A stretch of DNA of 64,000 nt, taken from Aminobacter anthyllidis. GTDB lineage: Bacteria > Pseudomonadota > Alphaproteobacteria > Rhizobiales > Rhizobiaceae. The position numbers and the translations under genes were made by a program. The notes under the pieces were generated by a model. The model was not told the origin of the DNA and made no database searches. It worked only from the letters and a program-made list of their open reading frames with translations. Within the stretch, counting starts at the first letter, position 1; each line of letters opens with the position of its first letter. Of this stretch, positions 1 through 64,000 are shown piece after piece. The stretch lies in contig NZ_JAFLWW010000002.1 of assembly GCF_018555685.1 (NCBI RefSeq), positions 558,001 to 622,000 on the forward strand. Reading direction: 5' to 3'.

Positions 1-242
1 CGCCGACCCGTCGTCGGGCCCTCGGAGCCACGGCTACCGTAGCAGTGGCGGGAGGTCACCGCCGCCCTCCCTGATCCCCGGTGCGCACCAGGTCCCGTAA
101 GGGCGATGCGGGAAGTGTACGGCAGGTTTTCAGGGCGTGGAAAAGCAGGAGCGGCTATCCACGTGGGTTGGTGACAGATGGTGGCAAGGATGTGGCGGGC
201 TTTGGAAGTGCCCTACGAAGCCAACCTTCACTGTCGTGATCC
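1..242. other. Non-coding, hairpin-rich left edge
   Basis: No convincing coding frame is visible. The stretch holds several closely spaced self-complementary segments: a perfect 10-bp palindrome GGTGCGCACC at about 81-90, GGGAGG pairing with CCCTCCC at about 50-71, and CCCG/CGGG arms near 7-18. It could be the end of a structured RNA or mobile element that begins left of the window. I could not match it to a specific RNA family. Confidence 0.25.
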
Positions 243-436
243 TTCGCACCCCCCTCTGCCCTGCCGGGCATCTCCCCCACAAGGAGGGAGATTAGTCTCT
301 TCGCCGGCGGCGCCCATCCTGCAGCGTTGGATAAATCCTGTGAATCCTGCGACGTTGGCTATTGGGCGAGGCGCCGATGCCGGCCTGATCTCCCCTCTTG
401 TGGGGGAGATGCCCGGCAGGGCAGAGGGGGTGCGAA
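243..436. repeat. Long inverted repeat, ~48-bp arms
   Basis: The left arm (about 243-292) and the right arm (about 387-436) are near-perfect reverse complements, with a loop of roughly 95 bp. The arm contains the string CTGCCGGGCATCTCCCCCAC and its complement. Dispersed palindromes rich in CTCCCCCACAAG are familiar from rhizobial intergenic regions (family knowledge). Part of the pairing creates spurious short open frames on both strands, which I do not call as genes. Confidence 0.75.
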
Positions 437-618
437 TGAGGCGATGACGTGAGCGTGTGAAGGCCCGACAGCAAAAAAGACGCAAAAGCCCCCACGACCG
501 TGGAAACGCTTTTCTTACTAGCCCAAATGGACGCATAGGCGGCGGAACGCATCCGTGCCACATTTCGGCCTTAACCGGCAGGTGTCGCCAAGCCCACGAA
601 ATTGCATCGAAGTTCTAC

Positions 619-1614
619 ATGTCCAAAGCGTTGCTGAGTATCCTTGTATCCGCGTCGCTGGCTGCCGTGCCGGCGATGGCCGGCCCTGCCCCCAAGGTCG
701 AGGACGTCAAGAAGCCGCAGATCGTGCTGATCTCGTTCGACGGCGCGCATGACCTCGCGCAGTGGCAGCGCAGCCGCGAGCTTGCGGCGCGTACGGGCGC
801 GCGGTTCACCTACTTTCTCTCTTGTGTGTTCCTGCTTTCGCGCGAAACGCGCGGTGCATATCACGCGCCCGGAAAATCGGCCGGCAAGTCGAATGTCGGC
901 TTTGCCATGACAAAAAAGGAGGTTGTCGACCGGCTCGGGCAGATCAACCTAGCCGCGGCCGACGGCCACGACATCGCCAGCCACGCCTGCGGCCATTTCG
1001 ATGGCGGCAAGTGGAGCAAGGCCGAGTGGACCAAGGAGTTCGACGCGTTTTCGACGATCATGCGCGACGCCTACAAGATCAACGGCATTTCGCCGGAGCC
1101 GGATGGCTGGGCGAGGATAGCGGCGTCGGTGAAGGGTTTTCGCGCGCCCTATCTCTCGGACAGCAAGGGGCTGACGGCCGCGCTGCGCGACAAGGGTTTT
1201 GCGTACAATGCCAGCGGCGTGTCGCGCGGGCCGGAAGAACCCAGGCTCGACGGCACGATGATGGATTTTGCCCTGCCGCTGATCCCCGAAGGGCCCTCCG
1301 AGCGGCAGATCATCGCGATGGACTACAATCTGTTCGTCCGCCACTCCGGCGGCGTCGACAAGCCCGAAGAGGCGGCGAAATACGAAAACCGCGCCTATGG
1401 CGCGTTCCGGAAGGCCTTCGACACGCAGTATGCGGGCGGACGCGTTCCGCTGCAGATCGGCTTCCACTTCACGCTGATGAACGACGGCGCCTACTGGCGG
1501 GCGCTGGAGCGCTTTGCCGGCGAGGTGTGCGTGAAGGCGGATGTCGAATGCATCAGCTATGCCGACTATGTGGGGCTGCGCAACGAGGCGGCACCGGTGC
1601 AGACCGGCGGGTGA
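619..1614 (+). CDS. Secreted polysaccharide deacetylase family protein
   Basis: A 331-residue protein with an N-terminal signal peptide (hydrophobic stretch about residues 3-20, likely cut after AMA). It then shows a NodB-type carbohydrate esterase 4 core: the first motif reads SFDGAHD (about 39-45, canonical TFDDG-like) and a later SHACGH supplies the metal-binding H-x3-H pair. Such enzymes remove acetyl groups from N-acetylated glycans in the periplasm or cell wall; the substrate is not predictable here. An earlier in-frame start at 457 would place about 54 basic residues before the signal peptide, so the ATG at 619 is preferred. It stands alone between two inverted repeats. Confidence 0.85.
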   Translation: MSKALLSILVSASLAAVPAMAGPAPKVEDVKKPQIVLISFDGAHDLAQWQRSRELAARTGARFTYFLSCVFLLSRETRGAYHAPGKSAGKSNVGFAMTKKEVVDRLGQINLAAADGHDIASHACGHFDGGKWSKAEWTKEFDAFSTIMRDAYKINGISPEPDGWARIAASVKGFRAPYLSDSKGLTAALRDKGFAYNASGVSRGPEEPRLDGTMMDFALPLIPEGPSERQIIAMDYNLFVRHSGGVDKPEEAAKYENRAYGAFRKAFDTQYAGGRVPLQIGFHFTLMNDGAYWRALERFAGEVCVKADVECISYADYVGLRNEAAPVQTGG

Positions 1615-1640
1615 GCTGCGATTGAACCTTCCAAGGCGGG

Positions 1641-1793
1641 ACGCTGACGCCCCCTCCCCCTTGTGGGGAGGGATAGAGGGTGGGGGTACTTGCCAGCTTT
1701 CGGTTGGCGAGGACCTTATGCAAGATGCGGCGGCATATCCGCCTGCAGTACCCCCCATACCCCTCCCCACAAGGGGGAGGGCGTCGTCAGCGT
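1641..1793. repeat. Second inverted repeat, ~45-bp arms
   Basis: The left arm (about 1641-1692) and right arm (about 1747-1793) pair almost throughout, including CCCTCCCCCTTGTGGGGAGG and its complement and ACGCTGACG with CGTCAGCG at the outer ends. It lies directly between the deacetylase stop and the bacA stop, so it could act as a bidirectional transcription end for both converging genes. It is also the style of intergenic palindrome dispersed in rhizobial genomes. Confidence 0.7.
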
Positions 1794-1805
1794 TGCATCT
1801 CGCAA

Positions 1806-3083
1806 TCACGCTACCGGCTGATCTTCCGGCTTCAGGCCGCCCTTTTCGCGTTCGAGATAACGCCGGTCGATATCGGGTAGCGCCTCGCCCGATAGTGTAG
1901 CTTCGAAGGCGCGCAGGCGCTTGTAGATCGAGATTAGCTCAACAATCGTCGGCCAGGCGCTGACAAGGTACTGGAATGAAGAGCTGACCTGGCTAAAGGC
2001 CGTCGATATCTGCTGCCAGATTCCAAGCGTTATCTTACCCGCAGCGATGGTAGGAATGAGAATGAGACTTGAAAAGACAGCATCCGCCTGAAGGTAACCA
2101 GAGCGAATGACATTGAAATAAGCGTAATGAAAATAGAGGTTGAAATAGTTACGCCGGACGTTCGCAAACAGTTCAGCCACGGTAGGCGGCTGGGCGCGGT
2201 CTTCATGATCTTCGCCATAGACCAGTTCCTTTCGATAGGCAGCCTCAACGCGCTGGTTCTTGAATTCGAGACCCGGTAGCTTGATGCCGAAGACCATCAG
2301 CAAGATGGTGCCAAAGAGCGACCAGAAGATCGCGGCGAAGACAAGCGAGTAAGGTATCTGGCCAACGATAGGCAGCGCAGTGACATGCGTGGATAGCTGG
2401 GCCAGCAGTGGCAAGAAGGCAATCAGCGTCATTGCAGAATCGACGAAGGCAACACCTAAGCCCTCAAGCGTCGTCGAGAAGCGCATCGTGTCTTCCTGAA
2501 CACGCTGGGAAGCTCCCTCGATATGGCGCAGCTTCGGCCAATTGGCCATGTAGTAGTCGTTCATCGCGGTACGCCACCGGAAGATGTAGTGACTGACGAA
2601 GAAGCGAGTAACCACGAACAGGGAAACCGAGAAGAAGGCGATTCCGGCAAAGACCCAGAAGAGGTCGTAAAGCTCGCCTGGCGTTACTGACCCGGCGGTC
2701 GATATCGCCTTCTGGAAAAGATCGTAAAAAGGTCCACGCCATGTGTTGAGCGCAACATAGAGCTGAACAGAGGTGTAAGTGGAAAAAAGGATTGCCGACG
2801 ATCCCAGGATCGACCAACGCTGCCAGGGATGCGGCGAATACCAAGCCCAAAACGCGTAGAAGACCGCAACCAAAAACCCAAAATAGATGTAGAACCAAAG
2901 GAACGGGGCTGACAAGAATATCCGGATTCCGAGTATCGGCGGAATACCGGCTGGCGCCGGAGGCATGCCGAAGACGGCCCCCAATTGTTCGCCCCCGAAG
3001 AACCAGAACAGTACGGCAGCAAGGGTCCAGAGAACCGCCGAGGTGAAGAACAGCTTCGGCTGCGGGAAGAAGGATATGAACAC
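1806..3083 (-). CDS. bacA: BacA/SbmA-family peptide transporter
   Basis: A 425-residue inner-membrane protein resembling SbmA/BacA over its whole length (family members are about 406-425 residues). It has about seven to eight hydrophobic segments, an N-terminus beginning [12 protein letters not shown], the long loop with [11 protein letters not shown], and the C-terminal [16 protein letters not shown] region. The family imports peptides (microcin B17, bleomycin, Bac7, legume NCR peptides) using the proton gradient, and in rhizobia BacA is needed for bacteroid survival and for very-long-chain lipid A modification. The start is a GTG at 3083 with GAAAGGA upstream; the longer ATG start at 3149 would add 22 polar residues absent from the family. 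Single gene. Confidence 0.92.
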
Positions 3084-3254
3084 GGTTCCGGGTTCCTTTC
3101 GGAGACGGGGCATTGCCAGTTGGCCGCATGAAGTCACACTTCGTGGCACAAGGGAATCCCCTGCGGCGGCCGGTTATGGCAATGCGTGCCGGATCGTGGC
3201 GATTTTCCGCACCGGAATATTACAGTTTGGTCATTTGCGCAGTTCGGGGACGAC

Positions 3255-3659
3255 ATGGACCAGCCAGCATATGCGGCAGCATCACTTTATGCCGCGCTCA
3301 ACGCCCTGATCCTTGTGTGGCTGACGCTGGCGACAGCGCGGGTCAGGCGCAAGCACATGGTGCTGATCGGCGACGGCGGCGTAGCGCGTCTCGGCCGGAC
3401 GATGCGCGGCCATGCCAACGCGATCGAAAACATTCCAGTGATGCTAGTGCTGCTGGGGTTTGGCGCGGCGCTTGGGGCGCCTGCGATCGCGATCCACGTG
3501 CTGGGCGCGGCTTTCACCTTCGGCCGCGCGGTTCACGCCTGGCACTTCACCCATGAGCAGGCGGCGCAATGGCAGCGCGCGACGGGCTTCGGGCTCAGCG
3601 TGGTGACGCTGGCGGCGGCGGCTATTGGCGTGCTCGGCCAGGCCGTGTTGCTGCTCTAG
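3255..3659 (+). CDS. MAPEG family membrane protein
   Basis: A 134-residue protein with four hydrophobic segments and the MAPEG signature GHANAIENIPVML (N-x-E-x-x-P after the first loop). The family includes glutathione transferases and leukotriene synthases in eukaryotes; bacterial members are membrane proteins of mostly unknown substrate, sometimes glutathione-dependent. The ATG at 3255 gives the family-typical start just before the first helix; the upstream in-frame ATG at 3186 would add 23 polar residues. Transcribed away from bacA; the two starts are about 170 bp apart. Confidence 0.85.
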   Translation: MDQPAYAAASLYAALNALILVWLTLATARVRRKHMVLIGDGGVARLGRTMRGHANAIENIPVMLVLLGFGAALGAPAIAIHVLGAAFTFGRAVHAWHFTHEQAAQWQRATGFGLSVVTLAAAAIGVLGQAVLLL

Positions 3660-3859
3660 GCACGGCACTCGCCGGGCACCGGCAGGGCTCGTGCAAAGCC
3701 ACTGCCTAGCGGCAGGTCGCCGAGCTCGCGTGCATCCATGCGCTCGATATCAGGGTGGGAGAGCGGATCGCGCAGCCAGGTGAGAAAACGCTCGGTGTCG
3801 ATGCCGCGGCTGTCGCGCTGGCCCTGAAGCAGATTGGAAAGGCTTGAGAAAATCTTCAT
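3656..3859 (-). CDS. Small conserved-looking protein of unknown function
   Basis: A 67-residue protein. The start at 3859 is well supported by AGGAGAA seven bases upstream; a longer reading to 3910 lacks this. It contains a DPLSHPDIERMDARELGDLP segment reminiscent of the short acidic helix in DUF1127-like small proteins of alphaproteobacteria, but the arginine-rich hallmark of DUF1127 is missing, so I do not assign it. Its stop overlaps the end of the converging MAPEG gene by 4 bp. It is divergent from the LysR gene at 3975, which suggests it may be that regulator's target. Confidence 0.6.
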   Translation of the reverse strand: MKIFSSLSNLLQGQRDSRGIDTERFLTWLRDPLSHPDIERMDARELGDLPLGSGFARALPVPGECRA

Positions 3860-3974
3860 CTGACTTCTCCTGAAGCATTGATCCTTTCGCACTATTTTCG
3901 CTACAAACACTCACTCTACAATCAAGAATGTCGCGGACGGAGTTTAGAAAATCTCAAGTGATGCGCTCAATCGC

Positions 3975-4871
3975 GTGCATCTCAACGGCTTCCGCGCGGT
4001 GGAGAGCGTGGCGCGCTGCGGCTCGCTGGTCAAGGCGGCAGAGGAGCTGGGCGTCTCGGCCAGCGCGGTGAGCCAGCAGATCAGCCGGACAGAAGCGCAG
4101 CTGGGCCGCGCCATCTTCCAGCGCACCGGCGCGGGGCTGGCGCTGACCGCCTTCGGGGCGGAGTTCTGCGCGCGGCTGACGACCGGCTTCCAGGAACTGG
4201 CGCGCGCGATGGCGCTGGCCGACGAGACAAACTCGAACGTTCTGGTGGTGTCGGTGGCGCCCGCCTTCGCCTCGCGCTTTTTGGTGCAACGGCTCAGTCG
4301 CTTCAACCAGCGCCATCCCGAGATCAAGCTGAGGATCGACGCCTCGACCGGGCTCGTCGATCTCGACCACTCCGACGTCGACCTGGCGATCCGCATGGGC
4401 GACGGCACATGGCCAGGCGTGCGCGCCGAGCTGCTGCTGGCGCAGGAGGTGTTTCCGGTCTGCGCGCCAGCACTTGCCGCGCAGCTGAAGCAGCCGGCCG
4501 ATTTGGCGCGTCTGCCCGTCATCGCCGACGAGAGCACGATGATCAGCTGGGAGCGCTGGTTCGAAGCGGCCGGCTTGCAAAAGCCGTTTCCGGTGCAGCC
4601 GGCGGGGCCTTCCTTCACCGACCCGATCCTCGGCATCGACGCGGCGGTGGCCGGACAGGGCGTGGCGCTGGCGTGGCAGCTGTTGTCTGCGGACGCGCTG
4701 GCCGACGGGCGGCTGGTGGCGCCGTTCGGCATCACGGTGGCCAGCGGGCTCGGCTACTACATGGTCAGTTCGAAGCTGGAGCGACCGGGCCGCAAGGTGC
4801 GCGATTTTTCGACATGGCTGCGCGAGGAGGTAGCGACGACAATGGCGCGGTTCGGCACGCGCGCCAGCTAG
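3975..4871 (+). CDS. LysR family transcriptional regulator (GcvA-like)
   Basis: A 298-residue LysR protein. The N-terminal winged HTH covers about residues 1-62, with SLVKAAEELGVSASAVSQQI as the recognition region, followed by a periplasmic-binding-like effector domain (about 85-290). The pattern with DLDHSDVDLAIRMGDG is typical of the GcvA subgroup. The start is a GTG at 3975; an in-frame TAG at 3945 limits extension, and no strong ribosome site is visible, so the first residues are uncertain. It is divergent from the 67-residue gene at 3859, the usual arrangement for a LysR regulator and its target. Confidence 0.88.
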   Translation: MHLNGFRAVESVARCGSLVKAAEELGVSASAVSQQISRTEAQLGRAIFQRTGAGLALTAFGAEFCARLTTGFQELARAMALADETNSNVLVVSVAPAFASRFLVQRLSRFNQRHPEIKLRIDASTGLVDLDHSDVDLAIRMGDGTWPGVRAELLLAQEVFPVCAPALAAQLKQPADLARLPVIADESTMISWERWFEAAGLQKPFPVQPAGPSFTDPILGIDAAVAGQGVALAWQLLSADALADGRLVAPFGITVASGLGYYMVSSKLERPGRKVRDFSTWLREEVATTMARFGTRAS

Positions 4872-4886
4872 TCTGTCAGTTGGTCG

Positions 4887-4922
4887 GCCCGGGCATTGTC
4901 AGCCCGGGCATTGTCAGCCCGG
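4887..4922. repeat. Short tandem repeat, 15-bp unit x2.4
   Basis: The unit GCCCGGGCATTGTCA occurs at 4887-4901 and 4902-4916, then begins a third time. The array covers the stop codon of the ArsC-like gene (4914-4916), so copy-number changes would alter only the last codons or 3' end. The GCCCGGGC core is itself a palindrome. Confidence 0.8.
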
Positions 4923-5264
4923 AAATGCCGCCTCGTAGGCCTCCGGCTTGAAGCCGACGACGCGGCGGCTGCCAAGGTCGAGCATCGGACGCTTGATCAT
5001 CGAGGGCTGGGCGAGCATCAAAGCGATGGCCTTGTCGGCGTCGAGGTCTTGCTTGTCCGCGTCGGGCAGCTTCTTGAAGGTGGTGCCGGCGCGGTTGAGC
5101 ACGGTTTCCCAGCCGAATTCCTTGACCCAGCTCTCCAGGCTTTTGCGGTCGATGCCAGCGGCCTTGTAGTCGTGGAAGTCGTAGTCAACGCCGTGGCCTT
5201 CAAGCCAAGTCCGGGCCTTCTTGATCGTGTCGCAGTTCTTGATGCCGTACATGGTGATGGACAA
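4914..5264 (-). CDS. ArsC/Spx-family (YffB-like) thioredoxin-fold protein
   Basis: A 116-residue protein matching the ArsC-like reductase family across its length: N-terminal beta strand and cysteine motif YGIKNCDTIKKA (single Cys about residue 10), the Y/FHDYK segment and the PSMIKRP motif (about 88-94) shaping the active site. YffB-type members are thought to be glutathione-dependent thiol reductases. True arsenate reduction is not implied, because no ars genes are nearby. It lies 69 bp downstream of the RidA gene and could be co-transcribed with it. Confidence 0.85.
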   Translation of the reverse strand: MSITMYGIKNCDTIKKARTWLEGHGVDYDFHDYKAAGIDRKSLESWVKEFGWETVLNRAGTTFKKLPDADKQDLDADKAIALMLAQPSMIKRPMLDLGSRRVVGFKPEAYEAAFPG

Positions 5265-5333
5265 GACCGGGCCTCCGCAAGCGCGGCCGGCCGGGCGGAC
5301 CCGACTCGGCCAGTTTCAGGTAGCGGCTAGGTT

Positions 5334-5747
5334 CTACACCGCGCCCGTTTTGGCAAGCGCGTGGCGCCAGGCGACCGCCTCGACCTCGACCAGGATCTCG
5401 GGCATGACGAGGGCTGTCACGACCATGGCGCTGGCGGCCGGCGGGTTGGCGGCGAAGATGCGGGTCTTGACCGAGGCATAGGCCTGGTAGGCATCCGGGC
5501 TGGTCAGGAAGCAGCGCAGCGACACGACATGGCCGAGCGTCAGACCTGCCTCGGCCAGCACCGCCTCGATGTTGCGGAACACCTGCTCGGCCTGCCCGGC
5601 GGGATCGCCCGGGCAGACGATCTGCCGGTCCTTGAGCGCCACCTGCCCCGAGACGAGCACGAAGTCGCCGCAGCCGACGGCCTGGCTCATGCCGGGAAAG
5701 GCCATGCCTGGCGGGTTGAAGCGTTCGACGTTGCAGGCTTCGCTCAT
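5334..5747 (-). CDS. RidA family protein
   Basis: A 137-residue RidA/YjgF/YER057c protein. The conserved arginine that binds the substrate carboxylate lies in SLRCFLTSP, and the C-terminal MPEILVEVEAVA carries the conserved acidic residue. RidA proteins hydrolyse reactive enamines/imines released by PLP enzymes to the corresponding keto acids. That fits its place as the last member of an operon with a PLP aminotransferase: its start overlaps the stop of the SMP-30 gene by 4 bp (ATGA), implying translational coupling. It is not the archetypal housekeeping RidA by sequence, so a pathway-specific imine deaminase is plausible. Confidence 0.88.
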   Translation of the reverse strand: MSEACNVERFNPPGMAFPGMSQAVGCGDFVLVSGQVALKDRQIVCPGDPAGQAEQVFRNIEAVLAEAGLTLGHVVSLRCFLTSPDAYQAYASVKTRIFAANPPAASAMVVTALVMPEILVEVEAVAWRHALAKTGAV

Positions 5748-6613
5748 GGCTGTCCGGCTCCCGGTGCGGGGGCTATGATCACGTCGATCCGCCCTCCCCT
5801 CAGTTTGGTGGTGACTTCAGGATCGTGGTGCGGGGCAACACAGATGAACAGGTCGCGGCCGTCGGCTCCGCCGAGCATGCAGGCATAGGGGCTGGCATCA
5901 GGGATGACGACCCGATCGACGATCTCACCCGCCGGGCCGATGCGCAGCACCGTCTTCTCGTAGGGCGAGGCCGCCCAAACATGACCTTCGGCATCGAGGC
6001 AGATGCCGTCGGGCACATGGCCGTCGACGGCCGCGAACAGCCGGCGGTTGGAGAGGTGGCCATCCGCGCCGATGTCGAAGGCCGTAAGACGCGCCGCCAT
6101 CGATTCGGCAATGATCAACGTGCGGCCATCGGGCGAGATGACAGTGCCATTGGGGCACATCAGGCCGTCTGCGGCGATGCTGACCTCGCCATCCGGCGTG
6201 ACCATCGCCAGCACCGTCGGCGCCGGCGGCTGGCCGGCGTAGAAGTCGAAGCCGATATTGCCGACATAGGCGCGGCCCTCGCCGTCCACGACCATGTCGT
6301 TGGAGTGGAACGGGTGGACGCCGGCGAGATCGGCGTGGAGCACGAGCTTGCCGTCGCGGCTCCGCCTAAACAGCTTGCGGTCGTTCATCGACACGACCAG
6401 CAGGTCGCCATCGGGCAACCAGCCCATGCCGGATGGGCCGCCCGGAACGGCGAAGCTGTCGCGGCGCGTGCCGGCGCCACCCAGCACATGGACGAGGCCG
6501 TCGTGCTGGTCGGCGAACCACAGTTGCCCGTCGCGCCAGCGGGGGCATTCGGGATAGACAAATCCCCCCGCGATCGTGCGAACCGAATGCGTCATGCCGG
6601 AAGCCTGGGTCAT
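5744..6613 (-). CDS. SMP-30/gluconolactonase family hydrolase
   Basis: A 289-residue six-bladed beta-propeller protein of the SMP-30/LRE family. Visible family residues are the metal-binding Glu in YPECPRW (about residue 24), the Asn/Asp of SNDMVVDGEGRAYVGN, the second Asn in MCPNGTVISPDGRT, and DGICLDAEGHVW. Family enzymes open lactones or hydrolyse small esters with a divalent metal. The first ATG overlaps the aminotransferase stop by 4 bp (ATGA), supporting this start; an internal Met six codons later is possible. The context suggests hydrolysis of a lactone or lactam arising in the aminotransferase pathway. Confidence 0.88.
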   Translation of the reverse strand: MTQASGMTHSVRTIAGGFVYPECPRWRDGQLWFADQHDGLVHVLGGAGTRRDSFAVPGGPSGMGWLPDGDLLVVSMNDRKLFRRSRDGKLVLHADLAGVHPFHSNDMVVDGEGRAYVGNIGFDFYAGQPPAPTVLAMVTPDGEVSIAADGLMCPNGTVISPDGRTLIIAESMAARLTAFDIGADGHLSNRRLFAAVDGHVPDGICLDAEGHVWAASPYEKTVLRIGPAGEIVDRVVIPDASPYACMLGGADGRDLFICVAPHHDPEVTTKLRGGRIDVIIAPAPGAGQP

Positions 6614-7830
6614 GCAGGAACCCGGGCGCAGGCGCTGAGGATTTCGCCGAGCTTCTTGATGCCGCGTTCGATGATGTCTTCGCTGACGTGGCTGTAGGCG
6701 AGGCGCAGGAACTGGCGGCCGTCGGTCTCGCCCATGAAGCGCTCACCGGGGCGGAAGAAGATGCCCTCCTTGGCAGACATTTCGGCCGCGCGCTGCCAGT
6801 CGACGCGTTCGTCGATCTCGAGCCAGAGATAGAACGAGCCCTGCGGCATGCGGAAGGTGACGTAGTTGCCGCAATAGTCGCGCACGGCGCGCGCCGCCGT
6901 CTCGGCCTTGCTCTTGTAGACCTTGTTGACCTCGGCGATGTGATCCTCGAGCAGGCCGTCGGCGATGAACGAGGTCATGACGCGCGCATGCCACTGACCG
7001 ACACCGAGGTCCTGGCGCACGGCGGCGATGGGTTCGATGGCGGCAGCCGGGCCGGCGATCCAGCCGAGACGAAGCGCGGGTGCGACGATCTTGGAGAAGC
7101 TGCCGCACTGGATGACGCGGTCGCCGGTGTCGAGGCTGAGCAGCGTCGGCAGTTCCTCGCCGGCGAAGCGCAGGTCGCCATAGACATTGTCCTCGATGAT
7201 GAGGAAGTCGTGTTCCCTGGCAAGCTTCAAGAGCTGGTGGCGGCGCGGCACCGACATTTCGGTGCAGGTCGGCGTCTGGAAGGTCGGGATTGTGTAGACG
7301 ACCTTGACCTTCTTGCCCTCGGCCTTGACCTTGTTGAGCAGGGTTTCGAGCGCGTCGATGTCCATGCCGTGATCGTCGACCGGCACCGTGCGCAGGTCGC
7401 CGCCGGCCATCTGCATGAAGCGCAGCGCATAGGGGAAGGACGCGGCCTCGGCAACGACGACGTCGCCCGGGTTGACGTAGCCGTTGGCGGCGAGCGCGAT
7501 GCCCTGCACCGAGCCGGAGGTCAGGATGACACCTGAGGTGCCGAGCTGCTTGCCCTGGGTGCGCTCGATGCGGTCGGCGATCTCCTTGCGCAGGCCCTTG
7601 AAGCCGAACACCAGCTCCTCATAGCCGGTTGCAGGATCGAAATAGTCGAGCACCTTGGCGCCGTGCTCGTCGAGCGCCTTGCGGGCGAGACGGACCAGAT
7701 CCTCGGTCGGGAAGGTCTCGGGCGCGGCAAGGCCCTGGTCGAAGTTGAAGATCGCCGGAACCTCGGGATCGGGGAAAAACAGGGCGGGTCCTGAGCCGGA
7801 GAGCGTGGCGCGGAGATGATCGACAGACAT
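6610..7830 (-). CDS. PLP-dependent aminotransferase, class I/II
   Basis: A 406-residue fold-type I aminotransferase. The PLP lysine is in CGSFSKIVAPALRLGW (about residue 245), preceded by the phosphate/pyridine contacts TSGSVQGI and IIEDNVYGDL. The sequence resembles the 2-aminoadipate/MocR-type branch but lacks the GntR DNA-binding domain, so it is an enzyme rather than a MocR regulator. The start has a strong AAGGAGGA site. It is 24 bp downstream of the FrhB-family gene and coupled to the SMP-30 gene. The substrate is unknown; a dicarboxylic or aromatic amino acid is typical for the branch. Confidence 0.9.
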   Translation of the reverse strand: MSVDHLRATLSGSGPALFFPDPEVPAIFNFDQGLAAPETFPTEDLVRLARKALDEHGAKVLDYFDPATGYEELVFGFKGLRKEIADRIERTQGKQLGTSGVILTSGSVQGIALAANGYVNPGDVVVAEAASFPYALRFMQMAGGDLRTVPVDDHGMDIDALETLLNKVKAEGKKVKVVYTIPTFQTPTCTEMSVPRRHQLLKLAREHDFLIIEDNVYGDLRFAGEELPTLLSLDTGDRVIQCGSFSKIVAPALRLGWIAGPAAAIEPIAAVRQDLGVGQWHARVMTSFIADGLLEDHIAEVNKVYKSKAETAARAVRDYCGNYVTFRMPQGSFYLWLEIDERVDWQRAAEMSAKEGIFFRPGERFMGETDGRQFLRLAYSHVSEDIIERGIKKLGEILSACARVPA

Positions 7831-7854
7831 GGTTTCCTCCTTGGATTGTTGTTT

Positions 7855-9126
7855 TCAGCTTGTCGTGGTGTCCGGGGCGAAGGTGCCCGAGGTAACAGGG
7901 CTCTCGCGGTTGCGGCGCTTGAGCGAGCGGGCGAGCGTGCCGCGGAGGGCCGTCCAGCGTTCGCGCCAGCTGGCGGCAAGGCCGGCCTGCACGACCCGCA
8001 GCGCGCCATGGTCGGGAAACGGCTGGGCCGTCAGTACCAGGCCAGCAAGCCGCCACAGGACGGACCGCTTCTTGGTGCCGTGGTCGTCGTGCATGGCCTC
8101 AAGCTCGGCGACCGTGAACGGCTCCTCGTGGAGATAGCCGGCCACGACCGCGTCCTCGACCAACTGCCTGCCGCGATCGGTGCGGGCGATGTGCATGTTC
8201 CAGCCGTCGCCGGCCTCGCGATGGCTCGGCTTGCCACTGTCCATGACCCAGCAGTCGCCGGCGACGACATCGGCATGCTCGCCTGTACCGTCGGCGCAGA
8301 TCTTGCAGCGGAACATCAGCTCGTAGGTGAGGTTGGAGAACCAGGTCTCGTCGTAGGTCTGGCTGTGCTCCTTGCCCTGCCGGGTGCGGAGATAGGTGGG
8401 ACCGGGCCAGCCATGGCCGCGATAGCGGAACTCCGCGACATCGCGGTGATCTTCGCCGAAACGGCGCACGATGTTGTAGGTGGCGGCGATGCTCGGATTG
8501 CCGCCGCAGAACATCGCCAGCATGTAGGGGATCTGCAATTCGACGCGCGGATCGACACGCGCGAGGTTGCGCAGCGTCGCGACATCGCAGGGCTTGCCGA
8601 TGAAGGCGAAGCGTCTGCCGCTGTCGAGCGCGGCACTTATGTCCCTGAGCGGCGCTGTCGGCCCGTAGCGTGAGCCGGCACAAGCCACGATCTCGTCACG
8701 GGTAGTGTTGAAGCGGACTTCGTTCTCCAGCGGATTGTTGGCGGAGACACCGACCTGAAGGATGCCGTCGACCTCGCCGCTTTCGACGAGATAGACCGCG
8801 AGCGCCGTCAGCACGCCGCCGGTGGCGCTCTTGAAACGGATCTCCCGGTCCGTCGCGTGGCCCTTGGCCAGATGCAGGATGGGCCCGAAGATGCGGTGCG
8901 GAGCGGCCGCATCGGGCACGGGGCCAGGTTGCCGCCTTCCGGTGCAGACCTGCATGACAGCACTTTGTTCGGCATTGTTGAGCGGGCGCAGCCGGCGGGG
9001 CCGCATGAAGCCTTGCGGGGAAAGGTCCATGCCGAGCACATCGTTGCCCAGCAGGCTCGCGCAGGCGCCGCAGCCGGTGCACAGGCCACGCTCGACGACA
9101 TCCTCTACCCGCTCGGCAACACGCAT
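7855..9126 (-). CDS. FrhB-family (F420 hydrogenase/dehydrogenase beta-subunit-like) flavo/Fe-S oxidoreductase
   Basis: A 423-residue member of the coenzyme F420 hydrogenase/dehydrogenase beta-subunit family. It has an N-terminal C-x2-C-x2-C cluster motif (Cys16, 19, 22 in LCTGCGACAS), an FrhB N-domain with KSATGGVLTALAVYL, and a C-domain with KPCDVATLRNL, FCGGNPS and CKICADGTGEHADVV. The fourth cysteine of a classical ferredoxin motif is absent after Cys22. The family reduces or oxidises diverse substrates with FAD and Fe-S; F420 is not always the partner and none of the F420 biosynthesis genes is in this window. It is the first gene after the LysR regulator and heads the enzyme operon. Confidence 0.88.
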   Translation of the reverse strand: MRVAERVEDVVERGLCTGCGACASLLGNDVLGMDLSPQGFMRPRRLRPLNNAEQSAVMQVCTGRRQPGPVPDAAAPHRIFGPILHLAKGHATDREIRFKSATGGVLTALAVYLVESGEVDGILQVGVSANNPLENEVRFNTTRDEIVACAGSRYGPTAPLRDISAALDSGRRFAFIGKPCDVATLRNLARVDPRVELQIPYMLAMFCGGNPSIAATYNIVRRFGEDHRDVAEFRYRGHGWPGPTYLRTRQGKEHSQTYDETWFSNLTYELMFRCKICADGTGEHADVVAGDCWVMDSGKPSHREAGDGWNMHIARTDRGRQLVEDAVVAGYLHEEPFTVAELEAMHDDHGTKKRSVLWRLAGLVLTAQPFPDHGALRVVQAGLAASWRERWTALRGTLARSLKRRNRESPVTSGTFAPDTTTS

Positions 9127-9251
9127 GCGCTATCCTCCCGGCGGCGGCCTCGCGACCGCGCCCCAGCGACATTTGTTCGATCTGTGGTGTTGGACATTGT
9201 TGTAGGCCGGCGATGTCAGGCTGGGCAAATTGCCATTGCGAATGAGCGACA

Positions 9252-10190
9252 TCAGCCGAAATGATCCTGACCGGCCACGGGCAGCGGGAAGCAATCGTCA
9301 AGCACGTTACGGACCCAGTCATGAGCAGGGCTGCCCTCCGACGAGGGGTGCCAGTAAAGCCAGGTCTGCAGCGGCGGCATGCGGAACGGGCGTGGCACGG
9401 CGATGAACGCGCCAGCACCCAGGAAATGGCGGACAAAGGACGTGGGGATGGTGAGACACAGGTCGCTGCTTGACAGGATCGCCCCGGCGGCGAGGCAGTG
9501 TTCGACATGAACCGTCACCTGGCGCTTGTGCCTGAGACGCGCCAAGGCACCGTCGACGAGGTTTGCGACCCGTGGACGGTTGGAGATGTGGAGGTGCTTC
9601 AGCGCCAGATAGCGCTCGATGGTCAGCGGCCCGGTCAAGGCCGGATGGTCCTTGCGCATGACGCAGACGAATTCGTCGCTGAACAACAGGCGCTGCCCGA
9701 AACCCGGCTCGGCGAGCGGATGCGACTCGACGGCGAAATCGATCTCGCCCGACGCCAGCCCGGAAAACAGGCTGCGCTCCGACATGAAGTGATTGCGGAC
9801 GCTCAGCGTCGAGCCGAGACGGTTGAGCACGCCGACGAACGGCGCCAGCACGACGGCTTCGGCGTAGTCGCTCATGCTGAAGCAGACGACGCGCTCAGAG
9901 ACGACCGGGTCGAAGCGCTCGTGCCGCGCAAGGGTGCGATCAAGCGCCGTCAGCGCCTCCCTGACCGGGCCGATCAGGGTTTCGGCCAGCGGCGTCGGCG
10001 CCACCCCTTGCCGGGCCCGGACAAACAATTGGTCGCCGAAGATGTCGCGCAAGCGCGCAAGGCTGTTCGAAACCGCTGGCTGGGTGACGTTGAGCGTTTC
10101 GGCGGCGCGTGTGATGCTTGCCTCGGCGTAGACTGCCTCGAAGACGTGGAGGAGGTTGAGGTCGAGCTTGGCCAGATTGCGCAAGACCAT
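9252..10190 (-). CDS. LysR family transcriptional regulator (NodD/nahR-type)
   Basis: A 312-residue LysR regulator starting LRNLAKLDLNLLHVFEAVY, the N-terminal signature of the NodD/NahR/LeuO branch. The HTH is within ITRAAETLNVTQPAVSNSL, and the effector domain begins at about residue 90. It lies 125 bp upstream of the FrhB-family gene on the same strand, so it is probably either the first gene of the operon or a regulator of the promoter in that gap. The inducer is unknown. No nod genes are present in the window. Confidence 0.88.
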   Translation of the reverse strand: MVLRNLAKLDLNLLHVFEAVYAEASITRAAETLNVTQPAVSNSLARLRDIFGDQLFVRARQGVAPTPLAETLIGPVREALTALDRTLARHERFDPVVSERVVCFSMSDYAEAVVLAPFVGVLNRLGSTLSVRNHFMSERSLFSGLASGEIDFAVESHPLAEPGFGQRLLFSDEFVCVMRKDHPALTGPLTIERYLALKHLHISNRPRVANLVDGALARLRHKRQVTVHVEHCLAAGAILSSSDLCLTIPTSFVRHFLGAGAFIAVPRPFRMPPLQTWLYWHPSSEGSPAHDWVRNVLDDCFPLPVAGQDHFG

Positions 10191-10317
10191 CGCGTCACTC
10201 CTCCTCTGCCCCGGCAGCTCCTCGGCGAAACGGCCATTACGTCTCGTCAGGTCAGCATCGGCCTCGTCCGAAGGGACTAGACGCCGGCCCTTGCGGAAGG
10301 CCTTGGCATAAATTACA

Positions 10318-10349
10318 TAGGTACCTAATGATATCTATACTAACAGATA
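10318..10349. promoter_or_regulatory. Putative MarR operator region
   Basis: Just upstream of the marR-type gene lie a perfect 10-bp palindrome TAGGTACCTA (about 10318-10327) and a second inverted repeat TATCT-N8-AGATA (about 10332-10349). MarR proteins bind such short palindromes over their own promoters, so autoregulation is likely. The region is strikingly AT-rich compared with its surroundings. Confidence 0.5.
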
Positions 10350-10359
10350 GGGGAGCAAA

Positions 10360-10803
10360 ATGAGCGCCGATGAACTGAAGAGCGCATTTTTCGACGAGCT
10401 CTTGAAGGTCAACCGCAAGCTCAGGACGATGTTCGACGCCCGGGTGAAGAAGCGCGGGCTGACGCTGGCACGCGCCCGGCTGATGATGCAGATCGCCGAA
10501 TGCGAGGGCAAGACGCAGGCCGAACTGGCCGAGCAGATGCATATCGAGCAGCCGTCGCTTGTCGGCCTTATCGACGGGCTGGAGAAGAAGGGGTTGGTGG
10601 TTCGCTGCACCACCGACGACGATCGCCGCGCCAAGCGGATTTTCCTGACGCCGATTGCCAGGCGCGAGGCCGACAGCATGATCGCCTATGTCGCCGAACT
10701 GCGCGGCCAGGTGCTGGCCGGCGTCGACGACGCCGACATCGAGAGCGCGACGCGCGTGCTCGCCATTCTGAGCCGAAACATCGGCGAGGCCGCCGAGGAC
10801 TAA
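10360..10803 (+). CDS. MarR family transcriptional regulator
   Basis: A 147-residue MarR protein with the winged HTH at about residues 50-110 (KTQAELAEQMHIEQPSLVGL recognition helix, DDRRAKRIFLT wing). The start is supported by GGGGAG eight bases upstream. In related bacteria this type commonly precedes EmrA/EmrB-like efflux genes, but here only a short remnant-like frame follows, so its regulon may have been lost or moved. Autoregulation is suggested by the palindromes upstream. Confidence 0.88.
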   Translation: MSADELKSAFFDELLKVNRKLRTMFDARVKKRGLTLARARLMMQIAECEGKTQAELAEQMHIEQPSLVGLIDGLEKKGLVVRCTTDDDRRAKRIFLTPIARREADSMIAYVAELRGQVLAGVDDADIESATRVLAILSRNIGEAAED

Positions 10804-11022
10804 GTGGCCGCGATGCAGCAACCAGCAGATCCAGACGCGCCGCGCGACGAGACGCAAAGCCGGAGCAGGCCGACGCCGCGGTACCGGGCAGGCGCCAGCC
10901 GCACCGGCTCCATTCGTACGGTGGTGGTCAGCATCGACACCAATGCGGAGCCATCGGCCGAGACGGCCGCGAACTCAGCGGACGGGTGGTTGAAGGCGCT
11001 TCCTGCAACGCCTCCCGCCTGA
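10804..11022 (+). pseudogene. Possible remnant of an EmrA/HlyD-type membrane fusion protein
   Basis: A 72-residue frame starting (GTG) directly at the MarR stop. Its first ~28 residues are polar and Pro/Arg-rich, like the cytoplasmic tail of HlyD/EmrA proteins, and the segment SIRTVVVSIDTNAE resembles the C-terminal strand of that family (the usual form is GMSVVVSIDT). Everything between, including the membrane helix and the lipoyl/hairpin domains, is missing. I infer an internal deletion of an efflux adaptor gene. It may instead be a chance frame. Confidence 0.3.
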
Positions 11023-11098
11023 GAACCTTGGGCCTGCGCCTTCCATCGGCAGGGCCTCCTAGGCTCGATGCGTTCATTGCTGACATCGCGTCCAATTA

Positions 11099-11134
11099 TT
11101 GTCTACAATCTTTGTCGACAAATTTGTTGACTTG
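11099..11134. promoter_or_regulatory. Triple GntR-type operator
   Basis: Three copies of a TTGTcnACAA-like element lie exactly 13 bp apart: TTGTCTACAA (11099), TTGTCGACAA (11112, inside the perfect palindrome TTTGTCGACAAA) and a weaker TTGTTGACTT (11125). They end about 60 bp before the GntR gene start. FCD-type GntR proteins bind short palindromes of this kind, so they are probably autoregulatory sites that also control the downstream amidohydrolase. Confidence 0.6.
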
Positions 11135-11197
11135 TGCCCGATTTGAGATTCAATAGGGTGCGGGCAGCAGTTTGGGCCCACTTGGGAGGAGGGTTGG

Positions 11198-11887
11198 ATG
11201 GACGCTGAGGCCGGGAAGCGGCACGCCACCGATCAGGAGATCTACGAAAAGATCTGGAATGCCATCGCGGAGCGCCAGGTTGGCCCGGGCACGCGGCTCA
11301 AGGAAGAGCAGCTCTCCGAGATATTTTCCGCCAGCCGGGCGCGCATTCGCCAGGTTCTGCAGAATTTGGCTCGCGACGGGCTGATCACACTGGTTCCAAA
11401 CCGCGGTGCCTTCGTATCCAAGCCGTCGATCGAGGAAGCGCGCGACGTGTTCTTCGCCCGCCGCACCATCGAGGAACGGCTTGTCGAGCGGCTGTGCGCG
11501 ACGATCGACGCCGACGGCATCGCCAAGCTGGGTGAGCATGTCGACCAGGAGCGCAAGGCGCACCAGAGCGGCGACGACGCCGGCGCCATCCGCCTGTCAG
11601 GCGCATTCCACATGCTGATCGCCGAACTGGCGCGGTCGCAGATCCTCGCCTCGCTGCTGCGCGACCTGGTCTCGCGGACATCGCTGATCATGGCGATGTA
11701 CCAGCAGAAGGAAATCCAGAGCTGCGGCCCCGACGAACATGCGGCGATCATGCAGAGCATCACCGCGCGCGACGCCAAGAAGGCGCTCGCCGTCATGCAC
11801 CATCACCTCGCCCATATCGAAAACCAGCTCGACCTCGAAAGCGACCGCGTGGTCGCGCGCGACCTGGAAGACATTCTCGGGCTCTAG
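11198..11887 (+). CDS. GntR family regulator, FCD subfamily
   Basis: A 229-residue protein with an N-terminal winged HTH (about 10-75; LKEEQLSEIFSASRARIRQV) and an all-helical FCD ligand domain (about 85-215). Metal-site histidines typical of the family are seen in GAFHMLIAEL, DEHAAIM and HHHLAHIE. Ribosome site GGGAGGAGGG precedes the ATG at 11198. It is followed after 49 bp by the amidohydrolase gene, its probable target, and preceded by three regularly spaced operator-like palindromes. Confidence 0.9.
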   Translation: MDAEAGKRHATDQEIYEKIWNAIAERQVGPGTRLKEEQLSEIFSASRARIRQVLQNLARDGLITLVPNRGAFVSKPSIEEARDVFFARRTIEERLVERLCATIDADGIAKLGEHVDQERKAHQSGDDAGAIRLSGAFHMLIAELARSQILASLLRDLVSRTSLIMAMYQQKEIQSCGPDEHAAIMQSITARDAKKALAVMHHHLAHIENQLDLESDRVVARDLEDILGL

Positions 11888-11936
11888 TTCCTTGCAGGAA
11901 CATGACCTGAAGCCCACCGACGGGAAAGCATAAGCC

Positions 11937-13385
11937 ATGACGCCGCCAGACATCCTCGTGCGCAACGTGACCGCGGTGACCGTCGATGCGGAACGCCGGG
12001 TGATCGAGCGCGCCTGGATTGCCGTCACCGGCGACCGCATCAGCGCCATCGGCAGCGAAGGCGACGCCGAGCCGGCCGATGCCAGGGAAATCATCGACTG
12101 TAACGGCATGGTGGCGATGCCCGGGCTGATCGACAGCCATTCGCATGCAGGCCACGGGCTGGTGCGCAATGCCGGTGCCGGCCTCGACACCTGGTTCGAC
12201 GCCTGCGAGGAGATCTATGCGCGCGGCTCGACGCCGGCATTCTGGCGCGCCGAAGCGCGCATGACCCAGCTCGAGCGGCTGCGCGGCGGCATCACCACTG
12301 GCATGACGCTGCTTGGCGGCGGCGCCGACATCTACCGCACCGACGATCCGGCCTTTGGCGACGCGCATAGCGGGGCGACGGCCGAAGCCGGCCTGCGCAC
12401 CTTCATGACGGTGGGTCCGGGCCGGCCGCCCTTCCCGCGCAGCTATCGCCATTTTTCGGAGACCGGACAGTCCAATGATGTGACGGTCACGTTCGAGCGC
12501 CAGCTCGAGGTCAGCGAAATCCTGATCGATCGGTGGAACGACGTGCTTGGCCGCGGTACCGGCGTGTGCCTCGTCATGCCCGTCTACTACGCCGCCCAGG
12601 TGGCCGATCCCGATGCCCGCCGGCAGGTCGTCGAAATGGGCGAAGCGGTGATGGATCTGCGCCGTCGCAAGGATGTGCTGTTCACCCAGGACGGCCATCG
12701 CGACGGTTCGATCGCGCTGGCGCGCGATCTTGGTGTCCTCGGTGAGTTCGCCCTGCTGGGTCACAGCGTCGACCTCACCGAGGATGATTTCGCAGCGCTC
12801 AAGGAGACGGGCGCGTCGATCATCCACAATCCGAGCGCCATCATGTCGGTCTATGGCCGATGCCCGGTGCCGGAGCTGATCGAGGCCGGCATCAATGTCT
12901 GCCTTGGCTCGGACGCGGCGGCGCCCGACCGCGGCTACGACATGTTCCGCCACATGGCGCAGTGCATGCACTACCACCGCCGCCATTTCCGCGACCCGGC
13001 CTATCTGCCGCCCGGCAAGACGCTGGAGATGGCGACCATCGACGCCGCGCGAGCAATGGGCCTGGAACGCGAGCTCGGCTCGCTGGAAGTTGGCAAGAAG
13101 GCCGACATCGTGCTCGTCGACATGCGCAAGCCACATCTCTACCCGCCGGTCATGCCGGTGACGCGCATCGCCCATTTCGCCAACGCCGCCGATGTCGACA
13201 CCGTCATCGTCAACGGCAAGGTGCTGATGCGCGGCCGCAAGACCGACCATCTTGACGCCGACAACATCCTCGCAGATGCCGCCGAACAGGCAGCGCTGGC
13301 CTTCGAGCGCGTCGGGCTGACGCACCTGCTGGAGGAACCGCAGGATTTCTGGCGCAACGCCCGCCAGCCGCTGCCGGCAAGCTAG
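11937..13385 (+). CDS. Amidohydrolase, TRZ/ATZ (cytosine deaminase-like) family
   Basis: A 482-residue metal-dependent hydrolase. Visible ligands are HSHAGH (about residues 67-72, in place of HxH-N), the GH of LLGHSVDL, and the Asp of GSDAAAPDRG. The N-terminal strands and C-terminal SLEVGKKADIVLVD form the composite beta-sandwich of the superfamily. Members deaminate or dechlorinate heterocycles (S-adenosylhomocysteine deaminase, 8-oxoguanine deaminase, TrzN/AtzB). The internal TQDGHRDGS replaces the commoner H-x-E motif, so the substrate cannot be named. Controlled most likely by the GntR regulator just upstream. Confidence 0.87.
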   Translation: MTPPDILVRNVTAVTVDAERRVIERAWIAVTGDRISAIGSEGDAEPADAREIIDCNGMVAMPGLIDSHSHAGHGLVRNAGAGLDTWFDACEEIYARGSTPAFWRAEARMTQLERLRGGITTGMTLLGGGADIYRTDDPAFGDAHSGATAEAGLRTFMTVGPGRPPFPRSYRHFSETGQSNDVTVTFERQLEVSEILIDRWNDVLGRGTGVCLVMPVYYAAQVADPDARRQVVEMGEAVMDLRRRKDVLFTQDGHRDGSIALARDLGVLGEFALLGHSVDLTEDDFAALKETGASIIHNPSAIMSVYGRCPVPELIEAGINVCLGSDAAAPDRGYDMFRHMAQCMHYHRRHFRDPAYLPPGKTLEMATIDAARAMGLERELGSLEVGKKADIVLVDMRKPHLYPPVMPVTRIAHFANAADVDTVIVNGKVLMRGRKTDHLDADNILADAAEQAALAFERVGLTHLLEEPQDFWRNARQPLPAS

Positions 13386-13996
13386 GCAAGCAGCGGCCAG
13401 CGGCCGATCCGCAAGCGCAGACGACCGCCGTTTGTGCTGTGCTCCAGATGGAATTCCCGCATGCGGGAAAGGATCGGCCGGTTGAGGCTGACTTCGGGGA
13501 CAAGCCTATCGTCACGGAGAACGGTGCAATGAGGCACGAAGCCAGCACGAAGGTGAATTCCGAAGCCGAAACCATTCAAGGCCTCGGCGATCCCGCTCAC
13601 CAGTTCTACCACCCTGTTGGCACCTTCGCCGCATAGCAGCACCAACGGTTTCGGCCGGCCGTTGCGGAAACTGACGATACGGTCGAATGCGAGGTCGAAG
13701 GCCGGCGACCTGACCTGCGCCGCCGCCGCGGCCGCATCCTCGATCAGTTGGCGGGTCACTCCCTCATCGCTGCCGATCGACAGCAGCGAGACATGCCGCT
13801 GGTCCGCATCACAAGGCTTTGCCGTCAGACCGTAGGCGCGGCGGGTACGATCCACTACCGCCGCGATTGGTACGTCCTGTCCCGGATACAAGCGAAACAT
13901 CAGCATGTCAGGCTTTCCTGGCGGCGATCGCTTTCGTACGGGCGGCCGCGTGCCAAGCGAAGTCGTTCCAAAGTTGAACCGCAGCTGTTCCGACAT
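13382..13996 (-). CDS. 2'-5' RNA ligase/2H phosphoesterase family protein
   Basis: A 204-residue protein with the two H-x-S/T signatures of 2H phosphoesterases: RHVSLL (about residues 68-73) and PHCTVL (about 157-162). The family (ThpR, LigT) hydrolyses cyclic phosphodiesters of RNA ends or nucleotides and can join 2'-5' linkages. Its last codons overlap the end of the converging amidohydrolase gene by 4 bp. No functional partner is adjacent. Confidence 0.85.
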   Translation of the reverse strand: MSEQLRFNFGTTSLGTRPPVRKRSPPGKPDMLMFRLYPGQDVPIAAVVDRTRRAYGLTAKPCDADQRHVSLLSIGSDEGVTRQLIEDAAAAAAQVRSPAFDLAFDRIVSFRNGRPKPLVLLCGEGANRVVELVSGIAEALNGFGFGIHLRAGFVPHCTVLRDDRLVPEVSLNRPILSRMREFHLEHSTNGGRLRLRIGRWPLLA

Positions 13997-14306
13997 GCAC
14001 TTCTCTCGGATATAGAACAGAACAAGAACACAATAAGCTTGCGATCCTGTTCGTGCAACACCGACAGTACAGGCCGAGCGAATTCGCTATCGCGGGGGCA
14101 GCGCCCGCGCGCTTAAGGCGGGAATGGCTTGAACTTTCCTTCTCGACAGCTGTCTGGGACGGGCCATCGGTGCGGATGAGCGTACGGCTTCCAAAGCGAG
14201 CCTCGATAATTCTCGGGGCGAACTGGGAGGCCTGAGTCGCACCGGCATGTGTACAGGAGCCGCCGCCAAGACGAGCGCCCCCAGCCCCGACGCCCGACCT
14301 CTCCGC
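13997..14306. other. Intergenic region without a recognised gene
   Basis: About 310 bp between the 2H phosphoesterase start and the Nudix stop. It contains the leftward promoter region of the phosphoesterase gene, including an AT-richer stretch near 14000-14060. Short frames on both strands have no family features. I see no RNA gene or repeat. Confidence 0.4.
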
Positions 14307-14891
14307 TCAGCGGAACAGGTGCAGAGCCGCGTATTGCAGCAGCATGATGGTCTTGGCGTCGCAGATGCGGCCGTCGGCGACCATGGCCAGAGCCTCGTCG
14401 ATGCCGACTTCGAGCACCTCGATGTCCTCGCCCTCGCCTTCATGGCCACCGCCATCGGAGATGCGGTCGGAAGGTTCGTAGCGGCCGACGAAGAAATAGA
14501 TCCGCTCGGTGACGGCACCGGGGCTCATGAACGCCTCAAAGACGCGGCGCACGTCGCGAACGCGAAAGCCGGTTTCCTCCTCGGTCTCGGCCCGGATGCG
14601 TTCTTCGGGGCTGGCATTGTCGAGCAGGCCGGCCGGCGTTTCGATGAGAAAATCGTCGTAGCCGCTGACGAAAGCCGGGTAGCGAAACTGCTTCACGAGA
14701 ACAACAGTTCGGCGCGTAGGATCGTAGAGCAGGATGGTGGCGCCGTTGCCGCGATCGTAGGTCTCGCGGCTCTGGACCTGCCACTCGCCATCGTTGCGGC
14801 GGTATTCGAACACCGTCTTCTTCAGCAGGTACCAGTCATCGGAGAGGACTTTGACATCCTTGACGCGGACGCGATCGGCAATGCTCATCAA
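14307..14891 (-). CDS. Nudix hydrolase, NudK/ADP-ribose pyrophosphatase-like
   Basis: A 194-residue Nudix protein. The Nudix helix is GLLDNASPEERIRAETEEET followed by GF (about residues 95-117), keeping the E-x-x-E-E-T-G-F metal-binding end. The first Glu of the consensus G-x5-E is Ser here. The overall pattern (N-terminal strand with the VLVKQFRYP motif, C-terminal GRICDAKTIMLLQYA) fits GDP-mannose/ADP-ribose pyrophosphatases of the NudK type, which act as homodimers on nucleoside diphosphate sugars. Single gene. Confidence 0.87.
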   Translation of the reverse strand: MMSIADRVRVKDVKVLSDDWYLLKKTVFEYRRNDGEWQVQSRETYDRGNGATILLYDPTRRTVVLVKQFRYPAFVSGYDDFLIETPAGLLDNASPEERIRAETEEETGFRVRDVRRVFEAFMSPGAVTERIYFFVGRYEPSDRISDGGGHEGEGEDIEVLEVGIDEALAMVADGRICDAKTIMLLQYAALHLFR

Positions 14892-14975
14892 CCCACCTTA
14901 TGCTGCCCGACAGGACAAGTCGGGAATCTTGCGGTGCAGCATAGCCGGGGCCGCGCCGAAGCGCGACTAGAAAGC

Positions 14976-15012
14976 CCCTTGGGGAAGTGGGGCCACGCTA
15001 ACGCGCGGCCCC
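14976..15012 (-). terminator. Probable terminator after the amino-acid binding protein gene
   Basis: Reading leftward after the stop at 15024, a GGGGCC/GGCCCC stem with a 12-base loop (14989-15012) is followed by CCCCAAGGGG and a short T-containing run. It is placed correctly to end transcription of the 16037-15024 gene. A clear U-tract is missing, so Rho-independence is uncertain. Confidence 0.4.
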
Positions 15013-15023
15013 GACATTAGAGG

Positions 15024-16037
15024 TCAGCGCACCGGCGGGGCGTACATCAGGCCGCCGGCGTTCCACAGCGCGTTGATGCCACGGTCGATCTTGAGGTCGC
15101 TCGACTGGCCGAGGTTGCGCTCGAACATCTCGCCGAAATTGCCGACCTTGGAGATGATGTTGTAGCTCCAGCGCGGGTCGAGGCCGAGCTGCTGGCCGCT
15201 ATCGCCCTCAGCACCCAGGAAGCGCTTGATCGCCGGATTTTCCGAGGTCAGGCCGGCTTCGGCGTTGTCCTTGGTGATGCCGAGCTCCTCGGCCTCGAGC
15301 AGCGCGAACAGCGTCCAGCGGACGATGTTGAACCACTTGTCCTCGCCCTGGCGGACGGCGGGCCCGAGAGGCTCCTTGGAGATGATCTCGGGCAGGACGA
15401 CATAGGCGGCCGGATCGGTGAGCTTGAGGCGCTGCGCGTAAAGTGCCGAGGCATCGGTGGTGTAGACGTCGCAGCGGCCGCCGTCGAAGGCCTTGATGAT
15501 GCCGTCGGCGGAATCGATGACCACCGGCTCGTACTTCATCTTGTGGGCGGAGAAGTAGTCCGCGACGTTCTGCTCGGTGGTGGTGCCCTGTTCGGTGCAG
15601 ACGGTGGCGCCGTCGAGCTTGAGGGCGCTGTCGACGCCGAGTTCCTTGCGCACCATGAAGCCCTGGCCGTCATAATAGGCGGTGCCGACGAAGCGGATGC
15701 CGAGGCTGGAATCGCGCGACAGCGTCCAGGTGGTCTGGCGCGACAGCACGTCGACGCCGCCGGACTGCAGCGCGGTGAAGCGCTCCTTGGTGGACAAGGG
15801 CACGTAGCTGACCTTGTCCGGATCACCGAGCACGGCGGCCGCGACCGCGCGGCAGAAGTCGATGTCGAAGCCGGACCATTTGCCGGCGTCGTCGGGCGCC
15901 GAGAAGCCAGCGACACCCTGGCTGACGCCGCAAGTGACCTTGTCGCGCTGCTTGACGATGTCGAGCGTGTCGGCTGCCGCAGGCATGGCGATGGCTGCCG
16001 ATCCGAGCAGAAGTGCGGTGGCACAGATTTTCCTCAT
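15024..16037 (-). CDS. Amino-acid ABC transporter substrate-binding protein (AapJ-like)
   Basis: A 337-residue periplasmic binding protein with a signal peptide (CATALLLGSAAIAMPAAADT, cut after AAA) and the family-3 binding core: GFDIDFCRAVAAAV, DVLSRQTTWTLSRD, and the hinge segment with ATVCTEQGTTTEQN. It resembles AapJ/BztA, which bind acidic and general L-amino acids. The start at 16037 has GGAGGAAG upstream; a longer frame to 16229 would bury the signal peptide. No permease or ATPase adjoins it, which is unusual because aapJ is normally followed by aapQMP. It lies 121 bp downstream of the tri-domain aminotransferase gene, likely in the same transcript. Confidence 0.9.
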   Translation of the reverse strand: MRKICATALLLGSAAIAMPAAADTLDIVKQRDKVTCGVSQGVAGFSAPDDAGKWSGFDIDFCRAVAAAVLGDPDKVSYVPLSTKERFTALQSGGVDVLSRQTTWTLSRDSSLGIRFVGTAYYDGQGFMVRKELGVDSALKLDGATVCTEQGTTTEQNVADYFSAHKMKYEPVVIDSADGIIKAFDGGRCDVYTTDASALYAQRLKLTDPAAYVVLPEIISKEPLGPAVRQGEDKWFNIVRWTLFALLEAEELGITKDNAEAGLTSENPAIKRFLGAEGDSGQQLGLDPRWSYNIISKVGNFGEMFERNLGQSSDLKIDRGINALWNAGGLMYAPPVR

Positions 16038-16158
16038 GTCTTCCTCCCTGGTGTTTCGAGGCAAAGCCTCTTTCTGCCGCCGGCGCATGAACGCCGGAAG
16101 TTGGTGAATTCCCCTGTCGTTAATTCCCTCCGCGCGATGTGCCCGCGCGGTTCTGCTG

Positions 16159-19100
16159 CTACGCGCCTTCGGCTGATACCGCGGCGAAGGTCTCCTCAAG
16201 CACGCCAACCAGATGGTCGGCATCGGCACGGCTGAAGATCATCGGCGGACGCATCTTGAGCACGTTGTCGTGTGGGCCCTCGGTGCCGATCAAAACGCCG
16301 CGCGCCCTGGCTCCGTCATTGACCTTGCGGGCGAATGCCGTGGCCGGCTGCTTGGTCTTACGGTCGGTGACCAGTTCGATGCCGAGAAACAGGCCCTGCC
16401 CCCTGACGTCACCGATGACATCGTAGCGCGCCTGCATCTCCCTGAAGCGGGCGACGAGGTAGGCGCCGATCTTGGCGGCGTTGTCGCGCAGCCGGTCGCG
16501 CTCGATGACGTCGAGCACGGCGAGGCCGGCCGCGCACGACACCGGGTTGCCAGCGAAGGTGTTGAAATACTCCATGCCGTTGTTGAAGCGGTCGGCGATC
16601 TCGCGCGTGGTGACCAGTGCCGACATGGGGTGGCCATTGCCGATGGGCTTGCCCATGGTGACGATGTCGGGGGTAACGCCTTGCGTCTCGAAGGCCCACC
16701 AGTGGCTGCCGACACGGCCGAAGCCGACCTGGACCTCGTCGGCGATGCAGAAGCCGCCGGCGGCGCGGACTATGGCGTAGACTTCTTTCAGGTAACCCTC
16801 AGGCAGGAAGACCTGGCCGGCGACGCTGGGGATGGATTCGGCGATGAAGAAGGCCGGCGCGCGGCCCTGTTTGCGCATCGTCTCGATCTGCTCGGCGATG
16901 CTTTCGGCGAAGCGCCTGGCATGCTCCTCGACCGGCCATTCAGCCGGCGCGCGATAGCTGTCCGGGATGGTCGCCTCGAAGACATGGGCCGGACGGCCCT
17001 TGCCGCCCTTGCGCTTGTATTTGTAGGGGCTGAGGTCGATCAGCTCCTGTGTGGTGCCGTGATAGGCCCAGTCGAGCACCAGCGCGTCGTTGCTGCCGGT
17101 CAAGGTGCGCGACATGCGCAGCGCGAGCGAATTGGCCTCGCTGCCCGAACAGGCGAAGGAGGCGACCGACAGCCCATCGGGCAAGGTTGCCGTCAGCCGC
17201 TCGGCATAGGTGACGATGGCGTCGTGCAGGTAGCGCGTGTTGGTGTTGAGTTTCGCCGCCTGGCGAGCGATGGCCTCGACGACGTCGGGGTGGGCGTGGC
17301 CGAGGTGGCAGACATTGTTGAAGCAGTCGAGATAGGCGCGGCCACGATCGTCGATCAGCCAGGCGCCCTCGCCGCGGACGAACTTGATCGGCTCGGAATA
17401 GGAGATCGACAGGTTGGGCAGCAGCGAGTTTTTCCGCGCGGCAACGATTTCGGGACGCGTGCGGCCGGTCTGGACGAAGGTTTCGGGCGGGATGCCGGCA
17501 AGTGTGGCCGCATCCTGGAACAGCTCGCGCCAGACATCGAGATAACGCGCCTCGCCGACGCCGAGGATGTCGCGGGCGGCAAGTTCGGGGTCCGCCGAGA
17601 TCTGGAAATGCAGGTGCGGCGCCCAGCCGCCGTTTTCGGCGGGTACGCCCATTTCACCGACGAGCGCACCGGCTTCGAGCTTCTGTCCCGGCTGCAGGCG
17701 CGCCATCGCCTCGTGTGCCATGTGGCCCCAGAGCGTGACGAAGGGCGGGCAGCCCTTGGGCGTGTGTTCAAGCGCGATCAGGCAGCCATAGCCCAGCGGG
17801 TCCTCCTCGATCTCGACGCTTTTGACGGTGGCGGCGAGCGGGGTGAAAACCCTTGTGCCTGCAGGCATGAACAGGTCGAGACCGAGGTGATGCACCCGGC
17901 GAGCGCCTTCGACGAAACGCGACCAGAAGATATCGGAGGTGTATACCGTGCGTGCCTCGCCCCATGGGCCAATGCCGAGCTCGATGCCGTGCTCGGTGCA
18001 CCAGGCATCCCACCAGGCGGTGGCCTTGTCGGGCTGCTGGCCAGCCGAAGTGACGGTCATCGGATGGGCCGGGTCGCCATAGGGCACCAGCGCCTTGACC
18101 AGCGTCGCCGGATGGCGATCGAGGATCGGCGCGAGGCTCTTGCGGTTGGCGCCAATCCAACTGGCGATGGCGCTGGCTCCTGATACGGCGTCGAAACCGC
18201 AGGCGTGGCGCAGGATGGCGGTGGCGAAACGGCGGTTCATCGCACTGAGCCGGCGCAGCAGCCGCCAGGCCGGCGCCTCCGATATGGCGAGATAGGGATT
18301 GTCGCCGGTCTTTTCCTTGCGCTGCGCCGAAAGCGTGACCGAGATAACCAGGCGCATGGCGATGAGGTCAAACAGGACGTCGAGTTCTTCTTCGCGCAGC
18401 GGGTACTCGGCGTGGAAGCCAGCGGCCAAGGTGGCGGCGGCACCGATCGGGTCCTCGACGTCGAGTATCGAATAGGCGCAGGCGACAGCCACTTCGGCGA
18501 TCAGGGGCGAATAGAGCGCGTCGCCGAAATCGATGATGCCGGCGATGCGCTCGTGGTTGTCCTCGTCGACAAGGACGTTCCAGTCATTGGCGTCGTTGTG
18601 GATGACCTGGGCGCGCAAGCCGGCCAGACGAGGGGCGACCTCCGCATCGAAATGATCGAGCAGGCCGCGCAGAAGGGCGCGATCCGCGACATCGGGGACA
18701 TGGTGCAGGCGCTGGCGCGCGGCACCGGCCTGGCGGATGTCCCAGTCGAACGAACGCAAGGCGCCGGGATGGATGAAGCCCTGCAGCGCGCCGTCGAGCC
18801 GGCCAAGGGCGCGGCCAAGGTTTTCGAGAAGTGCCGCGGTCCGCGCCGCCTCGGCCAGAGGCAGGCCGGGCAGCCATGACACAAGCCGCAGCGCGTGGCG
18901 CTCGCCTGTGGCACCGGTGGCTTCCGCCAGCGCCGCGCCGTCGGCGGACAGCTTCAGGCGGGGTGCGGCGACGCCTGAGCGCGCGAGGTGATCGAGCAAG
19001 GCGACCTGGAATTCGCTTTCGCTGGCAGGCTCGCTGGCATTGACGATCTTGAGGATCCACTGCGCGCCATCGTCGGCCGAAAGCTTGAAGTTCTGGTCGC

Positions 19101-19209
19101 GTTCGCTGTCGAGGGCTGTGACGCGGCCGCCGACGCCGAACCGGCCCGAAGCCAGGTCGGCGGCTTCGCCAAAGGAGAATGCGGGCGCGGGGTGGGTCAC
19201 GTCGGTCAT
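16159..19209 (-). CDS. Tri-domain fusion: APH-type kinase, M23-like domain, class III aminotransferase
   Basis: A 1016-residue protein. Residues ~15-340 are an aminoglycoside-phosphotransferase (APH)-type kinase domain with Lys54, catalytic HNDANDWN (204-211) and the metal site IIDFGD (225-230). Residues ~400-545 form an M23/LytM-like domain with H-x3-D (His441, Asp445) and H-x-H (His532, His534), so all zinc ligands look present. Residues ~575-1010 are a class III aminotransferase with ADEVQVGFG (Asp824) and PLP Lys854 in MGKPIGNG. In animals the closest pairings are separate proteins: hydroxylysine kinase (HYKK) and the AGXT2L phospho-lyases acting on 5-phosphohydroxylysine or phosphoethanolamine. 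I infer a phosphorylate-then-eliminate enzyme for an amino alcohol. It is divergent from an Lrp gene and followed by an amino-acid binding protein. Confidence 0.9.
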
Positions 19210-19339
19210 GTGCTATCCGGAATTGCTGTGATTGGAGCTTGGCACGGGCCGAAAAATCGGGCATCCGGCAAAGCGTCGGTTGCACCGGCACTATGACTGC
19301 ATGGACCGGCACTTTAACGGCACCGATCGGAACCCGGCG

Positions 19340-19777
19340 ATGAAGGAACTCGACGCCAAGGACAGGGACATTCTGGGCATTCTTTCGAAGGAGGCCCGCA
19401 TCCCGCTGAAGACGCTGGCCGGCCGCATCGGGCTGTCGCGAAGCGCCACCAGCGAACGGGTCGCTGCGCTGGAAAAGAGCGGCGTCATCCGCGGCTATCG
19501 CGCCGATATCGGCCAGATGGATTCGAACCTGGTTTCGGCCTTCCTGATGGTGACGCTGGTGTCGACGCCGTCGATGGGGGTGCTCGACCAGCTGGCGCGT
19601 TACTCGGAGGTGCGGCGGGTGTCATCGGTGACCGGCCAGCTCGACCTGATGGTCGAGGTCGAAGTGCCGTCGATCGACCGCCTCAACACGCTGCGCGACA
19701 TCATCGCCACGCACCCGAGCGTGCAGGACCTGACGACGCTGATCGTGCTGCGCCGGGACATCGAGCGGCGGGAGTAA
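19340..19777 (+). CDS. Lrp/AsnC family transcriptional regulator
   Basis: A 145-residue Lrp-type protein with an N-terminal HTH (about residues 3-60; IPLKTLAGRIGLSRSATSERV) and a C-terminal RAM/AsnC effector domain (about 68-140). The start chosen (MKELDAKDRDIL) matches the family. In-frame starts at 19301 and 19232 would add 13-36 residues rich in Arg/His that no relative has. It is divergent from the tri-domain aminotransferase gene, so an amino acid processed by that enzyme is the likely effector. The gap repeats ACCGGCACT twice, a possible operator. Confidence 0.88.
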   Translation: MKELDAKDRDILGILSKEARIPLKTLAGRIGLSRSATSERVAALEKSGVIRGYRADIGQMDSNLVSAFLMVTLVSTPSMGVLDQLARYSEVRRVSSVTGQLDLMVEVEVPSIDRLNTLRDIIATHPSVQDLTTLIVLRRDIERRE

Positions 19778-19875
19778 GCGGCGGGCGCCAGCACGGGTGG
19801 CCACCGCTCCGCGCTGGAAGGGTGACCACTTTCGCTATATGCGACATCAACGACAGGCCGAGGCAGAGGGCAGAC

Positions 19876-20373
19876 ATGGCGATCCGAGCACTCGTGAGAT
19901 TTCCAGACCCTCGCCTGCGTATCGTCGCCGAGCCTGTCACCGTCTTTGACCAAGGCCTGCGCGACCTCGCGGCGGACCTGCTCGACACGATGCGCGCGGC
20001 GCCCGGCATCGGCATCACTGCGCCGCATATCGGCATCGGCAGGCGGGTGGTGGTGCTTCAGCTCGAAGGCCCGGGCAGTGCGCGAACCTACGTCAATCCG
20101 CGGATACTCTGGGCATCTGAGGAGACGATCCTGCATACCGAAGGCAGCGTGTCGATGCCGGGCGTCACCGACGAGATCAGGCGGCACGCGCGGGTGCGTA
20201 TCACCTATCAGGATATCGACGGCACTGAACGCACCGAGGAGGCGGAGGGCCTGCTCGCCGTCTGCCATCAGCACGAGATCGACCAGCTCGACGGCATGTT
20301 CTGGATCCAGCGGCTGTCAAAGCTGAAACGGGACCGGCTGGTCAAGCGCTACGAGAAGCTGCTGCGGGCCTAG
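19876..20373 (+). CDS. Peptide deformylase-like protein with altered metal ligands
   Basis: A 165-residue protein with the peptide deformylase (Def) fold pattern: RFPDPRLR start, GIGITAPHIG (motif I, canonical GxGLAAxQ), EGSVSMPG (motif II, canonical EGCLS) and CHQHEIDQLDG (motif III, canonical HExDH). The cysteine ligand of motif II is serine, the second histidine of motif III is glutamine, and the motif I glutamine is histidine. Two of the three metal ligands are therefore missing, and ordinary deformylase activity is unlikely. The reading frame is otherwise intact with normal codon use, so it looks like a retained paralog with another role. Start at 19876, preceded by GAGGGC. A housekeeping def gene presumably exists elsewhere. 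Confidence 0.82.
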   Translation: MAIRALVRFPDPRLRIVAEPVTVFDQGLRDLAADLLDTMRAAPGIGITAPHIGIGRRVVVLQLEGPGSARTYVNPRILWASEETILHTEGSVSMPGVTDEIRRHARVRITYQDIDGTERTEEAEGLLAVCHQHEIDQLDGMFWIQRLSKLKRDRLVKRYEKLLRA

Positions 20374-20425
20374 AAGCGCACGACCTAAGACGGCCCGACA
20401 AGGTCGGCGGCATAGTAAGGTCGGT

Positions 20426-20515
20426 GCCTATGTCCGAGCCGATGCGTCGCGCATATCCTAGGTCCCGGCCGGGGCGCCGGGCCTATCCGATGTTCTCGCC
20501 AGCGTGCCGGGCCTA
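20426..20515. repeat. Three imperfect 30-bp tandem repeats
   Basis: Three consecutive 30-base units (20426-20455, 20456-20485, 20486-20515) share the frame TCC-N-A-GTYC near the start and a GCGNNGCGGGC(C)TA-like end; the second and third are the most alike (both end GCCGGGCCTA). The array lies between the converging deformylase-like and MlrC genes and includes the MlrC stop codon. The GC-rich self-complementary GGCCGGGGCGCCGGGCC within it may form a hairpin. Confidence 0.5.
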
Positions 20516-21961
20516 AGCGGTCACCGGCCATTTCGGCAGCTTGATCCTGGTGTAGGGGAGGCTGGCGAGGTTGGAGGTGACTGTGCCCTCCGTCGCGGCA
20601 TAGATGACCTCCGTGGCGACCTTCTCATAGGACGCGCGGAAGTGCTGGGTCGACTTCACCACCACGATTCTTTTCTCGCCGAGGTCGCAGCCGATGCCGG
20701 TGAAGAGGTCGGTGTCGATCGCCTGCGACCTCTCAGAGGCCAGCAGCACCTGGACGCCGCCGCAGTCGACCAAGGCGCAATCGCCCATCGGCGAGGGAAC
20801 ACCGCCGAGGCCGGTCATCACCAGGCCGCGCTTGAGTGCCACGACCCGGCAGGTGACGTCGACCGGATTGCCGGAGCGCGGGCCGACCTTGCCGCCGACG
20901 CGCAGCGGCAGCACGGCGCCCTCGCCGGCCTCGAAGACAAGGCGCACGGCGATCGGGTCCCACAGCGGACCGATGACGGCGTCGCTGATGCCGCGCTCGA
21001 TCATGCGGGCGAGGAAGAAGGTCGAGTCGCTGGCGGCACCGCCGCCGGCATTGTCAGCCGTGTCGGCGATGACAACCGTACCTGCCGGCACGGCAAGTGC
21101 CTGGTCAAGCGCCTCGTCGACGCCGGGCATGGGCGGCACGATCTCGGCGCGCATGGCGTAGAGATCATTGGCCAGCCGCTGCGCCAGCGACTGTGCCAGA
21201 TCCTGGTTGTCGTCGGTGTAGACCACCACGCGCGTTCCCATTTCGGGCACGTCGGCCCAGGGAAAACCTTGCGCGATCGATACCGACAGCACCTTGTCCT
21301 TCTGCTCCATGGCACGGATGCCGGCGATGATCGACAGGCCGGGTTCGGTGGTGGTGCGGATGAAGGTGACCATGCCGGTGTCGACAAGCGCTGCCTTCGG
21401 CTTGATCTCGCCCGTGGCGATGCGGTGGCAGAGATCGACGAGCTGCACGCCGCATTCATAGACGTCGGTGTGGGGGTATTCCTTGTAGGTCAAAAGGATG
21501 TCGACATTGTCGATCATCTCTGAAGTCATGTGGCAATGCGGGTCGAGCTCGCAGCCAACGACAGTGTCGGGGCCAACGATCTCGCGGATGCGGGCGAGGA
21601 TATCGCCTTCGCAATCGTCATAGCCGTCGGCGACCATGGCGCCGTGCAGCGACATCAGCACCATGTCGACGGGCAGGACGGCGCGCAGGTCGCCGAGCAG
21701 CTGGTCGCGCAGCGTCTCATAGGCATGGCGGGTGGTGGTTCCGCCCGGTTCGGCCGAGGCGCTGAGGCCTTCGAACAGGGTCCAGCCCTCGCGGCGGCCA
21801 CGCTCGCGCGCCGCCCACAGCTGACCGCCATAAAGCGTCATGTGATCGGGATGCTCGCCGGCGGGATAATAGTCGCCGCCACTGACGAAGGCGGTCAGGC
21901 CGGTGGGGATGGGCGAGAATGTATTGGTCTCGGTCGCAAGGACGGCACTGAACACACGCAT
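20513..21961 (-). CDS. M81 family metallopeptidase (MlrC-like)
   Basis: A 482-residue protein of the MlrC family, named for the enzyme degrading linearised microcystin. An N-terminal DUF1485 domain (begins RVFSAVLATETNTFSP) carries the probable zinc ligands in VGCELDPHCHMT and the LHGAM segment. The MlrC C-terminal domain follows (about 300-480). Enzymes of this family cleave peptides containing D- or unusual residues, which fits its position at the 3' end of a D-peptide operon. The ATG at 21961 starts the family-typical N-terminus; a longer same-frame reading to 22900 is only a shadow of the CobW gene. The gap to the upstream gene is 23 bp. Confidence 0.9.
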   Translation of the reverse strand: MRVFSAVLATETNTFSPIPTGLTAFVSGGDYYPAGEHPDHMTLYGGQLWAARERGRREGWTLFEGLSASAEPGGTTTRHAYETLRDQLLGDLRAVLPVDMVLMSLHGAMVADGYDDCEGDILARIREIVGPDTVVGCELDPHCHMTSEMIDNVDILLTYKEYPHTDVYECGVQLVDLCHRIATGEIKPKAALVDTGMVTFIRTTTEPGLSIIAGIRAMEQKDKVLSVSIAQGFPWADVPEMGTRVVVYTDDNQDLAQSLAQRLANDLYAMRAEIVPPMPGVDEALDQALAVPAGTVVIADTADNAGGGAASDSTFFLARMIERGISDAVIGPLWDPIAVRLVFEAGEGAVLPLRVGGKVGPRSGNPVDVTCRVVALKRGLVMTGLGGVPSPMGDCALVDCGGVQVLLASERSQAIDTDLFTGIGCDLGEKRIVVVKSTQHFRASYEKVATEVIYAATEGTVTSNLASLPYTRIKLPKWPVTA

Positions 21962-21984
21962 GATGGGACGACTCCGCTTGCGGG

Positions 21985-22893
21985 TTATGAGGTGAAGATT
22001 TCGGAGAGCCGGGCATGCGCCGTCTCGGTGTCGATGACAGCCGCCTCGCCGATCAGGACCAGGCGGCAATCGGGCTCGAACTTCGGAAACGGCTGCAAGG
22101 TGGCACGCCGACCGACCATCTGCAGCAGGAAGCTCTGTCCGGGCCGCTCGATGAAATTGACGATGCCCTTGGCGCGGATGAGCTTGGGCGCGAGCCGGTC
22201 GATGGCGGCCTGGAAGCGGTCGAGCGAAACCGGGGCCGCCGATTGCCATTCGATCGAGGTGAAGCGCGAAGCGCCGACCTTCGCCTGGCCGGTCTGGGCC
22301 GGCGGCCGATCTGCGACAAGCAGTGCCTCGATCGGCATGGCATCGCCGTCGGTCTCGAAGACAAGCGTCTTGTTGAGCCAGACAAGCTCGGCTCGCAGGG
22401 CCTCGCCCGAGCTTTCGCTCAGTCCGGTCTTGGACAGCGCTATGAAGTCGGCCGCCTCGACCTGGGCGCGCCACAACTCGTCGCGCAGGCGACCGGGATT
22501 GGCCGCGACCTCGTCGGCATCGACGACGGCGACAACCGCATCGAGGCGGATGTCGTGCCACAGGATCGGGTCCATCAGCGTTTCGGTGATGCCGCGCGGG
22601 TCGGCGACCCCTGATGCTTCGATGACGATGTGGTCGGGCTTGGCGGGCTGGGAGAGCACGAGCTTGAGCGTCCGCAGCAGGTCGCCCTGCAGCGAGCAGC
22701 AGATGCAGCCGTTCTTCAGTCCGACGACAGTGTCGGCCGCGTCGGCGATCAGCTCCGCATCGATATTGATGGCGCCAAAGTCGTTGACGATGGCGCTGAT
22801 GCGCCGGCCTTCGGACCGTTGCAGAAGCTGGTTGATGAACGTCGTCTTGCCGGCGCCCAGAAAGCCGGTGACGACGAGGACAGGAACGCTCAC
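21985..22893 (-). CDS. CobW/G3E-family GTPase (metallochaperone-like)
   Basis: A 302-residue GTPase with Walker A GFLGAGKTT (about residues 10-18), the metal-binding C-x-C-C motif in KNGCICCSLQGDL (about 60-72), the EASGVADP switch II region and a C-terminal CobW_C domain. The guanine-specificity motif NKxD appears as SKTG. G3E proteins deliver metals (Zn, Co, Ni) to specific enzymes using GTP. It sits between two predicted metallohydrolases and overlaps the upstream one by 4 bp, so it may load one of them, probably with zinc (inference). Confidence 0.9.
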   Translation of the reverse strand: MSVPVLVVTGFLGAGKTTFINQLLQRSEGRRISAIVNDFGAINIDAELIADAADTVVGLKNGCICCSLQGDLLRTLKLVLSQPAKPDHIVIEASGVADPRGITETLMDPILWHDIRLDAVVAVVDADEVAANPGRLRDELWRAQVEAADFIALSKTGLSESSGEALRAELVWLNKTLVFETDGDAMPIEALLVADRPPAQTGQAKVGASRFTSIEWQSAAPVSLDRFQAAIDRLAPKLIRAKGIVNFIERPGQSFLLQMVGRRATLQPFPKFEPDCRLVLIGEAAVIDTETAHARLSEIFTS

Positions 22894-24383
22894 GCGTCAC
22901 CTCGCCTGATGGGGCGCCCGGGGGCTGCGGCGCGGTCGAGGACGCCGTCCGAAATCACCACCTGGCCGTTGACCAGCACGTGGCGCATGCCTTCGGCCGG
23001 CAGGTTCATCTCGGCGAAGGTAGCGCGGTCGGCGATCGTTGCGAGATCGAAGGCCACGATGTCGGCATCGCAGCCTGGCTGCAGCCGGCCCTTGCGCTGA
23101 AACAGCGGCGCGCAGCTCTCGACGATCCGGGCTGGAATGAGCGTGCACTTGGCGATCGCCTCGACGAGCGGGATCGCATCGCGCTCGCGCACCCACTGGC
23201 GCAGGAAGCGGGTGAAGGTACCAGAGGATCGGGGGTGCGCGGTCTTGTCGGGTCCGAGCGGCCATTCGTTGCCCTCATACGGCGTGCCGTCCGGCTGGCT
23301 CCACGGCATCGCATCGGAGGCGATGGCGCCTCCCGGATACATCACCGAGACATCGAGCAGCGCGCGGTGGCGCGGATTGTCCTCGGTGTCGAGGAAGTGC
23401 CAGAGCACAAGAGCCGAGGGATCGGCCTGGCGGACCTGCTTGAGGTCGTCGATACCGTCGAGGCGGCGGTGCGTGGTGACAAGCTCGATCGCGTCGTAGC
23501 CGGTGCCGGTGCGGGCGGAAAATGCCGGATCGACGAAGAAGCCGGCGCTGACGACCGTCGAGCCGGTGCCATAGGGATAGGCCTCGGTGGTTATCCTGAG
23601 CCCTTGCGCCTGCGCCCTGGCGATGATCGCCGCCGCGCGCTCGACGTCCTGCAGGCTTGTCGAGTTGAGATGGCAGATGTGCATATGCGCGCCGGTGGCG
23701 CCGGCGAGGCCGATCAGCGTGACATAAGCCTCGATCGAGCTCTTGGGGTCGATGTTCGACATCTGCGCGATGTGGGTATAGGTCGGCGTGTCGGTCTCGG
23801 CGGCCAGATCGCAGATCAGGCTCATTTCCTTGGCGCCGGCGCCGGGCGCGTAGCCGGCGGGGATACCGATGCCAAGCGCCCCTTCCTCGATGCCCTTGCG
23901 GGTGAGCGCAACGATCTCGTTTGCCTGTGCTTCGGTGGCGGCATCGGTCGACCAGCGCGGGTCGTCGAAGCCGCGCCCCATGACCGTGATCGGCGCTTCG
24001 CCTGACTTAAGTTCCAGCCCGATCATCACCGCCTTGCGGGCGAAGACCCAGGCGGAAGCTGTGCCGTAGTTGAGCAGGCGCGCGGTGTTGGCCTGCGCCC
24101 CATACCAGCCGCCGACCGGCAAGGCGCCGACTTCCAGTTCGAGCGCGGTGGTCACGCCATCGAAGGCCTGCATGCGATCAGCAGGCACGGACTGACCATG
24201 GGCGTGCAAGTCGATGAAACCGGGTGCCACGATCAGCCCCTCGGCGTCGACCACCTTGTGTGCCGGGCCAAGACCGGCACCGATGGCAGCAATCTTGTCG
24301 CCCGATATGGCGATGTCGGTAATCTCGTCGCGGCCGGTCTCGGGGTCGACGACGCGCCCACCTTTGATCAAGATGTCATGCAT
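22890..24383 (-). CDS. D-aminoacylase-like amidohydrolase
   Basis: A 497-residue amidohydrolase of the N-acyl-D-amino-acid deacylase type. It has the IDLHAHGQS metal motif (about residues 56-64), GALGIGIPAGYAPGAGAKEM near the middle, THIAQMS and HICHLNS ligands, and ASDAMPW with the catalytic Asp. D-aminoacylases release D-amino acids from N-acyl derivatives. The ATG at 24383 overlaps the ATPase stop by 8 bp and is preceded by GAAAGGG; the start at 24428 lies inside the ATPase gene. It is part of the operon that imports and degrades D-residue peptides. Confidence 0.9.
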   Translation of the reverse strand: MHDILIKGGRVVDPETGRDEITDIAISGDKIAAIGAGLGPAHKVVDAEGLIVAPGFIDLHAHGQSVPADRMQAFDGVTTALELEVGALPVGGWYGAQANTARLLNYGTASAWVFARKAVMIGLELKSGEAPITVMGRGFDDPRWSTDAATEAQANEIVALTRKGIEEGALGIGIPAGYAPGAGAKEMSLICDLAAETDTPTYTHIAQMSNIDPKSSIEAYVTLIGLAGATGAHMHICHLNSTSLQDVERAAAIIARAQAQGLRITTEAYPYGTGSTVVSAGFFVDPAFSARTGTGYDAIELVTTHRRLDGIDDLKQVRQADPSALVLWHFLDTEDNPRHRALLDVSVMYPGGAIASDAMPWSQPDGTPYEGNEWPLGPDKTAHPRSSGTFTRFLRQWVRERDAIPLVEAIAKCTLIPARIVESCAPLFQRKGRLQPGCDADIVAFDLATIADRATFAEMNLPAEGMRHVLVNGQVVISDGVLDRAAAPGRPIRRGDA

Positions 24384-25197
24384 GGACGACCCTTTCGGCA
24401 GCGCGGCGCTTCTTGCCAGGAACGGCATCGATCAGCCGGCGGGTGTAGTCGGACTTTGGGGTGCGGAAAATCTCTGACGTCGGGCCAACCTCCTCCAGCA
24501 CGCCACGGTTCAACACGCCAACGCGCTGGCAAAGGTGATCGACAACCGACAGGTCGTGCGAGATGAACAGCATCGCCAGGCCCTGCTCGGTGCAGATCTT
24601 GCGCAGCAGTTGCAGCACCTGCGCCTGGCTGGAAACGTCGAGTGCCGAGACCGGCTCGTCGGCGATCAAAAGCTTCGGCCCGGAGGCCAATGCGCGGGCG
24701 ATAGCGATGCGCTGGCGCTGGCCGCCGGAGAACTGATGCGGGAAACGGTCGAGCCAGTCCGGATTGAGGCCGACCTGCTCCATCAGCTCGGCCGCGCGCG
24801 CCGTCAGGTTCGAACCCTTGAGGTCGGTGTAGGATTTGAGCGGCTCGGCCAGGATGTCGCGCACCCGCCAGCGCGGATCGAGGGAGGCATAAGGGCTCTG
24901 GAACACCATCTGGACGTCGCGGCGCTTGTCGCGCAGCGCCCTGCCGCGCAAAGCGAGCCAATCCTCGCCGTCGAAGCTGACCGATCCGGCGCTCGGCTCG
25001 GTCAGCCGGGCGATGATGCGGCCGATTGTCGACTTGCCCGAACCGCTTTCACCGACAAGCCCGAAAGCCTCCCCGCGCTTGATGGAGAAGCTGACATCGT
25101 TGACCGCCGTCAGCTGGCGCGACTTCTCAAACAGCCGGCCCGACAGGGTGAAATGGCGGACCAGCCCGCGCACCTCGAGCAGCGCCTCATCAGCCAT
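24376..25197 (-). CDS. Dipeptide/oligopeptide ABC transporter ATP-binding protein (DppF/OppF-like)
   Basis: A 273-residue nucleotide-binding subunit. Walker [11 protein letters not shown]-loop MVFQSPYASLDPRW, signature FSGGQRQRIAIARAL, Walker B LLIADEP and the H-loop SHDLSVV are all intact. The family-specific C-terminal oligopeptide domain (VLNRGVLEEVGPTSEIF) supports a peptide importer. It overlaps the OppD-like gene by 8 bp. Confidence 0.93.
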   Translation of the reverse strand: MADEALLEVRGLVRHFTLSGRLFEKSRQLTAVNDVSFSIKRGEAFGLVGESGSGKSTIGRIIARLTEPSAGSVSFDGEDWLALRGRALRDKRRDVQMVFQSPYASLDPRWRVRDILAEPLKSYTDLKGSNLTARAAELMEQVGLNPDWLDRFPHQFSGGQRQRIAIARALASGPKLLIADEPVSALDVSSQAQVLQLLRKICTEQGLAMLFISHDLSVVDHLCQRVGVLNRGVLEEVGPTSEIFRTPKSDYTRRLIDAVPGKKRRAAERVVHA

Positions 25198-26020
25198 GGC
25201 TCACCTCACTTTGCATGTGACCGGCGCCGAAGCTCGGCCGCGCGTTGAGCAATTGAAGCGTGTAGGCATGCCTGGGACGGCTCAGCACATCATCGACATG
25301 ACCGGCCTCGACGATGACGCCGTCCTTCATCACCACGACATCCTCGCAGACATCGCTGACGACATCGAGATCGTGGCTGATCAGGATCATCGCCGTGCCC
25401 TGCTCGCGGCTCAGTTCCTGCATCAGCCGCAGGATCTGCGCCTGCACGGTGACATCTAGTGCCGTGGTCGGCTCGTCGGCGATCAGCAGAGCCGGCTTGA
25501 GCGCGATCGCGGCGGCGATAACCACGCGCTGGCGCATGCCACCCGACAATTGATGCGGGTAGGCATCGATGCGGCGCGAAGCTTCCTGGATGCCGACGCG
25601 TTCGAGCAGGTCGAGGCTGGCTGAGCGGATCGCGCGGCGCGACATGTCGGGGCGATGGAAACGGAACACCTCGCCGATCTGGTCGCCAACACGCATGACC
25701 GGGTTCAGCGTCGCCATTGCATCCTGGAACACCATGGCGATCCGGTTGCCGCGCAGCTTGCGCCAGTCGCGGCCAGACAAGGCAAGCAGGTCGCGGCCTT
25801 CGAAAGTGACCGCGCCACCCAGGGTGGCGTGCGAGGCATCGGTCAGCCGCATCAGCGCATAGCCGATCGAAGACTTGCCCGAGCCGCTTTCACCGACAAC
25901 GCCAAGCACCGAACCCGGTGCGACGGAAAAGCTGACGCCGTTGACGGCGCGGACCGGGCCGTGGCGGCTGGGGTAGTCGACGGTCAGGTCGCGAACCGAC
26001 AACAAGGCAGAGGCTGTCAT
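25190..26020 (-). CDS. Dipeptide/oligopeptide ABC transporter ATP-binding protein (DppD/OppD-like)
   Basis: A 276-residue partner ATPase with Walker [10 protein letters not shown], signature [15 protein letters not shown], Walker [13 protein letters not shown] and the H-loop SHDLDVV. It starts at the ATG at 26020, two bases before the permease stop; a longer frame upstream runs inside the permease gene. With the OppF-like subunit it forms the heterodimeric motor of the importer. Confidence 0.93.
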
Positions 26021-26022
26021 GA

Positions 26023-26919
26023 TCACATCCTCTCCAGCCGTGGATCGAAATAGTCGCGCAGGAAATCGCCGAACAAATTGATGCCGACCGAAGAGATCAG
26101 GACGGCGATGCCGGGCGCGATGACGATCCATGGCTGGTCGTGGAGGAAGTCCCGGCCTTCCGAGATCATCACGCCCCACGATGCCGTCGGCGGCTGCACG
26201 CCGAGGCCGAGGAAAGACAAAGCGGCCTCGGAGATGATGACCAGGGCGATGTCGAGGGTGGCGACAACCAGCACCGCCGGCAGTACGTTGGGCAGCACGT
26301 GCGTGAAGATGATGCGCATCTGCGACACGCCCATGGTGATCGCTGCGTCGACATAATCAAGGGTGCGGATGCGCATGGTTTCGCTGCGCACGATGCGGGC
26401 GAAATTGATCCACAGCGCAAAGGCCAGCGCCATGACCAGCGTGGCGAAGCCGGCACCCAGGACCGCCATGAAGATCAGCGCCAGCAACAGGAACGGAAAG
26501 GCGAGCTGGAAGTCGACGATGCGCATGATGATGGTGTCGACAAAGCCGCCGAAATAGCCGGCGAGCGCACCGAGCGTCGAGCCGACGACGAGTGCGATCG
26601 ACACCACGATCAACGCCACCTGGATCGAGACCTGCGCGCCCATGATGGTCCGGCTGAGGATATCGCGACCCATGTTGTCGCCGCCGAGCAGGTTGGTGGT
26701 GGTGCCGCCATCCTGCCAGACAGTGGGGGCATAGCGCCACTCGATGACCTGCTGGGCATGATCATGCGGGGCAAGGCTTGTCGCGAAGATGGCGCAGAGC
26801 ACGACGATGGCGATCAGAAACAGGCCTGAGATGCCCTTGGCGCTGCGGCTCAGCGCACCGAGGAAGCGGCGTTCCGTGCCGGCCTTTGCAGCGGCGGGGA
26901 CGATCACGGCGTCAGTCAT
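26023..26919 (-). CDS. Dipeptide ABC transporter permease (DppC/OppC-like)
   Basis: A 298-residue permease with an N-terminal cytoplasmic tail, about six membrane segments and the EAA-type coupling loop (DYVDAAITMGVSQMRIIFTH). The periplasmic segment LLGGDNMGRDILSR is the OppC-family mark. The start at 26919 overlaps the DppB-like stop by 8 bp; the upstream extension to 27168 is antisense-type low-complexity sequence inside the other permease gene. Confidence 0.92.
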   Translation of the reverse strand: MTDAVIVPAAAKAGTERRFLGALSRSAKGISGLFLIAIVVLCAIFATSLAPHDHAQQVIEWRYAPTVWQDGGTTTNLLGGDNMGRDILSRTIMGAQVSIQVALIVVSIALVVGSTLGALAGYFGGFVDTIIMRIVDFQLAFPFLLLALIFMAVLGAGFATLVMALAFALWINFARIVRSETMRIRTLDYVDAAITMGVSQMRIIFTHVLPNVLPAVLVVATLDIALVIISEAALSFLGLGVQPPTASWGVMISEGRDFLHDQPWIVIAPGIAVLISSVGINLFGDFLRDYFDPRLERM

Positions 26920-27901
26920 TGCGCACCCTCGGGTCGATGAAGCGGTACAGGATGTCGACGACCAGGTTGAGCGAGATGAACAGCGCCGCCGACACCAGCA
27001 CCACCGCCTGGATGATCGGATAATCGCGGACCTGGATCGAATCGACGGCGAGCCGGCCGATGCCGGGCCAGGCGAACACCGTTTCGATGACGACGGTGCC
27101 CGAGAGCAGCGCGCCCATCTGCAGGCCAGCCAGGGTGACGATCGGCAGCAGCGCGTTGCGCAAGGCATGGCGCAGGATGATGGTGAGGCGCGGCACGCCC
27201 TTGGCGGTGGCGAAGGTGATGTAGTCCTGCTGCAGCACTTCGAGCATGGCGGAGCGGATCAGCCGCGCATTGACCGCCACCAGCACGAAGGCAAGCGAGA
27301 TCGACGGCAGGATGAAGTAGCGGAAGGCATTCCAGAAGATGGAGACGTCGCGTTCGACCACGGCGCGCCCAATGCTCGCCAGAGCCGAGCCACGATAGCC
27401 GGAGGCGGGCAGCCAGCGCAGTTCGATCGAAAACCACAGGATCATCAGCACGGCAAGCAGGAAGCCCGGCATCGACACGCCAAGCACGGCGACGAAGGTG
27501 CCGGCATAGTCGATCCAGCTGTCACGCTTGAGCGCGGTGACGATGCCAAGCGGGATGGCAATGACGAAGGCCAGCAGCAGCGTCCAGAAGGCGAGCTCGC
27601 CGGTCGCCGGCAGACGATCGGCGATCAGGCTGGTGACCGGAACGCCCTGGCGGATCGAGGTGCCGAGGTCGCCCTGCACGGCCTGGCCGAGATAGGCGAC
27701 GAACTGCTCGGGCACGGAGCGCGTCAGCCCCATCTTTTCGCGCAGCGTGTCCATGTCCTGGACGCTCATGCCGGGATTGCCGGCGGCAATCACGTCGACC
27801 GGATCGCCCGGCACGAGCTTGACCAGCGAGGCCACCACAAGGATGACCCCGAGGAGAATGACGGCCGCATAGAGCAGCCTCGATACCAACAACCTCAGCA
27901 T
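26912..27901 (-). CDS. Dipeptide ABC transporter permease (DppB/OppB-like)
   Basis: A 329-residue permease with the N-terminal helix MLRLLVSRLLYAAVILLGV, the periplasmic loop containing LVPGDPVDV and GDLGTSIRQG, five further helices and the coupling loop DYITFATAKGVPRLTIILRH. A TTG one codon upstream is possible, but the ATG at 27901 is preferred. It follows the binding-protein gene after 13 bp. Confidence 0.92.
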   Translation of the reverse strand: MLRLLVSRLLYAAVILLGVILVVASLVKLVPGDPVDVIAAGNPGMSVQDMDTLREKMGLTRSVPEQFVAYLGQAVQGDLGTSIRQGVPVTSLIADRLPATGELAFWTLLLAFVIAIPLGIVTALKRDSWIDYAGTFVAVLGVSMPGFLLAVLMILWFSIELRWLPASGYRGSALASIGRAVVERDVSIFWNAFRYFILPSISLAFVLVAVNARLIRSAMLEVLQQDYITFATAKGVPRLTIILRHALRNALLPIVTLAGLQMGALLSGTVVIETVFAWPGIGRLAVDSIQVRDYPIIQAVVLVSAALFISLNLVVDILYRFIDPRVRND

Positions 27902-27914
27902 CAATCGGCGCGGG

Positions 27915-29519
27915 TCACGAGGCCATGCCGAGCTTGTCGACGCGCAACTCGCCGCCGGGATTCATGCGGGCGTCAACGACATCCTTGGCGACGACGGCGA
28001 AGTTGAGCGGCTCGAACAGCGGCTTCCAGTAGGCCTCGGTGACGACCTTGGCCTGGATCTTGTCGAGGATCACCTGCCGTGCCGCCGGGTCGGAGGTCAC
28101 GCGCTGCTCGGCGATCATGCCGTCGAGTTCGGTGTTCTCGTGGAAGGCCCGGTTCAGCGCGCCTTTGGTGTGCAGTACAGGATAGACGATGTCGGCGTCG
28201 GTATAGGAATAGGTCGAGATGACCATGTCCTGCCCGCCCTGGGCGGTGATCGCGGCCCATTGCGCGATGGGCAGGGTTTCGATGGTGATTTCGACGCCGA
28301 TCTCGCGCAGCTGCGCCTGGACCACCTCGGCGGTGCGGCGGATGACCGGCGTGTCGTTGGCGACGAGCTTGACCTTGAGGCCCTGAGCGACGCCAGCCTC
28401 GGCGAGCAGCGCCTTGGCCTTCTCCGGATCGTAGCCGTAGGATAGCTCGACCGTCTTGGGCGAATAGCCTGAGATCGAACTTGCGATCGGCGACGTCGCG
28501 GCCACGGCGAAACCGTCGAGTGCAAAGGCGATCAGCCGCTTCTGGTCGATGGCGTGCGCGAAGGCCTGGCGCACCTTCGGATTGTCGAAAGGTGGGCGCT
28601 TCTGGTTGAACACCAGCGCGCGCATCATCTGGGCCGGGCGCTCGATCATGATGGCATCGGGGTTGCCGCGCAGCCGGCGCACGCTGTCCAGCGGCACCGA
28701 AGCACCCCCGTACATGGCATTGATCTCACCGGTTTCGAAGGCGGCGATGCGGGTCGAATCCTCGGGGTAATGGAACAGTTCGACCGCATCGATGCGTGCC
28801 AGCGCGGCAATGGGTGCGTAGTCATCGTTGCGCTCCAGCCGCATGCCGCGGTCGGTGGACCATGAGACGAACTTGAACGGACCGGCACCGACCGGCTTGC
28901 GGCCGAACTGGTCGCCCGCGGCTTCGACGGCGGCGCGCGAGATCGGCGCGGAATAGCCAAGCGTCAGGCCGACCCAGACGGCGACGAAAGGCTCCTTGAA
29001 GTGATAGGCGACGGTCAGCGGGTCGACGGCTTCGGCGCGCTCCAACGGGCCGAGGAAAAAGGCGCTGGGCGATGCGGCTTCGGGTGCAAGATGACGCGCG
29101 ACAGTCCAGGCGACAGCCTCGGCATCGCAGGGCGTGCCGTCATGGAACTTGACGCCCGGCTTGAGCTTGAAGGTCAGGGTCTTGTTTTCGTTGCTGAAAG
29201 CCCAGCTCTCGGCGAAACCCGGCAGGACCTCGCCGTCGTAGCCGGCGCGCGCCAGCGGCTCGTAGATCATGTCCATCGTGGTCGAGGACACCGACAAGGT
29301 GGTCTTGTGCGGGTCGAGCGTATCGGGTTCTTCCGAACGGCCGACACGCAGCGTGCCGGCGGTCTGTTGGGCAAGTGCCTTGCCGGGCGTGCCCAGGCTG
29401 GCGGCCGCAGCAAGAGCTGCCGCACCGCCCAAAAAGCCGCGCCGCGATAGCGTCGCCTGCTTGAAATAATCGCGTGTCAGCGCGTCGAATTCCTTGGGGG
29501 AGAGATTTCGAAGAGACAT
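27915..29519 (-). CDS. Peptide ABC transporter substrate-binding protein, Tat-exported
   Basis: A 534-residue family-5 (DppA/OppA) binding protein. The N-terminus has a twin-arginine signal (SRRGFLGGAAALAAAASLG, about residues 25-43) instead of an ordinary Sec leader, suggesting export after folding. Core features include LRVGRSEEPDTLDPHK, PGFAESWAFSNENKTLTFKL and FHDGTPCDAEAV. The start at 29519 has GAGG upstream and a typical DUF-free cytoplasmic leader. It is the second gene of the D-peptide operon, after the D-aminopeptidase-like gene. Confidence 0.92.
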   Translation of the reverse strand: MSLRNLSPKEFDALTRDYFKQATLSRRGFLGGAAALAAAASLGTPGKALAQQTAGTLRVGRSEEPDTLDPHKTTLSVSSTTMDMIYEPLARAGYDGEVLPGFAESWAFSNENKTLTFKLKPGVKFHDGTPCDAEAVAWTVARHLAPEAASPSAFFLGPLERAEAVDPLTVAYHFKEPFVAVWVGLTLGYSAPISRAAVEAAGDQFGRKPVGAGPFKFVSWSTDRGMRLERNDDYAPIAALARIDAVELFHYPEDSTRIAAFETGEINAMYGGASVPLDSVRRLRGNPDAIMIERPAQMMRALVFNQKRPPFDNPKVRQAFAHAIDQKRLIAFALDGFAVAATSPIASSISGYSPKTVELSYGYDPEKAKALLAEAGVAQGLKVKLVANDTPVIRRTAEVVQAQLREIGVEITIETLPIAQWAAITAQGGQDMVISTYSYTDADIVYPVLHTKGALNRAFHENTELDGMIAEQRVTSDPAARQVILDKIQAKVVTEAYWKPLFEPLNFAVVAKDVVDARMNPGGELRVDKLGMAS

Positions 29520-29545
29520 TTTGGACCTCGCCGTAAGTTGGTTGA

Positions 29546-31102
29546 TCAGGCTCGCTTGAAGGCCAGTTTCTTGATGCGGTCGGAGTTCATCTCGAAGCCG
29601 TCGGCGGTCACCGCCAGCGTGGCGTTCCACGGCAGGCCGGGGCGCATGTCGGTGCCGGGCTGGAGCAGGAACCACAGGTCGGCATCGGCCGCGACGATGG
29701 GGGCGCTCATCGCACCAAGCCCGGAGCGCAGGCGGAACTCGCCTTTCGACGCGTCGCCCGTGACCTCGACCTCGAGGTCCTGTGCCTTGTTGACGTAGCG
29801 CCCCGCCAGCGGGCGCGCGGCAGCGGCATCGGCCTGAAGCGGCGCGTAGATGCGCGGCGTGCCGCAGAAGACACCCTCGACCTTGCCGTCGGCACGTGGG
29901 CTCAGCACCAGGTCGGTGATGGCGCGCTCGGGCTTGGCACCGCCGGCATGGCCGAAGTCGAAGCCGCCGACCCCGCCTGCGTTGAGGAAGGTCGCAACGC
30001 CGTCCCTGGCGACGATCTCGAAGACGTCGGGACCGCCCTCCTGGCGGTAACGGCCGGGAGCGAGCGCGATCGGTGCAGGGGCCTTGTCGCCGAAATAGAT
30101 GTCGGCGATGCGTCGGCCGAGTGCGAAGGAGGCGACCTGGTCGTTGTTGGCGATGATGACGACACCGAAGCCGTCATCGACGAAGCGAGTGGATTCCGAC
30201 TTGCCGCCGGCGACCGTGCCGCCGTGGCCGACAGCGCGGCGGCCGCGATAGACGTCTGTCACGAGGCCTAGGCCGTAGAAGCCGGTGGCGCCGTTGTCGA
30301 AGACGCAAGGCGTGCCCATGCGCTCATACATTTCCGCCGTGCCGACCTTGGGGGCGAATAGGTTCTGCTGCCAGACGATCATGTCGTCGAGGGTCGAGAT
30401 CATGCCGCCCTCGCCGCCGAGATCGAGGCCCCAGTTGAGATTGGCCCAGCCTTCCTCGCGCTTGGTGTAGTGCGCGGCGAGCCGCTTCATCGCCGATCCG
30501 TCGCGGATCAGCAGCGAGGTGTCGTCCATGCCGAGCGGGCCGGTGATGCGCTTGCGCAGCACCTCGTTGAAGGTCGCGCCCTCGATCTGCTCGATGATCT
30601 CCGACAGCATGAAGAAGCCGGCGTTGCAGTAGGTCATGGCGCTGCCGGGCTTGAAGTTCAGCGCATCCTGGCGGGCGATGACATCGCGGCCGGTCTGCCG
30701 GTCGGACGGCGTGAAGATCGACAGGCCAGCGAAGATCATGGCTTCAAGATGGTCGCGGAAGCCCGAGGTGTTGGACGCCAGGTGCTCGAGCGTGACCGGC
30801 TGTTCGAGACGGGGCACATATGGCAGGTGCTTCTGCACCTCGTCCGACAGGTTGAGCTTGCCTTCGGCTTCCAGCATCAGGATCAGCAGGACGGTGAACT
30901 GCTTGGTCTGCGAGCCGATGCGGATGATGGTCTTGCGGCCCATCGGCACTGAATTGTTGATGTTGGCGAGACCGTAGGTGTTGGCGAAGATCTCGCGCCC
31001 GTTCTCGGTGACCGCGACGACGGCGCCCGGGCTGTCGGGGCCGGTGAAATCCTGAAACAGCGCATCGATGCGCGCGGCAAAATCGGCCGGTGCCTTGGTC
31101 AT
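29546..31102 (-). CDS. dap: D-aminopeptidase-type serine hydrolase (beta-lactamase fold)
   Basis: A 518-residue penicillin-recognising enzyme of the same length and layout as Ochrobactrum D-aminopeptidase DAP (520 residues). The catalytic domain (about 1-335) has S-x-x-K Ser64/Lys67 in IGSQTKQF, Y-x-N Tyr158 in TYCNAG and the H-x-G motif VGHGG. Two C-terminal antiparallel beta-barrel domains (about 340-518) follow. DAP releases N-terminal D-residues from short peptides. The start at 31102 has GGGAG upstream, and no signal peptide is seen, so it acts in the cytoplasm after import. It is the first gene of the nine-gene operon and lies opposite the XRE-cupin regulator. Confidence 0.88.
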   Translation of the reverse strand: MTKAPADFAARIDALFQDFTGPDSPGAVVAVTENGREIFANTYGLANINNSVPMGRKTIIRIGSQTKQFTVLLILMLEAEGKLNLSDEVQKHLPYVPRLEQPVTLEHLASNTSGFRDHLEAMIFAGLSIFTPSDRQTGRDVIARQDALNFKPGSAMTYCNAGFFMLSEIIEQIEGATFNEVLRKRITGPLGMDDTSLLIRDGSAMKRLAAHYTKREEGWANLNWGLDLGGEGGMISTLDDMIVWQQNLFAPKVGTAEMYERMGTPCVFDNGATGFYGLGLVTDVYRGRRAVGHGGTVAGGKSESTRFVDDGFGVVIIANNDQVASFALGRRIADIYFGDKAPAPIALAPGRYRQEGGPDVFEIVARDGVATFLNAGGVGGFDFGHAGGAKPERAITDLVLSPRADGKVEGVFCGTPRIYAPLQADAAAARPLAGRYVNKAQDLEVEVTGDASKGEFRLRSGLGAMSAPIVAADADLWFLLQPGTDMRPGLPWNATLAVTADGFEMNSDRIKKLAFKRA

Positions 31103-31448
31103 GCCGGTCACTCCCTTCCAGTTGTCGGATTGCCGGCAGCGCGCGGCGCTACGCCGGATGTGCGTGGAAAAACGTTGCCGCAACGCATCTCGCCTGGCGC
31201 CGATGCCGTGCCGTCGAGGTGGTTTTCGCAACGCATGGTCCTGCCCTCCCGCAGTCCTGGCAGTCCGCTCGCAGCGTCCTGCAACGCAGGAATGACCCTG
31301 CGAAAATCAAAGTTTTTGCCGTTCCCGCTTTTTTGTGATGCAATCGGTAAGATTTCTTTTTGCATACGTCAAGTCGTTTGCGTAAACGCTAAATCCTTGC
31401 CATTTTAGAAAACAAAAATAAGCTCAGCGCGCCAAGACCGGAGAGATC
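31103..31448. other. Divergent control region of the D-peptide operon
   Basis: About 346 bp between two divergent starts. The half nearer the regulator (31300-31440) is markedly AT-rich and carries T-rich promoter-like stretches; the half nearer the D-aminopeptidase gene is GC-rich with no recognisable gene. It contains the putative operator repeats listed separately. Confidence 0.5.
31359..31388. promoter_or_regulatory. Putative XRE-cupin operator repeats
   Basis: Two related elements, TTTGCATACG (31359-31368) and TTTGCGTAAACG (31377-31388), start 18 bp apart; the second sits within the imperfect palindrome GTTTGCGTAAAC. They lie about 60 bp before the regulator start and about 260 bp before the operon start, in the only AT-rich part of the gap. 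Binding by the adjacent regulator is inference. Confidence 0.4.
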
Positions 31449-32051
31449 GTGACCCAAAAACCGCGACTGAGTGAATGCTTGCGCGCCGTGCGCCAGCGCC
31501 ATGGGCTGAAGTTGCAGGAGGTCAGCGAGCGTACGGGGCTCGCGCTGTCGACGCTGTCCAAGGTCGAGAACGACCTGATGTCGCTGACCTATGACAAGAT
31601 CCTGCAGATCTGCACCGGGCTGGATATCCCCGTCACGGAGCTGCTCAACTTCGAGCCGGCAAAGGGTGTCGAGCGGACGCGGCGCTCGGTCGTTTCAGGC
31701 GCCAACACGCTGCAGTTGGCGACGCGGAACTACGACTACAGCTACCTGTGCACCGATCTGATCAACAAGCGCATGGTGCCGATCATCGCCAAGATCCATG
31801 CACGCACACTTGAGGAATTCGGCCCGCTCGTCCGCCATGTCGGCGAGGAGTTCGCCTATGTGGTCGACGGCGAGATCGAAATCCACACCGATCATTACGC
31901 GCCGACGCGGCTCGCGGCCGGCGAAGGCGTCTATATCGATTCGACCATGGGCCACGCCTACGTCTCGGTCGGCACCGGCGAGGCGACGATCCTGTGCATC
32001 TGCTCGGCACCCGAATCCGGGCTGGAACAGGTGCTGATCGACCAGGCCTGA
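31449..32051 (+). CDS. XRE family regulator with C-terminal cupin domain
   Basis: A 200-residue protein: helix-turn-helix (about residues 8-62; KLQEVSERTGLALSTLSKVE) joined to a small cupin (about 105-190) with the HVGEEFAYVVDGEIEIHTD and STMGHAYVSV motifs. This PuuR-like architecture controls catabolic operons, with the cupin sensing the substrate. The start is a GTG with GGAGAG upstream. It is divergent from the D-peptide operon, its likely target. Confidence 0.9.
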   Translation: MTQKPRLSECLRAVRQRHGLKLQEVSERTGLALSTLSKVENDLMSLTYDKILQICTGLDIPVTELLNFEPAKGVERTRRSVVSGANTLQLATRNYDYSYLCTDLINKRMVPIIAKIHARTLEEFGPLVRHVGEEFAYVVDGEIEIHTDHYAPTRLAAGEGVYIDSTMGHAYVSVGTGEATILCICSAPESGLEQVLIDQA

Positions 32052-32109
32052 CCGACGCAAGATATCGAAGGCGGCACCGTCGAGAACCGCTCCGCTGGAT
32101 TTCGGCGTG

Positions 32110-33573
32110 TCAGCCCCGCTGTCCGGTGAGGCGTACTACGCGCAGTGCGACGAGCACGCAGAGCGCGGGCGCCAGCGCAAAGATGGTGCCGAGCCAGACG
32201 GCGGCGTTGGCGGCGCCCTCAACGCCGCCGGGCTCCACGATGCCCGCGAAGTTGGCCACCATGCCGGCGCAGGCGGTGCCGAGGGCCATGAAGAACAGCT
32301 GCACCGTCGTCATGCCGCCGGCGGCGAGATCCTGCTCGGTGGGCGGGGCACACTGGAAGATGCGGGTGACGAGCCCCGGCCAGGTAACGCCGACGCCGAA
32401 GCCGACGAGCAGCAGGCCAAAGCCGATCGGCAGGAGCAGCGACCAGTCGCCGGCGCCGTTGACAGGCATGAACAGCGCAAACAGCACGAGGCCGGCCAGC
32501 ACGAGCAGTGGACCAAGCACCATCAGGCGGTCGGCATGCGCCTGCCAGCGTGAACTCATGAACGACGCAATGCTCCAGCCGAGCGACATGACGGCCGCGA
32601 TGTAGCCGGACCAGAGCGGCGACTGGCCATGAAGGTTCTGCAGCAGGTAGGGCACGAAGATCTCCGGCTGTATCGCCAGCATCAACAGCGCGACGGTGAG
32701 GTAGAGCGCGCCCAGCGGCGTCGAGACATTGAACGCGCCGCGCGGCAGCAGGCGTGCGCTGGCCCGTGCATCGACGCCGGAGATCAGCACGATGAGGGCA
32801 AGGCCGGCGCCGAGCCCGGCGAGGTTCCATGCCAACTGCGCCGACAGGCTGCCGGCGGACACGGCGAGCACGGCAACGGTGAGCATGACGAGCTGCAGGA
32901 ACGGCACGGCGACGCGTTCATTGGTGTCCCGGCTCTTCCTGGGTAGGGTGACGTAGGCGACGATGGCGAAGGCAAGGCAGAACGGCAGCAGCGAGGAGAA
33001 GCCGAGCCGCCATGCACCATATTCGGCAAAGATGCCGCCGATGGCGGGGCCGATCAGCGTGGCGATACCGAACATGGCCGAGGTGAGGCCGATGGCCCGT
33101 GCCCACAGATGCTCCGGCAGGACGATGCGGATCAGGGCGTAGGCGAGCGCGAACAGGAAGCCGCCACCGAGCCCCTGGATGGCGCGGCCGACGAGCATGA
33201 CCGGTATGCTGGGGGCGAGCGCGCAGGTCAGCGTGCCCAGGGCGAAGATCGACGTGGCGAGTACATAGGCGCCGCGTGGCCCGCTGCCGTTTAGCAGCTT
33301 TGCCGTCAGCGCCGAGCCGAGGATCGAGGCGACGACGAACAGGGTCGTTGCCCAGGCGTAGAAATCGAGCCCGCCAATGTCGGCGATGACCGACGGCATG
33401 GCCGTCGTTGCGATGTACATGTTGACGGCGTGCAGGGTGACGCCGCCGGCGAGCGCAAAGGTGTAGATGCCGTGCCTGCCGCTGAAGAGGTCGCCCCAGC
33501 CGGCGGGTTTCGGCGCGACGGCAGCCGCCGCGTTGCCGGCCAGGGGCGCCGGCTGTTCAAGATCGAAGTCCAT
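32110..33573 (-). CDS. MFS transporter, 14-helix drug-efflux type
   Basis: A 487-residue membrane protein with about fourteen hydrophobic segments and motif C-like signatures of the major facilitator superfamily: GRAIQGLGGGFLFALAYALI after helix 4 and GLTSAMFGIATLIGPAIGG in helix 5. Such proton antiporters export drugs or metabolites. No regulator or adaptor is next to it; it converges on the XRE-cupin gene and ends 58 bp away. Confidence 0.88.
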   Translation of the reverse strand: MDFDLEQPAPLAGNAAAAVAPKPAGWGDLFSGRHGIYTFALAGGVTLHAVNMYIATTAMPSVIADIGGLDFYAWATTLFVVASILGSALTAKLLNGSGPRGAYVLATSIFALGTLTCALAPSIPVMLVGRAIQGLGGGFLFALAYALIRIVLPEHLWARAIGLTSAMFGIATLIGPAIGGIFAEYGAWRLGFSSLLPFCLAFAIVAYVTLPRKSRDTNERVAVPFLQLVMLTVAVLAVSAGSLSAQLAWNLAGLGAGLALIVLISGVDARASARLLPRGAFNVSTPLGALYLTVALLMLAIQPEIFVPYLLQNLHGQSPLWSGYIAAVMSLGWSIASFMSSRWQAHADRLMVLGPLLVLAGLVLFALFMPVNGAGDWSLLLPIGFGLLLVGFGVGVTWPGLVTRIFQCAPPTEQDLAAGGMTTVQLFFMALGTACAGMVANFAGIVEPGGVEGAANAAVWLGTIFALAPALCVLVALRVVRLTGQRG

Positions 33574-33689
33574 GTCGGCCTTTCCATTTTTCGTGCCGAC
33601 ACGGTCTGTAGAACCTCAAGCGCTATTGAGGTCAACAGACAAAAGACAAATGGATGTGGCCTGTGGGCAGCGACGAGACTGTCCGCGGG

Positions 33690-34015
33690 TTAGAGCAACG
33701 CGCCGAAATTGTTCGCGGCGTGGGCTGCTATGGCTGGCCACAGGCTTCCGGTCCGATGGCGTAGCCAGCCGCAGACCAGGCCGATGAGAAAGACCGAGGC
33801 CATCGTCGTTGCGTCGGGCATGGCGGCCAACAGCACCCACCCGGGGAAATGGATGACCAGGAATGCAACTGAGGTGACGCCGATGGCCAAAGCGGGGCCC
33901 CAACGCTCGGCCAGCCGGGTCTGGATGACGCCCCTGAAAACCAGTTCTTCAACGGCTGCGGCGACGACGATCCAGCCATATTCGGCCAGCGGCAAGGACG
34001 ACAGCTGGCCGGAGC
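33690..34015 (-). pseudogene. CPBP/CAAX-type membrane protease, C-terminal part only
   Basis: A coding frame of about 108 residues holding all three motifs of the CPBP (Abi/CAAX) family: EELVFRG (motif 1), FLVIHFP (motif 2, F-x3-H) and IAAHAANN (motif 3, H-x3-N). Full-length relatives have several more N-terminal helices. Here the frame breaks at about 34015, where sequence copied from the flavoprotein gene at 36-37 kb begins. The Met at 33995 could still start a short protein, but truncation by rearrangement is more likely. Confidence 0.7.
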
Positions 34016-34192
34016 CCAGCGCACGCCCTCCTCGGTGATCTCGCTGAACATCGGCAGGCGGTTCAGCACGCCGCGGTCACGGGCCGCCTTGAGCGCCGGC
34101 GTCCACGGATGCCGGTGACAGAGACGACCGAGCCCGGACGAGGCCCCGCCTCACCCTGTCCTCGACGATCGCCACGGCAGCATGGCCGTCGT
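34016..34192 (-). pseudogene. Partial, decayed copy of the nearby flavoprotein gene
   Basis: About 177 bp matching the segment 36674-36852 of the FAD oxidoreductase gene on the same strand. Recognisable pieces are VAIVEDRVRRGLV and VLNRLPMFSEIT, but they lie in different frames because of small insertions and deletions. This is a fragment of a paralog or a partial duplication; it cannot encode a functional protein. Confidence 0.8.
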
Positions 34193-34299
34193 GCTCGCCG
34201 CCTTGTCGCTGCTTGGCCTCGGCAGCGCGGTGTCGTGGCAGTTGAGACGACAGAGGGGATTGCGGAAATGGCACGTGCGTCGTTCAGTCGATAGCTGAC

Positions 34300-35511
34300 T
34301 CACTTTGGCGGCCCAAGCGCTTTCAGGAGCAGGTTGGCGGCAGGGACGGACGCACCATCTCCGGTAAGAGCGACCGCGACGATGGCGTTGTCTGAAGGCG
34401 AATAGGCAACAACTGCGCTGGCGCCAGGGGTGCCGCCGGCGTGCCCGATCCAGCGTATCGACCGGGAATCATCGGTCACGTCGAAGACCATGATCCCCAA
34501 GCCATAATAGGTGCCTGGATCGAACATAGGGTAGAGCTTCCTGGCCATCGCCCGGACCGTGCCGTCTGACAACAGGCGTCCGCCGAGCAAAGCGGCCCAG
34601 AAGCGGGTCATGTCGGCCGCGTCACTCACGATAGGACCAGCCGCGCCAGCCCAGCTTGGGTCAATAGGCTTTTCATGTACCGCCGTCAGTGGCGCGACAC
34701 CAACGGCTCCGCCACCTGGAACAAGCGCCCGCATCGAGGTGAGCCCAAGCGGCGCAATGATCCGCGTGGTGATCGCTGCATCGATCGATCGGTGATCGAC
34801 CTTCCGGACAATTTCGCCAAGAAGGTCGTAGCCCGTGTTCGAATAGCGCCAGCGTCCCCCTGGGCAGAACATAGCCCCATGCCTGCGCGCAATCGCAAGG
34901 TTCGCCGCCGGATCGCGATAGCGCGGATCAGCATGCGCTTTCAGATCCTCATTGGCACTGAATAGCCCGCTGGTGTGGGCGAGCAAATCACGGACTGTCG
35001 CAACATCGCCATTCGGTACGTCCGGCACCCAAAGTGAAACCGGGTCATCAAGGGATAGTTTCCCCTCCTCAGCGAGTTGCAGGATGACGACCGCAGTGAA
35101 GGTCTTTCCAGCGCTGGCCCAAAACAGCCGTGGTGCATCTGTTGGAGCGCTGGTCTGTTGCCATAGACCCTTCCCAGGTATGGCGACCGCGGCCGTAATC
35201 GCTGACGCGGCTGTAAAGGCTTGGATACGCTCGTAGGTGACGTCGAGGCGACGCGTGGTTTCCGCCGGCAGCTCTTTATTCGGAACGGGCGGGGTCGCCG
35301 TGATGTCAACGGGGGCATGCAGCGGCGACCCCACATAGGCAGCGTGAACAGCGCAGTGAACTGGCTGATAGTCCGCCGCATGAGCGGGGATGCCAAACGC
35401 TGCGAGGCTCGCCACCCCAAAAACGGCAAGGATGAATTTGCAAGGTCTGCGCGTGGTTTCGATCCGACGGAAATGACGTTCGGAGAGCGAGGGTAGATAG
35501 ACGGGGCTCAT
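34300..35511 (-). CDS. Secreted serine hydrolase, beta-lactamase/class C family
   Basis: A 403-residue protein. The N-terminus has a basic stretch and a signal helix (KFILAVFGVASLAAFGIPAHAAD, cut after AHA). The catalytic domain has the S-x-x-K motif in WASAGKTFTA, Y-x-N in YSNTGYD and HAGG near the C-terminus. The family includes AmpC, esterases and D,D-peptidases, so the substrate is open. The ATG at 35511 overlaps the stop of the upstream small secreted protein gene by 4 bp, favouring it over the ATG four codons earlier. Both genes form a two-gene operon within a rearranged region. Confidence 0.87.
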   Translation of the reverse strand: MSPVYLPSLSERHFRRIETTRRPCKFILAVFGVASLAAFGIPAHAADYQPVHCAVHAAYVGSPLHAPVDITATPPVPNKELPAETTRRLDVTYERIQAFTAASAITAAVAIPGKGLWQQTSAPTDAPRLFWASAGKTFTAVVILQLAEEGKLSLDDPVSLWVPDVPNGDVATVRDLLAHTSGLFSANEDLKAHADPRYRDPAANLAIARRHGAMFCPGGRWRYSNTGYDLLGEIVRKVDHRSIDAAITTRIIAPLGLTSMRALVPGGGAVGVAPLTAVHEKPIDPSWAGAAGPIVSDAADMTRFWAALLGGRLLSDGTVRAMARKLYPMFDPGTYYGLGIMVFDVTDDSRSIRWIGHAGGTPGASAVVAYSPSDNAIVAVALTGDGASVPAANLLLKALGPPK

Positions 35512-35888
35512 TGACGTTTGCATCCGGCGCGATCGAGCATGTCCTTGACGATCAAGGGTGTTGCCGGCGTTTCCGCTGTGTCTTGACCCGCAGCAGCGGC
35601 CTTGAGGGCCTGACGGACACTCCCTGCGTTCACGCGTAACGATGTCCGACAGGTCGCGTTGCCCATGCTGACAACCGCACCGGCGGCCTCGCCTACGCCG
35701 GCAAGGTAGGCGGCAAGAACTTGCTGCGCCGTCCGATCGGTCGGAGCCTTCTCCAGCATCTGCATCACCTGAGCGACTGAGATGAGGCCACGGGAGGTGG
35801 ATGGCGTGGCCGTTGATGGCGATGCAGCGGGAATGGCGACGACGCAGGTGACAAGACTGATAGCCAGTTTGGCGAGGCGACGAGACAT
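35508..35888 (-). CDS. Small secreted protein of unknown function
   Basis: A 126-residue protein with a signal peptide (AKLAISLVTCVVAIPAASPSTA) and a start supported by AGGAGTT. The mature part is mostly helical with two cysteines (about residues 80 and 122) that could form a disulfide. The general shape (YLAGVGE..., Cys, SVRQALKAAA, final DRAGC) recalls Rap1a/Tai-type small periplasmic proteins, but the match is too weak to assign. It is coupled to the beta-lactamase-family gene, so the pair may act together in the periplasm. Confidence 0.65.
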   Translation of the reverse strand: MSRRLAKLAISLVTCVVAIPAASPSTATPSTSRGLISVAQVMQMLEKAPTDRTAQQVLAAYLAGVGEAAGAVVSMGNATCRTSLRVNAGSVRQALKAAAAGQDTAETPATPLIVKDMLDRAGCKRQ

Positions 35889-35927
35889 GCAGGAACTCCT
35901 ATGTTGGCCGTCACATTGATCGATAAT

Positions 35928-35956
35928 AAAAAATTATTGTCAAACGATAATTTTTT
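35928..35956. promoter_or_regulatory. AT-rich perfect inverted repeat in a divergent promoter
   Basis: Arms of 10 bp (AAAAAATTAT at 35928-35937, ATAATTTTTT at 35947-35956) flank a 9-base spacer. It is the only strongly AT-rich spot for kilobases and lies between the divergent small secreted protein gene and the interrupted DUF2975 gene. DUF2975 genes usually travel with an XRE regulator, now absent, so this may be an orphan operator. Confidence 0.5.
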
Positions 35957-36004
35957 GGGACCATAGTTTGATTCAGGCAAAGGAAAGAGAGAAGTCGTCC
36001 AGAC

Positions 36005-36340
36005 ATGGCCCAATCACAAACGATGATCGACATGACCGCCACGAGGGGCCTCGAATTGCGGATTCGACGTCTCAGTTGACTGATGGCGACGGGTTGCCTC
36101 GTCACATCCGGGCTGCTCACCGCGGCAATGTTCTTCTATTGGTTCATGACGCCGACGCGCACGCTGTTCAGCGCGGCGGCGATTGCGGATGCCCCTGCGA
36201 CAGGGACCGATCTTTCCATTCGGGCACTGGCGTTCGGAATTTCGATGGTCCCGCTCGGTACATGGATCTACGGATTTCTATGCGCACGTCGTTGCTTCGA
36301 TGCCTTTGCGGTTGGCCATGTCTTCGCCAGCGCGGGATGA
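36005..36340 (+). pseudogene. DUF2975-type membrane protein, interrupted and truncated
   Basis: One continuous frame from the ATG at 36005 reads 24 codons, hits a TGA at 36077-36079, and resumes in the same frame with ATG 36083 to the stop at 36340. The joined product would have the DUF2975 pattern: a basic N-terminus (RIRRLS), two membrane helices and the cytoplasmic FDAFAVGHVFAS motif (family form: L-x-R-x-F-x-x-G-x-F). Members normally continue with two more helices and are followed by an XRE gene; both are missing. A shorter 85-residue product from 36083 is possible but unlikely to be functional. Confidence 0.6.
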
Positions 36341-36418
36341 TTTCGTCCGGTGCGCCGGCGCGGCCCGTCAAGACATCGGCGGGGTGGTTGCGCGGGCCAG
36401 GCTGGCTGTCTTCGCTGC

Positions 36419-37555
36419 TCAGGCGAGCCCGAGATATGCCGCCAGTTCGCGCGCGGCGGCCCCGCCGGCCCTGTTGGCGCCGATGGTCGAGGCCGACGGG
36501 CCGTAGCCGACAAGATGGATGCGCGGATCCCTTGAAACCTGTGTCGCCAGGCGGCCGGACATGGTGATGCCGCCGCCCTCCTCGCGGATCTGCAGCGGCG
36601 CCAGGTGGTCGAGCGAACTGCGGAAGCCGGTGTTCCACAAGATGACGTCGGCGCGCTGCTCGGTGCCATTGGGCCAGCGGACGCCGTGCTCGGTGATCTC
36701 GCTGAACATCGGCAGGCGGTTGAGCACGCCCCGTTCACGGGCGGCCTTGAGCGCCGGCGTCCACGGGATGCCGGTGACCGACACGACCGAGCCCGGTACC
36801 AGCCCTCGCCGCACCCTGTCCTCGACGATCGCGACACCGGCGCGCCCGTCCTCCTGCGTGAACGGACCGTCGCGGAACTGCGGCTCGCGGCGCGTGACCC
36901 AGGTCGTGGAAGCGACGCGCGAGATCTCATCGAGCAGCTGCAGCGCCGAAATGCCGCCGCCGACGATGACGACATGCTGGCCGGCGAATTCCTCGGCGTT
37001 GCGGTAGTCGCGGGTGTGGAGCTGCCGCCCCTCGAACCGCTCGGCGCCAGGATAGGTTGGGATGACCGGCGTTTCCCAGGTGCCGGTGGCATTGACGATG
37101 CCACGCGCCGAAAAGGTCTCGCGGTCGGTTTCGACGCGCAGCCGCGCGCCACGGTCACAGACGACCTTGACCGTCACTGGACGGTAGACCGGCAAGTCGA
37201 ATTTGCGCTCATAGGCGGCGAAGTATTTCGGCACGGCAACCGACGCCCGGACCTCGGTCGCGCCCTCCTCGACGACGTCGGCGAACTGCATGCCGGGCAG
37301 GTCGTGGATGCGGTTGACGGTCGACAGCGTCAGCGACGGCCAGCGATATTGCCAGGCGCCGCCGGCCTCGGGCGACTTGTCGAGGATGACGAAGTTGCGG
37401 CCGGGCTGGAGGCCGAGCTTACTAAGATTGTAGGCAGTGGAAAGCCCCGCCTGGCCAGCACCGATGACGACGATGTCGGTCTTGTAGGCCGTGCGGACGT
37501 CGCCCTTCGCGGGCGACGGTTCGGATGGCAAGCGTTCGGTATCTTGGTCGGACAT
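36419..37555 (-). CDS. FAD-dependent NAD(P)-binding oxidoreductase (flavin monooxygenase-like)
   Basis: A 378-residue flavoprotein. The FAD-binding Rossmann motif is VVIGAGQAGLSTAY (about residues 28-41); the second dinucleotide motif VVIVGGGISALQLL (about 190-203) binds NADPH. YRWPSLTLSTVNRIHDLPG and the C-terminal VGYGPSASTIGANRAG match the pyridine-nucleotide oxidoreductase/flavin monooxygenase group that includes CzcO-like proteins. The start at 37555 fits the family; extension to 37660 adds low-complexity residues. A decayed partial copy of it lies 2.6 kb to the left. The substrate is unknown. Confidence 0.87.
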   Translation of the reverse strand: MSDQDTERLPSEPSPAKGDVRTAYKTDIVVIGAGQAGLSTAYNLSKLGLQPGRNFVILDKSPEAGGAWQYRWPSLTLSTVNRIHDLPGMQFADVVEEGATEVRASVAVPKYFAAYERKFDLPVYRPVTVKVVCDRGARLRVETDRETFSARGIVNATGTWETPVIPTYPGAERFEGRQLHTRDYRNAEEFAGQHVVIVGGGISALQLLDEISRVASTTWVTRREPQFRDGPFTQEDGRAGVAIVEDRVRRGLVPGSVVSVTGIPWTPALKAARERGVLNRLPMFSEITEHGVRWPNGTEQRADVILWNTGFRSSLDHLAPLQIREEGGGITMSGRLATQVSRDPRIHLVGYGPSASTIGANRAGGAAARELAAYLGLA

Positions 37556-37681
37556 GGCCGAGCAGAGATAAGCAACCGTGGCGAGAGGCGCAACGGGCCA
37601 GGGCGAACGCCTGGAACGACTGGCCACCAAGTGTCGTCGGCCATCCAAAGCCGCCGCCAACTAGATGGTCAGGAGCGTGAA

Positions 37682-38239
37682 ATGGACTCGATCAACCTCG
37701 TGCTTCTTGTCGAGCGCATCGCCAAGTCGCATGCATCAGCGGTCGGCACCGTCGGCTGCCTCGCGGTCCATCCGAATTCCCGCAACGTCGTTCCCGGCCA
37801 GATCAGCATGACCGTCGACCTGCGCCACCCCGAGTACGACAAGCTTGATGCCATGGAAGCAACGTTCCGGCAGGAGATCCGCGCCCGTTTCGACGGACGT
37901 CTCACCTGCAGCCTGACCGAGATCTGGCGAAGCCCGGCCGTCAAGTTCGACAGCAGGTGTATCGACGCCGTTGCCGCGGGCGCGGCCGCTGCGGGCTACA
38001 GCAGCCTGAGGCTGCATTCGGGCGCCGGCCACGACTCCGCCTACATCGCCCGTGTCGCACCGACATCGATGATCTTCATCCCCTGCCTCAACGGCCTCAG
38101 CCACAATGAGGCGGAGTCGTCGACCAAGGAGCAGTGCCAGGCAGGAGCGCAGACACTGCTGAATGCTGTACTCAGCCTGGACCGAACAGTTGGACAACTG
38201 CCTTCCACACAGGAGCTGCACGTCTGTAGGAATTTCTGA
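37682..38239 (+). pseudogene. M20 family hydantoinase/carbamoylase, C-terminal fragment
   Basis: About 185 residues matching the C-terminal 40-45% of N-carbamoyl-L-amino-acid hydrolases: GTVGCLAVHPNSRNVVPGQI in the dimerisation domain, then LHSGAGHDSAYIARVAPTSM and the last metal ligand in CLNGLSHNEAE. The N-terminal catalytic half with the other zinc ligands (H-x-D, D, E-E) is absent, and sequence to the left belongs to another gene. An AGGAG lies before the ATG at 37682, so a peptide may be made, but catalysis is not expected. Confidence 0.8.
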
Positions 38240-38343
38240 AGTGGGGTGGAGACCTCATGCCGGACGCGCCAAGCTGCTCTCTAGTCTAGTTGGCGCAATG
38301 GCCGGCTCAGCCAGAACCCAGACCGACATCACGTTCAAGGAAT

Positions 38344-39441
38344 TCAAGTGATCTGGCCGCGCGCTGCCACCGGCTCCGCCCGGACATAATACTCGCCCCT
38401 GACGAGATGCACGGAATCGACCATGTTGCTGACCACGCAGGCGTGGTTGGGAACAATGCGCAGAAGTTCGCCGACCACAGGCGCCTGTTCGCTGGCGTAC
38501 TCGATCCTTCCATGCTCCTCGTTGAGAGAAATGACCGAGCAATCGGCACGCTCCAGTACCATGCCGTAGCCGCTCATGCCGAAAAGGTCGGACGTCAGCA
38601 CCTTTGTGCCGGCATCGACGATCGTGCGGCCGCGCGCGGGCGAACTGATGACGGTGGTCAGCACCGTCAGCGCGCAATCCTCGACGCCGCATGCGCCGGC
38701 GGCGACGAGCGAGCGATCATTGTAGATGTAGCTGCCCGGCCTGTATTCGGTCAGGCTTGCGTGTCGTTTCATTGCGTAGAGATCGGGGGTCCCGCCGCCG
38801 GATACGGTCTGGGTCTCGATGCCGGCCTCGCGAATGAGGCGCGCGGCATCGTCTAGCCATTCGGAGGCCGCGTTGCCCTGTCCGGGCGCGGGATAGGTCA
38901 TCACGCCGGCGAAGCGCAGCCCCGGAGTGTCCGAGATCAAGCGGGCGAGCTTGAGCGCCTCTTCCGGTGTCAACACACCGCACCGCTGCATGCCGGTGTC
39001 GCATTCCACCAGGACGCCGATTTCGCTCCTGGCATTGGCGAATGCGCGGGCCAACCCCTCGATAACCGAAGCGCTGTCGGCAACCACCGACAGGCGGCAC
39101 CTGTCCGCAAGACGCCTGAGCCGCCCAAGCTTGCGCTCGCCGACAATGTTGTAGGTAATCAGGATGTCATCGATTCCGGCATCGGCCATCACCTCGGCTT
39201 CGCCGATCTTCTGCGCCGTTATGCCAACCGCCCCCGCCGCCAGTTGGGCGTGGGCCAGTAGCGGCAATTTGTGCGTCTTGATGTGGGGCCGGACTGTAAC
39301 GCCGAGCTTGTCACACTGCTCCTGGCAGCGCCTGATGTTTCGTTCGACGACATCAAGGTCGATCAGCACCGCGGGCGTGTCGACGACGTTGCGCCAGCGC
39401 AGGGGCCCGGCTTGTGGCAGCATCAGCGGCGTAGCGTTCAT
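38344..39441 (-). CDS. D-threonine aldolase/D-serine dehydratase-like PLP enzyme
   Basis: A 365-residue fold-type III PLP enzyme (alanine racemase N-terminal domain plus D-serine dehydratase-like C-domain). The PLP lysine is in RPHIKTHKLPLLA (about residues 52-64), the phosphate site in SGGGTPDLY, and the metal-binding His-x-Cys near the C-terminus in PNHACVVSNMVD. Relatives cleave D-threonine, D-phenylserine or beta-hydroxyaspartate to glycine/glyoxylate-level products plus an aldehyde, needing Mn or Zn. It is the last gene of the transporter operon, coupled by ATGA overlap to the TetR gene. An aldehyde product would be handled by the dehydrogenase encoded in the divergent operon. Confidence 0.88.
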   Translation of the reverse strand: MNATPLMLPQAGPLRWRNVVDTPAVLIDLDVVERNIRRCQEQCDKLGVTVRPHIKTHKLPLLAHAQLAAGAVGITAQKIGEAEVMADAGIDDILITYNIVGERKLGRLRRLADRCRLSVVADSASVIEGLARAFANARSEIGVLVECDTGMQRCGVLTPEEALKLARLISDTPGLRFAGVMTYPAPGQGNAASEWLDDAARLIREAGIETQTVSGGGTPDLYAMKRHASLTEYRPGSYIYNDRSLVAAGACGVEDCALTVLTTVISSPARGRTIVDAGTKVLTSDLFGMSGYGMVLERADCSVISLNEEHGRIEYASEQAPVVGELLRIVPNHACVVSNMVDSVHLVRGEYYVRAEPVAARGQIT

Positions 39442-40127
39442 TCTTTTCCGTCCAGGGATTTGACGTTGCGCAGATAGTCGAGAACCATTTCGGTCATATG
39501 CTGGAGACGCACCTCTTCCGCACCCTTCCCGAGCAGATCGCGATTGAAGACCACGCCGAGCGTCCAGCGATTGGCCAGGAAGAAATAGCCCAGGCCGACG
39601 ATCGAGACATAAAGTTCGACGACATCGACATTCGACCGGAAAATGCCCTGCTCCTGACCGCGGCTAATCAGCTCGCTCAGGCGCCGCGATAGCGGCGTGA
39701 ACATGCTGCGGATGCTCTCCGATCGCTCAAGGTGCTGGGCCTTCATCAGATTTTCGGAGTTCACCAGCACGATGAATTCCGGATGATCGACGAAGTACTG
39801 GTAGGTGTGCGCGATGAGCTCGCGGATGCCAGCTTCCGGCTCGAACTCAGCCAGAACCAGGGCCTCGTTCTGCGAGCGAAGCTCCTGGTAGATATCCTCC
39901 AGGACGGCTACGAACAGATCATCCTTCGAACTGAAGTAGTGGTAGAGAACACCCTTGCTCATGCCCGTGCGGGTGGCGATCCGATCCGTGCGGGCACCAT
40001 CGTAGCCGTTCTCGGCGAATTCCTCGCGAGCTGCCTCGATGATCACGAGCCTTGTGCGCTCGGGGTCGCGCTTTTTGCCAGCCGGCTGTGCTTCGCTTTC
40101 GGAGTCGCGCTTGCCTTTTGCTACCAC
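39438..40127 (-). CDS. TetR family transcriptional regulator
   Basis: A 229-residue TetR protein with an N-terminal HTH (about residues 25-72; DRIATRTGMSKGVLYHYFSS) and a C-terminal ligand domain. Its first codons overlap the upstream ATPase gene by 7 bp, and its stop overlaps the aldolase-like gene. Being inside the transport operon, it probably represses the whole divergent cluster through the palindrome at 44386-44399. Confidence 0.9.
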   Translation of the reverse strand: MVAKGKRDSESEAQPAGKKRDPERTRLVIIEAAREEFAENGYDGARTDRIATRTGMSKGVLYHYFSSKDDLFVAVLEDIYQELRSQNEALVLAEFEPEAGIRELIAHTYQYFVDHPEFIVLVNSENLMKAQHLERSESIRSMFTPLSRRLSELISRGQEQGIFRSNVDVVELYVSIVGLGYFFLANRWTLGVVFNRDLLGKGAEEVRLQHMTEMVLDYLRNVKSLDGKE

Positions 40128-41200
40128 CGGATACGCTCCTTCGTGTCAGCTGCGAAGAGATGGAGGTTGGTCGGGTCGAAGACGAGCCCGACGTTCTCTC
40201 CTTGTGTGAGATGCTGGCGGGCCCGGGACTGGACCGTCCATTTTTCGGAACCTACTGAAAGGATAACATTCGTTTCGCACCCGGTATGCTCGACGAGGTC
40301 TACCGTACCGGTGAGTTTGGCGCCCTCTGGCGAAACAACTTCCAGGTGTTGCGGCCGCACCCCTGCCACAACCTCCTTGTGGGCCGACGGTGGTACGTTG
40401 GCAAGGTCGATCGGACCTGAACCGGCATGGAATTCTAGCGTGGCTGATCCGTCTCCGGCCCCCAATGTTGCGTTGCCCAGATTGATCGTCGGAGAGCCAA
40501 GAAACCCGGCGACGAAAACATTTGCCGGCTTGTCGAAAAGCTCGAGTGGCGTGCCCACCTGCTCGACCTTGCCCCGGTTCATCACCACAATGCGATCGGC
40601 CATGGTCATCGCCTCGATCTGGTCGTGCGTGACATAGATCGACGTGGCGCCCAACGACTTGTGCAACTGGCGGAGCTCGATGCGCATGTGGTGCCTGAGT
40701 TTCGCGTCGAGATTGCTCAGCGGTTCGTCGAAAAGGAAAGCCCTGGGCTCTCGCACCATCGCCCTGCCCATCGCGACGCGCTGGCGCTGTCCTCCCGAAA
40801 GGGCACGCGGCTGCCGATCAAGAAGCGCATCGAGATGCAGCGTGTTGGCAACTTCGGCGACAGAACGTCCAATTTCGTCCTGGCTGGCGCCGCGTAGCTT
40901 CAGGGGAAAGCCGATATTCTGCGCGGTCGTCATATGCGGGTAAAGCGCATAGGTCTGAAACACCATCGCGAGATCACGCCTCTGCGGTCCGATGTCGTTA
41001 ACGACCTCACCGTCGATGGCTATGGTGCCTGCCGAGATGGACTCCAGTCCAGCGATCATCCGCAAGAGCGTGGACTTGCCGCATCCCGACGGGCCGACCA
41101 GAACGACGAATTCGCGATCCTCGATTGCGATACTGACGTCGTCTATGATCGTGACCGAACCATATTGCTTGCGAATATTGCTGAGATTGATCGAAGCCAT
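40121..41200 (-). CDS. Carbohydrate-type ABC transporter ATP-binding protein (MalK/UgpC-like)
   Basis: A 359-residue CUT1-type ATPase. Walker A GPSGCGKST, signature LSGGQRQRVAMGRAM, Walker B AFLFDEPLSNLD, then a C-terminal TOBE/OB region (about 240-359). A strong AGGAGGAG site precedes the start. CUT1 importers carry di- and oligosaccharides, glycerol phosphates and some amino-sugar or polyol compounds. Confidence 0.93.
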   Translation of the reverse strand: MASINLSNIRKQYGSVTIIDDVSIAIEDREFVVLVGPSGCGKSTLLRMIAGLESISAGTIAIDGEVVNDIGPQRRDLAMVFQTYALYPHMTTAQNIGFPLKLRGASQDEIGRSVAEVANTLHLDALLDRQPRALSGGQRQRVAMGRAMVREPRAFLFDEPLSNLDAKLRHHMRIELRQLHKSLGATSIYVTHDQIEAMTMADRIVVMNRGKVEQVGTPLELFDKPANVFVAGFLGSPTINLGNATLGAGDGSATLEFHAGSGPIDLANVPPSAHKEVVAGVRPQHLEVVSPEGAKLTGTVDLVEHTGCETNVILSVGSEKWTVQSRARQHLTQGENVGLVFDPTNLHLFAADTKERIRW

Positions 41201-41210
41201 TCAGCTCCTC

Positions 41211-42038
41211 CTACTTGACCCCACCAAGCGCCATTCCCCCGATGAGGTAGCGCTGGATGGATGCAAAGACGATTGCGACAGGCACCGACGCAAGCAACGT
41301 CGCGGCCATGATGAGATGCCATTCAATTTGGTAGAGAGTGCCTGTCAGGAATGCGATCTGAACCGGCGCGGTCTGCTGGCTGACTTGACGCAGCAGCGTC
41401 AGCGACATTGCGTACTCGTTCCAGGAATTGACGAAGGTGAAGATTGCCGTGACGACGATGCCGGGAAGGCACAACGGCAGGAAGACCCGGACGAAGGCGC
41501 TGAACCGGCCGGCGCCGTCGATCCATGCCGCCTCCTCGAGATCCTTTGGAATGGTCGCGAAATAGCTCTGCAGCATCCAAACGGCAAAGGCCATGAAGAA
41601 GGCGCTGTGCGCGATGATGACCGACAGCAGGCTGTTGACCAGGCCGAAATAGGCAAACATTCGAAACAGGCCGACGATCAGGACGATCGGCGAGATCATC
41701 TGGGTGATAAGCAGGTAGTTGGTCAGCGCGCCTTTGGCAGGCACCCTCATCCGGGTGAGCGCATAGGCGGCAGGTATGGCAACGGCAAGTGACAGAACTG
41801 TCGCCCCGATGCTGATCGCAAGCGAATTTGCCAATGCCCGTCCAAAACCCTTTTCGAACAGGAGTTCGGCAAAATTGCCGAGATAGAGTTCGCGCGGCAA
41901 CCAGGTCCGATTGAAGGTGAATATCTCATCCTTCTGCTTCAACGACGTCGACAGCATCGTTGCATAGGGAAACAGAACGACCAGGAGGAAGGGCGACAGA
42001 AGCGCCCAGCACACGAGACTTTTCTTCGCCTTAGTCAT
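41211..42038 (-). CDS. ABC transporter permease (MalG/UgpE-like)
   Basis: A 275-residue permease with six membrane segments and the EAA loop LEEAAWIDGAGRFSAFVRVFLPL. It overlaps the MalF-like gene by 8 bp and is followed by the ATPase after 10 bp. With that subunit it forms the membrane channel of the importer. Confidence 0.92.
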   Translation of the reverse strand: MTKAKKSLVCWALLSPFLLVVLFPYATMLSTSLKQKDEIFTFNRTWLPRELYLGNFAELLFEKGFGRALANSLAISIGATVLSLAVAIPAAYALTRMRVPAKGALTNYLLITQMISPIVLIVGLFRMFAYFGLVNSLLSVIIAHSAFFMAFAVWMLQSYFATIPKDLEEAAWIDGAGRFSAFVRVFLPLCLPGIVVTAIFTFVNSWNEYAMSLTLLRQVSQQTAPVQIAFLTGTLYQIEWHLIMAATLLASVPVAIVFASIQRYLIGGMALGGVK

Positions 42039-42975
42039 CGTTGCGCGCTCCCTGCGACTTGGTCAGAAACAGATAGACGAGGGCAAAGACCAGAAGGATT
42101 GCAAACATGACCATCGAGCCAGCTGCTGCGTTGCCCAGCTTGCCGAACGCAAAAGCCTGTTTGTAGACGTAGGTGATCAGAATGTCGGTCCGGTTGGCGG
42201 GACCGCCATTGGTCATGATCCAGATGATCGGGAAAGAATTGAAAACATAGATGACATTGAGGACGAGCGCGATCTGCATGAACGGCCACAGCAACGGCAG
42301 CGTGATGTAGTAGAAGCTCTTGGTCGACGCGGCTCCGTCGATGGCGGAGGCCTCGTACAGGGACTCCGGGATGGACGTCAGCCCACCGAGAAGAATGGTC
42401 ACCGTAAACGGCACCGACACCAGAATTCCGATCAGTATCTCGATGAGGAACGCCATCCTGGCGTCCGCCAGCCACGGATAATTCTCGAACGGCAGGCCAA
42501 GTGCGGCCAGCGTCATGTTGAGCGTGCCGAAGTCACCATTCACCACATAGCGCCAGACCACCGCCGTCATCGCCAGCGAGATGGCCCACGGCAGCAGCAC
42601 GATCGTCCGGGCGATTGTCCGGCCGTAGAAATCCTCATTGAGGATCAAGGCAATCGGCACCGAAACCAGCAGGGTTCCGCCGACCACGCAGACGGTCCAG
42701 ATCACCGTCTGGCGCGCGGCCTGGAGAAAAACCGGGTCGGCGAACGCCTTGGCAAAGTTGGCAAGGCCAGCAAACTCGCGGACAACACCAGTACGGCTCA
42801 CGTCAAAGAGCGACATGCGGATCACGTCGAATATCGGATAGCCGATCACGGCGACCGAAAGCAGCAGACAAGGCGCAATCAGGATCAGCGCGAAGGCCGG
42901 CCCCGGCAGCCCGAGTTTGCTCGACCGGCCAGCGCTTGCGGCCCGTCTGGGAGCGGTCTTCTCAATTCCCGGCAT
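42031..42975 (-). CDS. ABC transporter permease (MalF/UgpA-like)
   Basis: A 314-residue permease with about six helices; the EAA loop is LYEASAIDGAASTKSFYYITLPL. The ATG at 42975 is preferred; a GTG at 43017 would add 14 residues. Its gene lies 88 bp after the binding-protein gene. Confidence 0.92.
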   Translation of the reverse strand: MPGIEKTAPRRAASAGRSSKLGLPGPAFALILIAPCLLLSVAVIGYPIFDVIRMSLFDVSRTGVVREFAGLANFAKAFADPVFLQAARQTVIWTVCVVGGTLLVSVPIALILNEDFYGRTIARTIVLLPWAISLAMTAVVWRYVVNGDFGTLNMTLAALGLPFENYPWLADARMAFLIEILIGILVSVPFTVTILLGGLTSIPESLYEASAIDGAASTKSFYYITLPLLWPFMQIALVLNVIYVFNSFPIIWIMTNGGPANRTDILITYVYKQAFAFGKLGNAAAGSMVMFAILLVFALVYLFLTKSQGARNDD

Positions 42976-43063
42976 ACGCGCTTTACCTTTGAGGAAGAGC
43001 GGTGGCGTGGTCGTCACGCCACCTGAGTAGAATGGGATCGCTCGCAGGCGACGATTTCAGGAC

Positions 43064-44308
43064 TTATTCTTCTTCGGCAAGAATCGCGTCCATCTTCGCG
43101 GCGGCCTGCTTCAGGCCCTCCTCGGCCGAAACCTCACCCGAGTAAATCCTGGACAGTTCGGTCTTGAGGCCATCCGCCATCTCTTCCCAACGCGGGAACA
43201 GCGGCGCGAACTTTGCCATCGATCCCATTTCCAGAAACACCGACATCTTCGGGTTCTCGGTGAAGAAGGGCTCGGTCGATTCCGCCTTCAGGACGGGCAC
43301 GAAGCCTTCGAGCTTGCCGAATTCAAGCCTGTTTTCCTTGTTGAAGATGAACTCCAGGAACTTCATCGCCTGTGGCTTCACCTTCGAGGATTCAAGGACC
43401 GCGATGGTGTCGGTGACGCCATAGGTCGCCTCGGTCGTGGCGACCGGAATGCGGCTGATGCCGTACTCGACATCCTTGCCCTGTTCGGCGAGCTGCGCAT
43501 TGAACCAGGGACCCGACAGGACCATGCCCATCTTTCCGGCGGCGAAGAGATTCTGCAGGTCCTCGCGGCTCGAACCGGTGACGCCCGGCTGAGTGACATT
43601 CGCCTTGATCATGCGCAGATAGTTGTTGGTCGCCGTCACGGCCTCAGGCGAGGCGAAGCCGCTCTTGCCGTCCGGCCCCAGGATGGCGCCGCCATGGGTC
43701 CAGAGGCTGTAGAACCAATAACCTTCGGTATCCAGATCCCGGCCCTGAACGCCAATGCCATAGACTCCATCGCCCAGCGCATCGATCTTCTTCGCCGCCT
43801 CGAACGCTTCGTCCCAGGTTGCCGGCGGCTTTGCGATCCCCGCCTGCTCGAGCAGCTTCTTGTTGTAGAACAGCCCCCGTACCGATGCCGCAATCGGCAG
43901 TCCCCAGGTATGGTCGCCCTGCTTCTGAAGGTCGAGATAGGTCGGCACGAAGGTGTCGGCAAAGCCGGGCGACATCAGGCCTTCGATCGGGGCAAGCGCG
44001 CCATCCTTGGCAAATCCCGCCATCCAGCGCGTCGCCATATGCGAGATATCGGGCGCAGTACCGGCTGAAATGTCGCTCACCAGCTGCTGCTGCATCTCCG
44101 GCCAGGGCAGATGCTCGATCTTGACCTCGATGTCAGGATTGGCTGCATTGAACTTTTCCGCCAGCCCCTGGAAAAACGGGCCCGTTTTCGTGCTGTATTC
44201 CGCGACTCTGACCCGAACTGTTTCCTTGGCCCAAGCGCTACCGGAGTGCAGCAACGCTGCTGCGGTGGCCGTACCAACAATCAACGCGGCCAAAAACTTC
44301 TTGCCCAT
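43064..44308 (-). CDS. Extracellular solute-binding protein, family 1
   Basis: A 414-residue periplasmic binding protein with a signal peptide (KKFLAALIVGTATAAALLHS, cut after AWA) and family-1 features such as FNAANPDIEVKIEHLPWPE, APDISHMATRW and the C-terminal MGSMAKFAPLFPRWEEMADG. GGGAGGT precedes the ATG at 44308. Family-1 proteins bind oligosaccharides, polyols and some zwitterionic compounds. It is the first gene of the leftward operon, and its promoter shares the control region with the rightward operon. Confidence 0.92.
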   Translation of the reverse strand: MGKKFLAALIVGTATAAALLHSGSAWAKETVRVRVAEYSTKTGPFFQGLAEKFNAANPDIEVKIEHLPWPEMQQQLVSDISAGTAPDISHMATRWMAGFAKDGALAPIEGLMSPGFADTFVPTYLDLQKQGDHTWGLPIAASVRGLFYNKKLLEQAGIAKPPATWDEAFEAAKKIDALGDGVYGIGVQGRDLDTEGYWFYSLWTHGGAILGPDGKSGFASPEAVTATNNYLRMIKANVTQPGVTGSSREDLQNLFAAGKMGMVLSGPWFNAQLAEQGKDVEYGISRIPVATTEATYGVTDTIAVLESSKVKPQAMKFLEFIFNKENRLEFGKLEGFVPVLKAESTEPFFTENPKMSVFLEMGSMAKFAPLFPRWEEMADGLKTELSRIYSGEVSAEEGLKQAAAKMDAILAEEE

Positions 44309-44385
44309 GAGTACCTCCCAAATGGTGCTGCAGATGTCGAATGACGCAGCCATCTGGAATGAAAATGGTGTCGTTGTCAATATTG

Positions 44386-44399
44386 ACTGACCAGTCAGT
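44386..44399. promoter_or_regulatory. TetR-type operator in the divergent control region
   Basis: The perfect palindrome ACTGAC-CA-GTCAGT lies 78 bp upstream of the leftward binding-protein gene and about 95 bp upstream of the rightward metallohydrolase gene. The ACTGACN2GTCAGT form is a classical TetR/AcrR-family site. The TetR regulator encoded in the leftward operon is the obvious ligand. Binding would control both operons at once. Confidence 0.7.
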
Positions 44400-44493
44400 A
44401 TGTGCTTTTTTGATGACAGATCACTGACCCATTTGAACGGCCCGAGGCCACCTAAAGGTGCCGCAAGGGGCCCTACCGGAGACGAACTCGCCA

Positions 44494-45654
44494 ATGGCAC
44501 GACGGACAATTCTACAGGGCGGCCACGTCTTGGCCTTCGGCGACACAACGGGCGCAATTGCCGACGTCGCCATTGTTGACGGTCGCATTGCCGCCATCGG
44601 CACTGGCCTGTCGCGCCCGGACGATATCGTCGTCGATGCGCGAGGCGCAATCGTCCTGCCGGCGCTGACCGACATCCACACGCATATCTACTGGGGCGCC
44701 ACCTCGCTGGGCGTGCGGCCCGAACTGGTTGCGCATCGATCCGCGACCGGAACCTTCGTTGACGCCGGTTCGGCCGGAGCAGGAAACTTCGAAGGCCTGA
44801 AAACCTTCATCTTCGAACCCCTGCCCTTCCACGCCTTTGCCTTCCTCAACATCTCGTTTCCGGGAATCTTCGGCTTCTCCAAGCGCGTGATGGTCGGTGA
44901 ATGCTGCGACATGCGCCTCGTCGACGCCGAAAGCTGCATCGAGGCCGCGCAGGCCTATCCGGAGCAAATCGTCGGCATCAAGGTGCGTGCCGGCCGCAAG
45001 GCTTCCGGCGAAAACGGCGGCGCCGCTCTCGAGGTGGCACTTGAGGTGGCCGAGCGGCTCAAGCTGCCAGTGATGTGCCACGTCGACCTTGACCCTCCCT
45101 CGATCGAGGAAGTCCTGCAACGCCTGCGTCCAGGCGACATCATCACCCATTGCTGCCGGCCGGATCCGAATGCCGCGACCGAAAATGGCCGCGTCCGCGA
45201 GGCGGTATGGCGGGCTCGCGAGAGCGGCGTACACTTCGACATCGGCCATGGCATGGGCGGATTTTCCTTCCGTGTCTGCCGCGAGATGCTGGCCGAAGGC
45301 TTCGTGCCCGACCTGATCAGTTCGGACATCCATTCTCTTTCGGTCAACGGTCCTGCCTACGACCTTCTGACGACGATCAACAAGATGATTGCGCTCGGCG
45401 TGGACCAGACGACGGCCCTTGCCGCCGGCAGCGCCAATCCGGCGAAGGTGATCGGCCGTCCCGACCTAGGCCGCATCGCCGTCGGCGACGAAGCCAATGT
45501 TGCCGTACTGAAATGGCGGGTCGAACCCTGGACCTTCAGGGACGCGGCCGGCGAAGGCCTCGACGTTTCGACAAGGCTGGCGTGCGATCGCCTCATCGTG
45601 AAGGGTCGCCAGATCGACCCCGCGGGCGGCAGCCATCCCATGCAATCCCAGTAA
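44494..45654 (+). CDS. Amidohydrolase/deacetylase family metallohydrolase (EF_0837-like)
   Basis: A 386-residue amidohydrolase-superfamily protein resembling the EF_0837/AHA_3915 group. Metal ligands are DIHTHIYWG (about residues 63-71), the probable carboxylated lysine in GIKVRAGR, VMCHVDL, THCCRPD and SSDIHSLS. Members hydrolyse cyclic or N-acyl amides (for example acetyl-Ser/Ala-type substrates) and often sit with PLP enzymes. The ATG at 44494 is preferred to a GTG at 44458; the ribosome site is weak either way. First gene of the rightward operon. Confidence 0.85.
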   Translation: MARRTILQGGHVLAFGDTTGAIADVAIVDGRIAAIGTGLSRPDDIVVDARGAIVLPALTDIHTHIYWGATSLGVRPELVAHRSATGTFVDAGSAGAGNFEGLKTFIFEPLPFHAFAFLNISFPGIFGFSKRVMVGECCDMRLVDAESCIEAAQAYPEQIVGIKVRAGRKASGENGGAALEVALEVAERLKLPVMCHVDLDPPSIEEVLQRLRPGDIITHCCRPDPNAATENGRVREAVWRARESGVHFDIGHGMGGFSFRVCREMLAEGFVPDLISSDIHSLSVNGPAYDLLTTINKMIALGVDQTTALAAGSANPAKVIGRPDLGRIAVGDEANVAVLKWRVEPWTFRDAAGEGLDVSTRLACDRLIVKGRQIDPAGGSHPMQSQ

Positions 45655-45676
45655 GAATCCAAGCGGAACAACGACG

Positions 45677-47119
45677 ATGGAACACAGCGTAGTTCAGGCG
45701 CAGCATTTCATAGCGGGCAAGTGGACGCCCTCGCACAGCGGTCAGACGTTTGAAGCGCGGTCGCCCTATGACGGCAAACTCCTGGCAGTGCTTGCCGAGG
45801 GCGACCGCCCCGACGCGCAGGATGCGATCAAGGCGGCTGAAGCCGGTCACAATGCATTGTCGAAGATGTCGGCATGGGATCGAGCACGTCTCTGCAATCG
45901 CGTCGCCGATGTCATCGAGAAGCGCCGAGGCGAGCTCGCCCTTACCCTTGCCCGCGAACAAGGCAAGCCACTGGCGTCGGAAGCCTATGGCGAGATCGAT
46001 GCAGCCGCCACCGGATTCCGGGAAGCCGGTGAACTGATCAAATGGCTCGAAGGCGAGTTCATCCCGGTCGAGACGCCAGGCAAAAGGGCCATAAGCTTCC
46101 GCCAGGCACGCGGCGTCTACGCGATCGTGACGCCTTGGAATTTCCCGATCAACATTCCGGTCGAGTACCTCGCGCCCTGTCTAGCCGCAGGCAATGCGGT
46201 GGTTTGGGTGCCTGCGCCGACGACATCGCTTTGTGCCGTCAAGCTGATGGAATGCATCGCCGAAGCTGGCCTTCCCGATGGAGCGGTAAACCTTGTCCTC
46301 GGCCCGGGCGCGGTTGTCGGCGACGAGATCGTCTCCAACCCCGGCACGCATGGGATCGGTTTCACCGGCAGTCCGCAGACCGGAAGCGCCATCGCAAAGC
46401 GTGGAGCCGGCAAGCCGATGCTGCTGGAACTCGGCGGCAACGGACCAGTCATCGTGCTCGATGACGCGGATCTCGATCGTGCGGCGCAGGCTGCCGCCTT
46501 TGGCTGCTTCTTCAATGCCGGACAGGTCTGCGCCGCCACCGGCCGAATCCTCGTCACCGAAAAGAACCACGACGCCCTCGCCGCCCGCATCGCAGGCATC
46601 GCAGAGACGATCCGCCTTGGCGATCCGCTGCTCGCGGAGACGACGATGGGGCCGCTGAACAACCCCCAGGTGGTCGCCAAGGTCGAACAACATGTGGCGG
46701 ACGGCTTGGCCCGCGGGGCAAACCTTCTCACCGGCGGAAAGAAGGGGGCGGGTCTGTTGTACCACCCCACGGTCATGGGACGCGTCGACCGCAAGGCGCT
46801 GCTCAACACTTCCGAGACCTTCGGTCCCGTGGCGCCCCTGGTGATTTGTGCCGATGACGCCGACCTGCTCGATACCGCTAATGCTTCATCGCACGGACTC
46901 GCCGCCAGTGTGTTCACGCGCGACTTGAGCCGCGCCTTTTCATTCGGTGAAAAGCTGCGAGCCGGCCTCGTCAACATCAACAGTGCGAGCTGCTACTGGG
47001 AACTTCACCTGCCGTTTGGCGGCGCCTCCGGCAAGGCCAGTGGCCTGGGCCGCCTCGGCGGCAAGCACACGCTGCGCGAAGTCACCGACGTCAAGACGAT
47101 CACGTTCGACATCAGCTGA
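45677..47119 (+). CDS. NAD(P)-dependent aldehyde dehydrogenase
   Basis: A 480-residue aldehyde dehydrogenase with the oxyanion Asn in TPWNFPINIP (about residue 156), the general base Glu in LELGGNGP and catalytic Cys in NAGQVCAATGR. The cofactor-binding lysine usually seen in V-x-K-P-S is Val here (VVWVPAPTTS). Substrates range from semialdehydes to aromatic aldehydes. It follows the metallohydrolase gene after 22 bp and could oxidise the aldehyde released by the aldolase-like enzyme of the divergent operon. Confidence 0.92.
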   Translation: MEHSVVQAQHFIAGKWTPSHSGQTFEARSPYDGKLLAVLAEGDRPDAQDAIKAAEAGHNALSKMSAWDRARLCNRVADVIEKRRGELALTLAREQGKPLASEAYGEIDAAATGFREAGELIKWLEGEFIPVETPGKRAISFRQARGVYAIVTPWNFPINIPVEYLAPCLAAGNAVVWVPAPTTSLCAVKLMECIAEAGLPDGAVNLVLGPGAVVGDEIVSNPGTHGIGFTGSPQTGSAIAKRGAGKPMLLELGGNGPVIVLDDADLDRAAQAAAFGCFFNAGQVCAATGRILVTEKNHDALAARIAGIAETIRLGDPLLAETTMGPLNNPQVVAKVEQHVADGLARGANLLTGGKKGAGLLYHPTVMGRVDRKALLNTSETFGPVAPLVICADDADLLDTANASSHGLAASVFTRDLSRAFSFGEKLRAGLVNINSASCYWELHLPFGGASGKASGLGRLGGKHTLREVTDVKTITFDIS

Positions 47120-47125
47120 GGAACA

Positions 47126-47151
47126 GGCCGGGCTGGAGCGTCCACCCGGCC
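47126..47151 (+). terminator. Hairpin between aldehyde dehydrogenase and FAH genes
   Basis: GGCCGGG pairs with CCCGGCC, extended by TGG/CCA around a short loop. It starts seven bases after the stop and has no U-tract, so it may be a terminator, an attenuator or an mRNA-stability element inside the operon. Confidence 0.45.
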
Positions 47152-47237
47152 CGCCACACCGACAATCAAACGCGCGCCGGCATCACGCCGGCCGCCCGGT
47201 CCCCGGACCGAACTCCAGCCAATCGCAGTGAGGAACG

Positions 47238-48101
47238 ATGCGACTTTGTAGTTATCTCCATAACGGCCGAGCCGGATATGGCGTGGTGGCGGACGACCGC
47301 GTCATCGCCATCAGCAGCGTCCTTGGCGACAGCTTTCCAACGCTGGCCAGTCTGTTGGCCACTGATGACTTCCTTGAGCGCTGCACGCAGGCCATGGGCC
47401 GCAGCCCCGAGCTGCCGCTTGCCGACATCGTGTTGCAGGCGCCGATTCCCAACCCGGGAAAGATCATCTGCGTCGGGCTGAACTACCACGACCACATGGT
47501 CGAGACCCGCCATGCGCCGACACAGCATCCGACCTTGTTTGCCCGCTTCGCCGACTCCCAATGCGCGCATGGCGAGCCGATGTTGATGCCATCGGTGTCC
47601 ACCCAGTTCGACTTCGAGGCGGAGCTCGCCGTCATCATCGGCAGAAGCGGCCGCAACATCCTTGCGGATGCCGCATTGGATCATGTCGCCGGCTACTCTT
47701 GCTACAATGACGGCTCGGTTCGTGACTGGCAGGTCCACACGTCGCAGTTCTTGCCGGGCAAGAATTTCCCGGCCACCGGCGCATTCGGGCCGTTCCTGGT
47801 CACATCAGACGAGATTCCGGACCCGCAGGACCTTGCTATCAGTTGCCGGCTGAACGGCGAAGCCGTCCAGATGGCGCGCACCAGCCAGATGATCCACTCC
47901 GTGGCTGAACTGATTGCCTACGTCTCGCGCATCACCCCGCTCTCCCCCGGCGACGTCATCGTAACGGGCACGCCCGGCGGTGTGGGGTTCGCGCGCGTAC
48001 CGCCCCTCTTCATGAAGGAGGGCGATCTTGTCGAAGTCGACATCGAAGGTGTCGGCCTGCTGCGCAACCATATTGCGCGGGAAACCATGCCAAGCGCCTA
48101 G
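47238..48101 (+). CDS. Fumarylacetoacetate hydrolase family protein
   Basis: A 287-residue FAH-fold enzyme. The family core includes ICVGLNYHDH, the metal-binding E-x-E in DFEAELAVIIG, GYSCYNDGSVRDWQ, and VTGTPGGVGF. Members hydrate, decarboxylate or cleave beta-keto/enol acids in aromatic and sugar-acid breakdown. The gap of 118 bp to the previous gene holds the hairpin at 47126. The substrate is probably an acidic intermediate made after the aldehyde oxidation step. Confidence 0.9.
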   Translation: MRLCSYLHNGRAGYGVVADDRVIAISSVLGDSFPTLASLLATDDFLERCTQAMGRSPELPLADIVLQAPIPNPGKIICVGLNYHDHMVETRHAPTQHPTLFARFADSQCAHGEPMLMPSVSTQFDFEAELAVIIGRSGRNILADAALDHVAGYSCYNDGSVRDWQVHTSQFLPGKNFPATGAFGPFLVTSDEIPDPQDLAISCRLNGEAVQMARTSQMIHSVAELIAYVSRITPLSPGDVIVTGTPGGVGFARVPPLFMKEGDLVEVDIEGVGLLRNHIARETMPSA

Positions 48102-48225
48102 CGGCAATGCGTGCAACACGGCTGTGCCTGCCTTGTCGGCTCAGCCGGCACTTGGCGAGGGGCGCGTTTGTTTATCCCGATGGCGACAGGCCCATCTGGC
48201 ATTTTCATTTTTCAGGAGAGACACT

Positions 48226-48975
48226 ATGGGCGAAGTGATTGATTTTACGTCTGGCGGCTACCGGTTCATCAAGGGTGTGTCGCAATATTCGGGCGGCGTG
48301 GCGGCCTTGCCGGGCTTTCGCCTGGAACGCGTGCGGTTTGCCCAGCCATTGCCATTTGCAGAAGGTTTTGCCGAGATCGAGAAGATCATCACGGCCGCGG
48401 ACCGTCCTCTCACGGCATTTGCCGCATGCGAACTGCGCTCCCCGGCACCCTTTACCGAAGAGGGTTTCGTTGCCTTCAACAGCAGCTACACCAAGACGCT
48501 GAAGGCGTGGGGCCTGCTTGAGACGGGCCACAATCCCGTGGCGCGCAGCAATGTCTGTCCGCAGATCGCACCACCGCCAGTGCCGTCGATCTATGCGTTC
48601 TCGTTTACCTTGCCGACCGCAGAGACCGCGCCTTCCTTTGTCATTTCCGGATCCGCCGAGGTGCCCGAAGGCCATGCCGCCTATCGCGACCACATCGTCA
48701 GCCGTGGCGATCTCTCAGCCCACGGCCTGCGCACCAAGGCCAAGTTCGTGCTGGAGGAAATGGAGCGTCGTGCCGCGACGCTGGGCTTCGGCTGGGAGAA
48801 CGCGACGGCGGTCCAAGTCTACACCGTGCACAACCTCTACCCGTTCCTGGCCGACGAAATCGTCAAGCGCGGTGCGGCGCGTGCCGGCCTGACCTGGCAC
48901 TACAACAATCCGCCCGTCGTGGATCTCGAATACGAGATGGATCTCCGGGGCGTTGCCGCGGAACATGTCGTCTAA
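48226..48975 (+). CDS. CnbZ-like protein (possible 2-aminomuconate-type deaminase)
   Basis: A 249-residue cytoplasmic protein. The start at 48226 has CAGGAGAG upstream; a longer frame to 48028 lies in the previous gene. Recognisable blocks are TAFAACELRSPAPFTEEGF, NPVARSNVCPQIAPP and the C-terminal DLEYEMDLRGVA. From memory this pattern resembles the CnbZ family, described as a 2-amino-5-chloromuconate deaminase in nitrobenzene-type pathways. The halves look like a degenerate duplicated RidA fold. The neighbouring aldehyde dehydrogenase and FAH-family genes would fit a muconate-like route, but the assignment is not secure. Confidence 0.7.
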   Translation: MGEVIDFTSGGYRFIKGVSQYSGGVAALPGFRLERVRFAQPLPFAEGFAEIEKIITAADRPLTAFAACELRSPAPFTEEGFVAFNSSYTKTLKAWGLLETGHNPVARSNVCPQIAPPPVPSIYAFSFTLPTAETAPSFVISGSAEVPEGHAAYRDHIVSRGDLSAHGLRTKAKFVLEEMERRAATLGFGWENATAVQVYTVHNLYPFLADEIVKRGAARAGLTWHYNNPPVVDLEYEMDLRGVAAEHVV

Positions 48976-48988
48976 GAGCGTTCATCGG

Positions 48989-50590
48989 ATGACCATGCGT
49001 ACTGACATCGGCAGCTATGACTATGTCATCGTCGGGGCTGGTTCGGCCGGTTGCACGCTTGCAAACCGGCTGAGCGCGGACCCGGGCAAGCGCGTGCTGC
49101 TTCTGGAAGCAGGCGGTTCGGACAACTATCACTGGATCCACATCCCGGTCGGCTATCTCTACTGCATGGGCAATCCACGTACGGACTGGGGCTACCGGAC
49201 AGCGAAGGAGCCAGGCCTGAACGGCCGCTCCCTCGCCTATCCACGCGGCAGGGTGATGGGCGGCTGCTCGTCCATCAACGGCATGATCTACATGCGCGGC
49301 CAGGCCGCCGACTACGACCACTGGCGCCAGCTCGGCAATCCGGGCTGGGGCTGGGACGACGTGCTGCCGCTGTTCAGGAAGTCGGAGGACCATCATAGCC
49401 TTTCCGACCAGTTCCACGGACGGGGCGGCGAACTCAGGGTGGAGCGCCAGCGCCTGAGCTGGCCGATCCTCGACGCGGTGCGCGAGGCTGCCGAAGAACT
49501 CGGCGTGCCGAAGGTCAACGATTTCAACAACGGCAGTAATTTCGGCTCTTCCTATTTCGAGGTGAACCAGAAATCCGGTTTCCGTTTCAATGCCGTTCGC
49601 GCCTTCATCAAGCCGGTGCGGCATCGCAGGAACCTTACGATACTCACCCATGCGCAAGCCGAACGCATGATGTTTTCCGGCCGCAGGGTTACGGGACTGG
49701 ACCTCAGTCTCGGCGGCAAGCCCGCGCATGTGAAGGTGGAGGGCGAACTCATCCTCTCCGCGGGAGCGATCGGCACGCCACAGCTGCTGCAATTGTCGGG
49801 CGTCGGACCGCAGGAGCTTCTGCGGCATCACGGCATCGAGGTCATACACAACCTGCCCGGCGTAGGTGAAAACCTGCAGGACCATCTGCAGATCAGGACC
49901 GCATTCAAGGTTTCGGGAGCGGACACGCTGAACGAGCGCCAGGCCAGCCTCACGGGCAAAGCCCTGATCGCGCTCGAATATGCCCTGAAGCGCTCGGGGC
50001 CGATGTCGATGGCGCCGAGCCAGCTCGGCATCTTCATGAAATCCGATGCGCGCTTCGACACGCCCAACATCGAATTCCATGTCCAGCCGCTCTCCTTGGA
50101 ATCCTTCGGCCAGCCGCTGCACAGCTTCCCGGCAGTCACCGTATCGGTGTGCAATCTCAGGCCGGAATCGCGCGGTCACGTGCGCATCGTCTCCGCCCGG
50201 CCCGGCGATCATCCGCAAATCGCGCCCAACTACCTGTCCACCGAAGGCGACCGTGAAGTCGCCGTCGCATCAATAACCATCGCCCGCAGACTGATGGAAA
50301 CCAAACGCATGGCGCAATTCCTCCCCCAGGAATTCAAGCCGGGCGTGCACATACAGGCGCCCGAGGAGCTCGCGCATGCCGCAGGCGACATTGCCACGAC
50401 GATCTTTCATCCTGTCGGTACGGCTCGAATGGGCAATGACGACATGGCAGTGGTCGACCCGCAATTGCGCGTACACGGCATTGAGGGGCTGCGCATCGCC
50501 GATTGCTCGATCATGCCGACAATCATCTCCGGCAACACGCATGCAGCAGCGGTCATGATCGCCGAAAAGGCGGCGCAACTGATCATGTAA
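48989..50590 (+). CDS. GMC family oxidoreductase (choline dehydrogenase-like)
   Basis: A 533-residue FAD enzyme: Rossmann motif YVIVGAGSAGCTLANRL near the start, GMC signature 1 GRVMGGCSSINGMIYMRG (about residues 85-102), signature 2 GAIGTPQLLQLSGVG, the active-site His in IFHPVGTARMG and the C-terminal SGNTHAAAVMIAEKAA. GMC enzymes oxidise primary or secondary alcohols to aldehydes or ketones. Alternative starts at 48965 and 48995 are possible; the first would overlap the CnbZ-like stop. It is not choline-specific by context, since no bet genes are near. Confidence 0.9.
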   Translation: MTMRTDIGSYDYVIVGAGSAGCTLANRLSADPGKRVLLLEAGGSDNYHWIHIPVGYLYCMGNPRTDWGYRTAKEPGLNGRSLAYPRGRVMGGCSSINGMIYMRGQAADYDHWRQLGNPGWGWDDVLPLFRKSEDHHSLSDQFHGRGGELRVERQRLSWPILDAVREAAEELGVPKVNDFNNGSNFGSSYFEVNQKSGFRFNAVRAFIKPVRHRRNLTILTHAQAERMMFSGRRVTGLDLSLGGKPAHVKVEGELILSAGAIGTPQLLQLSGVGPQELLRHHGIEVIHNLPGVGENLQDHLQIRTAFKVSGADTLNERQASLTGKALIALEYALKRSGPMSMAPSQLGIFMKSDARFDTPNIEFHVQPLSLESFGQPLHSFPAVTVSVCNLRPESRGHVRIVSARPGDHPQIAPNYLSTEGDREVAVASITIARRLMETKRMAQFLPQEFKPGVHIQAPEELAHAAGDIATTIFHPVGTARMGNDDMAVVDPQLRVHGIEGLRIADCSIMPTIISGNTHAAAVMIAEKAAQLIM

Positions 50591-50694
50591 GCGCCTTCGC
50601 CTGCCGGTCGCGGGTGCCTCTTGCACCTCGGGACGGCAACGCATCCTCCATCTTGAAGCGACCGTATCTACTTCACCCCTATGCCGAGGAAAAC

Positions 50695-51177
50695 ATGCTC
50701 AAGCACTTGGTTGATGAACTTATTCCGGGCGACACGCGATGGCCGGCAGCCTCGGATGTCGGGGTGCACGGCGTGGTCATGCTGCGCTTGTTTAGCGGGC
50801 AGCCATCGCGCATCCTTGAGCAGCTATCCACGTCTCTCGATCGCAGTTCGGACGGTTTGCCCGGAACAGCCAATCGTGCGGCGATTGTGCAAAGATTTTC
50901 CGATACGCAGCCGGCTTTGTTCGAACAGATCTACACCGCGGCAGTGCTCGCATACTACGAGATGCCAGCCGTTATCGAGGCGATCCGGGCCAGCGGACGC
51001 CCCTACCACGCATCCTCCCATGAAGTCGGTTATGCCATGCCTGTCTTTGACCTTGAACGCGATACGCCGCGTCACGGTCGTGGATCCTACTTGCGAACCG
51101 AAGAGGTAGCACCGCTCGACCTGTCGTCGCTTGATCTCGACGCAGTGAAGACAACCAAATGGGGGCTGGAGCGATGA
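50695..51177 (+). CDS. Gluconate 2-dehydrogenase subunit 3-like small subunit
   Basis: A 160-residue protein of the gluconate 2-dehydrogenase gamma-subunit type: the LVDELIPGDTRWPAA motif at the start and the YYEMPAVIEAI helix. Classical members carry a Tat signal that exports the folded complex; none is visible here. Ribosome site GAGGA precedes the ATG at 50695. Its stop overlaps the start of the large-subunit gene by 4 bp, indicating a two-subunit dehydrogenase. Confidence 0.8.
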   Translation: MLKHLVDELIPGDTRWPAASDVGVHGVVMLRLFSGQPSRILEQLSTSLDRSSDGLPGTANRAAIVQRFSDTQPALFEQIYTAAVLAYYEMPAVIEAIRASGRPYHASSHEVGYAMPVFDLERDTPRHGRGSYLRTEEVAPLDLSSLDLDAVKTTKWGLER

Positions 51178-52781
51178 GCAGACAGCAAGTTTGTGACATC
51201 TTGATTGTCGGTGCCGGGGCTACCGGGTCTCTGGCAGCGCTGGTGCTCGCACAGGCAGGACTGGATGTGGTGTGCCTCGAGCAAGGATCGTGGGTGAATG
51301 CTGCCGACCGGCCGCATCGCCTCGCGGACTGGTCCTGGCAAAGGCGTACCGGCTGGAACCCTGATGTCAACAAGCGCGAACATGCCGATGATTATCCCGT
51401 CAATTCCGACTCGTCACAGATCCTGATGTGGAATGCCGTGGGAGGATCCACCAATGTTTATGGTGGTCTATGGCCCCGGTATCGTCCGTCGGACTTCCGA
51501 AAGGGGACCGAGCACGGACTGCAGCCCGACTGGCCCATCACCTATGAAGACATATCCCCCTTCTATGAACTTGCCGACAAGATCATAGGCGTCTCGGGAC
51601 TGTCAGGAGACCGGGCGATGCCGCCACGCGAGCGCTGCCCGACGCGGCCATTGCCTGTGTCTGCCGTCGCGCGGCGGCTCTCGGCAGGTTTTGACGAGCT
51701 CGACTGGCACTGGTGGCCCGTGGAGGCATCCGTCATCTCTGAAGACTATGACGGCCGCCCTGGCTGCAACAACTGCGGCGTATGCAACGGCTGTCCTCGC
51801 GGCTCGATGAATGAGTTTGCGACATCGATCTGGCCCAAGGCTATCCGCGCCGGGTGCGACTTGCGAACCCAGGCCCGCGTTCTCAAGATTGAGAAAGGAG
51901 CCGATGGCCGCGCCACCGGCGTACATTATGTCGATCGCAAGACCGGCCAGGTCCTGTTTCAGAAGGCACGAATCGTCGTCGTCGCAGCAAACGGCGTGGG
52001 AACGCCGCGGCTTCTGCTCGCCTCGGAAAACCTGGCCAACGGCAATGACCAGGTCGGCCGCAACCTGCTGCACCACACGCTTGTTGCTTCCGAAATGTGG
52101 GTCAACGGCCCCATCGACGGCCATGTTGGCTTTGCCGCCTCGCTCATCTCCCGCGAGTTTGCGGAAACCGACATATCACGCGGTTTCGTAAATGGCTTCA
52201 ATCTCAACTGTGTCACCTCGACCCCATCAGCAGGCGAGTTGGCGGCGGGATGGTTCTCCTCGGCCCGCGCACCCTGGGGTACCCACCACCATCAGTGGTT
52301 CGAGAAACACTTCGGCCATTCGATCGGCGTCTTTGCCATCGGGGATGACCTTCCCAACCCGGAAAACCGCGTGACGCTTGACACCACCCGAACAGATTCA
52401 GACGGAATGCCTGGGGCAAAGGTACAGTATGTGCCGGGCGAGAACGACAAGCGCATGATGAACTACATGCTTGATCGGCTGAAGGATCTTGCGCAAGCAT
52501 GCGGCGCCGTCGAGTACCGCCTCCAGGACTACCGTGACCAGGCTGGCGTATATCGAACGCCCGCCTGGCACATGTTGGGCACGTGCCGGATGGGCAAGAA
52601 CCCGGAAAACTCAGTGGTCAATGGTTGGGCCCAAAGTTGGGAGGTCCCTAATCTCTTCATCGTAGACGGAAGTGTCCTGACGACTGGCGGAACAGTGAAC
52701 CCGACACCGACCATCTCAGCGCTGGCGCTACGCACCGCAGGCTACATACGCGACAACTTCGCTTCATTGTCCACAGCGTGA
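51174..52781 (+). CDS. GMC oxidoreductase, gluconate/sorbose dehydrogenase-type large subunit
   Basis: A 535-residue GMC flavoprotein: ILIVGAGATGSLAALVLAQA at the N-terminus, WNAVGGSTNVYGGLWPR in place of signature 1, the cysteine-rich CNNCGVCNGCPRGSMN (about residues 200-215; possible Fe-S or structural site), and the catalytic His region PAWHMLGTCRMG followed by GGTVNPTPTISALALR. This form pairs with a subunit 3 partner, encoded just upstream. No cytochrome c subunit gene follows, so the electron acceptor is unknown. Last gene of the rightward operon. Confidence 0.9.
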   Translation: MSRQQVCDILIVGAGATGSLAALVLAQAGLDVVCLEQGSWVNAADRPHRLADWSWQRRTGWNPDVNKREHADDYPVNSDSSQILMWNAVGGSTNVYGGLWPRYRPSDFRKGTEHGLQPDWPITYEDISPFYELADKIIGVSGLSGDRAMPPRERCPTRPLPVSAVARRLSAGFDELDWHWWPVEASVISEDYDGRPGCNNCGVCNGCPRGSMNEFATSIWPKAIRAGCDLRTQARVLKIEKGADGRATGVHYVDRKTGQVLFQKARIVVVAANGVGTPRLLLASENLANGNDQVGRNLLHHTLVASEMWVNGPIDGHVGFAASLISREFAETDISRGFVNGFNLNCVTSTPSAGELAAGWFSSARAPWGTHHHQWFEKHFGHSIGVFAIGDDLPNPENRVTLDTTRTDSDGMPGAKVQYVPGENDKRMMNYMLDRLKDLAQACGAVEYRLQDYRDQAGVYRTPAWHMLGTCRMGKNPENSVVNGWAQSWEVPNLFIVDGSVLTTGGTVNPTPTISALALRTAGYIRDNFASLSTA

Positions 52782-52807
52782 AACTCCAAGGCAATTCGCA
52801 CCGACAC

Positions 52808-52839
52808 CGCGCCGGCAAAGTCCCTGACCTGCCGGCGCG
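52808..52839 (+). terminator. Strong hairpin after the rightward operon
   Basis: CGCGCCGGCA and TGCCGGCGCG form a perfect 10-bp stem with a 12-base loop, 27 bases after the last stop. No U-run follows, but the position is right for the end of the eight-gene-cluster transcript. Confidence 0.55.
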
Positions 52840-52894
52840 CTCAGCCTCAGGCAAACTTTGCCTCTGCAACCACGCCCTTACGAGTTTCGCTCCA

Positions 52895-53116
52895 TCATCT
52901 GGAAGACAATCGTAGTTCGCCATTTTTCTCGGAGCCGTATTCAAAGTCGAGGCTGCGCTGGACCTCTTTCAAGGTTGTGACGAGCGTCTGGATAGCTGCA
53001 TCGGCATCTCCCTTGGAGAGATGTTCTACGATCTTGCGATGATGTTTGCTATGGGGGCAGATCGAACTCGCCAGGCAGAGATGGAGAACACCAACGCAGC
53101 GGAATGAGCTATGCAA
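52895..53116 (-). pseudogene. GntR/FCD regulator, C-terminal remnant
   Basis: The last ~45 residues (HHRKIVEHLSKGDADAAIQT followed by a KEVQRSLD helix) match the C-terminal helices of FCD-type GntR regulators, which typically end H-x-x-I-x-x-A-L-x-x-G-D-x-x-x-A. The upstream 25 residues are unrelated, and there is no DNA-binding domain. It converges on the rightward operon, so a former regulator of a neighbouring system is plausible. Confidence 0.6.
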
Positions 53117-53487
53117 TGACCTTGCACGACGGCGGAATTCACCACCGAAACTCCGCTGTCGCCGCCGTTTGCACCCTCACTCCCACTCGATTGTTCGTGA
53201 CTCTGCTAACACGTTGAATTTACTCAGGAAATTTTTTTTGAGCCCAGATACTATCGACCTACGGGCCGTCAAATAGCTACGCTCTTGATTTCGTTGGAGA
53301 GTTTCCCCTCGCCCCTGCAGCCCATCTATCGACTACTATCGGCCGTCTAGGTGCACGTCCATATCTGACAGAGGGAGCGCGAATGCTTTCAAAAGTACCG
53401 CCAGCGCCCCTTCATCAGCATCTCCACGCCCTCGCGAACAGGCGAATTCGAGGTTTATCAAACACCCTCCAACCACAGGAGGAAGAC
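53117..53487. other. Non-coding gap in the remnant region
   Basis: About 370 bp with no gene feature. It includes a run of eight T near 53230 in an AT-richer patch that may contain the promoter for the AlpA-type gene. No repeat or RNA gene seen. Confidence 0.4.
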
Positions 53488-53859
53488 ATGAGTAAGAAGC
53501 CAAGCCGCGTACGCGTCCTGATGATGCCCTATCATGATGACGGTGACAAAGATCCAGTTGGATATTCGGGTCCCGCAACCGTCCTAACGGGCCTGCCGCG
53601 AACGATCAGGCGGCACGAATTGCGGCTCATCGTGCCGCTCGCCGACAGCACCATTTACGAGATGGAGAAGCGAGGCGAATTCCCTCGCCGCTTCAATCTC
53701 ACGCCGCGATGCGTCGTGTGGGACCTAGAAGAGGTCGAAGCATGGCTGGAGCAGCGCCGCCAGGCTTATATCGAGGGTCGCGCGAAGATCGCGCCGGGGC
53801 CCGACGTCCATCGGCGCAAGAGCCGCCCGGTTAGACGGACCGACGACCGGTCAATCTGA
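53488..53859 (+). CDS. AlpA-family phage/island regulatory protein
   Basis: A 123-residue MerR/AlpA-type DNA-binding protein: RRHELRLIVPLADSTIYEME is the winged-helix core and FPRRFNLTPRCVVWDLEEVE the wing and final helix typical of AlpA regulators, which control excision and integrase genes of integrative elements. The start has a textbook AGGAGGAAG seven bases upstream. It stands alone among gene fragments; a tyrosine recombinase gene lies 8.3 kb to the right. A perfect hairpin follows. Confidence 0.85.
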   Translation: MSKKPSRVRVLMMPYHDDGDKDPVGYSGPATVLTGLPRTIRRHELRLIVPLADSTIYEMEKRGEFPRRFNLTPRCVVWDLEEVEAWLEQRRQAYIEGRAKIAPGPDVHRRKSRPVRRTDDRSI

Positions 53860-53865
53860 AACGGA

Positions 53866-53897
53866 GGACCATCGCGTCGGCACGGGCGCGATGGTCC
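53866..53897 (+). terminator. Perfect hairpin after the AlpA-type gene
   Basis: GGACCATCGCG and CGCGATGGTCC form an 11-bp perfect stem with a 10-base loop, seven bases after the stop. No U-tract is present. It probably ends the AlpA transcript. Confidence 0.6.
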
Positions 53898-54017
53898 ACG
53901 CATCACGACGACAAACCACCTAGCTCGAACCGCCTCCGTTCCTTCAAAGCCAAGTGTTCGCGCATTTCACCTGAAGGAAGGATCGAGAGGCTACCCCCGA
54001 CGTTCCTCGCTACGTTG

Positions 54018-54180
54018 GGTATACCCCTAACAGGAGGATCCTCATGTCGAACCGATCGGATGCTCGCGGAGTTCACGAAGGCGCTGACGACGCATGATGT
54101 CGAATGCGAAATCGTTTGTGCGCTTATCCATGACATCAAGCCGGGAGCGCTTCAGACATGGATCATGGAACGACTGCCAT
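54018..54180 (+). pseudogene. Flavodoxin-fold NADPH-dependent FMN reductase, N-terminal remnant
   Basis: The segment RTDRMLAEFTKALTTHDVEC followed by E-I-V-C and HDIKPG resembles the N-terminal part of flavodoxin-like reductases (GSSRxGNTDRMLAEF...VDIKPC). The GNT loop that binds FMN phosphate is partly deleted, and the frame does not continue into the rest of the fold. I read it as a fragment, not a functional gene. Confidence 0.4.
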
Positions 54181-54249
54181 GGGGCCGTTTCCAGCCAGTC
54201 TGGTTTCCGGCGTCGAGGTTGAGATAGCTGCCATTGAGCGCTGGGGCCT

Positions 54250-54799
54250 TCAGCGACCGGCGGCTACCGCCGCCCCGCCCGAGGAACCGCCGGGCGTTTT
54301 CGTGGCGTCCCAGGGATTGCGCGTTATGCCCCGGCGTGGGCTGTCGGTGACGGCTTCCCACCCGAATTCCGGGTAAGTGGTCTGGCCAACGAAGATTACG
54401 CCGCTCCTTCGAAGCTGTCCAACGGCCGGCGCGTCTGCGATGCATTCACGATCTTCTACGGCGTAGCTTTCATAGCTGACCGGCCAGCCTTCGACCCAGA
54501 GGATATCTTTGACCGTCGTGCGGCACGCCGTCCACTGCGGACAGCGGAGCCTTCCTTCTCTAGCGTTGCTCGGAGAGTCGGGCTGCCTGCAATGCCCCTT
54601 CGACATCGATCCTGGTGAAAGCATTGAAGCGCGCATCCACCACGTCTGCCCGCTTCAACACGGCATGGATCACTTCGACGGGCGACAACGATCCCGACCC
54701 GTAAGCCGAGGCCAGTTGCCGTGCGTCGAGCCTGCAAATGTCGTCCGCGTCAGCCAGCGGAGCAGGACATGGGTTACGAGGGCTCATCGTCGCAGCCAT
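54250..54799 (-). pseudogene. Amidase signature family gene, frameshifted N-terminal part
   Basis: Two pieces in different frames: codons from 54799 (DARQLASAYGSGSLSPVEVI, N-terminal helix of amidase-signature enzymes) and codons from about 54530 down to 54250 (TVKDILWVEGWPVSYES, the Lys of the Ser-Ser-Lys triad, then GGSSGGAAVAAG, the serine-rich signature). A frameshift near 54560 separates them, and the gene stops directly after the signature, losing about two thirds of its length. It follows the DUF59 gene of the RbsABC-linked operon. Confidence 0.8.
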
Positions 54800-54838
54800 G
54801 CGCGCTGGCCCAGGACGATCCGATCGGGCAAGACCTTG

Positions 54839-55189
54839 CTATGCCTCCGGGTAGCCAATCCGCGGACCGCTGAGGGTGGCGCGATAGGACGGGGCCATGT
54901 GGCCCGGCGTCCAGTCGATCTCCGGGGAGATGGTCACCTCGACCGAACAGATGCCGGGCAGGCTCATGAGCTTCTCCTTGGCTTGCGCCGTGAAGCTGGG
55001 GCCCATCATGCAGCAGGGCGACGTCACGCGCAGCTGCAATCTTACTGCTACAGCGTCGCCCTCCATCGCAAGATCGAGTTCCTTGATCAGCCCCATCCTG
55101 ACAAGCCCGACCGGCTTGCCGATCCCGGCGCTGCAGGGATCGATGATCTGATCCAGGGCGTCCTCGACCGCGCTACGCATATCCATCAT
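54839..55189 (-). CDS. MIP18/DUF59 family (SufT/PaaD-like) protein
   Basis: A 116-residue protein of the metal-sulfur cluster assembly factor family: IIDPCSAGIGKPVGLVRMGLIKEL at the start (canonical DPE-x4-V-x-LGL-V; Asp-Pro present), the TSPCCMMGP motif (usually T-x-x-x-CP) and a final strand with WTPGHMAP. These proteins help mature Fe-S enzymes or act in phenylacetyl-CoA epoxidase assembly. Its ATG overlaps the amidohydrolase stop by 4 bp, tying it to that enzyme. No Fe-S motif is visible in the neighbour. Confidence 0.82.
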   Translation of the reverse strand: MMDMRSAVEDALDQIIDPCSAGIGKPVGLVRMGLIKELDLAMEGDAVAVRLQLRVTSPCCMMGPSFTAQAKEKLMSLPGICSVEVTISPEIDWTPGHMAPSYRATLSGPRIGYPEA

Positions 55190-56337
55190 TCCGTCCCCCT
55201 GCCGCTTGTCCACGGTTCGGCGAGCCGGTCGCGTTTCGCAAACTCGTCGGTTGCGGCAACCCGCTTTAGGTTTTCCACGTCGAGGTTGAGGATACGCGCC
55301 TGTGTCCCTCCAAGCATCATGCGCTTGATCTCGGGAGTCAGCGCTGGATAGGCATAACCTTCCTGCATGCTGAGCGGAATCTGGAAATTCCAGAAAGCCT
55401 CCAAGAACGGCTGGGGATGGATGACCGGCACGCCGGTTCCCCAAACGATGCGATCCGCAGCGCCCGCCTGAACCAGAGAACCCAGTATGTGGGCTAGCCG
55501 TTCCGGGGCGTAGAAGATCAGGGCGCTTGTGCCCTCAAGGTTGATCGTCACGTTGGAATTGTAGGTCGCCTTCAGCACGGTATCCTCGAGGAAGGCAAAG
55601 CCACCGTGGAAGATTTCGAAGTTCATCTCCGGGAAACTGGTCGCGGCATCGTTGACATCATCGACCATGAAATACTCGTGGCCGACGTTACCGAACGGGA
55701 TTGCCTTGTGCATGGCAACGGTCTTGATGCCGCGCTTGAGCATCCGCTCGTAAAGCGGAAACATCAGTTTCTCGTCGTCCATCCTGGTGCCGCGCACCGT
55801 GCCGCCCACGAGATCAAGCGGGTAGAATTTGAAGGCCGACACTTTCTCCTCGTCCAGGAAGCGGTCGATCTCATCCAGCACGTTGTCGTGATAGGGGCTG
55901 ATACCGCCATAGATGAGGACGCGTCCGGGCCACCGCTCGCGCATCTCCTTGCCGACGTAGAGCGGACCGCCGCCATCCTTGAACAGGTTGAAGATCGGCA
56001 GGTGGTGATAGACGCAGGCATCGACCTGGCTCTCGCCGAAGAGCGAATGGCCGATCAGATCGGCGTCCTGCATGATCCGATGCTGTTGCGGGACAAGCCA
56101 TTTGGGCGTGTCGCGCGGCGTGTAGAACTCGTGGATCCCCCACAACATCTGCGTCATCATGGGGGCATATGAGCCGGGTATTAGGTTGTCGGGCGTATGA
56201 TTGTAGGTATGCGCTACCCCATCTATGACGAAGATGTCGTCGGGAAGCGGTTCCCAGGCTTTTCCGTCGGATATCCGGGCGGCGATCTTCGGGTCGATTC
56301 CGGTCTCCCCACCGAATTTCGCTGTTTGTTCTGGCAT
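55186..56337 (-). CDS. Amidohydrolase-2 (ACMSD-like) family protein
   Basis: A 383-residue TIM-barrel protein of the amidohydrolase-2 group. Candidate metal residues are AHTYNH (about residues 42-47), MHKAIPFG and FEIFHGGFAF. The usual final G-S-D-x-P motif reads GTGVPVIHP, so the catalytic Asp seems replaced. Family members decarboxylate or hydrolyse aromatic and dicarboxylic substrates (ACMSD, LigW). The gene follows the alpha/beta hydrolase after 40 bp and is coupled to the DUF59 gene. Confidence 0.82.
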   Translation of the reverse strand: MPEQTAKFGGETGIDPKIAARISDGKAWEPLPDDIFVIDGVAHTYNHTPDNLIPGSYAPMMTQMLWGIHEFYTPRDTPKWLVPQQHRIMQDADLIGHSLFGESQVDACVYHHLPIFNLFKDGGGPLYVGKEMRERWPGRVLIYGGISPYHDNVLDEIDRFLDEEKVSAFKFYPLDLVGGTVRGTRMDDEKLMFPLYERMLKRGIKTVAMHKAIPFGNVGHEYFMVDDVNDAATSFPEMNFEIFHGGFAFLEDTVLKATYNSNVTINLEGTSALIFYAPERLAHILGSLVQAGAADRIVWGTGVPVIHPQPFLEAFWNFQIPLSMQEGYAYPALTPEIKRMMLGGTQARILNLDVENLKRVAATDEFAKRDRLAEPWTSGRGTE

Positions 56338-56377
56338 CGTTTTTCCCCTGGCTCTCTGGCGTGGATCTGGCCGACCT

Positions 56378-57199
56378 TTATGTCTGCTTGTGGCGAAGCA
56401 GGAAGTTCAGCGCGGCATTGTTGAATTCTACCGGATTCTCGATGTTGAGAAGATGGCCGGCATCCGGCACCACGGTCAGCGTCGCATGCGCAATGAGCTG
56501 CGCGATCTCCTTGGACATGGAGAGCGGGGTGAGCGGATCGTCCGCCCCGCACATCACATGGACGGGCACGGTAATGTGGTCGAGGCCCGCATGAGTGTCG
56601 AGATTCACCAGCGCCTCGATGCTCTTTATGTAGCTGTGCTTGTGCAGTCTCGACATGCTGTCTACGAGTTGCGCCAACGCCGCCTCGGACGCCTTCGGGC
56701 CCATCAGCGATCGCGCTACGGGTTCGGCGATGTCGGCTGGTTCCTTGCCACTCATCAGCGGTTCTTTGCGGGACCGGATGAATTCCGCTCGGGCCTCCGG
56801 CGTGAAGCGGGAAAAACCAGTGTTGGTCGCGCACAAGGTAATCGTACTAAGCCTGTGAGGGTAGGAATGAGCGAAATCCATAGCGATGCGCCCCCCCATC
56901 GACAGCCCGATGATATGCGCGCGCTCCTCGCCAAAATGATCGAGGACTCTGGCCAGGTCGTCGGCGAAATCCCTGAACCGCAACGCCGCTTCGTAGTCGT
57001 CGCTGTCGCCATAACCCCTGGCGTCCCAGGCGACGGCGCGGAAATGCTCTCCGAAAACCGGCAGATTGTCACGCCAGTTCCGCCGGTTGCCGCCGATGCC
57101 GTGCATGAAGACGACGAGCTCTCCCTTGCCGACGCTCTCCACCGCTATCCGGGGCGATGACCCGACGAAACTCGTTTCGATTGTAGCGAGACCAGGCAT
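56378..57199 (-). CDS. Alpha/beta hydrolase
   Basis: A 273-residue hydrolase. The oxyanion HGIGGNRRNW (about residues 33-42), nucleophile elbow GLSMGG (about 98-103), and catalytic Asp and His in ADDPLTP and DAGHLLNIE are all visible. It resembles 3-oxoadipate enol-lactonase and meta-cleavage hydrolases. The start at 57199 lies nine bases before the permease stop region ends; the longer frame to 57700 lies inside the permease gene. Confidence 0.9.
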   Translation of the reverse strand: MPGLATIETSFVGSSPRIAVESVGKGELVVFMHGIGGNRRNWRDNLPVFGEHFRAVAWDARGYGDSDDYEAALRFRDFADDLARVLDHFGEERAHIIGLSMGGRIAMDFAHSYPHRLSTITLCATNTGFSRFTPEARAEFIRSRKEPLMSGKEPADIAEPVARSLMGPKASEAALAQLVDSMSRLHKHSYIKSIEALVNLDTHAGLDHITVPVHVMCGADDPLTPLSMSKEIAQLIAHATLTVVPDAGHLLNIENPVEFNNAALNFLLRHKQT

Positions 57200-57207
57200 G
57201 ACAGACT

Positions 57208-58206
57208 TCACTTGCGCAGCAGGTGGCGGACGCGTGAGCCACCGGTCGCAGCGATAAGCACGGCTCCCGCGAACAGTTGCTGCGAATAGGCCGGAGCGCC
57301 GATCAGAAGCAGGCCGAGCGTTCCGGTCCCGATGATGTAAACGCCGATTACCGTGCCGAGGATGTGGAAGCGCCGGTTGGCAAGGGTCACGTACCCAAGG
57401 AATGCCGCGGCATAGGCCGGGAGCATCATCGACGTGCCGAACAAAGGGGTAAGCGAACCCTGCCTGGCGGTGTACATGAAGCCGGTGATGCTCGCCAGGA
57501 CGGCGCAGGCAACGAAGGCGAGAAGTACGTTTCGGTTGACCCGAATTCCGGCCATACGGCTGGCCGCCCGATTGCCGCCTGTCGCGTACAGATGACGCCC
57601 TGTCACCGTATAGCGCAGCGCTATGGCGATCAGTATCGCCAAAGCCAGGAGATAGAAGAAGGGCGCCTGCAACCCGGCGATGCGCCAGGAACCGTACCAT
57701 ATGAAAGCGTCGGTGAAGCCCATGAAAATAACCGAATTACCGGTCACCCAGAGGGTCGCGCCGTCAAGCAGGCTTGCCGTGCCGATTGTCGCAACCAGGG
57801 CCGGGATTTCGAGCACCGTTACGAGGACGCCGTTGAAGGCTCCAATGATCAGCGCGCTGGCGAGAACCACAAGGAACGCTGTCGGGACCGGCCATCCGAG
57901 CTGCGTGATCAGGACAGTTGCAAGCGCGCCCGCCAAGGATGCGGTCGCAGCGATGGAAAGATCGAATTCGCCGACGACCAGGACCAACGTCAGGCCGCAC
58001 GCGAGGAGGGCGAGCAGCGCTCCGTCGTTGAGGATCGTCACGAAATTTTCGCGCGTGGGAAAATAGGCAGGTTCGGCGATCGAAAAGCCGACGATCAGCA
58101 GCACGAGGAAAATTACGGGTGCCGCGGATGCGGTGTCAAAACTGCCAATCCATGACGAGCGCGCCGATGTGTTGGGCGGTGTGTCGGTGATTTCTTGAAT
58201 CGTCAT
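57208..58206 (-). CDS. ABC transporter permease (RbsC/branched-type)
   Basis: A 332-residue permease with eight to ten membrane segments and the family motif GVLVTVLEIPALVATIGTAS and GGNRAASRMAGIRVNR (the cytoplasmic contact loop). RbsC-type subunits form homodimeric channels for ribose, galactose and other small sugars or polyols. It overlaps the ATPase stop by 4 bp. Confidence 0.92.
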   Translation of the reverse strand: MTIQEITDTPPNTSARSSWIGSFDTASAAPVIFLVLLIVGFSIAEPAYFPTRENFVTILNDGALLALLACGLTLVLVVGEFDLSIAATASLAGALATVLITQLGWPVPTAFLVVLASALIIGAFNGVLVTVLEIPALVATIGTASLLDGATLWVTGNSVIFMGFTDAFIWYGSWRIAGLQAPFFYLLALAILIAIALRYTVTGRHLYATGGNRAASRMAGIRVNRNVLLAFVACAVLASITGFMYTARQGSLTPLFGTSMMLPAYAAAFLGYVTLANRRFHILGTVIGVYIIGTGTLGLLLIGAPAYSQQLFAGAVLIAATGGSRVRHLLRK

Positions 58207-59717
58207 ACGGCGACCTTTGTGCTGTCAGAGGAAGACAGGAGGCGATGCAGCATCGCATCCTTGGAAATATCGGCGCCCCTTAGTTCGTCGATGATCGTCC
58301 CGCCCTTCAGCAGAAGGACTCGATCGCACAGGGCTTGCAGTTCCTCCAGTTCGGAAGACACCACCAGAATGCCGCGCCCTTCATGGGCAAGCTCGCGAAT
58401 GGCGCCATAGATCTGGGTCTTCGAGCCGATATCGACGCCATGCGTCGGCTCGTCGAGCAGGAGCAGGCGAACCGGACCCAGCACCCAGCGCGCGAAGATC
58501 ACCTTTTGTTGGTTTCCGCCGGATAGGGCCAGCATCGAGGCGTTTATCGAGGGCATCCGTACAGAGAACCGTCGCGTCGCTTCCTCGGTTTTGCGCTGCT
58601 CGACGCGAAGGTTCAAAAAGCCCTTTGTTTTAAAACGGCTTCCCCAAGGCAGCGATACGTTCTGCCAGATAGGCAGCGTTTCGACGAAACCGTCATGGCT
58701 GCGCTCTTCCGTCACGAGGGCGATGCCCTCCTGCAACGCCTCCCGCACCGAGCCGATTGCGGCAGGCCTGCCTTCAACAAGGACATCGCCGGCAGTTCGC
58801 GGCGATGCGCCCGCAATCATCCGCAGTATGCGCGACCGGCCCGAGCCTCCAAGGCCGGCTATCCCGACGATCTCGCCCTTGGCAATGTCAAAGCTTATGT
58901 CGGTAAGTCTGTTGTCGCTGAGCCCCTGAACTGAAACCAGCGTTTCCCGTTTCTGGCCGACCGGTCCGTCTTCGCGCGCAAACAGGTCCTGCATGTCGGA
59001 GCCGACGATGTCGCGCACCAGTCCGGCCTCGGTCATCTCGTCAAGCCGCGTGGTCGATATGCGCCGACCGTCGCGCAACACGGTCACGCGATCGGCGATC
59101 CGGAAGACCTCTTCAAGGCGATGGCTGACATAGATGACGCTGACGCCCCGCTTCCTCAGCTTGCGGATGGTGTCAAGGAGGGTGCGGACCTCCGGTTCGG
59201 ACAGGGACGCCGTGATCTCGTCGAGCACCAGGAGTCTGGGCTTGCGGAGCAACGCCCTTCCCAATGCCACCATCTGGCGTTGATGCGCGCTCAGCGAGGC
59301 GAGAGGCGTCCGCGGATCGACGGACAGTCCCAGCGACGCCAGGCTTGCCTCACACTCGCGATGCTGGGCTTTCCAGTCGATCAGGCCGGCCCGACGATGT
59401 TGATATGGAAGGCCGAGGAGAAAGTTCTCGGTAATTGAAAGATCGGCAATGAAGGGCGGTCGCTGATGGACAAAGCCGATCCCTGCAGCCAGCGCATCGC
59501 TGGGATGCAGGAGCCGCAGCGGAGTTCCGGCCAGCATCATAGAACCCGTATCAGGTGGGAAATCTCCCGCGAGTATCCGGATGAGAGTCGATTTCCCCGC
59601 GCCATTCTCACCGACCAGCGCGTGGATTTCGCCCTCGCGCACATCGAAATCCACTCCCTTCAGTGCACGGGTCTCACCGAAGGTCTTCGAGATGTTGGAG
59701 AACTGGAGAAGGGACAT
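58203..59717 (-). CDS. ABC transporter ATP-binding protein (RbsA-like, two domains)
   Basis: A 504-residue protein with two tandem ATPase domains. The first has Walker A GENGAGKST and a modified signature LSAHQRQMV. The second has the degenerate Walker A GLGGSGRSR typical of RbsA's non-hydrolysing half, the signature LSGGNQQKV and Walker B LLLDEPTHGVD. It follows the binding-protein gene after 83 bp. Confidence 0.93.
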   Translation of the reverse strand: MSLLQFSNISKTFGETRALKGVDFDVREGEIHALVGENGAGKSTLIRILAGDFPPDTGSMMLAGTPLRLLHPSDALAAGIGFVHQRPPFIADLSITENFLLGLPYQHRRAGLIDWKAQHRECEASLASLGLSVDPRTPLASLSAHQRQMVALGRALLRKPRLLVLDEITASLSEPEVRTLLDTIRKLRKRGVSVIYVSHRLEEVFRIADRVTVLRDGRRISTTRLDEMTEAGLVRDIVGSDMQDLFAREDGPVGQKRETLVSVQGLSDNRLTDISFDIAKGEIVGIAGLGGSGRSRILRMIAGASPRTAGDVLVEGRPAAIGSVREALQEGIALVTEERSHDGFVETLPIWQNVSLPWGSRFKTKGFLNLRVEQRKTEEATRRFSVRMPSINASMLALSGGNQQKVIFARWVLGPVRLLLLDEPTHGVDIGSKTQIYGAIRELAHEGRGILVVSSELEELQALCDRVLLLKGGTIIDELRGADISKDAMLHRLLSSSDSTKVAV

Positions 59718-59800
59718 ATCGATGCTTGCTCCGCGAGCGAATGAAGCCGGCGGCGGACTGCATGTCCGCCGCGACGGCCCTGACGCGTCTGTTCCGCAGG

Positions 59801-60928
59801 CTACTCCGCCGCCGCCCAGATCTCACGGAACTTCGCCTTGAAATCGAAGCCCGGATCGTACCGCTTGCCCGGCGTGGCATTCGACTGGATGGTCAGTTGA
59901 AGCGGGAAGTCCTTGTTCACGCCGACCTCGGCCTTGTTGATGGCGCGATTGCATTCGTCGATGCCGGCCCAGGCCACCCATTCCAGGCCCCAGCTGATCG
60001 TCGCGACCTGACCGCCGCCGGAAACGATGGAGTCCAGCGCGACAGGTTCGCCGTCGAAGCCCAACGCCTTGATCTCGGTCCGGTCACGTTGCCGCGCGGT
60101 TGCGAGCACCGGAACGAGCGCTTCGTCATACGGCCCCAGCACCCACCGGATGCTATCCTTTGGATGCTTGGTCAGCAGCGCCTGTGTCTTGGTGATCAGG
60201 TCGGAAGCGCCCGCGCCTACATTGAACTCCACGTCTTCCACGACCTTGGCGACGTCGCCGCCATGTTCTGCGAGATAATCCTTGAACCCCTGGAGACGCT
60301 CCCCCAGTTGCGGAAAGGCGGAGGCGGTAAACATGACGACATTGCCGCCACCATTGGCAACCACATAAGCCGCAAGAAGCTTGCCCGCTGCGGTCTGATC
60401 AATGCCGAAGCCGATGTCGCCGCCAAACTCCCTCGGGTCGTCGGCGAAGCCCGTCACGAAGGCAATCCCCTTTTCCTTCCCGCGCTGGATCTGGGCGCGG
60501 ATATCTCGCGAAGGTGAGCCGATGGTAAGCACGCAACTCACATCGCGGTTGATTGCCGCCTCGACGGCTTTTTGAGTGACGGCGGGATCGCCTTTCGAAT
60601 CTATTGGGATGACTTTCCACCCTATGGCTTCGGCGGCGGCTGTGGCGTCGGCAAGAGCGGTCTGGCAGACCGAGAGTGCGAGAGGACATGGAACAACCGC
60701 GATCGTCGCGTCCTTCACGGGTTTCGGTGATGTCTCGGCGCCGGTCCAGCGCGACGAGCCCGCACCGAGCGGGTCACGCGACATCACCGTGTTGGTGGCC
60801 TGATCGACCACCTTCCTGGCGAAATCGATGGCGCCCTGATCTACGGCCGAGGCCGGCAAGGCGGTGGTCGCGGCCAATGCGAACGCAATCAGCGCGACTC
60901 CTGTCATTTTCCGTGAAGTACCGTTCAT
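59801..60928 (-). CDS. Sugar-type ABC transporter substrate-binding protein
   Basis: A 375-residue periplasmic binding protein of the RbsB family with a signal peptide (MTGVALIAFALAATTALPASA, cut after ASA). Core features include AIAVVPCPLALSVCQTALAD and the AINRDVSCVLTIGSPSRD hinge. The cysteines near residues 80-86 and 134 are unusual for this family. The start at 60928 fits the leader; a frame extending to 61018 reads through the AraC control region. It is the first gene of the operon and is divergent from AraC. Confidence 0.9.
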   Translation of the reverse strand: MNGTSRKMTGVALIAFALAATTALPASAVDQGAIDFARKVVDQATNTVMSRDPLGAGSSRWTGAETSPKPVKDATIAVVPCPLALSVCQTALADATAAAEAIGWKVIPIDSKGDPAVTQKAVEAAINRDVSCVLTIGSPSRDIRAQIQRGKEKGIAFVTGFADDPREFGGDIGFGIDQTAAGKLLAAYVVANGGGNVVMFTASAFPQLGERLQGFKDYLAEHGGDVAKVVEDVEFNVGAGASDLITKTQALLTKHPKDSIRWVLGPYDEALVPVLATARQRDRTEIKALGFDGEPVALDSIVSGGGQVATISWGLEWVAWAGIDECNRAINKAEVGVNKDFPLQLTIQSNATPGKRYDPGFDFKAKFREIWAAAE

Positions 60929-60997
60929 CCCGTTATTCCCCAATGCGTGGTTGTGATCACCACTGCTTGGCCTTAGTAAAGCGTCGGCGCGGACAAA

Positions 60998-61022
60998 TGT
61001 CGTGGTGCAATCGTGCACGACA
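60998..61022. promoter_or_regulatory. Inverted repeat in the AraC/RbsB control region
   Basis: TGTCGTG and CACGACA are perfect 7-bp arms around an 11-base spacer containing GTGCA/TGCAC, and GACAAATG occurs as a direct repeat at 60992 and 61019. It lies about 70 bp upstream of the transporter gene and 90 bp upstream of the AraC gene. Both the AraC regulator and RNA polymerase could contact this region. A second palindrome (GTGGTTGTGATCACCAC) lies nearer the transporter gene. Confidence 0.5.
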
Positions 61023-61111
61023 AATGCTGCGTTTGTGCACTCCCATGGGTAGCGTTGCGGGCTTGTGAGAGACCAATCGCTGCGGTAACGTATCCAGGGT
61101 TGTTGGTGCCG

Positions 61112-62059
61112 ATGATTACTGTCTTATCCACCGATGCGGTCGATCCGACCGCCCGATTTACGAGTTTCCAGCAGGCAATCTGCCAGATCGCTGATTTGTC
61201 GGCGCATCGGTCCGAAACCGACGCCTACCACGCCAAGATTCGAAAGAGCCGGGTTGGTTTCCTCGACTGTTCGTTCGTCGACTGCGAATCCGTCGTGATC
61301 GAACGAAGCCTTGCCAATATCGGGCGGGACAATGGCAAGGATTATCTGCTGGCATTGCAGATAGACGGGAGCGGTGTAACCCGCCACATAGGCCGCGATG
61401 TCCGGCTGACGCCCGGGGACTTCACCATCGTTGACGCCACTCTGCCCTATTCTGTCGAGTTCGATGGTCCAGTTCGGCGGATCGTCGTCCGGTTTCCGCG
61501 CAACGAGTTCGTCCACCGGGGGCTGAGTACCGACAGGCTGTGCGGACATGTATTCCGTGGGGAAAGCGGTGCCAGCGGCCTAGCCTCCCAGATACTTGGC
61601 TCGCTCGCTGCCGATCCCGCAGGTGTCGGCCCGCAGGCCGGATACTCGCTGGCCGCCGCCATTCTCGACCTCATAGCCGATTCCGAGCCCAATGACGGTT
61701 CATCGCGCGGCAATTACCTCACGCAATCCCACGATCATCTCATCCGCCGCATTCGCAGCATCGTGCTAGTCAACCTCTCGGATCCGGAGCTTTCGGTTTC
61801 TGTCGTTGCGGCAAAGGCGGGTATTTCTGTTCGCTACCTGCACAAGCTTTTCAGCGCCACAGGAACGTCACTTCATAAATGGATCGAAAACGAGCGTCTC
61901 GATCGCTGCTACCGCGCGCTCCAACACCTAAATCAGCGCAGCCAGACGATACAGGACATAGCATTCGCGAACGGTTTCAACGATCCCGGCTACTTCAGTC
62001 ATCGCTTTACCCGTAAATATGGGAAGAGTCCGCGTCAGGTGCGAATGAAGGCGCTTTAG
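61112..62059 (+). CDS. AraC family transcriptional regulator
   Basis: A 315-residue regulator with a cupin-like sensory domain (AraC_binding_2 type, about 45-175; GRDVRLTPGDFTIVDATLPY) and two C-terminal HTH motifs (about 210-310; VSVVAAKAGISVRYLHKLF and IAFANGFNDPGYFSHRF). It is divergent from the RbsABC-linked operon, its likely target. Start ATG at 61112 chosen; an earlier frame from 61013 would overlap the operator region. Confidence 0.88.
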   Translation: MITVLSTDAVDPTARFTSFQQAICQIADLSAHRSETDAYHAKIRKSRVGFLDCSFVDCESVVIERSLANIGRDNGKDYLLALQIDGSGVTRHIGRDVRLTPGDFTIVDATLPYSVEFDGPVRRIVVRFPRNEFVHRGLSTDRLCGHVFRGESGASGLASQILGSLAADPAGVGPQAGYSLAAAILDLIADSEPNDGSSRGNYLTQSHDHLIRRIRSIVLVNLSDPELSVSVVAAKAGISVRYLHKLFSATGTSLHKWIENERLDRCYRALQHLNQRSQTIQDIAFANGFNDPGYFSHRFTRKYGKSPRQVRMKAL

Positions 62060-62169
62060 CTGCTTGTTCGGCCAGAAACTTGCGCTTGTTCTGCTTTCTT
62101 GAATACAATCTCCAGAAACCGCCGGTCCGATTTCGGCCCCTAATTGCATCGCGGATGACCGCTTCGATG

Positions 62170-62799
62170 TCAGATTTCAGTTCGCTCGGCCAAGAGCAGC
62201 GCATCCACATCGACGCCGAGATATCGGACAGTGTTCTCGATCTTGGAGTGGCCAAGCAGGATCTGTATGGCGCGGAGATTTCCTGTCGCCTTGTAGATCA
62301 GCGACGCCTTCGTGCGACGAAGCGAGTGGGTGCCATACTCCTCTGGTCGCAGCCCAATCGCTGCGACCCATTCGTCAACCAGGCGGGCGGACTGCCTCGT
62401 GCTCATGTCGCGGGCGCGATTGATCCGGCTCGGGAATCCATAGTCGTCGACCGATCCTCCGCGCCTTTCAAGCCAAGCCAGAAGGCTGGCTCTTACGTCG
62501 CTGGTGATCTCGAACTGGACCGGCCGGCCCGTCTTTTGCTGAACGACAATCGCACGGGTCCGGATTTCTGCCCCCGCAACCAGATCGCGGATCCTGATCT
62601 TGACCAAGTCGCAGCCGCGCAGCTTGCTGTCGATTGCCAGATCGAACAGCGCGCGGTCCCGAATGCGTCTCTCGCGATCGAGGAAGAAGCGAACAGCCCA
62701 GATCTGTTTCTGTGTAAGCGGACGCTTAGTTCCTACCTTCTTTCCTGCATTCCAAGCTGCTCGCTCACGGCTGGCATCATCGAATTGAGAATGGCCCAT
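62170..62799 (-). CDS. Short tyrosine recombinase/integrase
   Basis: A 209-residue phage-integrase family protein with the full catalytic set: Arg in DSKLRGCDL (about residue 60), Lys in QQKTGRP, H-x-x-R in THSLRRTK (about 158-165), the LGHSKIENTVRYL His and the nucleophile Tyr (about 192). It lacks the usual N-terminal arm- and core-binding domains (members are normally 300-400 residues), but the AGGAG site before the ATG at 62799 suggests the short form is expressed. Similar stand-alone catalytic-domain recombinases occur in rhizobial mobile elements. No att site or tRNA was found adjacent. Confidence 0.85.
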   Translation of the reverse strand: MGHSQFDDASRERAAWNAGKKVGTKRPLTQKQIWAVRFFLDRERRIRDRALFDLAIDSKLRGCDLVKIRIRDLVAGAEIRTRAIVVQQKTGRPVQFEITSDVRASLLAWLERRGGSVDDYGFPSRINRARDMSTRQSARLVDEWVAAIGLRPEEYGTHSLRRTKASLIYKATGNLRAIQILLGHSKIENTVRYLGVDVDALLLAERTEI

Positions 62800-63270
62800 G
62801 TGAGTTCTCCTCGGCCGCGATTGGCCGAAGGAGAAACGGTGCAGGGCACTCGCCGCTTCGGGGCCGACACCTGACCGTCCGGTCTTGGGAAACGCTCCGA
62901 CATAAGCTGCCGTCCTGGCTTTGGCTCGTCGGGTAAAGTTTGCTGGCGCGGTTATGACGCTAAAGCGGCAGCTGAACGCTGAAATGCTTCCAAAATCTGG
63001 CGGATCTCGCGACGTCCTCCGTAGGAGACACGGCTAGGGGCAGTGCTCGTGGTTAGCGGAATCTACGCAATGTTTTCCGTTTCTTAGGCCAACGTCCACG
63101 GTCGATCACTTTGGGTGGACGGCATCGCTCACGCATCAGCTGTCACGCATCGCAAAAGCGTTGGCTCCAATTGAAGCGGGTGAACGGCGTTGAACATGCA
63201 CGTAGCGTCTTGCGCCTAGCATATGTCCCGGGGGGAATCGCGGCAGCGTTTCGTTGGTGATGCGCTGGTC
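62800..63270. other. Intergenic region right of the recombinase
   Basis: About 470 bp with no supported gene. Short frames on both strands show no family pattern. It could contain an attachment site for the adjacent recombinase, but I could not identify a direct repeat or tRNA end by eye. Confidence 0.35.
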
Positions 63271-64000
63271 TCACCACATGTAGTCCGCGCTCGGCCAAGC
63301 GCGACGCTCGTCACCGGCCGGATCCCCGATGAGTTGCGTAGCGGTATCGAAGATCATCGTAGCTCGGCGCTGCGTATCGTACCGGGGCCAGTCCGGCAGA
63401 CCTGAATTTGTCGGGATGCCGCCCTTGATGAAGCTGGCCCAAGCGCCGTGCATGGTGTCTGCCAATGCCTGTGGCGGGTTGTCGAGCCGCACGACGCCGT
63501 CCCAGAAGGATCGGTTTTCAAGTGTGTCCCACATGAACGGCAGCTCGCTGCAATGGGTTGCGGGCGCCGAGGGCGGGCCGTAATCATAGCGGTACATGTA
63601 GACGTTGGTATTGTGCTTCAGCGCAGCCTCCGCAACGCCGATCATCGGCACGCGGAACAGCATGTCCGTCATGAATGCGTTCGTGACGTCGAGTTCCGCA
63701 GCTTGCGGACGGTTCTGGCGATACAACTCAACGGCCGGCGCGCCGCCCTCGCCAAGCGCTAGCGCGGCCAGCGCAGAGCGTGCAGCAGTCGCCTGATCGC
63801 CCATGGAGGGCAGCAGGCTGACGAAAAAGCCGTACTCATCCGCATTGGTTCCAAACAAAAGGTCGATATCGCGTGCGCTTCCGCCGGCTATCGCCGGAAT
63901 CGTGGGAGCGGGCAGCGTATCGGTGCCGTGAACGAGATGCAGGGTGTGGGCGAAGACCGTCGTCACAAAGTCCGGTGTGACGCCCTTTGATGCAAGAAGA
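63271..64000 (-). CDS. Carboxylesterase type B, C-terminal part (gene runs off the right edge)
   Basis: The open frame continues to the end of the window, so only about the last 240 residues are visible. TNADEYGFF carries the family Glu of the catalytic triad, and the THCSELPFMW region (canonical HGAELPYVF) carries the catalytic His. The Ser-containing part lies beyond 64000. Type B carboxylesterases hydrolyse carboxylic esters and are sometimes secreted. An internal start at 63966 is not believed. Confidence 0.85.
   Translation of the reverse strand, partial: LLASKGVTPDFVTTVFAHTLHLVHGTDTLPAPTIPAIAGGSARDIDLLFGTNADEYGFFVSLLPSMGDQATAARSALAALALGEGGAPAVELYRQNRPQAAELDVTNAFMTDMLFRVPMIGVAEAALKHNTNVYMYRYDYGPPSAPATHCSELPFMWDTLENRSFWDGVVRLDNPPQALADTMHGAWASFIKGGIPTNSGLPDWPRYDTQRRATMIFDTATQLIGDPAGDERRAWPSADYMW

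What the first reader, a model, noticed from the sequence alone, without database searches (positions are those of the whole stretch)
16159..19209. Kinase + M23-like domain + class III aminotransferase in one 1016-residue protein
The APH-type and aminotransferase domains pair in animals as separate enzymes for hydroxylysine and phosphoethanolamine (phosphorylation, then PLP-dependent phosphate elimination). Here they are fused with an M23 endopeptidase-like domain between them that keeps all its zinc ligands. A peptidase domain inside a small-molecule catabolic enzyme is surprising: it may hydrolyse a peptide- or cell-wall-linked substrate, or serve as a scaffold or phosphosubstrate channel.
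Basis: partly seen in the sequence, partly recalled or inferred. Interest (0 to 1): 0.85.

Follow-up and report, generated by a model that had tools for sequence, protein, structure and literature searches.

The report
Kinase–zinc peptidase–phospholyase fusion enzyme
One bacterial protein joins two enzymes that probably break down an amino alcohol such as hydroxylysine to a zinc peptidase domain of unknown job; the fusion belongs to a known family without an assigned function, and what the well-preserved peptidase domain does in its middle is a real open question.

Summary
One 1016-residue ORF (16159-19209, minus) has an APH kinase (31-270), a Peptidase_M23 domain (441-539) and a class III PLP enzyme (608-1006). 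It is not a one-off: it matches NCBIfam PRK06148, "hypothetical protein", end to end above its cut-off, and 75 of 80 named loci found with the M23 cassette carry the same three-part ORF, in at least seven phyla. The C-terminal domain is nearest to human ethanolamine-phosphate phospho-lyase, so it is probably a phospholyase. The M23 fold is modelled with high confidence (pLDDT 95.2; PDB matches). All five M23 site residues are invariant in the 86 intact-type rows that cover them (bias check). A nested clade, PRK06149, keeps the domain but has lost the site. Neighbours include an Lrp regulator (40 of 80 loci) and amino-acid binding proteins; 8 of 80 loci add beta-glycosidases, which could fit collagen hydroxylysine. 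Best reading: hydroxylysine-type kinase plus phospholyase, with an active cytosolic zinc amidase or peptidase feeding it. The substrate and the M23 role are inferred, not shown.

The parts
16159..19209 (-). Three-domain ORF, 1016 aa, PRK06148 family
18400..19119 (-). APH-type kinase domain (residues 31-270), with His204, Asp206, Asn211 and Asp227
   Evidence: Pfam PF01636 1.8e-32; D206, N211, D227 in 79 of 79 intact fused rows, H204 in 74 of 79
17440..18192 (-). M23 cassette as modelled (residues 340-590); holds the family motif G414, E418, R420, Y423, R438 and the site H441, D445, H496, H532, H534
   Evidence: AlphaFold2 with 60 sequences, mean pLDDT 95.2, pTM 0.91; Foldseek ranks 1-46 of the 50 rows listed are M23/LytM-type proteins; conservation
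17593..17889 (-). Peptidase_M23 Pfam match (residues 441-539)
   Evidence: PF01551 4.6e-12
16192..17388 (-). Class III PLP domain (residues 608-1006), phospholyase-like; PLP lysine Lys854
   Evidence: PF00202 3.1e-77; best PDB match 6tor ethanolamine-phosphate phospho-lyase, 440 bits
15024..16037 (-). Family 3 (amino-acid type) binding protein downstream on the same strand; the ORF opens at 16229, the start at 16037 is inferred by eye from a signal-peptide-like N-terminus
   Evidence: PF00497 2.4e-15; TIGR01096 196.9 bits, below its cut-off of 256.35; a relative lies beside the fusion in other loci
19232..19777 (+). Divergent Lrp/AsnC regulator upstream (start codon uncertain)
   Evidence: PF13412, PF13404, PF01037 (scanned from 19268); an Lrp homologue in 40 of 80 related loci

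Best explanation
A cytosolic catabolic enzyme in three stages on one chain. The N-terminal APH-type kinase phosphorylates the hydroxyl group of an amino alcohol, most likely 5-hydroxylysine (ethanolamine-like substrates are possible in some branches). The C-terminal PLP domain is a phospholyase that removes phosphate and ammonia to leave an aldehyde (2-aminoadipate semialdehyde if the substrate is hydroxylysine). The central M23 domain is a working zinc hydrolase that frees the substrate from a small amide or peptide conjugate, for example a hydroxylysine-containing dipeptide, before the kinase acts. Shown here: the three domains, the intact and conserved M23 site, kinship to phospholyases, and the amino-acid uptake and (in a minority) glycosidase neighbourhood. 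Inferred: every reaction, the substrate, the cytosolic location (no export signal seen by eye) and the order of steps.
For: Domains and family. Lyase part: human ETNPPL 6tor 440 bits, Arthrobacter phospholyase 5g4i 350 bits (its source organism is recalled), next class III enzyme 205 bits (best 60 of 192 matches shown). M23 fold. H441, D445, H496, H532, H534 in 86 of 87 intact-type rows; the 87th is an L106 fragment that does not reach the region (many rows are close kin). Not an artefact of the motif search: 43 of 43 loci that fit only the HxH pattern keep H441/D445, 6 of 6 that fit only the HxxxD pattern keep H532/H534, H496 lies in neither pattern, and 10 of 10 rows found by profile keep all five. 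By the usual M23 mechanism (recalled) H496 and H532 are catalytic and not zinc ligands, so a purely structural zinc would not keep them. Extra invariant charged residues E418, R420, R438 would fit a small charged substrate (inference). Neighbours: Lrp in 40 of 80 loci, amino-acid binding proteins and permeases. Eight of 80 loci share an amino-acid binding protein, a long permease, a LacI regulator and an SDR, with a GH1 (6) or GH42 (2) enzyme, and five with an MGH1-like glycosidase; a Sinorhizobium meliloti plasmid has the block with GH42 and MGH1-like. Collagen hydroxylysine carries Glc-alpha1,2-Gal (PMC8626586, passages), whose release needs an alpha-glucosidase and a beta-galactosidase. PF22422 (MGH1-like) is above its cut-off in 29 of 150 genomes of the phylum.
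Against: No activity or ligand has been measured. Separate kinase and lyase ORFs without M23 occur in 11 fetched loci, and the PRK06149 clade has a dead M23 site, so the M23 step is not needed in general. The glycosidase block is a minority (8 of 80 loci) and is absent from the genes scanned beside the window gene; the one GH1 member scanned against NCBIfam is a beta-glucosidase (TIGR03356), not a beta-galactosidase, and reading the MGH1-like protein as an alpha-glucosidase is my inference. A galactonate kinase (DGOK) follows a kinase-lyase pair in one Tabrizicola genome (L161) but lay within 20 kb of no lyase listed in 37 genomes, 28 of which have DGOK. Other contexts point elsewhere: glutamine-synthetase-like genes near the M23-lyase of L037 and beside the Paracoccus fusion, and a cupin with an EutQ-like match near the L161 pair. 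Pseudomonas fluorescens is reported to convert 5-hydroxylysine by monooxygenase and racemase routes (PMC12930750, passage). The human PHYKPL and hydroxylysine kinase sequences were not at hand for comparison.
Confidence: 0.42

Rival explanations
1. Same kinase and phospholyase, but the M23 domain is not a hydrolase in this setting: it is a scaffold or regulatory zinc domain that spaces the two enzymes or gates transfer between them.
For: In the 75 fused loci the domain sits between kinase and lyase, and the PRK06149 clade keeps the domain after losing H441, H496, H532 and H534 (9 of 9 rows; profile match 96.9% probability), so it is useful there without catalysis.
Against: Outside that clade all five site residues are invariant in the 86 rows that cover them, including H496 and H532, which a structural zinc should not need. 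The cassette also exists as a separate protein with the site intact (L038, L133, L145, L150, L124), where it cannot space anything.
Confidence: 0.27
2. The substrate is ethanolamine or another small amino alcohol, not hydroxylysine; the lyase yields acetaldehyde or a similar aldehyde.
For: The closest solved relatives are an ethanolamine-phosphate phospho-lyase and a related phospholyase (6tor, 5g4i). Glutamine-synthetase-like and amino-acid permease genes near L037 and a glutamine-synthetase-like gene beside the Paracoccus fusion, and an EutQ-like cupin near the L161 pair, would suit an amine.
Against: The usual neighbours are binding proteins nearest to the lysine/arginine/ornithine model, all below its cut-off. 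No ethanolamine-utilisation gene turned up among the recurrent neighbour clusters that I annotated; not every cluster was annotated. The glycosidase block fits a glycosylated hydroxy amino acid better.
Confidence: 0.25
3. An ordinary omega-transaminase with an accessory kinase-like domain.
For: Public annotation of relatives calls it a class III-fold aminotransferase.
Against: The two phospholyases score 440 and 350 bits, the next class III enzyme 205; kinase motif residues are conserved.
Confidence: 0.05

Closest known systems
NCBIfam NF004799 / PRK06148 (three-domain subfamily named 'hypothetical protein')
   Same: Full-length match, same order of domains, above the curated cut-off. Four divergent intact relatives scanned (L013, L144, L125, L141) also pass it.
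   Different: Nothing seen; the family has no assigned function, so membership does not explain it.
NCBIfam NF004800 / PRK06149 aminotransferase
   Same: Same three-part layout, about 970 aa; central domain homologous.
   Different: Window scores 666.8 against a cut-off of 973. Five dead-site proteins scanned (L015, L017, L043, the second genes of L082 and L157) all pass PRK06149 with 1603-1648 bits and fail PRK06148, and all five lack the M23 site.
ETNPPL / AGXT2L1 ethanolamine-phosphate phospho-lyase (PDB 6tor) and phospholyase 5g4i
   Same: Closest solved relatives of residues 582-1012.
   Different: The solved chains (499 and 446 aa) are too short to hold a kinase and an M23 domain as well.
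Animal hydroxylysine kinase (AGPHD1) with PHYKPL (AGXT2L2)
   Same: APH-type kinase plus phospholyase (recalled; that AGXT2L1 and AGXT2L2 are lyases on phosphoethanolamine and phosphohydroxylysine is stated in a passage of PMC9283133).
   Different: Separate proteins, no M23 domain (recalled); sequences not compared here.
M23/LytM endopeptidases (lysostaphin, LytM, ShyA, Csd)
   Same: Domain, fold and complete HxxxD, His, HxH site.
   Different: No export signal seen by eye at the N-terminus, fused to metabolic enzymes, extra invariant G414/E418/R420/Y423/R438 motif.

Membership tests
PRK06148 (NF004799) | Full-length score above curated cut-off | tested here: met
   1655.5 against 1128 bits, positions 1-1012 of 1015
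PRK06149 (NF004800) | Score above curated cut-off | tested here: not met
   666.8 against 973 bits
Peptidase M23 | Pfam gathering score | tested here: met
   46.4 against 28.7 bits
Peptidase M23 | HxxxD, His and HxH site residues | tested here: met
   H441, D445, H496, H532, H534 present; invariant in 86 of 86 covering rows
Peptidase M23 | LytM fold | tested here: met
   pLDDT 95.2; of 288 Foldseek matches at E <= 10, 45 have E <= 0.001 and all 45 are M23/LytM-type, a few so judged by recall and not by title
Peptidase M23 | Zinc binding and peptide hydrolysis | not testable with these tools
PLP phospholyase (ETNPPL/PHYKPL type) | Closer to phospholyases than to other class III enzymes | tested here: met
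   6tor 440 bits, 5g4i 350 bits, next 205 bits
PLP phospholyase (ETNPPL/PHYKPL type) | A GPHxNVLK stretch shared by 6tor, 5g4i and the window | tested here: inconclusive
   Present in the window but in only 37 of 91 intact fused rows, 0 of 9 dead-site rows and 5 of 24 stand-alone rows (the 24 include 6tor, 5g4i and an outgroup epimerase); not a reliable signature
PLP phospholyase (ETNPPL/PHYKPL type) | Releases phosphate and ammonia from a phospho-amine | not testable with these tools
   needs assay
Hydroxylysine kinase | APH domain and HxD...N / D motif | tested here: met
   PF01636 1.8e-32; D206, N211, D227 79 of 79, H204 74 of 79
Hydroxylysine kinase | Phosphorylates hydroxylysine | not testable with these tools
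   nearest PDB kinase is a weak match to homoserine kinase 2ppq, E 7.3e-06

The most novel reading that the evidence does not exclude
The fusion is a one-chain pathway for hydroxylysine locked in collagen-derived conjugates: a cytosolic M23 enzyme, recruited from the cell-wall hydrolases, cuts hydroxylysine out of small peptides, the kinase tags it and the lyase deaminates it, with glycosidase neighbours removing its sugars in some lineages. The PRK06149 clade with a dead M23 site would then mark bacteria that take the free substrate.
Probability: 0.22. Interest if true: 0.75.

Novelty: new member of a known kind. Interest (0 to 1): 0.5.

Why it matters
M23 enzymes are known as cell-wall hydrolases that act outside the cell (recalled). 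A family in many phyla that keeps a complete M23 site inside what looks like a cytosolic amino-alcohol catabolic enzyme, with a nested clade that has lost the site but not the domain, is a natural experiment on what that domain does, and it allows a direct genetic test. If the hydroxylysine reading is right, it would add a bacterial route for the modified amino acid of collagen and its glycosides.

Tried and rejected
Chance ORF or assembly fusion: rejected, since the same ORF recurs in 75 of 80 loci. Ordinary transaminase: disfavoured. A GPHxNVLK phospholyase signature: tried and dropped, too variable. A single-sequence full-length AlphaFold model was useless (pLDDT 35.7) and was not used. A general link to galactose catabolism (DGOK): seen once (L161), within 20 kb of no lyase listed in 37 genomes, so not used as support. 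That the matches to PRK06148 in 297 of 299 genomes mean presence of the fusion: no, most listed ones cover only the class III region; only the 8 genomes above the cut-off were counted.

Literature. PRK06148 as a term is held by one paper (listing only). Searches for the M23 domain with kinase and aminotransferase terms (4, 17 and 6 papers listed) showed no title or abstract start on this fusion. Hydroxylysine searches (20 of 30, 15 of 202, 15 of 39 and 12 of 15 papers listed) led me to passages of seven papers: PMC8154272 (references only, not used), PMC12930750, PMC8626586, PMC9283133, PMC13275390, PMC13406643 (reference only, not used) and PMC12138971. No paper was read whole. The library lacks most subscription papers, so this does not show that nothing is in print. 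The 2012 paper of Veiga-da-Cunha et al. is not held; its abstract is recalled (bacterial homologues forming bi- or trifunctional proteins with a putative kinase). PMC12138971, a review with a passage on gene fusion, has it in its reference list.

Limits. Neighbour counts are BLAST matches at 1e-15 or better within at most 10 kb on each side; several loci are cut by contig ends; the ATPase and permease queries also pick up generic relatives and were not used as counts. The tree is a quick one: 65 rows, made of 30 of 91 intact fusions thinned by identity, 2 of 3 M23-lyases (the L106 fragment left out), all 9 dead-site rows and all 24 stand-alone rows including three PDB references; many deep forks are open.
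Full report
Observation. The ORF at 16159-19209 on the minus strand encodes 1016 aa from an ATG. Pfam finds APH (31-270), Peptidase_M23 (441-539) and Aminotran_3 (608-1006), all above cut-off. NCBIfam PRK06148, a subfamily named only "hypothetical protein", covers residues 1-1012 at 1655.5 bits against a cut-off of 1128; PRK06149 scores 666.8 against 973. So the fusion is real and belongs to a catalogued family without an assigned function.

C-terminal domain. Against the PDB the best matches are human ethanolamine-phosphate phospho-lyase 6tor (440 bits; the species is recalled) and the phospholyase 5g4i (350 bits); the next, an isoleucine 2-epimerase, has 205 bits. A passage of PMC9283133 states that human AGXT2L1 and AGXT2L2 are lyases on phosphoethanolamine and phosphohydroxylysine, not transaminases. 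The PLP lysine is Lys854, kept in 79 of 79 intact fused and 9 of 9 dead-site rows.

Kinase. Asp206, Asn211 and Asp227 are in 79 of 79 intact fused rows, His204 in 74 of 79. The PDB gives only a weak match to homoserine kinase 2ppq (E 7.3e-06), so sequence alone does not name the substrate.

M23 domain. A profile of the cassette matches 28 distinct PDB sequences, best 2hsi, putative peptidase M23, E 2.9e-09. AlphaFold2 on residues 340-590 with 60 sequences gives mean pLDDT 95.2 and pTM 0.91. Foldseek ranks 1-46 of the 50 rows shown are M23/LytM-type proteins, among them the lysostaphin catalytic domain (4qpb, TM by target 0.68); for a cyanophage internal protein (also hit by the profile), SpoIIQ, LECT2 and the phi29 tail protein that judgement rests partly on recall.

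Distribution. In 75 of the 80 one ORF holds kinase, M23 and lyase; in L106 the gene is split over two ORFs; L124, L133, L145 and L150 hold the cassette alone. Hosts named in the record titles include Pseudomonadota, Gemmatimonadota, Acidobacteria, Bacteroidetes, Chloroflexi, Latescibacterota, Marinimicrobia and a Desulfobacterales bin, many only as metagenome bins. Among 299 genomes of the phylum 8 have an above-cut-off PRK06148 match, the window's genome included. In 385 genomes of the class the cassette profile finds 17 strong places (179 bits or more) in 14 genomes; all other listed places score below 50 bits and look like ordinary M23 proteins. The two nearest named loci are Aminobacter, 91% and 89% in the cassette.

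Site conservation. H441, D445, H496, H532 and H534 are present in 86 of 87 intact-type rows; the 87th is an L106 fragment that does not reach the region. The search patterns contain some of these residues, so I checked for bias: 31 loci fit both patterns, 43 only the HxH pattern and 6 only the HxxxD pattern; the 43 all keep H441 and D445, the 6 all keep H532 and H534, and H496 lies in neither pattern. Ten further rows found by profile keep all five. G414, E418, R420, Y423, R438, H482, N526, G527 and W529 are also unchanged in these sets, P531 in all but one row (L052). By the usual M23 mechanism (recalled) H441, D445 and H534 bind zinc while H496 and H532 are catalytic, so the conservation points to catalysis.

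A clade with a dead site. Nine fused proteins of 969-1034 aa (L015, L016, L017, L043, L044 and the second fusion genes of L082, L092, L093, L106) lack H441, H496, H532 and H534; D445 stays in 7 of 9, E418 in 7 (Q in 2) and R420 in 9. Profile comparison shows that the central domains are homologous (probability 96.9%, E 1.3e-10). The NCBI models follow this split in every full-length case scanned: five dead-site proteins pass PRK06149 and fail PRK06148, four intact relatives (L013, L144, L125, L141) pass PRK06148 and fail PRK06149. In the lyase tree the dead-site rows form one clade (100) inside the intact fusions on a long branch, so the site was most likely lost once. In S. meliloti (L157) an intact gene and a dead-site gene lie near each other, beside hutC and hutF.

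Split and partial forms. L037 (692 aa) and L051 (732 aa) have M23 and lyase without kinase. L038 is a 298-aa M23 protein alone. Of the five genomes with a lone cassette (four, and G247), four also have an unfused lyase of 388-471 bits; the fifth, a metagenome bin, has no lyase match above 180 bits. In two of the four the lyase is 10-11 kb from the lone M23 gene; in one of these (L159) it is followed by an APH kinase and a PHO4 phosphate transporter. In 11 loci fetched for their lyase the kinase is a separate neighbouring ORF and neither has an M23 domain. One genome (G071) has both such a pair and an intact fusion.

Tree. Human ETNPPL falls among the intact fusions in a starred 34-row clade, but the forks near it are open; the root and the place of the stand-alone lyases are unsure.

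Neighbourhood. In the window the gene is followed by an amino-acid type binding protein and faces an Lrp/AsnC regulator. Among the 80 loci 40 have an Lrp homologue, and amino-acid binding proteins are frequent: 19 loci match one query and 18 a second; their nearest NCBIfam model is lysine/arginine/ornithine binding, below cut-off. Eight loci (L077, L120, L122, L129, L130, L135, L138, L144) share an amino-acid binding protein (68-100% identical to the query), a long permease, a LacI regulator and an SDR, with GH1 in six and GH42 in two; five also have an MGH1-like glycosidase. In L129 that gene overlaps the start of the fusion by four bases. A S. meliloti plasmid (L156) shows the block with GH42 and MGH1-like, and its fusion has the intact site. 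L120 and L144 lie apart in the tree, and L077 is 87% identical to the window in the lyase, so the block recurs beside different branches of the fusion. Background: PF22422 passes its cut-off in 29 of 150 genomes. GH1 occurs in 19 of 37 lyase-bearing genomes and lies within 10 kb of the fusion in G071 and G051, 2 of the 8 with an above-cut-off fusion; L077 appears to be the same genome as G051, so these counts overlap.

Substrate. Collagen hydroxylysine carries Glc-alpha1,2-Gal (PMC8626586, passages), and an amino-acid importer with an alpha-glucosidase, a beta-galactosidase, a kinase and a phospholyase is what its use would need. This is inference from gene order. Against it: the block is a minority; the GH1 enzyme of L077 is named a beta-glucosidase; the MGH1-like enzyme is an alpha-glucosidase only by my inference; other contexts have glutamine-synthetase-like genes or an EutQ-like cupin; and other hydroxylysine routes are reported in Pseudomonas (PMC12930750, passage). 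An operon annotated as Lrp regulator, 4-aminobutyrate aminotransferase and hydroxylysine kinase (with a 2-haloacid dehalogenase) is noted in Herbaspirillum (PMC13275390, passage), a pair with the same type of regulator by annotation.

Judgement. Kinase plus phospholyase: about 0.8. Active M23 hydrolase in this protein: about 0.65. Hydroxylysine as substrate: about 0.5. M23 acting on peptide conjugates of that substrate: about 0.3. The family is catalogued and functionally unnamed. What this work adds is the census that separates an intact (PRK06148) and a dead-site (PRK06149) M23 clade, and the recurrent link to glycosidase blocks.

Noticed in passing
L157 8001-15183 (Sinorhizobium meliloti pSymB); also L082, L092, L093, L106: Intact-M23 fusion and dead-M23 fusion lie near each other, one binding-protein gene between them in L157, beside hutC/hutF histidine-use genes.
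   Followed up: partly
L161 6483-11291 (Tabrizicola): Kinase, lyase, 2-keto-3-deoxy-galactonokinase, KDPG-type aldolase and SMP-30 lactonase follow each other on one strand; no such DGOK within 20 kb of a listed lyase in 37 other genomes.
   Followed up: yes
L159 3995-7777: Lyase, APH kinase and PHO4 phosphate transporter in a row; L160 has the lyase and ORFs of the same sizes in the same order (not scanned). A lone M23 gene lies 10-11 kb away in both.
   Followed up: partly
L156 7629-24144 (S. meliloti LMB1 pA): Block of LacI, amino-acid binding protein, permease, SDR, intact fusion, sugar binding protein, MGH1-like glycosidase, LacI and GH42, by BLAST to annotated relatives.
   Followed up: partly
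window 20513-27168: MlrC-like M81 peptidase, CobW GTPase, PRK09061 amidohydrolase and ABC transporter genes in a row on the minus strand; looks like a peptide-use cluster.
   Followed up: no
window 19822-20373: Peptide-deformylase-like gene beside the Lrp regulator, NF009484 279.5 bits against a cut-off of 190.
   Followed up: no
window 1806-3149: SbmA-type peptide transporter, above its cut-off.
   Followed up: no
L106 8686-11794 (Sinorhizobium medicae): The three-domain gene is split over two overlapping ORFs in this record; a frameshift or a sequencing error.
   Followed up: no
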